Of a DNA stretch of 45,907 bases, positions 1 through 45,907 are shown piece after piece; position 1 is the stretch's first letter, and each line of letters begins with the position of its first letter. The notes beneath the pieces are model-generated. The model did not search any database. It was not told the origin of the DNA and worked only from the letters and a program-made list of their open reading frames with translations. Where the stretch lies: the NCBI GenBank assembly GCA_002840985.1, contig PHDM01000060.1, forward strand, positions 1-45,907, read 5' to 3'. A program made the position numbers and the translations under genes. The stretch is from Bacteroidetes bacterium HGW-Bacteroidetes-17 (GTDB taxonomy: Bacteria > Bacteroidota > Bacteroidia > Bacteroidales > GCA-2711565).

Positions 1-38
1 TCAGACTAAAAAATTCATTAAATTACAGTCGAAAACCT

Positions 39-46
39 TATATTTG
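39..46 (+). promoter_or_regulatory. Candidate Bacteroidota -7 promoter box for icmF
   Basis: The octamer TATATTTG matches the Bacteroidota primary-sigma -7 consensus TAnnTTTG and lies 36 bases before the icmF start codon. I see no convincing TTTG -33 element upstream, so only half of the promoter is supported. Confidence 0.4.
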
Positions 47-81
47 CACATAAGCCAATTTATTAAAATAAAGACTATTAT

Positions 82-3000
82 ATGCTCAATCAAGAGATTT
101 ATAAACCCCAAAATCATATAAGAATAGTAACGGCCGCATCATTGTACGACGGACATGATGTTGCCATTAATGTAATGCGAAGAATTATCCAGTCGAGTGG
201 AGCTGAGGTTATTCATCTGGGACATAATCGTTCGGTTCTTGAAATTGTGGAATGTGCGATTCAGGAAGATGTTCAGGCCATTGCCATTACATCATACCAG
301 GGAGGGCATCTTGAGTTTTTTAAATACATGTTTGATTTACTGAAAGAACGATCCTCAAACCACATAAAAATATTCGGTGGTGGCGGAGGGGTGATCCTTC
401 CGGAGGAAATTGAGGAATTGCATCACTATGGAATTACACGTATTTATTCGCCTGACGATGGAAGAACAATGGGTTTACAGGGGATGATCAACGATTTGTT
501 GAAACAATCCGATTTTGCAGCAGGCAAAGGGGTAAAAGCCAACTTAAAAAGTCTGGCTGAAAAAGACCCTAAAACAATTGCACAACTTATTTCGGCAGCT
601 GAAAATAATCCCGAAGAGATAGAAGATACCCTTAACAAAATACGAGAAATTGCCGCTAAAGATAAAGCCCCTGTTTTAGGAATTACCGGAACAGGTGGTG
701 CAGGAAAATCTTCGTTAGTGGATGAGTTCGTGCGAAGATATTTAACCGATTTGCCTGATAAAACCATAGCCATTATTTCGGTTGATCCCTCAAAAAGGAA
801 AACAGGTGGAGCATTGCTAGGTGACCGTATAAGGATGAATTCAATTTTTAATCCAAGGGTTTATATGCGTTCACTGGCCACACGTCAGTCAAATTTGGCC
901 ATGTCGAAATATGTAAAAGATGCTGAAAGTATCATCCAAGCTGCCAAGTTTGATATGGTCATTTTAGAAACTTCCGGCATTGGACAATCTGATACAGAAA
1001 TTATTGATCACAGCGATTTATCGCTATATGTGATGACTCCTGAATATGGAGCCGCAACCCAGCTCGAAAAAATCGACATGCTTGATTTCGCAGATATCAT
1101 CGCCTTAAATAAATTTGATAAAAGAGGCGCACTGGATGCAATACGGGATGTGAAGAAACAATATGCTCGCAATCACCAACTTTGGGAAGAAGATGTTGAA
1201 AGTATGCCAGTTTATGGAACCATTGCATCACAATTTAATGATCCGGGGGTTAATCAATTGTACCAAGCCATCATTGCGAAAATTAAAGAAAAAACAGGCG
1301 TTGATTATCATTCAAAAATGCATCCCGAAAATGAGATGTCGGAAAAGGTTTTTATCATTCCGCCAAATAGAACCCGTTATTTATCTGAGATTTCAGAAAC
1401 AGTTAGAAAATATAATTCCTGGGCGAATGATCAATCGCTAATTGCGCAAAGGATGTATGTAATTCGAAAAGCCATCGAAGAGCTTGATCCTGGTAAAAAT
1501 ACTTTGGGTATTTCCGAATTAGAAGATGCTTATAAAGCCATTGAGATCAATCTGGATGGTCATAATAAACTGCTAATTGAAGGATGGGCGGAGAAGAAAA
1601 AAGCATTTTATGAGCCTGTTTATACTTATAAAGTCAGAAATAAGATCATTAAAGTTGAGACTTCGACCGAATCCTTATCCCATCTTAAAATTCCTAAAAT
1701 TTCATTGCCAAAATACGAAGGATGGGGCGATGTATTGAAATGGATCCTAAAAGAAAATATTCCGGGTGAATTTCCATTTGCTTCCGGAGTGTTCCCGTTT
1801 AAACGTCAGGGTGAAGATCCAACGCGCATGTTTGCAGGTGAAGGTGGCCCTGAACGTACCAATCGTCGGTTTCATTACGTATCCTTGGGAATGCCGGCAA
1901 AAAGGCTTTCTACCGCTTTCGACTCTGTTACACTTTATGGGGAAGATCCCGATAGAAGACCTGATATTTATGGAAAAATAGGGAATTCAGGAGTTTCGAT
2001 TTGCTGCCTGGATGATGCAAAAAAATTGTATTCAGGCTTTCATTTAACGGATGAAATGACTTCGGTTTCGATGACAATAAATGGCCCGGCACCTACCATG
2101 GTTGGGTACTTCATGAATGCTGCTATCGATCAGGAATGCGAAATCTATATCAAAGAGCAAGGCATTGAAGCTGAAATTGAAGCAAAAATTGCTAAATTGT
2201 ACAAAGAACGTGGTACGAAACGTCCCAAATATCAGGGCAAGTTGCCTAAAGGAAATGACGGATTGGGATTGATGCTTCTGGGAGTAACCGGAGATCAGGT
2301 TTTAGCGAAAGAGATCTATGAAAAAATTAAAGCGGATACCCTTTGCAGGGTAAGAGGAACAATCCAGGCCGATATTTTAAAAGAAGATCAGGCACAAAAT
2401 ACCTGTATTTATTCTACTGATTTTTCACTCCGATTGATGGGTGATGTACAGGAATACTTCATCAATCATAAAGTCCAGAATTTTTACTCAGTCTCGATTT
2501 CAGGTTATCATATCGCGGAAGCAGGGGCAAATCCAATATCTCAATTGGCTTTCACTCTAGCCAATGGTTTTACCTATGTTGAATATTATGCTTCACGCGG
2601 GATGAAAATCGATCATTTTGCTCCAAACTTATCTTTCTTCTTCTCCAATGGACTTGATCCTGAATATTCAGTTTTGGGAAGGGTAGCAAGGTTAATCTGG
2701 GCCAAGGCCATGAAGGTAAAATATGGTGCAAACGATCGTTCCCAGAAATTGAAATACCATATTCAAACCTCGGGCAGATCCTTGCATGCACAGGAAATAG
2801 ATTTTAATGATATTCGAACAACGCTTCAAGCGCTATATGCCATTTACGATAATTGTAATTCTTTGCACACCAATGCTTATGATGAAGCCATCACCACACC
2901 AACAGAGGAATCGGTAAGACGCGCGATGGCTATTCAGTTAATCATTAATCATGAATTGGGCCTGGCAACAAACCAAAATCCATTGCAAGGTTCGTTTATT

Positions 3001-3453
3001 ATTGAGGAATTGACCGATTTGGTTGAAGAGGCTGTGATGGCTGAATTTGACCGGATCAACGAAAGAGGCGGAGTATTGGGAGCGATGGAAACCATGTACC
3101 AGCGTAGCAAAATTCAGGAAGAGTCATTGTATTACGAAACCCTGAAGCATAATGGCAAATTGCCGATCATGGGTGTAAATACTTTCTTATCTTCAAAAGG
3201 TTCACCGACAATCACTCCCGGAGAAGTGATTCGTGCGACTCCTGAAGAAAAGGAATATCAGATTAAAATGCTGGAACAGCTTCATAAAACCTATGAGCAG
3301 GAATCAAAAGCAAATCTTCAGGAATTAAGATTGGCTGCAGTTCGAAACAAAAATGTTTTCGAACAATTAATGGAAGCAAGTAAATACTGTTCGATTGGAC
3401 AAATTACAGGAGCTTTATTTGAAGTAGGTGGACAATATCGAAGAAATATGTAA
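82..3453 (+). CDS. icmF: Fused isobutyryl-CoA mutase (IcmF), B12-dependent
   Basis: Adenosylcobalamin-dependent carbon-skeleton mutase that interconverts isobutyryl-CoA and n-butyryl-CoA; known family members also act slowly on isovaleryl-/pivalyl-CoA. The 1123 residues show the fused architecture: an N-terminal B12-binding domain (residues 12-140, with DGHD at 23-26 giving the axial His25, SYQGGH at 71-76 and a glycine-rich run at 99-103), then a MeaB/ArgK-type GTPase chaperone domain (P-loop GTGGAGKS at 203-210, NKFD at 343-346), then the mutase TIM barrel (about 550-1120, with the segment [20 protein letters not shown] near 571-590). Ordinary methylmalonyl-CoA mutase keeps the GTPase separate and the B12 domain C-terminal, so the order is diagnostic. 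The length is normal for the family. A butyrate-kinase-like gene follows 39 bases downstream, probably in the same transcript. The leucine-catabolism locus further along fits a branched-chain acyl-CoA role. Confidence 0.93.
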
Positions 3454-3492
3454 ATTTAACATCTTTAAATTACCTGATTAAAAACATAAATT

Positions 3493-4569
3493 ATGTACCC
3501 AAAAAAAATCCTGGTTATCTATCCTGAAGAAAAATCAACATATATTGCTGTTTATCATGGATCAGAAATGACATTCCTTAAAAATATTAAGCACACAGAT
3601 GTTGAACTGGATGCTTTTAAAGAGATAAAAGATCAGCTCACATTTCGGAAAAAAGCCATTTTAGAGGTGTTGCTTGAGAACGATATTGACATCAAAAAAG
3701 TTGATTTGTTAATGTCAAGATCGGGAATGATGAAGCCCGTTAAATCAGGGATTTATGAAATCAACGAATTGATGATTAAAGATTTAATTGAAGGCAGCAA
3801 AAGTGACCATCATATCAATTTGGGTGGATTGGTTTCGAAAGAGATTGCTGATGATCTGGGTATCAAAGCATACATGGCTGATCCTGTTGTTGTGGATGAA
3901 TTTGATGAAGTAGCTCGAGTGAGCGGACATCCGCTGATTGAACGGAAATCGAGATTTCATGCACTGAGTCATAAGCATTTTGCCCGTAAATATGCCAAAT
4001 CAATTAGCAAACAATACGAAGATTTAAATCTTATTGTGGTTTATGTTGGAACCAAAGGAATTTCGATAGGTGCACATAAAAAAGGCAAGGTGATTGATGT
4101 AAATCAATCGTATGATGGAGATGGCCCATTTGGAATTACAAGGGCAGGGTCTTTGCCAACCGGTGATTTGATCCGTTTATGTTTCAGCGGGAAATACAAT
4201 GAAAGCGAAATGCTTGACTTGGTTCAACGAGGAGGAGGATATGCTGCCTATCTTGGAACTTCTAATTTATCTGAAATAGATCAACGACTCATGTCGGGTG
4301 ACGATACCGCCATATTTATTTCTTATGCATGTGCCTATCAGGTTGCCAAAGAAATTGGTGGTATGTATGCTGTATTAGATGCAAAAGTTGATGCGATCAT
4401 TTTAAGCGGGAATATTTTTAATAGTGAACGCTTCCTTGAAAATGTAACCCGACGGGTTGGAAAAATTGCCCCTATAGCTTTGTATCCCAGCAAAAATGAT
4501 TTTGAAGCCATTGCCATGAATGGATTGCGATTACTGAAAGAAGAAATCGTAGCTCAAGAGTATAAATAA
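3493..4569 (+). CDS. Divergent butyrate-kinase-family protein, possibly catalytically dead
   Basis: A 358-residue member of the acetate/propionate/butyrate kinase fold (ASKHA), which normally makes ATP from butyryl phosphate. Full-length alignment by eye to butyrate kinase is good: family-like blocks are GIYEINELMI (86-95), PLIERKSRFHALS (147-159), GAHKKGKVIDVN (193-204) and DGDGPFGITRAGSLPTGDL (208-226). The nucleotide/phosphate motifs are not conserved. The N-terminal NPGSTSTK motif reads YPEEKSTY (10-17). The GRGG motif reads SRSG (75-78). The H-x-GGG loop reads YVGTKG (184-189), with one extra residue and His replaced by Tyr184. The TGG motif near the C-terminus reads SGN (305-307). It lies 39 bases after icmF, so it could be a regulatory or substrate-binding partner for butyryl groups. 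Alternatively it is an active but unusual kinase. Family membership is secure; activity is doubtful. Confidence 0.8.
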   Translation: MYPKKILVIYPEEKSTYIAVYHGSEMTFLKNIKHTDVELDAFKEIKDQLTFRKKAILEVLLENDIDIKKVDLLMSRSGMMKPVKSGIYEINELMIKDLIEGSKSDHHINLGGLVSKEIADDLGIKAYMADPVVVDEFDEVARVSGHPLIERKSRFHALSHKHFARKYAKSISKQYEDLNLIVVYVGTKGISIGAHKKGKVIDVNQSYDGDGPFGITRAGSLPTGDLIRLCFSGKYNESEMLDLVQRGGGYAAYLGTSNLSEIDQRLMSGDDTAIFISYACAYQVAKEIGGMYAVLDAKVDAIILSGNIFNSERFLENVTRRVGKIAPIALYPSKNDFEAIAMNGLRLLKEEIVAQEYK

Positions 4570-4572
4570 TAT

Positions 4573-4616
4573 CTATCCCCCCAAACCACAACTTAAGTTG
4601 TGGTTTGGGGGGATAG
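4573..4616. repeat. Perfect 44-bp palindrome (REP-like hairpin)
   Basis: Two perfect 20-base arms (4573-4592 and 4597-4616) flank TTAA. The inner part, AACCACAACTTAAGTTGTGG, resembles the palindromes at 5058-5087 and 13846-13877. It sits 3 bases after the butyrate-kinase-like stop codon and 31 bases before the transposase start, the usual place for a REP hairpin beside a REP-associated transposase. It would also stop transcription from icmF. Confidence 0.8.
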
Positions 4617-4647
4617 TATCACAATTCTCCCCATAAATTTAATTTGA

Positions 4648-5076
4648 ATGTCACATTCACTTGTTAAAATATGGGTGCATGCAATTCTCGGTGTTAAATA
4701 TCGTGAGAATCTCATCATTCCCAAATCGGAGAAATTAATTTACAAGATTTTATCAAGAGAGATTTCCAAAACTGGGTGTAAGTTATTTGCCATTGGTGGA
4801 ACTGAAAATCATGTTCATATTTTGATAATGATCAAATCATCAGTCAGTATCAGCAATATAATGAAACAAGTTAAAGGTGCAAGTAGCCGAATGATTTCAA
4901 GATTAAAGTTATGCCCGGATGAATTTAATTGGCAAATCGGCTATGGCGCTTTTTCTGTTTCCGAGAAAAATGTGAAGGGTGTTATCAGGTAAATCAAAAA
5001 TCAAAAAACACATCATGAGCATGTGAGCCTTCAAGATGAGATGGTATCCTTCCGCTCTACCAAAGCCACAAATTAA
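4648..5076 (+). pseudogene. REP-associated tyrosine transposase (RAYT, Y1/IS200-like), inactivated
   Basis: Single-strand DNA transposase of the HUH/Y1 family. The open frame runs from ATG 4648 to TAA 4990-4992 (114 residues) and contains the HUH motif NHVHIL and the family signature GYGAFSVS. The same frame continues past the TAA as IKNQKTHHEHVSLQDEMVSF and ends at 5074-5076. Family members read YxxxQ (catalytic Tyr, then Gln four residues on), so the TAA occupies exactly the catalytic tyrosine codon (TAT/TAC to TAA, one base). The extreme C-terminus also looks eroded, running into the downstream palindrome. It is flanked by palindromes on both sides, as is typical for RAYT/REP units. Identity is secure from the motifs, and loss of function follows from the missing nucleophile. 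Confidence 0.85.
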
Positions 5077-5087
5077 TTTGTTTGGTA
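5058..5087. repeat. Imperfect palindrome downstream of the transposase (REP-like)
   Basis: TACCAAA (5058-5064) pairs with TTTGGTA (5081-5087) around the perfect core CAAATTAATTTG (5069-5080). Only the left arm carries the GC-C insertion found in GCCACAAATTAA. It shares the half-site CCACAAATTAA with 13846-13877 and CCACAACTTAA with 4573-4616, so it is probably the other flanking REP of the dead transposase. Confidence 0.6.
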
Positions 5088-5105
5088 TGTATATATATGA
5101 ACATG

Positions 5106-5123
5106 CTGCCCAGAAATGGGCAG
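5106..5123 (+). terminator. Intrinsic terminator before the efflux operon
   Basis: A 7-bp GC-rich stem, CTGCCCA/TGGGCAG, with loop GAAA is followed directly by TATTTTT. It would insulate the sigma-54 operon from readthrough of the icmF/transposase side. Confidence 0.75.
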
Positions 5124-5177
5124 TATTTTTACGCGCCATCTAATGTAAAGCGTACACCTACAGTGTATTACAATCAG

Positions 5178-5193
5178 TGGCTTACTAATTGCA
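5178..5193 (+). promoter_or_regulatory. Sigma-54 (-24/-12) promoter of the efflux operon
   Basis: TGGCTT-ACTAA-TTGCA matches the consensus TGGCAC-N5-TTGCA at nearly every position. GG (5179-5180) and GC (5191-5192) are exactly 10 bases apart. The start site would be near 5204, 14 bases before the adaptor gene ATG. The same operon encodes a sigma-54 activator (11077-12444), which supports the call. A partial dyad, GTACAC-CTACA-GTGTAT (5152-5168), lies just upstream. Confidence 0.72.
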
Positions 5194-5217
5194 AATTGCA
5201 ACTCAAAAACCATAAAG

Positions 5218-6471
5218 ATGGACAGAGAGTTATCAAAAGAATACGTGAATAAAAAACGAAGAAGATTTTATATAAGAATATCCATCATTTTATTCGTTTT
5301 AATATTAATATCTGTATTAGTCTTAAACACAGTTCGACCTAAAGTATCCTTACAAAATGTATTGATTAGCATGGCCGATAAAGGAGCGGTTGAAAACTCC
5401 TTTACAACCAATGGCATCGTTCAACCCTTTTATCAGGAGTTGCTTACAGCTTCTATCTCTGCTGAAATTCTCGAAATATGTCATGCTCCCGGAGATATTG
5501 TTAAACCCGGAGATACCATTTTTATTCCTAATATGGAGGTATTGTTCAACGAAAAAGAAAACATCGAACATGAGATTGCCCTCAAACGAAATAGTATCAA
5601 CAAAATCAGTGAAGAGTTGCAAAGAGAGCGATTGAAACTTAAATCGAATTTGAAAATGGACAGTATTCGGATAGAAAATTTAAAAGCGGCTTTAACGAAA
5701 GAAGAATATCTTTTTTCAGTAGGTGGGGGCTCACAACAAAAAGTTAATCAGGCAAACATCGATTTTCAACTTGCAAGTATAAACAGAGAAACCCAATTAA
5801 GCGAATTTGAATCCTTTAAAAAATTACAACAGCTTGATCTGGAATCGATGGAAATAGAATTGCTGCTGAAAAAGCAGGAAGGAGAAAAAATCCTTAAACA
5901 AATTGAAAAAGCCTATGTTCAACCAAGAATTAATGGGGTAATTACTTCTATTTTGGTGGAACCCGGACAGCATGTTAGTCAGGGTCAGCCTCTTGCTCAC
6001 ATTGCCGATGCGAGTAGATTTAAAATCGAAGGCAGCATTTCAACTCGTTATGCTGATAAAATTTATTTAGGCCAGGAAGCGGTGATTTTTATTAATGATA
6101 GTTTGCTCAATGGTCAGGTCGCAGCCATATCACCTTCGGTTACAGATGGTAGTATAAACTATACGGTACACCTTAACAATTCATCCCATCCTATACTTAG
6201 GGCCAAATTACAGGTTGAAGTCCGGCTGATCTTGTCGGTTATTCCTAATACAATCAGAATTGCCAATGGAGATTATTATTTCGGACTAGGAAATACTGAA
6301 ATGTTTATTAAAAATGGCGATAGACTTGAAAAACGAATTGTAAAACTTGGAGGTGCCAACTTTAATTTTGTTGAAGTTATTTCAGGAATCGCTGAAGGTG
6401 AAACGGTAGTAATTAGTAATTCCTTCATTCAAAAATATCAACGATACAATTCATTAAAATGCAAAAACTAA
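5218..6471 (+). CDS. Periplasmic adaptor (HlyD/MacA-like membrane fusion protein)
   Basis: Membrane fusion protein linking an inner-membrane ABC transporter to an outer-membrane TolC channel. The 417 residues have a positively charged N-terminus, one membrane anchor at about 20-40, a lipoyl-like half motif (PGDIVKPGDTIF, about 91-102), a long charged coiled coil (about 115-235), the second lipoyl half (EPGQHVSQGQPLAHIADAS, about 243-261), then beta-barrel and membrane-proximal domains. It is the first gene after the sigma-54 promoter; its 3' end overlaps the TolC-like gene by 13 bases and ATPase and permease genes follow, so this is a MacAB-TolC-type tripartite exporter. The substrate cannot be told. 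Confidence 0.9.
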   Translation: MDRELSKEYVNKKRRRFYIRISIILFVLILISVLVLNTVRPKVSLQNVLISMADKGAVENSFTTNGIVQPFYQELLTASISAEILEICHAPGDIVKPGDTIFIPNMEVLFNEKENIEHEIALKRNSINKISEELQRERLKLKSNLKMDSIRIENLKAALTKEEYLFSVGGGSQQKVNQANIDFQLASINRETQLSEFESFKKLQQLDLESMEIELLLKKQEGEKILKQIEKAYVQPRINGVITSILVEPGQHVSQGQPLAHIADASRFKIEGSISTRYADKIYLGQEAVIFINDSLLNGQVAAISPSVTDGSINYTVHLNNSSHPILRAKLQVEVRLILSVIPNTIRIANGDYYFGLGNTEMFIKNGDRLEKRIVKLGGANFNFVEVISGIAEGETVVISNSFIQKYQRYNSLKCKN

Positions 6472-7937
6472 GATTACAGTTAATTTGGTTCGTCATTTTT
6501 GGACTTATGGCAATGAATGCTTTTGCACAAGTGGAATTGTCGTTGGAAGATATTGTTCAAATTGCTCGGACTAAGAATTTAAGTTCCCGCAAAGCTTATG
6601 TAGAGTCGAAAAGTGCTTACTGGAATTTCCAGATCCATAAATCGAATTTACGTCCTCAGTTAAGATTGAATACCCAGCTTGCCAATTTTTCAATGGGTAC
6701 AACTCCGGTAAGCCAGGAAGATGGTACCATTGAAATCAAAACAATCAATCAAAATTCGTCCAATGCCAGCATTTCACTGTTTCAGCCCTTGCCCTTTCTC
6801 GGGGCTCAGGTTTTTATGAATTCATATTTGTATCGTTTTGATAATTTCTCAAATAAAACCCATTCGTACAGTTCCCAACCTTTAGAAGTGGGATTACAGC
6901 TTCCTGTTCTTAAGTTCAGTCAGCTTAAATGGGATAAACGAATAGAACCCATGCGTTATCAAGAATCGCAAATGGAATACGATCGTGATCTGGAACTTTC
7001 AGCGTTTCAGGCAGTGGATTTATTTTTCAGGAATTTATCTGATCGTCATGAATTTAACATGGCCAATTTCAACATGGAGATCAATACCGAACTATATCGT
7101 ATTTCGGAAGAAAAATTTAAAACCGGCCGGATTTCAAAGGATGAACTTCTTCAGGTACAGCTAATGATGGTGAATGCTCAAAAAAGTTTAAAAGCTGCTA
7201 AAGTTGAAATGGAAAACTCTTCATTGTTGCTGCTCACCCATCTTTCGCTCAGTGATATTACCGATTTTGGACCCATTGTTCCTGATTTCATTCCTGATTT
7301 TACCGTTACCACAACGCAGGCCTTCGAATATGCCCTTAAATATAATCCTGAAAGTATCTCTTTTAAAAGAAGGCTAATCCAGGCTGATCAGGAAGTAGCA
7401 AGAACCAAAGGATCTACAGGAATATCAGGTGATGTTTATGCCACCATGGGCTATGGATCAAATTTTGATAAACTTGCTGACTGGCAAAAAAATTTAAACC
7501 AGCATGCCAATTTGCAAGTGGGACTTTCCATTCCGATCATCGATTGGGGCAGAACACATGCTGCACGTAAAAAAGCTGAAATGAAGCAAGAATTGGAGCA
7601 AACAACGGTTCTCCAGGAGCAGATCAATTTTGAAAAAGAAATTATTGCTTTGGTCAACATTGTGGAAATGTTGAAGGAAAATATCAAAGTGGAAACGAAA
7701 GCAAAAAACATCTCGGCCGAGCGATATGAAATTGCCTACAAAAGATATCTGGCAGGTGATCTAAGCATCCTGGAACTGAACATGGCACAAAATGAAAAAG
7801 ACTATGCCAGTCGCAGTCTGTTAGCTATTCAGGGTAATTTTTGGGTAAATTATCATCGCCTTCGTATGATCACCCTTTATGATTTTATAACTCAAACTGC
7901 ATTGGTTAGTGTTAATCAAAACAATATTATAAACTAA
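6459..7937 (+). CDS. TolC-family outer-membrane efflux channel
   Basis: 492 residues, within the usual outer-membrane efflux protein range. There is a signal peptide (about 1-23, ending AMNAFAQ) and two repeated helical-hairpin halves, each ending in a beta-strand signature (GLQLPVLKFSQLKWDK and GLSIPIIDWGRTHAARKKAE). The C-terminal half has the typical YKRYLAGDLSILELNMAQNE helix. The gene starts 13 bases inside the adaptor gene, so the two are translationally coupled; the ATPase gene begins 7 bases after its stop. It would form the trimeric outer-membrane duct for the adaptor. Confidence 0.9.
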   Translation: MQKLRLQLIWFVIFGLMAMNAFAQVELSLEDIVQIARTKNLSSRKAYVESKSAYWNFQIHKSNLRPQLRLNTQLANFSMGTTPVSQEDGTIEIKTINQNSSNASISLFQPLPFLGAQVFMNSYLYRFDNFSNKTHSYSSQPLEVGLQLPVLKFSQLKWDKRIEPMRYQESQMEYDRDLELSAFQAVDLFFRNLSDRHEFNMANFNMEINTELYRISEEKFKTGRISKDELLQVQLMMVNAQKSLKAAKVEMENSSLLLLTHLSLSDITDFGPIVPDFIPDFTVTTTQAFEYALKYNPESISFKRRLIQADQEVARTKGSTGISGDVYATMGYGSNFDKLADWQKNLNQHANLQVGLSIPIIDWGRTHAARKKAEMKQELEQTTVLQEQINFEKEIIALVNIVEMLKENIKVETKAKNISAERYEIAYKRYLAGDLSILELNMAQNEKDYASRSLLAIQGNFWVNYHRLRMITLYDFITQTALVSVNQNNIIN

Positions 7938-7944
7938 ATTTAAT

Positions 7945-8610
7945 ATGATACATTTAGAAAACATTCAAAAGATTTATCGTACCCGAAACATCGAAACCAT
8001 CGCGCTTGATCAGGTTAATATTGGTGTAAAAGAGGGAGAATTCGTTTCTGTAATGGGCCCTTCGGGATGTGGCAAGAGTACTTTGCTAAATATTATCGGA
8101 TTGCTCGACAAACCATCCGAAGGACAGGTTAGTATCGATCAAACCCTTATCAACGGACAAAATGACAAAAAACTTGCACACTTCCGTAACGAAAAATTGG
8201 GTTTTATTTTTCAGCGCTTTCACCTCATTAATTCATTAAATATTATGGATAATGTGGAGCTGCCACTTTTGTACCGAAAGATCGGAGCCTCCAAAAGAAA
8301 AAAGCTGGCTCAGGAAACACTTGAACGTGTGGGTTTATCTCATCGCATGATACATTTCCCATCAGAATTATCGGGTGGGCAATGCCAGCGGGTAGCTATA
8401 GCCCGTGCTATTGCAGGAAATCCGCAAATTCTTCTGGCCGATGAACCAACCGGAAATTTGGATTCAAAAATGGGTGGTGAAATTATGGAAATCCTTCACC
8501 AGTTAAATAAGGAAAGTAAAATGACGATTGTAATGGTAACCCACGATGAAAGTCTGGCCAGCAAAACAAATCGCATCATTCGTTTTTTTGACGGTCGTCA
8601 GGTAAACTAA
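7945..8610 (+). CDS. ABC transporter ATP-binding protein (LolD/MacB type)
   Basis: 221-residue stand-alone nucleotide-binding domain. Visible motifs are Walker A GPSGCGKST (about 39-47), Q-loop FIFQRFHLI, signature LSGGQCQRVAIARA, Walker B ILLADEPTGNLDS and H-loop VTHD. Length and motifs match the ATPases that energise MacB/FtsX-fold permeases, and two such permeases follow. It drives mechanotransmission through the adaptor-channel pair rather than classical membrane translocation, by analogy with MacB and LolCDE. Confidence 0.95.
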   Translation: MIHLENIQKIYRTRNIETIALDQVNIGVKEGEFVSVMGPSGCGKSTLLNIIGLLDKPSEGQVSIDQTLINGQNDKKLAHFRNEKLGFIFQRFHLINSLNIMDNVELPLLYRKIGASKRKKLAQETLERVGLSHRMIHFPSELSGGQCQRVAIARAIAGNPQILLADEPTGNLDSKMGGEIMEILHQLNKESKMTIVMVTHDESLASKTNRIIRFFDGRQVN

Positions 8611-8622
8611 AAAGATAGCATT

Positions 8623-9885
8623 ATGTGGAAAACAAGTTTTATCCAATTTTTTAAGATTATCAGGCAAAATAAATTTTTTACTTTTTTAAATTTATTTGGA
8701 GTGAGTATCACCATCATGATCATCCTCATTGCTGCTATTAAAATTGAGAGCGCAATCTGGCCCGGTGGCCCCGAAAAGAATAATGAGAATATGCTATTCA
8801 TTAAAAACATACTTATCACCAGCGATAAAAACAGTAGATTTGGAGGTGTCAGTCTTCCGATTATTGAGGATCATTTAATCAAAATGCAAACCCCAAAAGC
8901 CATTGCATTTTCCTGCGAAAATCCCTGGAGCTATATTAGTGATCATGGAGTGGAAGAATTCAATGTCAAATCAGTAAATGCAGGGTGGTGGCAGGTGTTT
9001 GATTTTGAATTTATTGAAGGAAGGCCCTTTAACCAGCAGGAAGTTATAGATGCAAGCTGGGTCGCAGTGATTGATGCAAGAATAAAAAATAGATTTTTTC
9101 AGGATCAGAATGCGGTTGGGCAAATGTTGGAGATATCAGGGAAAATGTATAAAGTAATTGGGGTTATAAAGAATGTTCCCAGTAATTGTGAACGGTCTTT
9201 TGCCAATATATTTGTACCTTATACGCTCACTGAAGCATATAACAGGGATATCAGGCAAACCGGTGAGTTTGGTGTGACCTTTCTTAGTTCCGGCAAGAAT
9301 TTAAAAGAAATTAAAGCCGAGACTGAAAATTTAAGATTGAGAATTATCCCATTGTTGCAAGAGGGCTATACTTTATATTTTGGAGGACCTTACGGGCCGG
9401 TTAGTACATACTTGCAAGGCTGGGTAAGTCCTACAGAATATGCCGGGGATAGGCATGAAATAATGTCTATTTTGGGTAAGCTTTTTTTATTGATGCTTCT
9501 TCCGGCCCTGAACTTAATCAGTATTCAGCTAATCCGAATTCATGAACGTTCGGAAGAGATTGGCGTTCGTAAAGCATTTGGTGCTTCTCGTGGCGAATTG
9601 ATCAAACAAATATTGTATGAAAATACGCTATTAACAATTCTGGGTGCCATAATTGGATTATTGTTTACGTTGATCATTGTTTATGTTTTTAAAAATGTTC
9701 TTGCCGAAATGCTCTTTAGCGGTATTTTTGAAAATAACGAAAACATTCAGTTTCACATCAATTTTGGGATATTCTTTATAGGTTTATTTACTTCTCTGGT
9801 ATTAAGCCTCATGTCGGGTATTATTCCTGCCATTAAAATGTCGCGGCTTCAAGCAGTTGAGGTATTGAAAGGAGGTGAGTTATGA
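8623..9885 (+). CDS. FtsX/MacB-fold ABC transporter permease (first of pair)
   Basis: 420 residues with the four-helix MacB layout: TM1 at about 20-42, a large periplasmic domain (about 45-285), then three C-terminal helices (about 285-310, 335-365 and 385-408). The cytoplasmic motif HERSEEIGVRKAFGASRGEL between TM2 and TM3 is the FtsX-family coupling signature. The stop codon overlaps the next permease start as ATGA (9882-9885), so the two are probably made in equal amounts and form a heterodimer. Confidence 0.9.
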   Translation: MWKTSFIQFFKIIRQNKFFTFLNLFGVSITIMIILIAAIKIESAIWPGGPEKNNENMLFIKNILITSDKNSRFGGVSLPIIEDHLIKMQTPKAIAFSCENPWSYISDHGVEEFNVKSVNAGWWQVFDFEFIEGRPFNQQEVIDASWVAVIDARIKNRFFQDQNAVGQMLEISGKMYKVIGVIKNVPSNCERSFANIFVPYTLTEAYNRDIRQTGEFGVTFLSSGKNLKEIKAETENLRLRIIPLLQEGYTLYFGGPYGPVSTYLQGWVSPTEYAGDRHEIMSILGKLFLLMLLPALNLISIQLIRIHERSEEIGVRKAFGASRGELIKQILYENTLLTILGAIIGLLFTLIIVYVFKNVLAEMLFSGIFENNENIQFHINFGIFFIGLFTSLVLSLMSGIIPAIKMSRLQAVEVLKGGEL

Positions 9886-11048
9886 TCAAACATAGTTTCA
9901 AAATCATCTGGAATCAGAAAAAAAAGAACGCATATATCATTTCCGAACTTTTCATTCTGTTTATTGTATTGCTTATCAGTTCTATCTATCTGATCGAAAA
10001 ATATGAACTTTATACCGGAGGGGTGGGTGCCAATATTGAGGATACCTTTTATTTAAATTTGAGGGAAAAGGATGGCCAAAGAGTTGACTACAAGGAAAAA
10101 TTAAAAAACATGCTTATCGATTTAGAATCACTTCCTGATGTTAAAAAGGTTTCCTATTCTTACTTTTCTATCCCATATATCTGGTCAATGAGTAGAAGTT
10201 ATATAAAATACGATAGTTTACAAGTAAGCGCAGTTCTTAGGGAAGCAGATGAGAATTTCGCGGAGGTTTTAGGAATTAAGGTATTGGCTGGTCATTGGTT
10301 GGAAAATGATTACGAAGGAGCAAATCCTCAAATAGTTATTGACATTCTGGTTGCAGAAAAATTATTTGGTTCTATTGATAAAGCACTTAACAAAGTAGTT
10401 AAGTTTAATGGTGAAAAACAAGTTGTTGGCGTGTACGAAAAGCTTAAACGCAATGAATATGAAACTAACTATCCATCTTGCTTCTTCCTTCTTGACCAAA
10501 CAAATATGATGGGGGTTGATGTTGTTCTTAAGTGTAAAGATGGAAAAATGGTCCCACCATCACAAATCTCAAAAATTATTTTCAGTTATTTCAGTAAAGA
10601 TGACTATGTCATGCGTTATGCTTCTACCATGGAGGCAAAAAAAAGGGAGGTGAATTCCGGTAAACGGAACGAAATTGTAATGGTAAGTTTCGTTGCGGTA
10701 TTTCTTGTCATTAATATTATTTTAGGCATGATAGGGATTTTTGGTTATAGTGTGAAAAGAAGAAAAGCTGAACTTGGTCTTAGAAGGGCCGTGGGTTCAA
10801 GTGCCAGTAAGATCCATTATCTGCTTTTACTCGAATCGTGGACATTGACCCTTTTCGCACTTATTCCGGCAATATTAATTACGGTTCAAATTCCCTTACT
10901 CGATTTATATCCGGTTGAAACAGCCCTTTTTATAAAAGCACTTTGTCTTAGCATTGTGCTCATATTTGTATTTGTAAGTATTAGTGTTTATTATCCGGGC
11001 TATATGGCTTCAAAAGTTCAAGCTTCCGAAGCATTACAGGAAGAATAA
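9882..11048 (+). CDS. FtsX/MacB-fold ABC transporter permease (second of pair)
   Basis: 388 residues, with TM1 at about 17-37, a periplasmic domain to about 260, and three C-terminal helices. The coupling motif is KRRKAELGLRRAVGSSASKI. It is more divergent from the MacB consensus than its upstream neighbour, and its periplasmic domain is smaller. It overlaps that neighbour by 4 bases and is followed 28 bases later by the response regulator, closing the transporter part of the operon. Confidence 0.88.
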   Translation: MIKHSFKIIWNQKKKNAYIISELFILFIVLLISSIYLIEKYELYTGGVGANIEDTFYLNLREKDGQRVDYKEKLKNMLIDLESLPDVKKVSYSYFSIPYIWSMSRSYIKYDSLQVSAVLREADENFAEVLGIKVLAGHWLENDYEGANPQIVIDILVAEKLFGSIDKALNKVVKFNGEKQVVGVYEKLKRNEYETNYPSCFFLLDQTNMMGVDVVLKCKDGKMVPPSQISKIIFSYFSKDDYVMRYASTMEAKKREVNSGKRNEIVMVSFVAVFLVINIILGMIGIFGYSVKRRKAELGLRRAVGSSASKIHYLLLLESWTLTLFALIPAILITVQIPLLDLYPVETALFIKALCLSIVLIFVFVSISVYYPGYMASKVQASEALQEE

Positions 11049-11076
11049 CAGAATTTTGTTAATTTAGCTATGGTTT

Positions 11077-12444
11077 ATGAAAATATTAATCATTGATGAC
11101 GATATTGCTGTTTGCACCTCACTAAAACTGCTCTTAACGCAGAAAAAGTATGAGGTTGAAACTACCTGTTCTCCGGAGGAATCATTGCTTTGGCTGCGAC
11201 AGCATACACCTTCATTGATTTTAATGGATATGAATTATTCGATCGAAACGGATGGCCGCGAAGGATTGGATTTGCTACAAAAGGTCAGGATATTTCATCC
11301 TTTGGTCCCGGTTATTTTAATCACAGGTTGGGCAAGTATCGCTCTGGCTGTAGAGGGGATTAAATTGGGGGCCACCGATTTTATCAGCAAGCCTTGGGAT
11401 AATGAATCCTTACTTCAATCGATAAAAAACAATATTCAATGGGCAGAAATCAATCATGATCCTTCTACTGCATCAAGAAAAGAACTCGATAAGCAATATC
11501 AACTGTCGAATATTATTGGCGAACATCCTGTACTGATGGAAGTGTTGTCGGTGGCCGGGAAAATCGCTCCCACCATGTCGACCGTATTATTAACCGGTGA
11601 AAGTGGTACGGGTAAAGAACTGATTGCCGATGCCATTCATCAAAACAGCAATCGTAAAAACAAAGCCTTTGTAAAAGTTAATCTGGGTGGAATTTCTGAA
11701 ACTTTGTTTGAAAGCGAAATGTTTGGTCATAAAAAAGGTTCTTTTACCGATGCTGTTGCCGACCGGATAGGACGCTTTCAAATGGCCGAAGGGGGAACCA
11801 TTTTTCTGGATGAAATTGCCGAATTATCTCTTGCGTCACAGGTGAAATTATTGCGTGTTTTGCAGGAACATACTTACGAAGTGTTGGGCGAGAGCGAAAC
11901 ATTGAAAGCTGATGTAAGGGTGATTTGTGCCACCAACCGTAACCTGACGGAAATGTTAAAAGCCGGAACTTTCCGTGAAGATTTGTATTATCGTATTAAT
12001 CTGATTCATCTTCATATTCCGGCCTTGCGTCAAAGGGTTACTGATATTCCTTTACTGGCGAATCATTTTATACGCCAATGCTGTTATGCAAATAAACTTC
12101 CCGAAATTCAGCTTTCAAAAGAAGCCATATCTTATTTAAAAATGCAATCATTTCCCGGGAATATTCGGGAACTTAAAAACCTGATGGAACGGTGTGTTTT
12201 GATGAAAACCGGACAAGTGATTGAACAGGCGGATCTGGAAATTTACCTAGAAAATTCGCAGAGTCACACAAAAACAAATGTTAAGGCAGGACTTGCTACG
12301 CTTGATGAAATAGAAAAAGAAGCTATTATTAAGGCTATGGAGGTTTTTAAAGGGAATGTTTCGCGTGTAGCCCGTACCCTTGGATTGAGCCGAGGTGCTT
12401 TATATCGACGATTTGAAAAACACGAAATCCCCTATGAGCATTAA
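11077..12444 (+). CDS. Sigma-54-dependent response regulator (NtrC family)
   Basis: 455 residues. The receiver domain (1-125) has acidic residues at 7-9, phosphoacceptor Asp51 and a Lys in the KPW segment near 105. The AAA+ domain (about 145-375) has Walker A GESGTGKE (174-181), a sigma-54-contact loop GSFTDA (221-226, where the classical form is GAFTGA) and Walker B TIFLDE. A Fis-type helix-turn-helix forms the C-terminus (about 415-450, VARTLGLSRGALYRRF). It is encoded in the efflux operon that carries the good -24/-12 promoter, so autoregulation through that promoter is likely. It overlaps the kinase gene by 11 bases. Confidence 0.93.
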   Translation: MKILIIDDDIAVCTSLKLLLTQKKYEVETTCSPEESLLWLRQHTPSLILMDMNYSIETDGREGLDLLQKVRIFHPLVPVILITGWASIALAVEGIKLGATDFISKPWDNESLLQSIKNNIQWAEINHDPSTASRKELDKQYQLSNIIGEHPVLMEVLSVAGKIAPTMSTVLLTGESGTGKELIADAIHQNSNRKNKAFVKVNLGGISETLFESEMFGHKKGSFTDAVADRIGRFQMAEGGTIFLDEIAELSLASQVKLLRVLQEHTYEVLGESETLKADVRVICATNRNLTEMLKAGTFREDLYYRINLIHLHIPALRQRVTDIPLLANHFIRQCCYANKLPEIQLSKEAISYLKMQSFPGNIRELKNLMERCVLMKTGQVIEQADLEIYLENSQSHTKTNVKAGLATLDEIEKEAIIKAMEVFKGNVSRVARTLGLSRGALYRRFEKHEIPYEH

Positions 12445-13729
12445 ATGGAAATTTATTCTTTGTGGATTGTTTCTTTATCTATCCACAGGTTTTATTTTAC
12501 TTCAACTGCTTGAGGTTAACAAATGGTATTTTGTAATTGGTGAGTTTTTGCTTCTGATTTCGATTATTTTGTTTGTTGTGCTTTATCATCAATTGGTGAA
12601 ACCCATCGATACCATCCGATTGGCGATTAACCTCCTTAAAGAAAAAGATTTCAGTACCCGCTTAAGTCCGGTTCATCAGAAAGAAATTGACCAGCTGATT
12701 GAGGTTTACAATAAAATGGCCGAGCAATTGCATCATGAAAGGGTGGAGCATGAAGAAAAAAATCTTTTTCTTGGTTTGCTTATTGATGCATCCACATCAG
12801 CCATATTGGTATTGGATGGCGAAAATAAAATCAGAAAACTCAATCCGGCAGCGTTCAAACTATTTAATTTAAAGGAAGACACTGTACTACCGATTTCATT
12901 TTCTCACTTATCTCATCCTTGGTTTTCGAAGTTGAGTGAATTGAAGGTAGGAGAAAGCATCGCAATTCGCATTGATGGCATCCGGCAATTTAAGGCAAGT
13001 TGTAGTTCCTTTATGGATAAAGGATTTACCAGGCCTTTTATTTTGATTGAAGAGATGACCTGTGAATTAATTCGGGCCGAACGCCAATCTTACGAGCGAG
13101 TGATCAGAATGATGTCGCACGAAGTGAATAATTCGGTCGGTGCAGTAAATTCCGTGTTGCAGTCAGTTCAATCCCTTTCAACACAATTCGATGAAAACAT
13201 GCGTGAAGATATTACAAATGCGATTACGGTTTCGATGGATAGAAATAAGAGCCTAACTCAGTTTATGGCCAATTTTGCAGATGTTGTAAAACTTCCACAA
13301 CCTGAAATTAAACAAATAGATTTATCAGTCGTGATCAGCAAAACATTGCATTTATTTAAAACAGAATTTGCTAACCGACATATTATTTTGGAAAGAGATT
13401 TAAAGCGTTGCCTGATTAAAGCAGATACCGTACAAATGGAACAGATGATGATGAATATCATCAAAAATAGTATGGAGGCAATCGTTGCTGAAGGTACCAT
13501 CTCAGTTCAAATCCTCAATAAACCTCTTTCATTATCAATTATTGATACGGGTCAGGGATTTTCGGATGAAATAATTGAAAAACTTTTCACGCCTTTTTTC
13601 TCTACCAAAAAAACCGGACAAGGAATAGGATTAACTCTGGTACGTGAAATTTTGCTTAATCATGGTTTTAATTTTAAACTTCACCGTATCGAAAATAATC
13701 GTACAGAATTTTTGATTGAGTTGGAGTAG
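12434..13729 (+). CDS. Membrane sensor histidine kinase (NtrY/NtrB-like), partner of the preceding regulator
   Basis: I start it at ATG 12434 (431 residues). An upstream in-frame start at 12395 would add 13 residues inside the regulator gene before a clear MSIKWK hydrophobic N-terminus. There are two close membrane helices (about 7-27 and 31-51) with almost no periplasmic loop, then a HAMP-like segment (52-100), a PAS-like domain (110-205), a dimerisation helix with His229 in MMSHEVNNSVG, and an ATPase domain (N345, DTGQGF near 371, GQGIGL at 395-400). With so little outside the membrane it probably senses membrane state or an intracellular cue. The 11-base overlap implies coupled expression with the regulator. 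Confidence 0.92.
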   Translation: MSIKWKFILCGLFLYLSTGFILLQLLEVNKWYFVIGEFLLLISIILFVVLYHQLVKPIDTIRLAINLLKEKDFSTRLSPVHQKEIDQLIEVYNKMAEQLHHERVEHEEKNLFLGLLIDASTSAILVLDGENKIRKLNPAAFKLFNLKEDTVLPISFSHLSHPWFSKLSELKVGESIAIRIDGIRQFKASCSSFMDKGFTRPFILIEEMTCELIRAERQSYERVIRMMSHEVNNSVGAVNSVLQSVQSLSTQFDENMREDITNAITVSMDRNKSLTQFMANFADVVKLPQPEIKQIDLSVVISKTLHLFKTEFANRHIILERDLKRCLIKADTVQMEQMMMNIIKNSMEAIVAEGTISVQILNKPLSLSIIDTGQGFSDEIIEKLFTPFFSTKKTGQGIGLTLVREILLNHGFNFKLHRIENNRTEFLIELE

Positions 13730-13845
13730 GCGTTTTTTAAATTTAATCGTTGATAGAAAAATTGCTTACTGAATTTATTTCTGCATCTATAAAGCTGACG
13801 TTGAGATTTCGGAACAAGTCGGGAATGATAAGACTAAATAATGCT

Positions 13846-13877
13846 CTAAAAACCACAAATTAATTTGTGGTTTTTAG
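13846..13877. terminator. Perfect 32-bp palindrome between convergent genes
   Basis: Perfect 15-base arms (13846-13860 and 13863-13877) surround TA. The outer bases are A-rich on the left and T-rich on the right, so on either strand the hairpin ends in a U-rich tail and could terminate both the kinase operon and the minus-strand acetoacetyl-CoA synthetase gene. It shares CCACAAATTAATTTG with the REP-like element at 5058-5087. Confidence 0.7.
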
Positions 13878-13888
13878 CAAATGGATAC

Positions 13889-15779
13889 TTACAACCGATC
13901 TTTAAAATATTCCAAGCTTTCTGGATTTGCAAGCGCGTCCTTATTTTTAACCTCTTGCCCATGGGCAATTTTTTTTGGTTTCCAAAATCATAGCCGGAAC
14001 ATGGCGTGGGCTGCAACTTTTCCGGATTTGATCTTTTATTTTCCGTTTTAATTCTTCAGTTAAAACTTGCCCAATAGCTAATTTTACAAAAAGGACAACT
14101 TCTTCGTCGTTTTCAAGCTGATGACCAATCACTACCGAATCGGCAATTTCATCCATATTCTCAACCACACGGTAAATTTCGGCAGTTCCTATTCGCACAC
14201 CACCCGGATTTAAAGTTGCATCCGAGCGACCATGCATTTGAATACCACCGTTTTCGGTAATGAGAATATAATCGCCATGGTGCCAAATATTGGGATAAGT
14301 TGCAAAATAAGCATCATGATATTTTTCACCTTTCGGGTCATTCCAAAAGTAAACCGGCATTGAGGGGAAAGCTGTTTTGCAAACCAGTTCCCCTTTTTCT
14401 CCTATTAAGCTTACACCCGCTTCGTTGATGCAATCCACATCCATTCCCAGTCCTTTACACTGAATATCTCCGCAATAAACCGGTAGTAAAGGATTTCCTA
14501 AAACAAAACAAGAAACAATATCCGTACCTCCGGCAATAGAAGAAAGCTGGACATCTTTTTTCCAATTACGATAAACATATTCGAAGCTTTCTTCGGAAAG
14601 GGGAGAGCCCGTTGAAAGTATGGCCTTGAGTCTTGGGAAATCAGAAATATTTTTTGGAATAACCCCTTCTGATTCGAGCATGGCTATGTATTTTGCACTG
14701 GTGCCAAAAATAGTAATGTCAAGTTCATCCGCCATTTTAAGCAATGCATCAGCTTGGGGATAAAACGGATTGCCATCATAACAAACGATGGTTGCTCCAA
14801 CCGCCAGCGAACTTACAAACCAGTTCCACATCATCCAACCACAGGTTGTGTAATAAAAATGCACATCATTTTCTGTCAAATCGCAGTGCAATTTCAATTC
14901 TTTCAAATGCTGGATGAGCGTTCCTCCAGCAGAATGTACAATGCTTTTTGGCAACCCTGTTGTGCCTGAAGAGTACATGATATAGAGCGGATGATCGAAA
15001 CTTAGTTGTTCAAAAACGAGTTTATCTTCGGTAGGTTTGGCAAGTTCTTCAAATGTGATGGCATTTGAGAATTTAGCAGTATCAACGGTATTTGTATAAT
15101 TCACCAAAACTACTTTTTGAACGGAGGGCAATTGATCTAAAATCTGCAAAAGTTTTTCTTGGGAATCAAATTGTTTTCCTTTAAAAAAGTAACCATCTGC
15201 AGCAAAAATTACTTTAGGTTCAATTTGGCTGAAACGGTCCAAAACACCTTTAATCCCAAAGTCGGGAGAAGACGATGACCAGATGGCCCCAATCGATGAA
15301 GTGGCTAACATGCCAATGATACTTTCGGGCATATTGGGCATAAATCCGGCGATACGATCTCCTTTCTTTACTCCAAGTTTTTTTAAACCTGCCGCCGTTT
15401 TCCTGACTTCTTCGTGTAATTCTTTGTAGGATAGTTGTCTTTTTATTTCTGATTCGCCCCGAAAAATAATGGCCGTTTTATCATCTCTCCTCTGCAAAAG
15501 ATTTTCAGCATAATTAAGTTTGGCTCCTAAAAACCATTTCGCTCCCGGCATTTTCCCGGCATCATCAACAACCGAAGTGTATTTTTCTGAATGAATGATG
15601 TTTGAATAATTCCAGAATTCTCCCCAAAAATCAGCCGGGTTTTCAACACTCCACTGATGCAAATACGCATAACTATTTTCAGCAAGATGATATTTTTCGT
15701 TAATCAGATTCAGAAATTCCTGCATTTGGGATGCAGAAGCTATTTCAGGGTTGGGTTGCCAAAGTTTTGTATTATTCAT
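13889..15779 (-). pseudogene. Acetoacetyl-CoA synthetase, 3' end damaged by deletion and frameshift
   Basis: AMP-forming ligase that would activate acetoacetate, the product of HMG-CoA lyase, to acetoacetyl-CoA. The N-terminal domain is intact (LWQPNPE start, P-loop YSSGTTGLPKSIVH, GGTDIVSCF, HHGDYILIT, HGRSDATLNPGGVRIG). I prefer the start at 15779 (MNNTKLWQP) over the in-frame codon at 15815. After HVPAMILETKK the open frame runs NCPWARG and stops at 13947-13949. One base over, past an A8 tract (complement of 13969-13976), the true C-terminus is still readable as AHGQEVKNKDALANPESL and ends at 13889-13891. About 16-18 residues that normally include the YTxNGKKVE (A10) motif with the catalytic lysine are missing. 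Repairing the frame alone would therefore not restore the adenylation step. It is either a real pseudogene or an assembly error. Confidence 0.82.
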
Positions 15780-15820
15780 TTTTAGTCTAGAATTAAGCAC
15801 ATAAGGGTTGCTCAAAAATG

Positions 15821-15892
15821 AATTTGAAGATTTGAAAGTGTGCTAATTTGAAAATGACTCGTTCTCCTCAAATATTATCAAATTTTCAAATT
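15821..15892. repeat. AT-rich intergenic hairpin repeat, copy 1
   Basis: Arm AATTTGAAGATTTGA (15821-15835) pairs with TCAAATTTTCAAATT (15878-15892) at 14 of 15 positions. The 20-base left arm is nearly identical to that of the copy at 17076-17157. It lies between the acyl-CoA dehydrogenase and acetoacetyl-CoA synthetase genes. Confidence 0.6.
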
Positions 15893-15906
15893 GAATAATT
15901 TTCAAA

Positions 15907-17052
15907 TTAACAACCTATATAGCGTGAAATCACCAATCGCTGAATTTCTGAAGTTCCTTCGCCAATTTGCAATAATCGCTGATCACGGAAAAAACGTTCA
16001 ATGGCGTAATCTTTCATCAGGCCATAGCCACCATGTAATTGAAGTGCTTCGTCGGCAACTTCTTTTGCAATTTCCGAGCAATACAATTTCGACATGGCTG
16101 CCTCTTTAGCAAAGGGTTTATTTTCATCTTTCAACCAACATGCTTTGTAAAGCAGGTTTCGCGCAAGTTCAATTTTTAGGGCCATATCAGCCAACTTAAA
16201 GGCATTCACTTGAAATTTAGAGATTGGTTTGCCAAATTGTTTGCGTTCGTTGGCATAATTTAAACCCAATTCAAAAGCACCTTGTGCAAGGCCAAGCCCC
16301 ATAGCGGCAATCGAAAGCCGGCCATTGTCGAGAGTACTGAGCATAATTTTTGAGCCTTGTCCAACTTCACCTAAAAGATTTTCTTCCGGAACTTTACAAT
16401 CCTCAAAATACAGCTCGGCTGTGTCGGAAGCCCGCCACATCATTTTGCCATGCATGGTACTGCGTTTGAAACCCGGAGTATCTTTTTCAACAATGATGCA
16501 GGTAAATTCTGTTTTACCGTTTTTTTCGTCGCTTACAGCCTGAACGGTTGAACCAACTGAAATTTCAGAGGACCCGTTGGTGATAAAAATTTTTGAACCA
16601 TCAATTATCCATTGGCCATTCTCTAGTCGTGCTTTGGTTTTAGTTCCTCTCGAGTCGGATCCGGCAGTAGCTTCGGTCAAACCGAAACCCCAGAGCGCTT
16701 CACCTGTGCAAAGAGGGGGAAGGTATTTTAGTTTTTGTTCTTCAGTGCCGTAATAATATAAAGGCCCGATCCCAAGGGAATTGTGGGCAGCAAGTGTGGC
16801 AGCTTGCGAGCTGTCAACCCTGGCTAATTCTTCAACGGCAATGATGTAAGATAAAGTGTCAAGTCCCTGTCCACCGTATTTCTCGGGCAGGTACATTCCA
16901 AATAGGCCTAATTCTCCCATCTTTCGTGTCAGGTCGAGGGAGAATTCTGCTTTTTCGTCTAATTCCTGGGCAATTGGTTTAATTTCTAATTCAGCGAAGT
17001 CGCGGACCGCTTCGCGGATCATTTTTTGTTCCTCACTTAAATCGAAATTCAT
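15907..17052 (-). CDS. Short/branched-chain acyl-CoA dehydrogenase
   Basis: FAD enzyme that would oxidise isovaleryl-CoA or another short acyl-CoA in this locus. It is a standard length at 381 residues. Motifs are GLTEATAGSD (124-133), ANERKQFGKPISKFQ (257-271), LQLHGGYGLMKDY (338-350) and IGEGTSEIQR (363-372). The catalytic base appears to be Glu365, the position used by short-chain/butyryl enzymes; the helix-G position used by true isovaleryl-CoA dehydrogenases is Gly244 (LDNGRL). Specificity therefore cannot be assigned to isovaleryl-CoA from residues, only from context. Hairpin-repeat spacers lie on both sides (about 115-130 bases), so it may have its own transcript within the minus-strand locus. 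Confidence 0.9.
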   Translation of the reverse strand: MNFDLSEEQKMIREAVRDFAELEIKPIAQELDEKAEFSLDLTRKMGELGLFGMYLPEKYGGQGLDTLSYIIAVEELARVDSSQAATLAAHNSLGIGPLYYYGTEEQKLKYLPPLCTGEALWGFGLTEATAGSDSRGTKTKARLENGQWIIDGSKIFITNGSSEISVGSTVQAVSDEKNGKTEFTCIIVEKDTPGFKRSTMHGKMMWRASDTAELYFEDCKVPEENLLGEVGQGSKIMLSTLDNGRLSIAAMGLGLAQGAFELGLNYANERKQFGKPISKFQVNAFKLADMALKIELARNLLYKACWLKDENKPFAKEAAMSKLYCSEIAKEVADEALQLHGGYGLMKDYAIERFFRDQRLLQIGEGTSEIQRLVISRYIGC

Positions 17053-17075
17053 AATATTAAATTTGAAAATTAGTT

Positions 17076-17157
17076 AATTTGAAGATTTGAAAATGATCTT
17101 ATCTCCAGTTTGATGAATTAGATTCATCACATTGGCACATTTTCAAATCAACGAATT
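17076..17157. repeat. AT-rich intergenic hairpin repeat, copy 2
   Basis: Arm AATTTGAAGATTTGAAAATG (17076-17095) pairs with CATTTTCAAATCAACGAATT (17138-17157) at 17 of 20 positions. It is the same repeat type as 15821-15892. It separates the biotin-protein gene from the acyl-CoA dehydrogenase gene and probably works as an RNA hairpin or terminator. Confidence 0.6.
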
Positions 17158-17168
17158 AGCAAATTGTG

Positions 17169-19349
17169 TTATTCAATTTCTACCAGCACCGCACCTGCAT
17201 CAACCATGTCGTCAAGTAAAACAAGCACTTTTGCAATTTTGCCATCCCTTTTTATGGAGATATTATTCTCCATTTTCATGGCATCTATCACTATAACGAC
17301 GTCATCTTTCTTAACCACATCACCCGGTTTAACGAGGATTTTAAATACCCGACCCGGAATTGGAGAAACAATAACATTTTCTTCATTCACGGCAGCATCT
17401 TCAACTGCAGCCGTGTGTTCAGTGTCTAACAGATCATTTCGTCTGATTAAGAAATCACCACCATTGATGCTAACCTTGATCATTTCATCATCGGCTTTTG
17501 TGAAACTGGCAAAGTAAGTATTGTTGCCAATTTTAAAATCAACCTCATTTTGATTCATGTAAATCAATTGGCAATCATGTTCAACATCATCGAAAATAAA
17601 TTGGTAATTATCATCTTGCGATTTATTTATCTCAATTTCATGATCTGCACCCTGGAAATTAATTTGCAGTGACATGAGATTCCTCCAATATCCTATCGCG
17701 TTCCAAACATCGTGCTTTGGATCTAAATAAGATTTATCACTGGCCTCTTTATTTAATGAATGGAGCAAGTACGCTAATATTGCCACTTGGTTTTCAACTG
17801 CACCTTTGGTGTAATTATTTCGGTTTGGAGCTTGATCTTCTTTCACAGCGACTGAAGTTTTAGGGGTTGTTGAAGTTGTTGGAGCAGGCATACGTTTTTT
17901 TGCTATTTCTTCTTCAAAACGTTTTTTGGCCAGCCCGGATTTATAATCGCGATATTGTGTTTCATGCATTGCAAATTCAAAAAGTTCTTCATCATCAGGA
18001 CCGGTATCCCAACCATTATCCAGCATTTCTTTTCGGAATTTATCCAATTCATCCGGACACGCATCTTGTGGAACCCCTGTATAGAATTCCCTGTTTTGTT
18101 TTTTTGCTAATGCAATAAGTTCGGGTGCCAAAGGACCGGGTAATTTACCGGCTTTGCCCAAAATCATATTCCAGGTATTTTCATCAATAATAGAATAACG
18201 CTCTTCTCCTTTTGATAATTGAACCAGATTCAAGAGGGCCACATTTTTTACATATTGACTGAATGGGGTTACCAATGGCGGATATCCAAGTTTTGGCCAA
18301 ACATAAGCTACCTCATCAAAAAGTTTAATCAGTAATTCGTCCTGACTGATCTGATCTTTTCCATTCGCTTTTAACGAGTAATTGATACCATCGTGAACGC
18401 CTTTCAAATCGGCCATTAAACTGCCCATCATACCACCGGGTAATCCTGAACCTACCATTAAGGATGAAAGGAGCATGTTTTTTGGATCAATGAAATATCC
18501 AAGGAAATCGTCCATGAAACTTTGGGTCAATGCGCGGGCTTCCATGTAAGCTTTCATGTTAATTTCCGGAACGTCAAATCCGGCATCTTTTAACATTGCC
18601 TGTATGGTAATAACGTCAGGGTGGATCATCCCCCAACTTAATGGTTCCATGGCCACATCAATATAATCTGCTCCTGCTCGTGCAACTTCAAGCATTGAAG
18701 CTACTGAAAAACCCGGGCCGGAATGACCATGATATTGAATTGCAATGTGTGGATGTTTCTTTTTGATTCTGCTTACTAATTCACCAAGGCTTGCCGGACG
18801 GCCAATACCGGCCATATCTTTCAAACATATTTCATCGGCACCGTACTCAATTACCCGGTCGGCTAATTCGGCATAATAATCTACAGTATGTATGGCAGAA
18901 TGGGTAATACTTAACGCGGCTTGTGAAATCATTCCGGCTTCTTTTGCATATTTAACGGAAAGTTCCAGATTTCTGTGATCATTTAATCCGCAGAACGAAC
19001 GGGAAATATCAGTTCCCTGAGCTTTCTTCACTTTATACATCAATCGTCTCACATCGGCAGGTACCGGGAACATTCGGATTCCATTCAATGCACGTTCCAG
19101 CATGTGGGTTTGTATTCCTACATCATTAAAAGGTTGGGTCCATTCACGAACTGCGGTATTTGGGTTCTCTCCGTATAATAAGTTAACCTGCTCAAAAGCA
19201 CCACCATTGGTTTCAACTCTTGCAAAACATCCCATATCGATTATAACAGGTGCAATTTTCTTTAATTGATCAATCCTTGGAACATATTTTCCGGAAGATT
19301 GCCACATATCTCGGTAAACCAGGCTGAATTTAATTTGTCTCTTCTTCAT
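17169..19349 (-). CDS. Chimeric biotin protein: 5S-type carboxyltransferase + MCC-alpha-like BT domain + biotin carrier
   Basis: Residue numbers count from an upstream in-frame codon at 19400; I prefer ATG 19349 (residue 18, MKKRQIK), 19 bases after the hydratase stop. Residues 24-310 are an HMGL-like TIM barrel with the oxaloacetate-carboxyltransferase metal site: Arg30-Asp31 (YRD), Gln34, Lys194 (ICLKDMAG), His224 and His226 (YHGHSGPG). Spacing is nearly that of the transcarboxylase 5S subunit. Residues about 315-500 match the PYC/OADA C-terminal region. After a Pro/Thr linker (504-520), residues 540-660 (VWNAIGYWRN, then short beta strands, then FLIRRNDLL) resemble the BT domain of methylcrotonyl-CoA carboxylase alpha. 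Residues 675-743 are a biotinyl domain with Lys709 in AMKME. No biotin carboxylase domain is present. The gene sits with the MCC beta subunit and methylglutaconyl-CoA hydratase. I infer a transcarboxylase from a 2-oxo acid to 3-methylcrotonyl-CoA. Alternatives are a decarboxylase, or a second partner that uses a biotin carboxylase encoded elsewhere. Confidence 0.85.
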   Translation of the reverse strand: MKKRQIKFSLVYRDMWQSSGKYVPRIDQLKKIAPVIIDMGCFARVETNGGAFEQVNLLYGENPNTAVREWTQPFNDVGIQTHMLERALNGIRMFPVPADVRRLMYKVKKAQGTDISRSFCGLNDHRNLELSVKYAKEAGMISQAALSITHSAIHTVDYYAELADRVIEYGADEICLKDMAGIGRPASLGELVSRIKKKHPHIAIQYHGHSGPGFSVASMLEVARAGADYIDVAMEPLSWGMIHPDVITIQAMLKDAGFDVPEINMKAYMEARALTQSFMDDFLGYFIDPKNMLLSSLMVGSGLPGGMMGSLMADLKGVHDGINYSLKANGKDQISQDELLIKLFDEVAYVWPKLGYPPLVTPFSQYVKNVALLNLVQLSKGEERYSIIDENTWNMILGKAGKLPGPLAPELIALAKKQNREFYTGVPQDACPDELDKFRKEMLDNGWDTGPDDEELFEFAMHETQYRDYKSGLAKKRFEEEIAKKRMPAPTTSTTPKTSVAVKEDQAPNRNNYTKGAVENQVAILAYLLHSLNKEASDKSYLDPKHDVWNAIGYWRNLMSLQINFQGADHEIEINKSQDDNYQFIFDDVEHDCQLIYMNQNEVDFKIGNNTYFASFTKADDEMIKVSINGGDFLIRRNDLLDTEHTAAVEDAAVNEENVIVSPIPGRVFKILVKPGDVVKKDDVVIVIDAMKMENNISIKRDGKIAKVLVLLDDMVDAGAVLVEIE

Positions 19350-19368
19350 TCTTAATTCGTTATAAAAT

Positions 19369-20157
19369 TTATTTGACCCAATTAGGCTTTCTCTTTTCAA
19401 GAAAAGAAGCCATTCCCTCTTGTCCTTCGTCAGAAGCTCTTAATTCGGCTATTACTTTAGAGCTGTAATCAATAGCACTTTCAAAACCGTATTTATTACT
19501 GATGTTATATATTAACTCTTTACAAGCAGTAATTGCGTTAGGCCCACTACTTAATAAGAATTGAACCATTTTATTGGTGTGTTCTTCAATCTCATTTTCC
19601 GGATGAGCCGAATTCGCCAATTGATATTGTGCTGCTTCAATTCCTGTAAAACGCCTTCCACTTAACATTAAATCCCTGGCCCTGAATTCGCCAATCCTTT
19701 TAAGCACGTATAGTGAAATTGTTGCTGGGGCAATGCCTAATTTAACTTCGGAGAATGCGAATTTTGCATCCTCTGTACAAAATACATAATCGCAAGCTGC
19801 CAGCAAACCATTGGCACCACCAATGGCAGCACCTTGCACAACAGCAATGGTGGGTTTTTTGCAGGTGTATATTGCATTAAAGCATTTGGCAAGTCTTAAG
19901 CTGTCTTCGTAGTTTTCCTTGAACCCAAATTCAGCGATTCCTTTCATGTAATTGAGGTCGGCACCGGCACAAAATGATTTTCCCCTGCCTTTTAAGAGTA
20001 TTACACGAACTTCCGGATCATCATTTAACAATTCGAAACAATCAATAATTTCCAGGATCATTTCGGCATTCATTGCATTATGTTTATCAGGCCTGTTTAG
20101 CCAAATTGTGCCAACTTGATCCTGAAGCTCGAATTCGATATTATTAAAAGATTGCAT
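19369..20157 (-). CDS. liuC: Methylglutaconyl-CoA hydratase (LiuC-like crotonase)
   Basis: Crotonase-fold enzyme hydrating 3-methylglutaconyl-CoA to HMG-CoA in leucine breakdown. I start it at ATG 20157 (MQSFNNIEF, 262 residues), 10 bases after the carboxylase beta stop; an earlier in-frame codon at 20202 would overlap that gene. Motifs are LNRPDKHNAM, SFCAGADLNYMK (oxyanion-hole region), AAIGGANGLLAACD and FAFSEVKLGIAPATIS. The general crotonase Glu in the GG-x-EL position is Gly here, while the second catalytic Glu (SEV) is kept. The family of LiuC enzymes shows this same pattern with APATIS following, so I regard it as native and not as damage. Confidence 0.88.
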   Translation of the reverse strand: MQSFNNIEFELQDQVGTIWLNRPDKHNAMNAEMILEIIDCFELLNDDPEVRVILLKGRGKSFCAGADLNYMKGIAEFGFKENYEDSLRLAKCFNAIYTCKKPTIAVVQGAAIGGANGLLAACDYVFCTEDAKFAFSEVKLGIAPATISLYVLKRIGEFRARDLMLSGRRFTGIEAAQYQLANSAHPENEIEEHTNKMVQFLLSSGPNAITACKELIYNISNKYGFESAIDYSSKVIAELRASDEGQEGMASFLEKRKPNWVK

Positions 20158-20167
20158 ATGTTTAGAT

Positions 20168-21775
20168 TTACATTCTGAAAACACCAAATTTCTGATCGTC
20201 AAATGGCTTATTTAACGACATGGAGATTCCCATAGCCAAAACTTTTCGGGTATCGACCGGATCGATGATCCCATCATCCCATAAGCGTGCTGTGCTATAA
20301 TATGCTGAACCTTCATGATCGTATTTTTCGATAATGCTATTTCGAAGTTCGTCGATTTCTTCTTTTGGCATTGTTTTGCCTTTTGCTTCGTATTGATCCT
20401 TCTTAACAGTGATCAACACATTTGCAGCTTGTCGCCCACCCATTACCGAAATTTTCGCATTTGGCCACATAAATAATAAGTTGGGACTGTATGCACGACC
20501 TGCCATTCCATAATTGCCTGCACCGAAAGAGCCTCCAAATATGACCGTGAATTTAGGAACATTTGCATTTGCAACGGCATGTACCAGTTTTGCACCATCT
20601 TTGGCAATTCCTTTTCTTTCATAATCTTTACCAACGATAAATCCTGTAATATTCTGTAGAAAAACCAATGGAATTTTACGCGCACAACACAATTCAATAA
20701 AATGCGCTCCTTTAAGTGCTGATTCGTTAAACAGGATTCCTTTATTGGCAATAATCCCAACAGGATAACCCATGATTTTTGCGAAACCGGTAACCAAAGA
20801 GGTGCCGTATTTTGCTTTGAATTCGTGAAACTTACTTCCATCTACCATCCGCATGATGATTTCCAATGGATCAACCATCTTTCGGAAATCAATTGGCGCA
20901 ATACCATAAAGTTCTTTTGGATCGTACAGAGGTTCTTCAATCGGACTTAAATCAAGCTTTTGTTTATTTTTTTTATCCAGGTTTTGGAAAATGTTTCGGC
21001 AGATTTGAATGGCATGAACATCATCGTCGGCCATGTGATCGGCAACACCCGAATGGGTTGTATGAACTTCTGCTCCGCCTAATTCTTCAGGAGTTACCAC
21101 TTCGCCGGTAGCAGCTTTGACCAATGGAGGTCCACCGAGGAAAATCGTACCTTGATTTTTAACAATAATTGTTTCATCACTCATCGCAGGAACGTAAGCT
21201 CCTCCGGCTGTACATGAACCCATTACAATGGCAATTTGAGGAATCCCATTTGCGGACATTTTTGCCTGGTTATAAAAAAAGCGACCAAAATGTTCCTTGT
21301 CCGGAAATACGTTTGCTTGTTCAGGTAAAAATACCCCACCAGAATCTACCATATAAACGCAGGGAAGCAGATTGTCCATTGCAATTTCCTGAGCCCTTAA
21401 ATGTTTCTTGATACTTTCTTTAACATAAGTACCTCCTTTAACAGTAGCATCATTCGCGATGATAACGGTTTCGCGACCATGAATTACACCTATACCGGTA
21501 ATGATACCGGCTGATGGGTGGCCATCGTCATACATTTTATAAGCCGCTAGCGTAGAAAGTTCAAGAAATGGGGTATTGGGATCTATTAACTTGTCAATAC
21601 GTTCTCTTGCTAATAATTTTCCCCGCTCTTTATGTTTCTTAACCGTAGAGTCGCCACCACCTTTCTTAACCTGTTTATGGATCGCTTTGTATTCGCTAAG
21701 GAGTTTTAAAAAATCTTCTTTATTTTTCTTAAACTCATCAGAGCCTGTGTCAATTTTAGTTTCTAGCTTAAACAC
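20168..21775 (-). CDS. liuB: Methylcrotonyl-CoA carboxylase beta (carboxyltransferase) subunit
   Basis: Transfers the carboxyl group from carboxybiotin to 3-methylcrotonyl-CoA, giving 3-methylglutaconyl-CoA. The 535 residues match MCC beta nearly end to end: [74 protein letters not shown] and [17 protein letters not shown]. These MCC-specific blocks (especially SGGxxLPxQxxVFPD) separate it from propionyl-CoA carboxylase. The start codon is GTG (21773-21775). It is the first gene of the minus-strand liu operon; the expected alpha subunit with biotin carboxylase is absent and the chimeric biotin protein stands in its place two genes on. Confidence 0.93.
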
Positions 21776-21847
21776 GTTTCAGTTTTTTCGTTTGACTATA
21801 TTTTCACTTCCAGGTATTGTATTTATCAAATATTTTGTATTTTTACT

Positions 21848-21873
21848 TGAGTTGTTAGCAGATTAACAACTCA
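21848..21873. promoter_or_regulatory. Candidate operator between divergent liu transcripts
   Basis: A perfect inverted repeat, TGAGTTGTTA-N6-TAACAACTCA, lies in the 262-base region between the divergently transcribed MCC beta and HMG-CoA-lyase-family genes, 73 bases from the first start and 165 from the second. Size and symmetry suit a dimeric regulator. No regulator gene is next to it, and a stem-loop role in the RNA leader is also possible. Confidence 0.5.
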
Positions 21874-22037
21874 TCATGTGCAAGGTGCAAGTATAGTGAA
21901 AATTTTATTCAATTGAAAATTATCAGAACTCATACCTATGAATAAATAGAGAAACATAATGTATGCACAAAGGAAAAAATTTACGAAAACATTCGCAAAT
22001 ACAACGGATCAAATTATTAAACTTTAAAAATATTGAT

Positions 22038-23048
22038 ATGAATTACCCCAAAAAAGTAACAATCGGAGATATAACAGTTAGAGATGGATTTCAACATGAA
22101 GAAATGTTTATTCCAACTGAAGCAAAACTCTGGGTTCTGGAACAATTAATACTGGCCGGATTTAAGCATGTTGAAGCTACAAATCTGGGAAACCCGCGTG
22201 GAATGCCTCAATTTAAAGATGCAGACAACTTATTGAAAATGCTCAATAAAAGTAAAAAAGTAGCCCACCTTATTGATAAGGTCTCTGTAACTGCCATTAC
22301 AATCAGGGAAAAAGCAATCGAGCGTGCTATTCAAGCAAAAAAAGAGGGTTGGGGCCCCGATCGTGTTTTGGTCATGGTTTCAACAAGTGAATCACATCAA
22401 CGTCAAAATTCCGGACTTAGCATTGAAGAATATTTTAAAATGTGCGAAGAATGGATTCCGAAAGCTCATGATGCAGGGATTAAGGTAAACGGAACCGTTA
22501 GTACCATTTGGGGTTGCCCTATTGAAGGCCCGACCGAAATGTCGAAAGCTATTGATTTTACCAAACGATGGTTGGATATTGGCGCCAATGATGTTGAGCA
22601 TGCCGACCATGATGGTTCTGCATCTCCCGACAGGGTTTATAAATATTATTCGATGTTGCTGGATGCCATACCGAATCCTGAAAAACATATCGTTCATTTT
22701 CATCAAACCAGGGGTTGGGGATTGGCAAATGTATTGGCTGCGCTTCAGGCCGGGATGACAAATTATGAAGCGACCATGGGTGGAATTGGCGGTCAACCTG
22801 CTAATTTTGTAAGCGGAGTTCCGGTATCAGGTACTGGTGATTATTATTATAAAGATCCTTCAATAGTTGGATTAGTTTCAATGGAAGATATGGTAGTCAT
22901 GATGGATGAGATGGGTATCGATACAGGTTTGGATGTGGATAAAGTGCTTGAAATAGGTAGGATGGTTGAGCGAATTTGTGGAAGGCCATTGCGTTCGGAA
23001 GCTATTAAAAATGGAAGAATTCCCAAATCCTTATCAGGACGAAAATAA
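22038..23048 (+). CDS. HMG-CoA-lyase-family protein lacking the catalytic cysteine
   Basis: 336 residues from ATG 22038 (MNYPKKVTIG); an upstream in-frame start at 21963 adds 25 unconserved basic residues. It is a DRE-TIM/HMGL barrel with Arg15-Asp16 (TVRDGFQHE) and the metal His pair His220/His222 (VHFHQTRGWG). In authentic HMG-CoA lyase the mobile loop reads GGxGGCP; here it reads GGIGGQP, with Gln253 in place of Cys. The C-terminus after the loop is longer than in the second lyase. It may therefore act on a different acyl-CoA or 2-oxo acid, for example as a lyase or synthase handling the same C6 intermediates. It is divergent from the carboxylase operon, with a shared control region and a hairpin terminator right after the stop. 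Confidence 0.78.
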   Translation: MNYPKKVTIGDITVRDGFQHEEMFIPTEAKLWVLEQLILAGFKHVEATNLGNPRGMPQFKDADNLLKMLNKSKKVAHLIDKVSVTAITIREKAIERAIQAKKEGWGPDRVLVMVSTSESHQRQNSGLSIEEYFKMCEEWIPKAHDAGIKVNGTVSTIWGCPIEGPTEMSKAIDFTKRWLDIGANDVEHADHDGSASPDRVYKYYSMLLDAIPNPEKHIVHFHQTRGWGLANVLAALQAGMTNYEATMGGIGGQPANFVSGVPVSGTGDYYYKDPSIVGLVSMEDMVVMMDEMGIDTGLDVDKVLEIGRMVERICGRPLRSEAIKNGRIPKSLSGRK

Positions 23049-23065
23049 GGAGTTTTGTAAATTTT

Positions 23066-23103
23066 AAAAAGGTGTTTCTCATTATCTGAGCAGATACCTT
23101 TTT
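23066..23103 (+). terminator. Hairpin terminator between the two lyase genes
   Basis: AAAAAGGT (23066-23073) pairs with ACCTTTTT (23096-23103), with a smaller CTCA/TGAG stem inside, ending in a T run. It lies 18 bases after the first lyase-family gene, so the second is probably expressed by readthrough or from its own promoter. Confidence 0.55.
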
Positions 23104-23119
23104 TATTTAGCTTTGATTG

Positions 23120-23965
23120 ATGATCAAAATAATTGAAACCGTAAGAGATGGATTTCAGGGTTTGAAACCCTTCATTCCAACAGCAAATAAAATTGAATAT
23201 ATCAATGCTTTGCTAAAGGTTGGATTTGATGCCATTGATGTTGGATCTTTCGTTTCTGAAAAAGCAGTTCCTCAAATGACAGATACTGCTGAGGTAATCC
23301 GAAATCTGGATTTGTCGGGTACCAAGTCAAAAATTATGGTTTTGGTGGGGAACGAAAAAGGAGCAATAACAGCCGTTGGTTTCGAACAAATTGATCAGTT
23401 AATCTATCCATTCTCAATATCTGAATCTTTTCTTAAAAAGAATATTAATGCAGATTTTAAGAAAGCGGAAAACGATTTGGACGATATTGTAAATATTTGC
23501 AATAAGCATCATAAAGAATTGGTGGTTTATTTAACCATGGGTTTTGGAAACCCATACGGAGACACCTGGAATTTGGAAATTATTCACCATTGGATTGAGA
23601 GATTAATCGTTAAGGGAGTTAAAATAATCCCCTTGTCGGATATAACCGGAGAATCAACACCTGAAAAAATTAAAGAAGTCTATACCTCAATTATTCCGGC
23701 CTATCCCGATATTGAATTTGGATTTCATTTACATAGCAGTAAAGATACTTGGTTTGAGAAAGTAGATTCCGCTTATCATTCCGGTGTCGAGCGATTTGAT
23801 ACGGTTATTGGCGGAATGGGAGGTTGTCCGATGACGGGTTATGAACTACTTTCAAACCTGAATACCAACAATTTATATTCTTATTTCGAGGATAAAAATA
23901 TTGAAACCCAAATAAATAAGGATCAATTTGAACTTTGTTCCAATTTGATAAACAATTTATTTTAA
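23120..23965 (+). CDS. liuE: Hydroxymethylglutaryl-CoA lyase
   Basis: Splits HMG-CoA into acetyl-CoA and acetoacetate, the last carbon-carbon cleavage of leucine catabolism. 281 residues from ATG 23120 (a TTG sits just before it). All signature residues are present: Arg9-Asp10 (TVRDGFQG), the metal His pair His203/His205 (FGFHLHSSKD) and the catalytic Cys236 in GGMGGCPMTGYELLSN. It ends 9 bases inside the convergent small membrane protein gene. Together with the dehydrogenase, carboxyltransferase and hydratase genes it completes isovaleryl-CoA to acetoacetate within 10 kb. Confidence 0.9.
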   Translation: MIKIIETVRDGFQGLKPFIPTANKIEYINALLKVGFDAIDVGSFVSEKAVPQMTDTAEVIRNLDLSGTKSKIMVLVGNEKGAITAVGFEQIDQLIYPFSISESFLKKNINADFKKAENDLDDIVNICNKHHKELVVYLTMGFGNPYGDTWNLEIIHHWIERLIVKGVKIIPLSDITGESTPEKIKEVYTSIIPAYPDIEFGFHLHSSKDTWFEKVDSAYHSGVERFDTVIGGMGGCPMTGYELLSNLNTNNLYSYFEDKNIETQINKDQFELCSNLINNLF

Positions 23966-24334
23966 AGCAACCAATAATCCTCCGGTGATAAAGGCCAATA
24001 CCCACCATAGGTAAGCATATCTCGAATAAAGATGTAAAGATTTTGGAACTTTTTTGTTTGCATTTTTCAGATGAAATTGCCAAATCAAGATCACATCAAT
24101 TAACATCCCTGTTAAGGAAGAATATCCTAAAAACCCATGTAAGGAAAAAGGGCTATTTGGTGAACCTATAATCATGAAGGTTGTTGCCGTTATATCCAAA
24201 GTAATTCCTATCGAAACAAAGATTAATACGGGTTTTGTGATGAAATGCTTTCGTTGCTCTGTAATTATTCCAATTGAATAGGAGATAAGTGCGAAAATGA
24301 CAATAGTTGTTCCAATTAATAGATATGTATTCAT
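23957..24334 (-). CDS. Small four-helix membrane protein of unknown function
   Basis: 125 residues with hydrophobic segments at about 4-22, 35-56, 66-86 and 107-124, and a conserved-looking SLHGFLGYSSLTGM stretch between helices 2 and 3. I do not recognise the family with certainty; it resembles short uncharacterised integral membrane proteins of about 120-130 residues. It is the last gene of a compact minus-strand group (ROK kinase, metallo-hydrolase, this gene; gaps 14 and 4 bases). Its 3' end overlaps HMG-CoA lyase by 9 bases in convergent orientation. Confidence 0.7.
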   Translation of the reverse strand: MNTYLLIGTTIVIFALISYSIGIITEQRKHFITKPVLIFVSIGITLDITATTFMIIGSPNSPFSLHGFLGYSSLTGMLIDVILIWQFHLKNANKKVPKSLHLYSRYAYLWWVLAFITGGLLVALK

Positions 24335-24338
24335 AAAT

Positions 24339-25184
24339 TTAGCCTGCTACCAATTCATTTAATCTAAAGGTTTCTTTAACCTTCACTCCTTTTTCAGTCA
24401 TTTCGATGGTACAACATTCATGATATAAATCATGCTCAAAAAACAGAATTACATTTTCTTCCACAGCTTCTTTAAAAAAGCGTTCACGATCTTCAAGTGT
24501 AATTAAAGGCTTGGTATCGTAAGCCATGATCCATGGCATTGGGATATGAGCTGTTGAAGGGAAGAGATCGGCAGTGTAAGCAATGGTTTTACCCCCAAAT
24601 TTTATATGTGGAATAATTTGACCCTGTGTATGCCCATTAAATATTTTGGCGTAGATATTTGGTATGATTTCACCTTCTTTTTCCACAATATTTAATTGTC
24701 CGCTTTCTTTTATCGGCAATATATTTTCTTTTAAAAAGGAGGCTTTTTCCCGTCGATTAGGATTTGTTGCCCAATCATACTGTTCTTGGCTGACCCAATA
24801 TTTTGCATTCTTGAATGCAGGTACCAATTTACCATTTTTATCGTATTTGATACTTCCACCACAATGATCAAAATGAAGGTGGGTAAGCAGCATATCCGTG
24901 ACATCATCAGTGGTGTAACCGTATTTATTTAAGGAAGTTTCCAGAGTTGCTTCTCCATTTAAATAATAATGTTTCAGGAAATTTTCATCCTGTTTGTCAC
25001 CAATTCCGTTATCGATTAAAATAACATGTTCACCGTCATCAATCAACAAACAACGCATGGCCCAATTGCAAAGATTATTTTCATCGGCCGGATAAAATTT
25101 GTTCCACATTACTTTCGGAACAACGCCAAACATAGCTCCTCCATCCAATTTTAAATTTCCGGTTTCAATAGCGTATAATTTCAT
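24339..25184 (-). CDS. Metallo-beta-lactamase-fold hydrolase
   Basis: 281-residue zinc hydrolase with the HxHxDH motif THLHFDHCGG (His102, His104, Asp106, His107), further metal ligands expected in NGHTQGQ and AYTADLFPS, and a final FFEHD. The size and N-terminal segment suggest the lactonase-like subgroup that includes quorum-quenching enzymes, but the substrate cannot be deduced. No signal peptide is seen, so it is cytoplasmic. It is 4 bases from the membrane protein gene and 14 bases from the ROK gene, so co-transcribed. Confidence 0.88.
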   Translation of the reverse strand: MKLYAIETGNLKLDGGAMFGVVPKVMWNKFYPADENNLCNWAMRCLLIDDGEHVILIDNGIGDKQDENFLKHYYLNGEATLETSLNKYGYTTDDVTDMLLTHLHFDHCGGSIKYDKNGKLVPAFKNAKYWVSQEQYDWATNPNRREKASFLKENILPIKESGQLNIVEKEGEIIPNIYAKIFNGHTQGQIIPHIKFGGKTIAYTADLFPSTAHIPMPWIMAYDTKPLITLEDRERFFKEAVEENVILFFEHDLYHECCTIEMTEKGVKVKETFRLNELVAG

Positions 25185-25198
25185 TTTTATAATTTTTT

Positions 25199-26299
25199 TT
25201 AAACTAATTGATTAAGTGCGTATGCATAAGCCCCAATTGAAGTTGCTTTTGAAGTTCCTAATTTACTGATTCCAACGCCAATTTTTTTAATGGGGTCATA
25301 AATTTGTTCTTGCTTAGAGAAAGGGACTTTAATTTTTATTTCTGAAATTTCTATAAATGCTTTCAGTCCTTCTGCAGATTCAAGATTAAATGCTTGAACT
25401 TCCATTCTGCTTAAATTATTGCCTGCAAGTGTTATAAAATTTGAATTCATCTCATCAACCAAGGATTGTATAAAGAGCGGATGAGCCCCAGATAATCCAC
25501 CACCTATAACGATTAAACCATCAATTAAACTAGTCGCACTTGCTAAGGTATCACCTGCTACAACTGCTAATTCATAATAAGCTTTTATTGCTGCTTTTTG
25601 ATTCCCTTCAGATAGTCCCATTCCAATTTTAAAGATGATATCCGGTTCCGGAACTTGATGTGCAGGCAGACCGGATTCTCTGGCATAAACCCGCTTAATG
25701 CCTCTTATTGTAAGGCTATCTTCTGCACTTGTTCCAGGATAAAGTTTATTCCGAAATCGGTTTATTTCAGCACCTGCCGAATTATCACCACAAAACATAA
25801 TCTCATTCTGAACGATCCCGGCACCGTATCCAGTTCCCAATGTTACTCCCAATAAATTATTAAATTTCCTAGAACTTCCTCGTCGCTTTAAAATGGAATT
25901 AATTTCCGGGAGCAGGCCAAACATTGACTCTCCCAGTGCAAATAAATCGCCGTCATTATTAATATAAACAGGAAGTTTGAATTCATTTTCAAGCATTACC
26001 TTCAATGCAATCCCACCTCTGAATTCAGGAATATTTTGAAGGTCGCCAATTATTCCATTCTTGTAATCGGCGGGCCCCGGAAAACTAAAACTAATTGCAA
26101 CAGCCTTATGTTTAGTGTTTTCGTTTAGTTGGTGAAATCCATCAATCATTGTTAATAAGATTTCTTCAAGTTTGAAACCCTTAATTTGCCGACTGATTGG
26201 TCGGCCAAGTTCTTTTCCAGATTGAATTGCAGAAAAAACAAAATTTGTACCTCCGGCATCAAGGGTAAGCACAATTCTTTCATCTTTGAAGTAATCCAT
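25199..26299 (-). CDS. ROK-family sugar kinase (no zinc motif)
   Basis: 366 residues of the ASKHA/ROK family that phosphorylates hexoses or N-acetylhexosamines. Motifs are the phosphate loop LDAGGTN (Asp14), FSFPGPADYKNG (72-82), NNDGDLFALGE with the catalytic base Asp116, and GVTLGTGYGAGIV. The ROK zinc motif CxCGxxGC is absent and replaced by a segment around MFCGDNSAGAE, as in some glucokinase-like branches; there is also no N-terminal helix-turn-helix, so it is an enzyme and not a NagC-type repressor. It is the first gene of a three-gene minus-strand operon and has a terminator hairpin upstream. Confidence 0.85.
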   Translation of the reverse strand: MDYFKDERIVLTLDAGGTNFVFSAIQSGKELGRPISRQIKGFKLEEILLTMIDGFHQLNENTKHKAVAISFSFPGPADYKNGIIGDLQNIPEFRGGIALKVMLENEFKLPVYINNDGDLFALGESMFGLLPEINSILKRRGSSRKFNNLLGVTLGTGYGAGIVQNEIMFCGDNSAGAEINRFRNKLYPGTSAEDSLTIRGIKRVYARESGLPAHQVPEPDIIFKIGMGLSEGNQKAAIKAYYELAVVAGDTLASATSLIDGLIVIGGGLSGAHPLFIQSLVDEMNSNFITLAGNNLSRMEVQAFNLESAEGLKAFIEISEIKIKVPFSKQEQIYDPIKKIGVGISKLGTSKATSIGAYAYALNQLV

Positions 26300-26346
26300 A
26301 TGTTTTTTAAATGAGACCTTAAAATTAGAAATAATTTAATAAAAAA

Positions 26347-26369
26347 GACCTGCCAAAAATTGGCAGGTC
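26347..26369 (-). terminator. Intrinsic terminator of the lipoprotein gene
   Basis: A 9-10-bp GC-rich stem, GACCTGCCA/TGGCAGGTC, with an A/T loop. On the minus strand it is followed by six T residues. It lies 46 bases after the lipoprotein stop codon and before the ROK kinase start. Confidence 0.85.
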
Positions 26370-26414
26370 CGTTGGATGTGTTATATATATAGAAGTAAGC
26401 CCTTTATTCAGGAT

Positions 26415-27017
26415 TTACTGTTGAGCATGTGTCCTTTTTTCTACTTTCCGATAAGTTGCCTTCATGCTAAAATATTCGGACTCAGTTAAAACTACTTTCA
26501 TATCATCAGTCGAACTAATGATTTCATAGTTTGAATTTATGGATTTAGATTTTAGATCAAGAAAAATATCGGGTCCAAAGGGATTACATTCAAGTACAAA
26601 ATAGTTATCCATACCATCCATCCCATCGTAATATTGTGAACCAGGTTCCCCATAATTAATCCATATTTCGTAGTCAACTTCCCAGGCATAATCAACCCAA
26701 CCTGTTCTGGTATTCACAAAACCATCATAGTAGAGGGTATAAATACCCGGGTGAATTCGGTAGTAGTCATCCCAATAAAAATTTGAAGGTATTGCATTGG
26801 TACCTGGGTCAATATATTCAGGTTCTGCATCGGTCCAGCTTAGTGCAATAAAAGCTTTCCCATCAAATCCGTCGTAACCCCAGTATTCTTTTTGACATGA
26901 ACTTAGAAAAAGCAGTAAAATCCCGGCAATAATTATTTTATATCCAGAGAGAAAATTCATTGATTCACTTTCTTGGATTTTTTCATTTAGTTTTGAGAAT
27001 ATTGTCCTTTTCATCAC
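26415..27017 (-). CDS. Unknown lipoprotein rich in Tyr/Asp
   Basis: 200 codons from the first ATG, but the signal peptide suggests the start at 26960 (MNFLSGYKII, 181 residues): a hydrophobic core followed by lipobox LSSC. The mature part is rich in Tyr, Trp and Asp/Gly (WGYDGFDGKAF, YYDGMDGMDNYF), compatible with a small outer-membrane-anchored beta-rich domain. I do not recognise it. It stands alone: terminator behind, 324-base AT-rich region in front containing a sigma-54-like site at 27058-27075. If that promoter is used, transcription starts near 27045 and either start codon is possible. Confidence 0.75.
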   Translation of the reverse strand: MMKRTIFSKLNEKIQESESMNFLSGYKIIIAGILLLFLSSCQKEYWGYDGFDGKAFIALSWTDAEPEYIDPGTNAIPSNFYWDDYYRIHPGIYTLYYDGFVNTRTGWVDYAWEVDYEIWINYGEPGSQYYDGMDGMDNYFVLECNPFGPDIFLDLKSKSINSNYEIISSTDDMKVVLTESEYFSMKATYRKVEKRTHAQQ

Positions 27018-27341
27018 ATTTGTATTTAGATTAACAATTCCGCTTCCAATCAGAGTTATCCAAACAGCGTGCCAATTTTAAATATAATTAAATTAAATGT
27101 TTGGTATAGATTTTGGATAATTATAAAAAAAAATCAATTTATTTTGACAATACTTAGAAATTGATATTTAATTATGTAATTTTAATGTTCTGATTTACAG
27201 ATAAATCATATTATTAACGATCAAATCATTATTTATAGGTAGGGTTGAGTTTCAGTAAATCATCATTAATAAAGTTAGTAAAAAGTCAAAAACAATAATT
27301 CATTCTAAATAAAGGATCAATCTCACCAAAACAATCAGAAA
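27018..27341. other. AT-rich divergent intergenic region
   Basis: 324 bases without a gene, separating the minus-strand lipoprotein from the plus-strand plug-domain genes. Apart from the sigma-54-like element at 27058-27075 I see no hairpin, RNA gene or repeated motif. It is very AT-rich and must hold the promoter of the plug-domain genes, which I could not locate. Confidence 0.5.
27058..27075 (-). promoter_or_regulatory. Sigma-54-like promoter before the lipoprotein gene
   Basis: Minus strand TTGGCACG-CTGT-TTGGA: the -24 box matches the consensus perfectly and the -12 box reads TTGG instead of TTGC, with GG-N10-GG spacing. It is 41 bases from the first possible start codon. The -12 mismatch hits the most conserved pair, so activity is uncertain. 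Confidence 0.45.
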
Positions 27342-28049
27342 ATGAAATTAAAAACAATCGTTATAATAACTTTGTCACTATTGGTAGTTGAAGTATCTTT
27401 TGCTCAAACTAAAAGGCAGAAAAAAGTTACCGTTAGCGGATATGTTACTGATGGCAATAATAAACCCTTGTCTGGAGTGACAATTATTGTTGATGGGGTA
27501 ACACTTAACAAATCCACCAATTCGAAAGGATTTTATAAAATTAAGGTACATCCGGATATTAAATCATTGATGGTTTATACATTATACAATGGCGGATTAG
27601 AAGTTGAGTTTAAAGGAAAAACAAAAATAAATTTTATTCTGGAGCCAAATATGTCAAGTGAAGGGAAATATATACCAAAAGATCAACTTGTCGACTTAGG
27701 TTATGGAAATGCACTAAAAAGTGACCTGGCATCCAGTTACGGGGTAATAGATGGTGAGAATTCGGACGATTTTAATTATAAGAATATATTTGATATGATT
27801 CAAGGTCAGGTTCCCGGTGTAGTTGTAAGCGGAAGTTCTGTTTTAATCAGGGGAATAAATTCAATTAATGGGGGTACGCAGCCACTTTTTGTCGTAGATG
27901 GTTCCGCAACCTATTCTATAGATTATATCAATCCAAGGGATGTAAAATCAATTTCTATTATAAAAGGTTCTGCAACGGCAATTTATGGCGTTAGGGGTGC
28001 CAACGGAGTAATTCTGATAACAACCAAAAGCGGGTCGATTAAAAAATAG
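27342..28049 (+). CDS. Secreted CarboxypepD_reg-like + TonB-plug protein without barrel, copy 1
   Basis: 235 residues. Signal peptide 1-21 (ends SFAQ), a carboxypeptidase-regulatory-like domain at 29-100 (VSGYVTDGNNKPLSGVTI, SKGFYKIKV), a spacer, then a SusC/TonB-receptor plug domain at about 140-232 (IFDMIQGQVPGVVV, LIRGINSINGGTQPLFVVDG, IIKGSATAIYGVRGANGVIL, TTKSG). In SusC proteins this plug is followed by a barrel of several hundred residues; here a stop codon comes right after the plug. The downstream DNA encodes a second copy, not a barrel, so it is not a simple frameshift. Function unknown; a periplasmic plug-like adaptor or decoy is possible. Confidence 0.85.
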   Translation: MKLKTIVIITLSLLVVEVSFAQTKRQKKVTVSGYVTDGNNKPLSGVTIIVDGVTLNKSTNSKGFYKIKVHPDIKSLMVYTLYNGGLEVEFKGKTKINFILEPNMSSEGKYIPKDQLVDLGYGNALKSDLASSYGVIDGENSDDFNYKNIFDMIQGQVPGVVVSGSSVLIRGINSINGGTQPLFVVDGSATYSIDYINPRDVKSISIIKGSATAIYGVRGANGVILITTKSGSIKK

Positions 28050-28105
28050 TACTCAATATTAAAAAGGAACATAATTAATAGTTTTTACCTTTAAATAATT
28101 AGAAG

Positions 28106-28813
28106 ATGAAATTAAAAACGATCATTATTATTGCTGTGTCACTATTAATAGTTGAAGTATCTTTTGCTCAAGTAAAAGAGAAGGCAAAAAAAATATTAGT
28201 AAGTGGTTATGTAAAAGATGTGGATGAAAAGCCTCTTGAAGGGGTCTCAATTATTTTGGATGATACCAGATCTGATGTAGTGACCAATAAAAAAGGGTTT
28301 TATAAGATAAAAGTAAAGCCGGATACAAAAACTATTATGGCTTATTCGATTAATCATGGAGGTATTGAAGTGAATTTTACCGGAAGAACTAAAATTAATT
28401 TTATTTTATTAGCTGATTCAACAAACTCTAACTATGTTAGTCCGGAGGAAGGTAAAATGTTTGATTATGGATATGGTAAAGTTAGTAAGAAGCACAGTAC
28501 TTCAAGTATAAGTAATGTTGACGATAATGTTATAAAAAATAACACTTATTCTGATATCTATGAAATGATAAAGAGTCAGGTTCCCGGTGTTACCGTTCGT
28601 GGACAACAAATAACAATACGAGGGATTTCTTCAATAAGTGCCCAAGGAAATCCATTATTTATTGTGAATGGATCTGAAATAAGTTCTATCGACCATATTA
28701 ATCCAAGAGATGTACAATCAATTTCCGTGCTCAAAGGAACTTCTGCAGCCATGTATGGCTCAAGAGGAAGTATGGGTGTAATCGTCATTAATTTGAAAAG
28801 TGGTAATAAATAA
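28106..28813 (+). CDS. Secreted CarboxypepD_reg-like + TonB-plug protein without barrel, copy 2
   Basis: Tandem paralogue of the preceding gene, also 235 residues, 56 bases downstream. The signal peptides are almost identical (VEVSFAQ in both), the regulatory-like domain is well conserved (VSGYVKDVDEKPLEGVSI, KKGFYKIKV), and the plug block repeats (SQVPGVTVRG, IRGISSISAQGNPLFIVNG, VLKGTSAAMYGSRGSMGVIVI). The linker (about 105-145) is the most divergent part. Same length, order and absence of a barrel indicate duplication of an already barrel-less gene, which argues for selection on this short form. Confidence 0.85.
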   Translation: MKLKTIIIIAVSLLIVEVSFAQVKEKAKKILVSGYVKDVDEKPLEGVSIILDDTRSDVVTNKKGFYKIKVKPDTKTIMAYSINHGGIEVNFTGRTKINFILLADSTNSNYVSPEEGKMFDYGYGKVSKKHSTSSISNVDDNVIKNNTYSDIYEMIKSQVPGVTVRGQQITIRGISSISAQGNPLFIVNGSEISSIDHINPRDVQSISVLKGTSAAMYGSRGSMGVIVINLKSGNK

Positions 28814-28871
28814 GGCATTAAATTAAATAGCTAAATACCTCAATGATAGATTTGGCTATTTAATTCTTCAG

Positions 28872-31667
28872 TTAATGTGCTTCAAGCCAGTTATTACCTG
28901 TGTTCGTATCAATAACAATTGGTACTTGCATTTTGATGGCGTTTTTCATGTTATCTTCTACAATCTTTTGTACGATTGATAATTCCGATTTCAAAGTATC
29001 AAAAACCAGCTCATCATGCACTTGAAGGATCATTTTAGATTGAAGTTTTTGTTTCTCGAATTCTTCATAAATGCGAATCATGGCGATCTTGATCATGTCT
29101 GCAGATGAACCCTGTATTGGAGCATTAATTGCATTTCTTTCTGCAAACCCTCTAACCATGGCATTATTCGAATTGATGTCATTCAAATACCGGCGACGGC
29201 CCATAATGGTTTCGACATACCCTTTTTCACGAGCCGACTTTATGGTAGATTCCATGTAATTTTTCACCCCAATATATTGCTTAAAATACTGGTCAATTAT
29301 TTCAGCAGCTTCTTTTCGTGGAATTGCTAATCGCTCAGATAAACCAAAAGCAGAAATACCGTAAATAATACCAAAGTTGACCATTTTTGCATTTCTACGC
29401 ATGTCTTTTGAAACCTCATCAATTTTTACATTATAAACCTTTGAAGCGGTAGCCGTATGGATGTCAATTCCATCTTTGAAAGCTGCAATCATTTGTTCAT
29501 CTTTGCTTAATTCTGCAATAATTCTCAATTCAATTTGCGAATAATCAGCGGCAAATAGGATATGGTTATCGTCTCTCGGAATAAAAGTTCTTCGAATTTC
29601 CCGACCCTTTTCTGTGCGGATAGGTATATTTTGAAGATTTGGATTTTGTGAACTTAATCTTCCGGTTGAGGCCACCGTTTGCATATAAGAAGTGTGGATA
29701 CGCCCATCGCGAGGATTTACCAATTCGGGTAAGGTATCAACATAAGTTGATTTTAATTTGGTCAAGGAGCGAAAATCCAATATTTCAGAAATAATGGGAT
29801 GCTTATTTACCAATTTTTGTAAAATATCTTCACCGGTAGAATATTGTTTGGTCTTTGTTTTTTTGGCATTATCAATTATTTTTAAGCGATCAAATAATAT
29901 TTCGCCCAGCTGTTTTGGAGATGCAACGTTAAATTCTTGTCCTGCATACTCATAAATCCGATCCCTGATTTTCAAGATCTCTTCATGTAATTCTATAGAA
30001 TAGGTATTTAAAACTTCAAAATCGAGTCTGACACCTTCTGTTTCCATCGAAACCAGAACCGGAATGAGAGGACCTTCAATTTTTTCATATAACTCAAGCG
30101 TACCTGATTCTTTTAATTTAGGCCTGAATAATTCTGCTAATTGCAGTGTAATATCAGCATCTTCACAAGCATAATCAACCAATTGAGAAAGCTTATATTG
30201 CTGAACCTGCCTCATGTTGAGCTGATGGCCACGTTTTTTTTCGGTGATTTCATCATAACTTATGGGTTTATATTTCAGATATGTTTCTGCCAGATAATCC
30301 ATTCCATGACGTAAGTCAGGTTCAAGTAGATAGTGTGCGATCATGGTGTCAAATAGCGGGCCTTTCACCTCAATCTCATACCATTTTAAAATAGTGATAT
30401 CGTATTTGATATTTTGCCCAATTTTTTCGATTTTTTCATTTTCAAAAAGGGGTTTAAACTCGGAAAGAACAAGCAAGCATTCATTATAATTATCGGGCAA
30501 TGGAACATAAAATGCCTGACCCGTTTTGTATGCAAATGATAAACCTACAATTTCTGCATTGTTCGCATCCTTATCGGTGGTTTCAGTATCAAAACAAAAT
30601 GAAGATTTTAAGCTTAATGCCTCAATTAATTCTTTACGGGTTGATGGAGAATCAACTAGCGTATAAGTATGGGCTACGGTTGAAATGTTGTTTTTTTCAG
30701 GAATTAATCTTTCATTTTCGGGCAATTCGCTAAATAGATCTGCATAGTTATTGGTATCCTCTTTTATTTCAGTAGCAGGCTGAGGAGCCTGATCAGTAAA
30801 AAATCTCTGGGCCAACTGGCGAAATTCAAGCTCATCAAATAAGTGTTTAAGGGCAGGAATATCCGGTTCATTGATCTCTAATAGATTTTCATCAAAATCG
30901 ACCGGAACATCCAAGATGATGGTCGCCAGTTGTTTTGACATAATCGCTTGCTCACTGAAAGCTTCTAAATTTTCTTTTAGTTTTCCTTTCAGTTGATCTG
31001 TGTTTTTTAATAGATTTTCTAAGCTATCAAATTCGCCGATAAGTTTTGCAGCTGTTTTTTCTCCAACACCGGGAACTCCTGGAATATTATCTGAAGCATC
31101 ACCCCAAAGTCCGAGAATATCAATGAATTGTTCAGGCCGCTTTAAGCCATATTTTTCACAAATTTCTTTCACTCCAACAATCTCTGGTTTATTACCTAAT
31201 CGGGCAGGTTTGTACATTAAAATGTTTTCGGATATTAATTGCCCGAAATCCTTATCAGGAGTCATCATGTAAGTGATAAAGCCTTTTTTTTCAGCTTTTT
31301 TCGCAAGGGTTCCAATGATATCATCAGCTTCGTATCCATCCAGAGCGATTAAAGGAATATTTAATGCTTTTATTAACCGAATAATATAAGGGATCGCCAG
31401 AGATATATCTTCAGGCATTGCTTCACGATTTGCTTTATAGGCAGCAAATTCAATGTGTCGAACAGTGGGGGCTCTTGAATCAATGGCAACCCCTATATGA
31501 CTGGGATTTTCGCTTTTTAAGACTTCGATTAGGGTATTTGCAAAACCAAGAATTGCAGAGGTATTTAATCCCTTTGAATTGATCCTGGGGTTTTTATTAA
31601 GTGCAAAATAAGCACGGTAAATCAATGCCATTGCATCAAGTAAGAAGAGTTTTTTTTGTTCAGCCAT
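28872..31667 (-). CDS. polA: DNA polymerase I
   Basis: 931 residues from ATG 31667 (MAEQKKLFLLDAM). All three domains are present. The 5' nuclease (1-290) has LDAMALIYRAYF, YEADDIIG, TPDKDFGQLI and GDASDNIPGVPGVGEKTA. The 3'-5' proofreading exonuclease has DTET at about 360-363, so it keeps the metal ligands many bacterial PolA proteins have lost. The polymerase has motif A AADYSQIELRI, motif B RRNAKMVNFGIIYGIS and motif C QVHDELVF. It is a single gene facing the plug-domain genes; the 59-base gap between the two convergent stops shows only a weak hairpin. Confidence 0.96.
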   Translation of the reverse strand: MAEQKKLFLLDAMALIYRAYFALNKNPRINSKGLNTSAILGFANTLIEVLKSENPSHIGVAIDSRAPTVRHIEFAAYKANREAMPEDISLAIPYIIRLIKALNIPLIALDGYEADDIIGTLAKKAEKKGFITYMMTPDKDFGQLISENILMYKPARLGNKPEIVGVKEICEKYGLKRPEQFIDILGLWGDASDNIPGVPGVGEKTAAKLIGEFDSLENLLKNTDQLKGKLKENLEAFSEQAIMSKQLATIILDVPVDFDENLLEINEPDIPALKHLFDELEFRQLAQRFFTDQAPQPATEIKEDTNNYADLFSELPENERLIPEKNNISTVAHTYTLVDSPSTRKELIEALSLKSSFCFDTETTDKDANNAEIVGLSFAYKTGQAFYVPLPDNYNECLLVLSEFKPLFENEKIEKIGQNIKYDITILKWYEIEVKGPLFDTMIAHYLLEPDLRHGMDYLAETYLKYKPISYDEITEKKRGHQLNMRQVQQYKLSQLVDYACEDADITLQLAELFRPKLKESGTLELYEKIEGPLIPVLVSMETEGVRLDFEVLNTYSIELHEEILKIRDRIYEYAGQEFNVASPKQLGEILFDRLKIIDNAKKTKTKQYSTGEDILQKLVNKHPIISEILDFRSLTKLKSTYVDTLPELVNPRDGRIHTSYMQTVASTGRLSSQNPNLQNIPIRTEKGREIRRTFIPRDDNHILFAADYSQIELRIIAELSKDEQMIAAFKDGIDIHTATASKVYNVKIDEVSKDMRRNAKMVNFGIIYGISAFGLSERLAIPRKEAAEIIDQYFKQYIGVKNYMESTIKSAREKGYVETIMGRRRYLNDINSNNAMVRGFAERNAINAPIQGSSADMIKIAMIRIYEEFEKQKLQSKMILQVHDELVFDTLKSELSIVQKIVEDNMKNAIKMQVPIVIDTNTGNNWLEAH

Positions 31668-31903
31668 TTTCAATTAATTGAATTAAATTATTGTTCACAA
31701 TTACCAGAATCATTCAGAATGAATATGAGGTAGATTAGCACCTTTAAATCAGGAATCCTTAATAAAGCAAATATACTCAAAAGATCATGATTTTGAATTA
31801 AAATGCTTTCTGGATGTTTGCAAGTGTCATTTTAAATCGTAATTTTTCAATTCTTTTTAAGAAAATTTATGGTTAACTTTACCCGTATACAATACCTAAA
31901 ATT

Positions 31904-33114
31904 ATGGCAAAGAGGAAGCAAAAGAAGATATTTGTGCTCGACACTTCAGTAATATTATATAATCATGGTGCCCTGCATAGTTTTGATGATAATGATGTAG
32001 CCATTCCTATAACAGTGCTTGAAGAGCTCGATAATTTCAAGAAAGGCAACGATATCAAGAATTTTGAAGCCCGTGAATTTATCCGAATCATGGATCGTTT
32101 ATCGGGAAAGTTTACACTGCAGAATTGGATCCCATTAGATGGAAAGGGTAAGGGGAGTTTCAAGGTAGTGATGAATGAAAAAAGTGAATTGGATGCTGTC
32201 AAGATTTTTGGCGAAAATAAGCCCGATCACCGAATTTTAAATGCAGCGATCGTTCTTGCGAATGAGAATCCGGATAAGAAGGTAATTTTAGTGACCAAGG
32301 ATATAAATCTGAGGCTTAAGGCTAAATCGCTAAGCATTCATGCTGAAGATTTTGAAACAGGCAAGGTGAAGGACGTTGATTCTTTATATTCAGGAAAATC
32401 GATCATTGAGGATGTAGATAAAGCCGTGATTGATAAACTTTACATAGAGGGAAGTTGCACCCTGGCTGATATTGGAGAAAAGGCTTGCCATCCAAATCAT
32501 TATTTTATTTTAAAAAATAATCGAACATCTGCACTTGGTTTTTTTAATCCTGTGACTAAATTGGTTGAGCGGGTTGAAAAAAGACAAGCATATAAAATTT
32601 CTCCCCGAAATGCCGAACAGGTTTTTGCGATCCATGCCATCATGAATCCTGATGTAAAACTGGTAACGCTTCAAGGGGTAGCCGGTACTGGTAAAACATT
32701 AATTGCGCTTGCAGGTGCCCTTGATCAAAAACGATCCTTTAAACAAATTTATCTTGCCAGGCCAATTGTTCCGTTGAGCAATAAGGATATAGGCTATCTG
32801 CCCGGAAATATTAAAGAAAAAATCAATCCATACATGGAACCCCTCTGGGACAATCTAAAATTCATACAGAATCAGTACAGTGAAAGTGATAAGGAATTCA
32901 AGGTGATTACCAATGCGATAGATTCAGAAAAACTGGTGATTACACCACTTGCCTATATCCGGGGTAGAAGTATTTCGAATGTTTGTTTTATTGTTGATGA
33001 GGCACAGAACCTTACACCTCAGATAAAATTAAACACCATGAAATATACGCTCATGTTCGTTTAGAAAAAGGAGAACGTTCGGAACTGGCTAATTTGGCAA
33101 ATGAACTTTTGTAG
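31904..33114 (+). pseudogene. PIN-PhoH ATPase gene with 3' deletion and frameshift
   Basis: PhoH-type ATPase fused to an N-terminal PIN ribonuclease domain, a toxin/RNA-processing-like architecture common in Bacteroidota. The PIN domain (8-150) has Asp13 in VLDTSVILYN; the PhoH domain has Walker A GVAGTGKT (258-265) and Walker B FIVDEAQN (362-369). The open frame then ends QIKLNTMKYTLMFV at 33062-33064 (386 residues). One frame over, the family C-terminus is readable as HHEIYAHVRLEKGERSELAN and so on to a stop at 33112-33114. Roughly 40-50 residues between DEAQNLTP and that tail are missing, including the GDxxQID motif. ATPase function is probably lost, though the PIN domain could still fold. 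Assembly error is the alternative. Confidence 0.82.
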
Positions 33115-33124
33115 AAACCAGATC

Positions 33125-34111
33125 CTACTTTTCTTCAAAAATGACGGTCATTACTGTTCGTCCAACCACTCCCAAGCTTATTGGATCGATGATAGAAAGA
33201 TCATCCCCGGTGGTATGCCAATATTCAAAAAATCCTGTTGAGCTGTTGTCATCATAATCGATAATATCGATGGTTGGAATATTTAAATATTCGTTAATGG
33301 CCACATGGTCATCAAGAATTGAACCACCGGAAGTAGATTTAAAATAATCGGCATAACCTAATTTTGCTGCTTTTTTCCATACCATATCCATAATGCCAGG
33401 TGCATAACGCATTGAGGTAGATTCTTTTGCGAAAATCGGATCGGTGGCACCAACCATATCTAACAAAATTCCAAATCGGGCGGTATAATTAATTTGATGT
33501 GGATTTTTTGCCCAATATTGAGAACCCAATGCCCAGCTATCGTTATTCCCATAACTACCTGAATCTTCAATATCAAACAACGCAATATCGATACCAACTG
33601 AAGTGTTATGCTGAGCCAAGTGACGAGCAATTTCTAATAATACTCCCACTCCGCTTGCTCCGTCATTAGCCCCTTGTAGTGGCTTATTATGATTTGAAGG
33701 ATCAGGATCCTGATCGGCATTCGGACGTGAATCCCAATGAGCACAAAGCAAAATCCTGTTTTTCTTTTCAGGTTGAAAAGAAGCAATTATATTTTTACCT
33801 TCGATAATATTCCCGTTGTCCAAACGTGTTTTAAAATTTTGAATGTGAACTTTCGCACCAAATCGGTTCAACGTAGTTTCAAGATAAGATAGACAATTTA
33901 CATGAGCGGCAGAACCAGGAACCCTAGGCCCAAAAGATAATTGTTGTGCTACAAAAAAGTAAGCCGAATCCGCATTAAACAATGGGATAAGAATTTCTTT
34001 TTTTTCAATGTTTGTATTTGCTTTTTTCTCAGATGGCCTTGAATTTCCACAGGATACACCTAAAATTAAAACAATACTGAATATAATTGCGTTGAGATAT
34101 GTTGTTTTCAT
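33125..34111 (-). CDS. M28-family peptidase / glutaminyl-peptide cyclotransferase-like lipoprotein
   Basis: 328 residues. Lipoprotein signal with lipobox GVSC (Cys21), so probably anchored facing the periplasm. The zinc-enzyme core is visible: LLCAHWDSRPNAD (His125), QGANDGASGVG (Asp149), FDIEDSGSYG (Glu181, Asp182) and a late DDHVAINEYLNIPTIDIID. The HWDSRP and IEDSG blocks fit bacterial glutaminyl cyclases better than aminopeptidases, so it may form N-terminal pyroglutamate on exported proteins. Its start overlaps the nitroreductase stop by 4 bases; it is the last gene of the minus-strand regulator operon. Confidence 0.85.
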   Translation of the reverse strand: MKTTYLNAIIFSIVLILGVSCGNSRPSEKKANTNIEKKEILIPLFNADSAYFFVAQQLSFGPRVPGSAAHVNCLSYLETTLNRFGAKVHIQNFKTRLDNGNIIEGKNIIASFQPEKKNRILLCAHWDSRPNADQDPDPSNHNKPLQGANDGASGVGVLLEIARHLAQHNTSVGIDIALFDIEDSGSYGNNDSWALGSQYWAKNPHQINYTARFGILLDMVGATDPIFAKESTSMRYAPGIMDMVWKKAAKLGYADYFKSTSGGSILDDHVAINEYLNIPTIDIIDYDDNSSTGFFEYWHTTGDDLSIIDPISLGVVGRTVMTVIFEEK

Positions 34112-34713
34112 TTTAACTTATTGATTATAGATGATGCAGTACCAAATATATTTTGTGAGATTAAGTCTGCAAGTGGTTTTCTTACTCGTTCAGCCTTTTC
34201 GGATACCTGCATTCTGGAAGGTAAGATTAATGGGTCACCCATATAACCCAAAGCAATGACCGTTAATGGCTCAAAATGGTTCGGTATTTGAAATAATTCG
34301 ATGGCTTTTTCTTTTGAATAACCAGCCATTTGATGAACAAAAAGACCATCACTTATAGCCTGAAATGTAAGATGTGCAACTGCTTGTCCAACATCGTATT
34401 TGAAGGTTTGTAACGGATTACCATCTTTACCGGTTTTTTCTCCACAACTTAATATTAAAATAGGTGCATTTATTGCCCACAATTGATTAAATTCAACCAA
34501 TGTTTCAAATATTTTCTGATAGGTTTCGTCATGCTTTTTGCCGATTATAAAATGCCAGGGTTGAAGGTTGCTTGCTGATGGAGACCATCGAGCCGCTTCA
34601 ATCAGTTTTATAAGTAAATCGTCAGAAATCGCTATTTCACTGAATGCTCTTGGACTCCATCTGTTTGCTAATAAAGGATTTATCTCTACACTTGTTTTGG
34701 CAACTTTTGTCAT
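34108..34713 (-). CDS. Nitroreductase-family flavoprotein
   Basis: 201 residues of the FMN-dependent nitroreductase fold: an N-terminal RWSPRAF block (probable FMN phosphate contact), then ARWSPSASNLQPWHFIIG, and a C-terminal VIALGYMGDP. Substrate unknown; members reduce nitro compounds, quinones or flavins with NAD(P)H. It lies 2 bases after the histidine kinase gene and overlaps the peptidase gene by 4, so it is co-transcribed with a two-component system, which is unusual and may indicate redox-stress or envelope-stress control. Confidence 0.9.
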   Translation of the reverse strand: MTKVAKTSVEINPLLANRWSPRAFSEIAISDDLLIKLIEAARWSPSASNLQPWHFIIGKKHDETYQKIFETLVEFNQLWAINAPILILSCGEKTGKDGNPLQTFKYDVGQAVAHLTFQAISDGLFVHQMAGYSKEKAIELFQIPNHFEPLTVIALGYMGDPLILPSRMQVSEKAERVRKPLADLISQNIFGTASSIINKLK

Positions 34714-34715
34714 AT

Positions 34716-36071
34716 TTAAAAAGTTAAGGTAAATGTTGTCCCATCTCTTGGCGTTGACCTAACAGAGATTGCTCCCTTATGAAGACTCATGATTTGTCTT
34801 GATAAACTTAACCCAATACCTGATCCGGTTTTTTTAGATGTAAAGAATGGCATAAATATTTTATCCAGTATATCGGGCTTGATACCGCTACCATTATCCG
34901 AAATTTCTATTAATACTCTGCCCGAATCATTCTTATATGCCATAATGAATATTTGTGGATTTTGTATTTGGCTGACTGCGTCAATGGCATTTAGCATTAA
35001 ATTTATGATCACCTGATCAACTAAATCGGGATCGGCAGTAATTTTCAAATCATCTGGCATAACCTTTGAAGTACATTGGATTTTATGAATATCCATTTTG
35101 GGCTTCATGAGTTCAGAAGAGCGTTCGAATAATTCCTTTACTTCAAAGTATCGGAAATTTGGTTTTGGGATACGTGTAAGGTTTCGGTATATTTCAACAA
35201 AATTTAAAAGCCCTTGACTTCTTTTTTGTATTGTTTTAAGTGCATTTCCGATTCCGTCCATATCTTCCTGGTCAAGCTCTTTTAATCTAAGATCAGCATC
35301 CGGATCGACAAACATCATTTCTTGTACCGTTGATGCCAGAGATGAAATGGGAGTTATAGAATTCATGATTTCATGCGTGAGTACCCTGATTAGTTTTTGC
35401 CACGATTCAATTTCTTTTTCTTCTAATTCGGCGTGAATATTTTGTAAGGCAATTAAAGTGTATTCTTCACCACGCATGCGAAATTCAGTAGCATAAACCG
35501 ATAATTGTAAAAGCTCATCTTTAATAAATAACTTGATTAAAGTATTATCGCCGGCTTTCATTTTGTAGAGCATTTCCGGCAAATCTTTTTTGATCAGTTT
35601 TAAATCGTCAATGTATCGAAGATTTGATATTTTAAATAAGCGTTTTCCAGCCGTATTTATGATGTCAACTTTCCCATCTCTGGTGAAAGAAATAATCCCT
35701 ATGCTTACATGTTGAACAACCGTTTGGAGGTAATTAAAATGTTCTTCTTTTTCGGCGCGGTAACGTTTAAATTCATTAATAATTTGATTAAACTCGTTAT
35801 TCAATCCTTCAAAACTTTTACCCATTCCTTTATCAGAGAAGGAAGTTGCAAAATCGGCATGTCTGATGCTTTCGAGGAATTTCCCGAGTTTTTTGTTCGT
35901 GTTTTCAACAAAGCGGATGGCACTTATTACTTGTGCAATGATTAATGCACCAACAATTAAAAGGCTGATTAAATACTTTTCAAATTCTGCTAGATAAACC
36001 AACAGAAAAATGGATAAAGTGAGTAAAATAATTCTGGCAATAACCAGAAAACGAAATCTATTATAAACCAT
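34716..36071 (-). CDS. Membrane sensor histidine kinase (NtrY-like)
   Basis: 451 residues with two adjacent helices (about 8-28 and 32-53), a HAMP-like linker, a PAS-like domain (about 110-215), the phosphoacceptor His233 in LTHEIMNSITPISS, and an ATPase domain with DNGSGIKPDIL, FMPFFTSKKTGSGIGLSLSRQ and a final TFTLTF strand. Layout and motifs parallel the kinase at 12434-13729, so the two are paralogues. It overlaps its response regulator by 11 bases, though here the regulator is upstream on the minus strand. Confidence 0.92.
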   Translation of the reverse strand: MVYNRFRFLVIARIILLTLSIFLLVYLAEFEKYLISLLIVGALIIAQVISAIRFVENTNKKLGKFLESIRHADFATSFSDKGMGKSFEGLNNEFNQIINEFKRYRAEKEEHFNYLQTVVQHVSIGIISFTRDGKVDIINTAGKRLFKISNLRYIDDLKLIKKDLPEMLYKMKAGDNTLIKLFIKDELLQLSVYATEFRMRGEEYTLIALQNIHAELEEKEIESWQKLIRVLTHEIMNSITPISSLASTVQEMMFVDPDADLRLKELDQEDMDGIGNALKTIQKRSQGLLNFVEIYRNLTRIPKPNFRYFEVKELFERSSELMKPKMDIHKIQCTSKVMPDDLKITADPDLVDQVIINLMLNAIDAVSQIQNPQIFIMAYKNDSGRVLIEISDNGSGIKPDILDKIFMPFFTSKKTGSGIGLSLSRQIMSLHKGAISVRSTPRDGTTFTLTF

Positions 36072-37440
36072 ATTTTTCGATTCTACGATACAAAGAAGCC
36101 CTGGTTAGCCCGAGTTCTTTTGCCGCTTTGCTTATGTTACCTCCATGCTTATCAATCACCTTTCTGATGAGCATTTTCTCTGTTTCCTCAAGATTCATGT
36201 TTGATGGAAGATTGTCCAAATTGTTATCTGAATCATTTTGAGAAATAAAGAAATCATGAGGCTCAAGTAAATCGGATTCACTCATAATAACGGCTCTTTC
36301 TACAGCATGTTGTAGTTCCCGTATATTTCCGGGCCATGTGTGTTTTTCAAGTCGCTTTGCAGTACTTGAGTTTAACCGTTTTTTGCTTATTTTGTATTTT
36401 TTGCAATAAATATCCAAGAAGTGATCGACCAACAACGAAATATCCTCAACTCTTTCGCGCAAAGATGGTATTTGGATTTCCACGGTATTGATCCTGTATA
36501 ACAAATCCTGACGAAATTTATTTTCGTTCACCATTTGGTACAACGGCATATTTGTAGCACAAATTAAACGAACATCAATTGGTATTTCCTTGTTGGTTCC
36601 TAATCTGACTACTTTTCTGTTTTGCAGTACACTTAATAATTTTGATTGTAAACTGAATGTAAGATTCCCGATTTCATCCAAAAAAATGGTCCCTTTATTC
36701 GCAGCCTCAAAGCGTCCGGCACGATCTTCTTTTGCATCGGTAAAGGCCCCTTTTTTAAATCCGAATAATTCACTTTCGAATAAACTTTCGGTAATTGCCC
36801 CCAAATCAACACTGATAAAAACCTGATCTTTCCGGTTCGATGCACGGTGAATGGCTCTGGCGATTAGTTCTTTGCCGGTGCCATTTTCACCTAATATCAA
36901 AATGTTGGCATCGGTAACAGCTACCTTTTGAACCGTATTTAAAACCTTTTGCATCGATTCCGATTCGCCAATCAAATCCCTATATGCATGGTTTGTATCA
37001 GCAACTAAAACTTTCTGTTTTGATCTTAAATCCTCAAGCTCAACTTTTGATTTTTTCAATTGTAATGTAGTACTTATGGTTGCTAAAAGTTTTTTATTTT
37101 CCCAGGGTTTTAGTAAGAAATTTGTAGCACCTTCTTTTATGCCTTGAACGGCTAATTCAATATCTCCGTATCCGGTAATTAAAATAACAATCGAAGTTGG
37201 ATCAATTTCTAAGATCTTATTCATCCAATGAAATCCTTCTTTTCCGCTGGTAGCGTCAGGTGAAAAGTTCATATCCAAAAGGATCAATTCATAACTCTCA
37301 TTCTTCAGTAAATCAGGAATATTTGCAGGATTTGCTTCCGTGTGCACAATATTGATATGTTGTTTAAGAAATAACTTGGCAGCTAAAAGCACATCCTGAT
37401 CATCATCTACAATTAAAACTTTGGCATCTAATTTCTCCAT
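36061..37440 (-). CDS. Sigma-54-dependent response regulator (NtrC family)
   Basis: 459 residues: receiver (Asp13-Asp14 region, phosphoacceptor Asp56, Lys in LLKPWE), AAA+ domain with Walker A GENGTGKE (184-191), sigma-54 loop GAFTDA (231-236) and TIFLDE, and a Fis-type helix-turn-helix at the C-terminus (AAKELGLTRASLYRRIEK). It is transcribed away from the export system starting at 37644, with 203 bases between them containing two dyads; by analogy with the first module it probably activates that system. Confidence 0.93.
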   Translation of the reverse strand: MEKLDAKVLIVDDDQDVLLAAKLFLKQHINIVHTEANPANIPDLLKNESYELILLDMNFSPDATSGKEGFHWMNKILEIDPTSIVILITGYGDIELAVQGIKEGATNFLLKPWENKKLLATISTTLQLKKSKVELEDLRSKQKVLVADTNHAYRDLIGESESMQKVLNTVQKVAVTDANILILGENGTGKELIARAIHRASNRKDQVFISVDLGAITESLFESELFGFKKGAFTDAKEDRAGRFEAANKGTIFLDEIGNLTFSLQSKLLSVLQNRKVVRLGTNKEIPIDVRLICATNMPLYQMVNENKFRQDLLYRINTVEIQIPSLRERVEDISLLVDHFLDIYCKKYKISKKRLNSSTAKRLEKHTWPGNIRELQHAVERAVIMSESDLLEPHDFFISQNDSDNNLDNLPSNMNLEETEKMLIRKVIDKHGGNISKAAKELGLTRASLYRRIEKYGL

Positions 37441-37495
37441 AATCTAAAGGCAAAAAATTGAATGAATTTAAAGATTATGGTAAAGGTATAAATTC

Positions 37496-37572
37496 TGTTC
37501 GTATTTGTACAAAAAAATGAACGATATCGAACAATATATACTATTACGACATTTGATACATGCTGTAATAGT
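37496..37572. promoter_or_regulatory. Two dyads between regulator and export genes (possible enhancer sites)
   Basis: Inverted repeat TGTTCG (37496-37501)/CGAACA (37528-37533), then a second dyad ACTATTACgaCA (37540-37551)/TGctGTAATAGT (37561-37572). They lie 25-100 bases upstream of the sigma-54-like element at 37598-37612, the right range for NtrC-type activator binding. Confidence 0.4.
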
Positions 37573-37597
37573 CAGAAAAATAGTGCATTATAATTAG

Positions 37598-37612
37598 TGG
37601 CATGCATTTAGT
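37598..37612 (+). promoter_or_regulatory. Weak sigma-54-like element before the second adaptor gene
   Basis: TGGCAT-GCATT-TAGT: a good -24 box, correct 10-base spacing, but the -12 box reads TAGT where TTGC is expected. Its place, 32 bases before the adaptor ATG and next to a sigma-54 activator gene, is the main support. Confidence 0.35.
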
Positions 37613-37643
37613 TAAATAGTGTTAAAATATTAATTTTTAAGAA

Positions 37644-38894
37644 ATGGACAGAGCAATTGAAAAGAAAACATGGACGCCTAAAAGAATCGCAAGCATTATT
37701 GCAATAGCAGCTTTTTTATTTTTTATTTTTTATTTATTATTCCTTAGGGATAAGTCGAGTAAACTTTATGTAGATAAAAATACCTTAACAATTGCACCTG
37801 TTTTAGCAGATAAATTTTTAGAGTTTATTCCAATTGATGGGGTTGTGTTCCCAAAAAACACGAATTATATTGATGTTGCAGAGGGAGGAGTTGTTGAACA
37901 AAAATTTGTTGAAGATGGAGCCATGCTTGAGGAGGGGGATACCATCGTTAAGCTTATGAATTCGCAAATGGAACTGAGCAATATGGAGCAGGAAACCAGA
38001 ATGCTCGCCGAAATCAATAATTTATCAAATACCAAACTGGCTCTTGAGCAAAATAATTTTTACCGACAAAAGGAGATTGTAACACTCGAATATACCATTG
38101 ATAAAACCAAGATTGATTTTGAACGAAAGCAAGGTTTATTTAATGAAAAAGTAATATCTCCAAAAGAATTTGAAGATGCTGAACGGGAATATAATTTTAC
38201 CATGAAACAGCTAAGTATTTCTCTTGAACTTCAACGTTTGGATTCAATTTCAGGAGCTAATCAAACCCGATCGATCAATACATCACTTAACAGGATGCAG
38301 CAAAATATCCAATTGCTGAGAAAAAATATGGAAAATGCATTTATTAAAGCACCTGCTTCAGGAAAACTTTCTTCATTTAATGTAGAAATTGGTGAAACAA
38401 AGAGACCTGGCGATCGCCTTGGCCAAATTGATATGCAGGATGGGTTTAAATTAAGAGCTAATATTGATGAAAGATATATTTCACGTGTTTATGAAGGACA
38501 AGGTGCAGAATTTGATTTCAATGGGGTAAATTATCCACTCGAAATATTTAAAATTTATACAGATGTGACCAATGGCTCGTTTCAGGTTGATATGCATTTT
38601 GTAAATGGCTATCCTGAAAGTATTAAACGTGGTCAAACCATTCAATTACGCTTAAAGTTTAGTGGAGAAACAGATGCAATTATCATTAAACGTGGAAGTT
38701 TCTTCCAGGAAACAGGTGGCAACTGGATTTATGTTGTTGATCCAACAGGAAGTTTTGCTATAAAACGATCTATCAGATTAAACAGACAAAATACAAATTA
38801 TTATGAGGTAATGGAAGGTTTGCAACCTGGTGAAAATGTAATTGTATCTTCATACGATTCATTTGGTAGTAAGGACAAACTAATTTTCAGGTAA
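37644..38894 (+). CDS. Periplasmic adaptor (HlyD/MacA-like membrane fusion protein), second system
   Basis: 416 residues with an N-terminal membrane anchor (about 15-34), a lipoyl-like half (EDGAMLEEGDTIVKLMNS, about 91-108), a long coiled coil (about 110-230, rich in Gln, Glu and Asn), the second lipoyl half (about 233-258, FNVEIGETKRPGDRLGQID), beta-barrel and C-terminal domains. It resembles the adaptor at 5218-6471 in length and plan. It heads a plus-strand cluster with an ATPase and two large permeases; no TolC-like gene is in this cluster, so it may share the channel of the first system or use one elsewhere. Confidence 0.9.
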   Translation: MDRAIEKKTWTPKRIASIIAIAAFLFFIFYLLFLRDKSSKLYVDKNTLTIAPVLADKFLEFIPIDGVVFPKNTNYIDVAEGGVVEQKFVEDGAMLEEGDTIVKLMNSQMELSNMEQETRMLAEINNLSNTKLALEQNNFYRQKEIVTLEYTIDKTKIDFERKQGLFNEKVISPKEFEDAEREYNFTMKQLSISLELQRLDSISGANQTRSINTSLNRMQQNIQLLRKNMENAFIKAPASGKLSSFNVEIGETKRPGDRLGQIDMQDGFKLRANIDERYISRVYEGQGAEFDFNGVNYPLEIFKIYTDVTNGSFQVDMHFVNGYPESIKRGQTIQLRLKFSGETDAIIIKRGSFFQETGGNWIYVVDPTGSFAIKRSIRLNRQNTNYYEVMEGLQPGENVIVSSYDSFGSKDKLIFR

Positions 38895-38948
38895 AATCCT
38901 TTATATCTTTAGAAAAGCAAATAATATTATTATATAAAACCATATAAC

Positions 38949-39638
38949 ATGTTAAAAACAACTAATCTATCAAAAGTGTTTCGAACCGACGAGGTTGAAA
39001 CAACTGCATTAAACAATGTATCCTTTGAAATTAAAAAGGGCGAATTCGTTGCCATTATGGGTCCTTCCGGATGTGGAAAATCAACCTTATTAAACATCCT
39101 TGGATTACTCGACAATCCAACTGGTGGTGAATATTTTTTCCTCGACAATGAAGTGGCTAAACACAGTGAAAAACAGCGTGCCAAACTTAGAAAGAATAAT
39201 ATTGGCTTTGTTTTTCAAAATTTCAACCTGATCGATGAACTCAATGTTTTCGAAAATGTTGAACTTCCTTTAATTTATTTGGGATACAGTGCAAGCGAAA
39301 GAAAAAAACGTGTAGATGAAGTTTTGGAGCAAATGCAAATCATTCATCGTAAAAAACATTTTCCACTTCAATTGTCAGGCGGACAGCAACAAAGAGTTGC
39401 AGTTGCAAGAGCAGTGGTAGCCAAACCTAGTTTGATTTTAGCAGATGAGCCAACAGGTAACCTTGATTCAGCGCATGGCGAAGAGGTTATGAATTTACTC
39501 GAAGGCCTGAATCAAAGCGGTACAACCATTATCATGGTTACCCACTCGCAACGTGATTCTGAATATGCTCAAAGGGTTATCAGGTTATTCGACGGCCAGA
39601 TAATTAATGAGAATATCAAAAGTGCTGCAGCAGTTTAA
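38949..39638 (+). CDS. ABC transporter ATP-binding protein (LolD/MacB type), second system
   Basis: 229 residues; Walker A GPSGCGKST, Q-loop FVFQNFNLI, signature LSGGQQQRVAVARA, Walker B LILADEPTGNLDS, H-loop VTHS. It is a close paralogue of the ATPase at 7945-8610, with a consensus signature (QQQ where the first has QCQ). It follows the adaptor by 54 bases. The permeases it should drive start about 1 kb later, after two small genes. Confidence 0.95.
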   Translation: MLKTTNLSKVFRTDEVETTALNNVSFEIKKGEFVAIMGPSGCGKSTLLNILGLLDNPTGGEYFFLDNEVAKHSEKQRAKLRKNNIGFVFQNFNLIDELNVFENVELPLIYLGYSASERKKRVDEVLEQMQIIHRKKHFPLQLSGGQQQRVAVARAVVAKPSLILADEPTGNLDSAHGEEVMNLLEGLNQSGTTIIMVTHSQRDSEYAQRVIRLFDGQIINENIKSAAAV

Positions 39639-39861
39639 AAACAATTGGAAACAATTCCTATTTGTTTAAAAATGCATTCGTGCTGGTAAATAAATAGTGA
39701 GTTTTTTATCGAAAATGCTTCTTTCCTTGTGTTTTGTGCTTCTGATAGGTTTAGTACAACCGACACATTGAAAGAAGTGTTTTTTGTATAAGTAAGATTT
39801 AACCAACATTTTTATCGTGTGAAATTGGATTGAATAATTATTAACACAAAAAATTATTGTT

Positions 39862-40125
39862 ATGAGAGAAGTAGTTGTATTAATACCGGACATCGACAGA
39901 GAACAAAATGTCGAAATAGATGTTAGGATCAATGGACGTAAAAAAACCATGGAATACCGTGTTGAATTATTGGATTGGGAAGGAAACAATGTTCCTCCGG
40001 AAGATAAGGTTCAGGTTCTCCGTCATAAAATCGCAGCCTATGATAAAGATTGGGAATTAGTTGAAATTGGTGCCCCAACAGATCAAAACATCCCACTTAT
40101 GTTCAGAAAAAAGACTGACAAATAA
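39862..40125 (+). CDS. Small conserved-looking cytoplasmic protein, unknown function
   Basis: 87 residues, no signal peptide or membrane segment, mostly alternating charged/hydrophobic stretches (VDVRINGRKKTMEYRVELLDWEG), consistent with a small beta-sheet domain. I do not recognise the family. The coding reading is supported by a complete frame, an ATG preceded by an A-rich leader typical of this window, and a 222-base upstream spacer that would leave room for a promoter. It lies between the ATPase and an NTF2-like gene inside the second export cluster, though the long spacer suggests separate transcription. Confidence 0.65.
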   Translation: MREVVVLIPDIDREQNVEIDVRINGRKKTMEYRVELLDWEGNNVPPEDKVQVLRHKIAAYDKDWELVEIGAPTDQNIPLMFRKKTDK

Positions 40126-40172
40126 AAATTGTTTGTATATGCATATTCAAATATTTAACTAACATTTATACC

Positions 40173-40625
40173 ATGAAAAAATTATTAATGACTATTATTT
40201 GTGTCCTCATTGTGATTTCCGGATTTTCACAAGCCGATTTAATTGCGGAAAAAGACAATATTAAAAAACTGATATTATCTGCTTATATCGATGGAATTCA
40301 TAACAAAGGGGATATTGCCCAAACTGAAAAAGGATTTCATCCCGGATTCAATTTGTTGATTCTTCAAAATAACAAACTTGAAAAACTACCCATTTATAAC
40401 TGGATTGAAAGTTCGAAAGAAAGAAAAGCAAAGAATCCAATTCCTTTTACAGATGAGGAGTTGACTAAATGTGAATTTTTGGATATTGATATTTCCGGGA
40501 CCGCCGCTGTTGCAAAAATTAAATTATCAAAAGGTGGTAAAGATATTTTTATTGATTACTTGTCGCTTTATAAATTTGATGAGGGTTGGAAAATCGTCGG
40601 TAAAATTTATTATCGTTTACCATAG
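40173..40625 (+). CDS. Secreted NTF2-like (putative lumazine-binding/SnoaL-fold) protein
   Basis: 150 residues: signal peptide 1-19 (ends SGFSQ), then a single NTF2-like domain with the typical helix (IKKLILSAYIDGIHNKGD), the FHPGFNLLIL strand region and the closing strands FIDYLSLYKFDEGWKIVGKIYY. Such proteins are periplasmic or outer-membrane-associated in Bacteroidota and usually lack a known ligand. It is 47 bases after the 87-residue gene and followed by a strong hairpin terminator. Confidence 0.8.
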   Translation: MKKLLMTIICVLIVISGFSQADLIAEKDNIKKLILSAYIDGIHNKGDIAQTEKGFHPGFNLLILQNNKLEKLPIYNWIESSKERKAKNPIPFTDEELTKCEFLDIDISGTAAVAKIKLSKGGKDIFIDYLSLYKFDEGWKIVGKIYYRLP

Positions 40626-40642
40626 TCATAGTTTTATGGAGG

Positions 40643-40678
40643 TACCGCCATATTTGTATCATTACAAATATGGCGGTA
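40643..40678 (+). terminator. Long hairpin terminator ahead of the large permease genes
   Basis: A perfect 16-bp stem (TACCGCCATATTTGTA and its complement) with a TCAT loop, followed by TTTCAC, 17 bases after the NTF2-like stop. The weak T run means termination may be partial, or the hairpin may protect the mRNA end. Confidence 0.7.
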
Positions 40679-40714
40679 TTTCACTATTAAGTTATACTAT
40701 CAATAAGGCTTCTT

Positions 40715-43159
40715 ATGGTAAAAAATTTGATTAACATTAGTATCAGGTACTTCTTAAAGCACTGGGGTTATTCTTTGATTAATGTTTTTGGCCTCGGGCT
40801 GGGATTGGCAACCTGTATTCTGATTTTCTTGTTCCTGCAGGATGAGTTATCGTATGATAAATTCCATGAGAATGCCTCAAACATTTATAGAGTTGAGACT
40901 CATATTGTGGGACAGGGAGAAGATTCACATTGGGCTGCTTCCATGGGTAATCTAATTCCTTTTATTCAGGAGAACTACCCAGAAGTACAAGCAGCATGTA
41001 AATTGAATTTCAGTTTCAATCAGGATGTACTGTCATATGGAGATTTATCTTTCAGAGAAGAAAATATGGTGTGGGCTGATTCCACATTTTTTGATGTTTT
41101 TTCATTCGAAATCATAAAAGGGAATAAAATAGGTGCACTCTCAGGTCCCGCCAAATTGGTATTTACCGAATCAACTGCAAAAAAATACTTTGGGAATGAT
41201 GATCCCATCGGTAAAATTATCAAGTTATACGACAGAAGCTTTCAGGTAACAGCAGTAATTAAGGATGTTCCGTCAAATTCGCATTTCCAATTCGACATAA
41301 TCGTTGCAATGGATGACCGAAGAAGAGGTGATAACAGAGTTGATCGCTCAATGGCCAGTGCGTTTTACTCCTATGTTCGTGTTAAGGACAAGGAGACAAT
41401 GCTAAGTTTCAAAGAAAAATTGGATCAACGCATTTGGGAAATTTTAGGTTATACTGTTTCCGGCGATAGCACAAATATACCGGAGGGTACAGATGCTGAA
41501 TTCATCCTTCAATCCATTATCGATATTCATTTAAACGGGCACGCCGAAAAAGAAATAAAAGCGAATGGGGATAAGCAATATGTAATTAGTTTTTCAATCA
41601 TTGCCTTGTTTGTTTTAACCATTGCATGCATTAACTATATGAACCTGGCAACTGCCCGATCAACTAAAAGGGGTCGAGAAGTAGGTGTAAGAAAAGTGTT
41701 GGGTGCAAATGGATTAAATATTTTCCGGCAATTTATGGGCGAGTCGTATGTAATGAGCCTGCTTGCCTTAATGATTTCTATTGTAATTGTTGAAATTGCC
41801 TTGCCGGGTTTTAATGTAATAACTGGAAAAACACTTACTTTATCCGTTTTGGCAAACCTCCCATTATTAGGTTCAGTCATCGTGATATTCTTATTTGTTG
41901 GATTTATTTCAGGATCGTATCCGTCACTATTTCTTTCTAATTTTAATCCATTGGTAGTTTTAAAATCAAATACCATTAGTGGGCATAGCAAAACAGCTCT
42001 TTTTCTAAGAAGAGGTTTGGTAATTCTTCAATTTTCTATCTCAATTATACTCATTATTGGGGCGCTCATTATTTATGCTCAAATTAAATTCATTCAAAAT
42101 AAAGATTTAGGTTTTGATAAAAAAGATATTGTTGTATTAAGATTAACGAATACCATTCGTGAAGAACAAATAAGCACTCTGAAAAATGAATTCAAGAGTA
42201 TTCCAGAAGTTGCATCTGCAACTGGCACATCTGTAATTCCTGGCGATCGTGTTCATTTTCTGACAGTTAGATTACCGGATCAGGTTGATGAAAATATTCA
42301 AACCACAGACGAGGATGGCGGTGTTTCTACGATGCGTGTTTTATTAGCGGATGAAGATGTTATCAATACATTTGGAATTAAAATAAAAGAAGGTCGTGGT
42401 TTTTCTTCAGAATTTGGAACGGATGCAGATGCAGCATTTTTAATTAATGAAGCAGCGGTTGAATGGTTGGAACTTAAAGATCCGGTTGGAACTCGTTTCG
42501 AGTATTTGTATGCTTTACCGCAACCTAAAAAGGGCCAAATAATCGGGGTCATGAAAAACTTTCATTATGCCTCTCTGCATGCAGATGTTGAGCCGATAAT
42601 GATACATATTTCTCCAATGCTTAAACAGTATTTAAGTATCAAAGTTAATTCGAAAGATGTAAAAAATGTAATTGCTTTGATTGAGCAAAAATGGGTTTCT
42701 GTTTTCCCATCCATTCCATTCGAATATTTTTTACTGGAATCATCTTACAATGAAATGTATAAGTCGGAAATCAATATGGGGCAGATCATTACCTATTTTA
42801 CTTTTTTAGCCATATTAATTGCTTGCTTAGGATTATTTGGTCTGGCTTCCTATATCATGGAACAACGAACAAAGGAAATTGGAATCCGCAAAACTTTGGG
42901 TGCATCCATGTCTTCCATAATCAGAGCATTATCAAAAGAGTTCATCATACTTATTGCCATATCTAATATCATTGCGTTTGTGCCGGCTTATATTTTAATG
43001 AGAAATTGGTTGAATAATTTTTATTACAGAATAGATATCAGTATTTGGGTGTTCATCGTTACAGCGATATTATCAATTGTAATTGCTTTGATTACAATTG
43101 GCTCTCAAGCCTTGATCGCAGCAAGTGAAAATCCGGTAAAGAGTTTGAAATATGAATAA
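40715..43159 (+). CDS. Large ABC transporter permease with duplicated MacB/FtsX unit
   Basis: 814 residues, about twice the usual MacB permease. TM1 at about 20-40, periplasmic MacB-type domain, FtsX helices from about 285 to 420 with motif TKRGREVGVRKVLGANGLNI, then a second TM-periplasm-FtsX set from about 430 with motif EQRTKEIGIRKTLGASMSSI. This is the common Bacteroidota form in which one chain supplies eight helices and two periplasmic domains. It pairs with the ATPase at 38949 and the adaptor at 37644. A close paralogue follows after 195 bases. Confidence 0.92.
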   Translation: MVKNLINISIRYFLKHWGYSLINVFGLGLGLATCILIFLFLQDELSYDKFHENASNIYRVETHIVGQGEDSHWAASMGNLIPFIQENYPEVQAACKLNFSFNQDVLSYGDLSFREENMVWADSTFFDVFSFEIIKGNKIGALSGPAKLVFTESTAKKYFGNDDPIGKIIKLYDRSFQVTAVIKDVPSNSHFQFDIIVAMDDRRRGDNRVDRSMASAFYSYVRVKDKETMLSFKEKLDQRIWEILGYTVSGDSTNIPEGTDAEFILQSIIDIHLNGHAEKEIKANGDKQYVISFSIIALFVLTIACINYMNLATARSTKRGREVGVRKVLGANGLNIFRQFMGESYVMSLLALMISIVIVEIALPGFNVITGKTLTLSVLANLPLLGSVIVIFLFVGFISGSYPSLFLSNFNPLVVLKSNTISGHSKTALFLRRGLVILQFSISIILIIGALIIYAQIKFIQNKDLGFDKKDIVVLRLTNTIREEQISTLKNEFKSIPEVASATGTSVIPGDRVHFLTVRLPDQVDENIQTTDEDGGVSTMRVLLADEDVINTFGIKIKEGRGFSSEFGTDADAAFLINEAAVEWLELKDPVGTRFEYLYALPQPKKGQIIGVMKNFHYASLHADVEPIMIHISPMLKQYLSIKVNSKDVKNVIALIEQKWVSVFPSIPFEYFLLESSYNEMYKSEINMGQIITYFTFLAILIACLGLFGLASYIMEQRTKEIGIRKTLGASMSSIIRALSKEFIILIAISNIIAFVPAYILMRNWLNNFYYRIDISIWVFIVTAILSIVIALITIGSQALIAASENPVKSLKYE

Positions 43160-43354
43160 TAAATATTAATTGAATTCAGATATAAATGTATTGGCCCCGA
43201 AAGGTTTATGGAAGAAAAAGGGAAAATTATTATGTTTAGTGTATTAATATCTATTATAAATCGTCCTATAATTTATTTGCTGATTTTTATTGAAGTAATT
43301 TGTAACTAAAACTATAATTTGTAATCTAACAGATAACTGTAAAACTCTATACCC

Positions 43355-45823
43355 ATGATTAAAAATTATTTTAAAAGTGCTTACCGGAATATCATCAGAA
43401 ACAAATTTTATTCATTCATCAATATTCTGGGGCTGGCCATTGGATTTATGGCTACTATCATCATCTTATTGTATAACCAAAATGAGTTAAATTATGATAA
43501 GCACAATAAGAAATATGATCGGATTTATCGCCTCGAATCGCATTTTACCATTGCCGGCAAAGATGATCTCTTTGCAATAACCTCTGTTCCGTTGGGACCT
43601 GCATTCAAGGTTGAATATCCGGAAGTAGAAGAGTTTGTTCGACTTTTCGGTGATGATGGGATGCTGATAGAGATTGATGAGAATAAATATTATGAAGATC
43701 GCCTGTTCTGGGCTGATTCCACCATTTTCAATGTTTTCACACATGAGTTTATTTATGGTGATCCGATGAATGCATTGACCGAACCTAATACCTGTGTGAT
43801 CAATGAGACTTTGGCAAGAAAATATTTTGGGAATAATAACCCGATGGGAGAGGTTATTAAGGCAGCCAATGAAATATCCTTTAAAATTACTGGAGTCATC
43901 AAGGACCAGCCAGACAATACCCACTTAAAATACAATGGATTATTTTCGATTGTTACTTTATCTGAGCGAATAGGACGAGAGCGATTTAATAGTTTTGATC
44001 CGGCTGCATTCTGGAATATTAATCCTTTTACATACATTCTTTTAAAAGAAAATTCTTCAATGGAATCTATATTGGAGAAGTCGCCCCTGTTTTATGAAAA
44101 ATATATGAAGGCGGTTGGCGATCAAATCAATGCTGGGTTTATTCCAAAGGCCACTCCTTTAGCCGATATTCATCTAAATTCTAATTTGAAAGGTGATGAA
44201 CCTACGGGAAATAAAGCTTATGTATTGATTTTTACCATCGTTGCATTGTTTATCCTTGTTATTGCAGGGATAAACTATATGAATATGGCAACTGCCAGAT
44301 CAACCAAACGTGCGAAAGAAGTAGGTTTGAGAAAAGTAATTGGTGCAGTTCGTTCACAACTCATGCGTCAATTCTTAAGTGAGTCTTTAATCCTGGCACT
44401 GATAGCTTTTTTAATATCACTCCTTGCCGTGTCTTTAATTTTACCATCGTTTAATGAACTTGCCGGAAAAAATTTGGTTTTTGGGATTGAAACTTCCGGC
44501 ATTATCTTATGGACTTTACTTATATCCATAGGTGTGGGCTTGTTATCAGGATCTTATCCTTCATTTTATCTTTCAGCGTTTGCTCCAATTAAGGTTTTAA
44601 AAGGAAAAATAAATACCGGAAAATCGAAAGGTTCTTTAAGGAAAATCCTAGTGGTATTTCAATTCATTATTTCTATTTCGATGATCGTTGGAACGCTCGT
44701 GGTTACTAAGCAATTGAACTATATGCGTTCAAAAGATCTTGGATTTGCCAAGGATAATATCCTTGTAACAACTATTCAGGCAGATACCAATTTACTTAAA
44801 AAAATGCCAACTTTTAGAGAAGAACTTCTGCAGAATCCGAATGTAAAAGATTTATCAACATCAAATGGATATCCGGGTAATATTGGTGGCATTATAGTAA
44901 TGAAGGTCGAGCAAGACACAAAATTAGGAACATCTGATTCAACAGCTTCAAGTTCTGGAGGAAGTCAAATGGTTGAAGAAAGCCTTAATTTTACAATGAT
45001 TGATTATGATTTCTTAAATCTTTACGAAATCAAATTTAAGGATGGCCGTAATTTCAGTCGTGAAATGGGAACAGACCTTCAGGAGGGTGTGATCATCAAT
45101 GAGGCATGTGCCAAAGAACTCGGATGGACCGATAATCCACTTGGTAAAAAAATCGGCTTTGGGCTTCAACTTGATGGAACCTTTACCCGAAGTACCAAAG
45201 TAATTGGGGTGGTCAAAGATTTTAATTATCGCTCATTGCATAATGCCGTTGAGCCATTGGCTTTATTTCTAACTGACCGGCCATTGAATGCCGTATCGAT
45301 AAAAATTGGTACGGAAAATCGCCAGCAAACGATTCAATTCATTGAGGATAAATGGAATAAATTTGGAGCAATACACCCATTCGATTATAATTTCCTCAAA
45401 GATACCATGGATGATATGTATCAGGCTGAAGAAAAAATAGGAAAGGTATTTACGATTGCAGCTTTGCTTTCAGTTTTTATCGCCTTGCTTGGTTTGTTAG
45501 GGCTGTCATCATTTATTGCCGAACAACGAACCAAAGAAATAGGGATCAGAAAAGTGGTAGGGGCCACATTGGAGTCGATCCTGGCCTTCTTGTTCAAAGA
45601 GTTTGTGATACTTATCCTAATTGCATTCGTGATTGCTTCGCCAATAGCCTGGTATTTACTAAATAATTGGCTTGATTCAAATTTTGTTTACGCGACCAAT
45701 ATTGGGTTGTTAACATTCCTTTTGGCAGGTTTTATTGCATTTGTTATTGGGATATTAACCATCAGTTTTCACATTTACAGGGCTGCAAGCTCAAATCCGG
45801 TCGACGCTCTTAAATACGAATAG
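43355..45823 (+). CDS. Large ABC transporter permease with duplicated MacB/FtsX unit, paralogue
   Basis: 822 residues with the same eight-helix plan as the preceding gene (coupling motifs TKRAKEVGLRKVIGAVRSQL and EQRTKEIGIRKVVGATLESI) and the shared blocks YMNMATARSTKRA, GSYPSFYLSAF and the final SSNPVDALKYE. The two genes are tandem duplicates that have diverged mainly in the periplasmic domains, so they may form a heterodimer or serve different substrates with one ATPase. The 195-base spacer between them shows no clear terminator. Confidence 0.92.
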   Translation: MIKNYFKSAYRNIIRNKFYSFINILGLAIGFMATIIILLYNQNELNYDKHNKKYDRIYRLESHFTIAGKDDLFAITSVPLGPAFKVEYPEVEEFVRLFGDDGMLIEIDENKYYEDRLFWADSTIFNVFTHEFIYGDPMNALTEPNTCVINETLARKYFGNNNPMGEVIKAANEISFKITGVIKDQPDNTHLKYNGLFSIVTLSERIGRERFNSFDPAAFWNINPFTYILLKENSSMESILEKSPLFYEKYMKAVGDQINAGFIPKATPLADIHLNSNLKGDEPTGNKAYVLIFTIVALFILVIAGINYMNMATARSTKRAKEVGLRKVIGAVRSQLMRQFLSESLILALIAFLISLLAVSLILPSFNELAGKNLVFGIETSGIILWTLLISIGVGLLSGSYPSFYLSAFAPIKVLKGKINTGKSKGSLRKILVVFQFIISISMIVGTLVVTKQLNYMRSKDLGFAKDNILVTTIQADTNLLKKMPTFREELLQNPNVKDLSTSNGYPGNIGGIIVMKVEQDTKLGTSDSTASSSGGSQMVEESLNFTMIDYDFLNLYEIKFKDGRNFSREMGTDLQEGVIINEACAKELGWTDNPLGKKIGFGLQLDGTFTRSTKVIGVVKDFNYRSLHNAVEPLALFLTDRPLNAVSIKIGTENRQQTIQFIEDKWNKFGAIHPFDYNFLKDTMDDMYQAEEKIGKVFTIAALLSVFIALLGLLGLSSFIAEQRTKEIGIRKVVGATLESILAFLFKEFVILILIAFVIASPIAWYLLNNWLDSNFVYATNIGLLTFLLAGFIAFVIGILTISFHIYRAASSNPVDALKYE

Positions 45824-45842
45824 TAATATTAATCAAACAATT

Positions 45843-45862
45843 CCTCGTGGCTTGCCGCGAGG
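45843..45862 (+). terminator. Terminator of the permease gene
   Basis: An 8-bp GC-rich stem, CCTCGTGG/CCGCGAGG (one G-T wobble), closed by a CTTG tetraloop and followed by TTTCCT, 19 bases after the stop codon. Confidence 0.65.
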
Positions 45863-45873
45863 TTTCCTAATAC

Positions 45874-45896
45874 TCTCCCCTGAAAATCAGGGGAGA
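45874..45896. repeat. Edge of an interspersed hairpin repeat
   Basis: A perfect 10-bp stem, TCTCCCCTGA/TCAGGGGAGA, with an AAA loop; the sequence continues as TGTCAGTCGAA to the window end. GGGGAGATGTC-type hairpins are a familiar class of dispersed intergenic repeat, and this one is cut by the window edge. Confidence 0.55.
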
Positions 45897-45907
45897 TGTC
45901 AGTCGAA

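Follow-up and report, generated by a model that had tools for sequence, protein, structure and literature searches.

A divergent butyrate kinase paralogue behind isobutyryl-CoA mutase in Bacteroidales: a candidate acetokinase-family pseudokinase

Introduction

The window, which is the whole 45,907-nucleotide stretch of DNA analyzed here, encodes a divergent paralogue of butyrate kinase (Buk) immediately behind the gene for a fused isobutyryl-CoA mutase. This protein, termed pBuk, raises the question of whether it is still a kinase or has kept the fold of one and lost the catalysis. Automatic annotation labels pBuk a butyrate kinase, above the curated equivalog cut-off, and metabolic models would therefore assume an energy-yielding reaction where there is probably none. 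The initial annotation of the locus had proposed a pseudokinase, perhaps a butyryl-phosphate sensor or a regulator of IcmF or of a genuine kinase.

Pseudokinases and other pseudoenzymes (reviewed in PMC10211241) are like pBuk in that fold and selection are kept and catalytic motifs are lost. No pseudoenzyme of the acetokinase family was found in the literature searched, nor was a butyrate kinase pseudoenzyme or a link between IcmF and butyrate kinase. If the proposal is true, pBuk would be an acetokinase-family pseudokinase and may be a partner devoted to a B12 mutase. Its graded relatives would allow tests of the ways in which a kinase can change or give up its phosphoryl donor.

The pBuk gene and its predicted fold

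The pBuk gene occupies positions 3493..4569 on the forward strand and encodes 358 amino acids, as judged from the ORF call, the family profile, the alignment to Thermotoga maritima Buk2 (TmBuk2), and an AlphaFold2 model. A re-check of the ORF agreed with the initial annotation on coordinates, strand, the 358 codons, and the uninterrupted frame. Against the NCBIfam equivalog TIGR02707, pBuk scores 395.9 bits, compared with a curated cut-off of 289.1. The alignment to TmBuk2 spans the full length of pBuk at 42% identity.

The fold, which had been claimed to be retained, is predicted to be that of Buk. The AlphaFold2 model has a pLDDT of 91.0 and a pTM of 0.89, obtained from an input alignment of 43 window and locus sequences in which ordinary relatives favour the result. 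The closest crystal structure to this model is butyrate kinase 2 (1x9j; Z 47.3, 1.6 Å over 355 residues); the prediction is of a single chain, and the predicted fold says nothing on ligand binding. pBuk and Buk (TIGR02707; TmBuk2, PDB 1saz/1x9j) have fold, length, and acyl-side residues in common.

The same genome carries an ordinary buk elsewhere, split across the ends of two contigs, and the window gene is therefore an extra paralogue. Beside the ordinary buk lies a phosphate acetyl/butyryltransferase gene (the Pfam PTA_PTB match comes from its counterpart in G001, a near relative), and the genome also has an acetate kinase gene. Buk is linked to ptb, whereas pBuk is linked to icmF.

Changes on the nucleotide side

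Buk differs from pBuk in PHOSPHATE1, PHOSPHATE2, LOOP3, the ADENOSINE motif, and the C-terminal acidic loop, all of which are altered in pBuk. The following features were placed by alignment, and all lie on the forward strand. The PHOSPHATE1 loop is YPEEKSTY (residues 10-17; 3520..3543) in place of NPGSTSTK. SRSG (residues 75-78; 3715..3726) replaces [GS]RGG and retains the Arg. The PHOSPHATE2 loop, YVGTKGIS (residues 184-191; 4042..4065), is one residue longer than H[LM]GGGIS. LOOP3 is GITRAG (residues 214-219; 4132..4149) in place of [ST]PERSG, with Arg217 retained. The ADENOSINE motif SGNIF (residues 305-309; 4405..4419) replaces TGG[IL]A, and the C-terminal loop SKNDF (residues 333-337; 4489..4503) replaces GEDE[ML].

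The initial annotation had named four of these changes, and each is real relative to TmBuk2 (NPGSTSTK to YPEEKSTY, SRGG to SRSG, HMG-GGIS to YVGTKGIS, and TGG to SGN). It overlooked two further lost blocks, namely LOOP3 (PERSG to ITRAG) and the C-terminal loop (GSNE/GEDE to SKND), as well as a fixed Ala-to-Phe change within the ADENOSINE motif.

The residues of PHOSPHATE1 are hallmarks in MtACK, where catalysis drops greatly when Asn211, Gly239, or Gly331 is changed; Gly331Gln is among the worst (PMC4390882). In StAckA, the metal ligands are Asn10, Lys17, Asp150, and Glu387 (PMC3475010). An acetate kinase profile alignment equates TmBuk2 G304 with MtACK Gly331 and N8 with Asn7. In pBuk, the site of Gly331 is occupied by Asn307 and that of AckA Glu384 by Asp336. 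The Asn, Gly, Ser, and Lys of PHOSPHATE1 are all gone, and Tyr, two Glu, and Phe stand where Buk has Asn, Gly, Ser, and Ala. At metal-ligand sites of the StAckA type, Asn has become Tyr, Lys has become Tyr, and Glu has become Asp.

A conserved clade within the order

Of five other genomes in the genus, four encode a homologue of pBuk with the same PHOSPHATE2 insertion (97 to 73% identity), and such homologues also occur in further families of the order. In the tree, a branch with an SH-aLRT support of 98 separates the 62 distinct pBuk sequences from all others. Grouping driven by the motif columns was ruled out, since a tree rebuilt without them keeps the clade (SH-aLRT 99). The paralogue is conserved as one well-supported clade spanning 18 families. 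Its members are found in at least 48 of the 393 genomes covered in the order, and an ordinary Buk is present as well in most of these 48. Beyond the order, 395 genomes of the phylum were scanned stringently, at a threshold that would miss distant members, and the window gene was the sole match.

The clade qualifies one claim about PHOSPHATE2. The insertion is present in all members (62/62). The change of His to Tyr holds for the window protein and fails as a general trait, as this site is His in 43, Tyr in 11, and Thr in 8 members; the His is kept even in one pBuk homologue of the same genus.

Two subgroups can be distinguished, and the contrast between them rests on few events because the early-branching one is a single clade. 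That early subgroup has 10 members (families f6, f41, and f59 and a named relative). It retains the PHOSPHATE1 Asn/Asp and Lys/Arg and mostly Glu at the Glu384 site, and has GGGG in PHOSPHATE2, Asp or Glu at the Gly331 site, and Phe309. The second subgroup has 52 members, including that of the window, in which the PHOSPHATE1 Asn is replaced by Tyr (51) or His (1).

Seven more degenerate Buks, which do not have the insertion, adjoin the clade in the tree (support 88-91). A single origin of the whole degenerate group is possible, though not firm. Two of the seven, at loci L194 (G036:C33) and L195 (G025:C287), lie directly downstream of icmF, at 28 and 107 bp, respectively, and each has an ordinary Buk after it. 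At L206 (G004:C175), in the same genus as the window, icmF is present and no recognizable pBuk is found in the remaining 681 bp of the contig; a Buk of any kind was not found in that genome.

Purifying selection

The loss of multiple motifs might mark pBuk as a decaying buk pseudogene. Comparison of the window gene with its G001 counterpart gives 60 synonymous and 9 nonsynonymous differences (dN/dS 0.033, a pairwise Nei-Gojobori estimate; at larger distances, synonymous sites are saturated). The neighbouring IcmF has a dN/dS of 0.052 in the same comparison, and the ordinary Buk fragments give a dN of 0.011-0.013 and a dS of 0.30-0.42. Selection on pBuk is therefore strongly purifying and comparable to that on its neighbours. 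An intact frame, homologues in 18 families, and the fixation of new residues also speak against decay. Within the limits of the pairwise estimate, dN/dS and conservation rule out a pseudogene, a reading that is now hardly credible.

Conserved sites and the acyl side

The distribution of the losses was assessed over 115 non-gap positions conserved in 90% or more of ordinary Buks; the nucleotide loops contain 27 of them. The clade lost 19 of the 115, and 12 of these 19 are in the nucleotide loops (hypergeometric p 5e-5). In TmBuk2 numbering, the PHOSPHATE1 losses are Asn8, Gly10, Ser11, and Thr12. The other nucleotide-side losses are Pro212 and Glu213 of LOOP3, Gly304 and Ala306 of the ADENOSINE motif, and 331-334 of the C-terminal loop. 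Several new residues have become conserved in the clade, namely Tyr10 (51/62), Phe309 (54/62), and Asp336 (49/62), which is unlike free decay.

The acyl side was said to be well kept, and residue conservation in both groups bears this out. H104, N107, D133, E134, R149, S151, H154, K159, H192, and R214 (TmBuk2 numbering) are conserved to at least 93-95% in the clade and in ordinary Buk. Acyl and transfer-site residues that are unchanged in pBuk include H106, H156, D135, E136, and R217.

Because the nucleotide side is rebuilt, pBuk has most likely ceased to be a butyrate kinase that depends on ATP. The rival position is that it continues to phosphorylate acyl substrates with ATP, perhaps slowly or with another acid as substrate, through an ATP site built from other residues. 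The TIGR02707 score, the retained His, Arg, and Asp of the transfer site, and the strong purifying selection agree with such an enzyme. It would have to operate with PHOSPHATE1, PHOSPHATE2, LOOP3, and the ADENOSINE motif altered jointly, and with Tyr, two Glu, and Phe filling the sites of Asn, Gly, Ser, and Ala, and is judged distinctly unlikely. Some residual phosphotransfer is possible because the Glu384 site is still acidic (Asp) and because His154 and Arg214 are kept.

The retained acyl-side residues could also serve a hydrolase of acyl phosphate or acyl-CoA, in which the Glu and Tyr gained by the PHOSPHATE1 loop might support attack by water. An acyl phosphatase with the acetokinase fold was not found in the searches made, and this function is quite improbable.

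Pyrophosphate as an alternative donor

A different possibility is that pBuk is an acyl kinase using pyrophosphate (PPi), phosphate, or another small donor, convergent with the acetate kinase of Entamoeba (EhACK). This rival stands because the PPi-dependent Entamoeba enzyme, too, is marked by one extra residue in the PHOSPHATE2 loop and by a blocked ADENOSINE motif (PMC5517563). In EhACK, the PHOSPHATE2 loop has an additional Gly that is limited to EhACK and a few homologues of anaerobes, and the ADENOSINE motif is occluded (PMC5517563). The Gly331 site is Gln in Entamoeba and Asp in bacterial homologues of EhACK (PMC5517563).

The EhACK query sequence matches chain 4h0o, from which it differs by one residue. 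EhACK (PDB 4h0o) and pBuk are alike in the longer PHOSPHATE2 loop (HLGTGG and [HY]VGT[GK]G, respectively) and in the filled ADENOSINE motif. Unlike pBuk, EhACK keeps the PHOSPHATE1 Asn, Gly, and Ser, and it belongs to another subfamily, with 16% identity in the structural alignment.

Evidence from the clade falls on both sides. The longer loop is universal in pBuk (62/62), and the 10 early members combine GGGG, Asp or Glu at the Gly331 site, and Phe309 with intact catalytic residues in PHOSPHATE1. A membrane pyrophosphatase gene is present in 14/14 clade genomes checked, which permits the use of PPi without being specific to it. Against this, EhACK retains NVGSSS in PHOSPHATE1 where the window protein has YPEEKS, and E. 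coli ACK given single EhACK residues gained no use of PPi (PMC5517563). Few members beyond the early subgroup have Asp at the Gly331 site, and the window protein has Asn there. The window protein fits a PPi-dependent enzyme less well than the early subgroup does, because EhACK keeps the PHOSPHATE1 Asn, Gly, and Ser. For pBuk as a whole, an alternative donor is rather unlikely. A split reading, in which the early members (f6, f41, and f59) would be PPi-dependent butyrate or branched-chain acyl kinases and the IcmF-linked members later partners of IcmF that lost PHOSPHATE1, is likewise doubtful.

Linkage to icmF

The gene upstream of pBuk is icmF (82..3453, forward strand), which encodes a fused isobutyryl-CoA mutase/GTPase and ends 39 bp before pBuk on the same strand. 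The identification of this neighbour as an isobutyryl-CoA mutase holds: its product scores 1755.5 bits against NCBIfam NF045497 (cut-off 1500) and also matches 4xc6. Aligned to 4xc6, it retains Phe and Gln at the positions of Phe598 and Gln742, the isobutyryl-CoA mutase signature. IcmF (PDB 4xc6) is the product of a conserved upstream partner gene and is not a homologue of pBuk.

IcmF is found in 138/393 genomes of the order. Among the matches listed, it occurs in 45 of the 48 genomes with a clade member and in 93 of the 345 others (Fisher p 1e-19, a value that is too small because the genomes are related). pBuk lies directly downstream of icmF, on the same strand and within 500 bp, in at least 23 genomes from 11 of the 18 families, and within 7 kb in at least 29 genomes from 14 families; contig breaks conceal some adjacencies. 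Linkage is absent in the remaining 4/18 families. An ordinary Buk directly behind icmF was seen in 0/61 cases among the matches listed in IcmF genomes. By subgroup, icmF is adjoined by 33/52 members of the PHOSPHATE1-lost group and by early members in 0/9 genomes. The statistical link between icmF and pBuk is supported. It shows shared use, not contact.

Proposed role of pBuk

As a claim about sequence, the pseudokinase proposal is well supported by the motif loss, the predicted fold, and purifying selection. The nucleotide motifs are lost, while fold and selection appear to be retained, as expected of a pseudokinase, and normal ATP-dependent kinase function has probably been lost. A sensor or regulator role goes one step beyond this presumed loss of activity. 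The most economical reading is that pBuk keeps the pocket for the acyl group or acyl phosphate, no longer uses ATP in the normal way, and works in the service of IcmF or of C4 acyl flux.

A duplicate of Buk in Bacteroidales may have given rise to pBuk, in which the nucleotide side was rebuilt and the fold and acyl-side pocket persisted. The protein would bind a C4 acyl ligand, such as butyrate, isobutyrate, or the acyl phosphate. It could then regulate IcmF or the ordinary Ptb-Buk pair, or serve either as a scaffold, and might match the interconversion of butyryl-CoA and isobutyryl-CoA to the acyl-phosphate pool. Taken whole, this account of a Buk-derived, C4-acyl-binding partner that does not depend on ATP is given about an even chance. 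The early-branching subgroup, in which PHOSPHATE1 is still intact, is a counterpoint to it.

Other neighbouring genes

A conserved downstream partner of pBuk was ruled out, as the downstream genes vary among lineages. In five loci (L036, L038, L044, L045, and L047), a protein of ~800 amino acids is encoded directly behind pBuk; a Pfam scan of one copy gave no match. At L210 (G168:C62), in family f59, an early-type pBuk lies beside an apparent leucine-degradation operon, as judged by a look at the sequence. IcmF was not found in this family. A similar leucine-degradation-like cluster is present in the window at 13947-23048, where an acetoacetate-CoA ligase reaches its family cut-off and the remaining genes are partial matches.

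A perfect palindrome with 20-bp arms (4573-4616) begins 3 bp past the pBuk stop codon and occurs once in the genome. It is followed by an IS200-like (Y1_Tnp) ORF at 4648-4992, which encodes 114 amino acids, compared with 147 in G001. In the G001 palindrome, both arms have changed together, and the hairpin is therefore kept.
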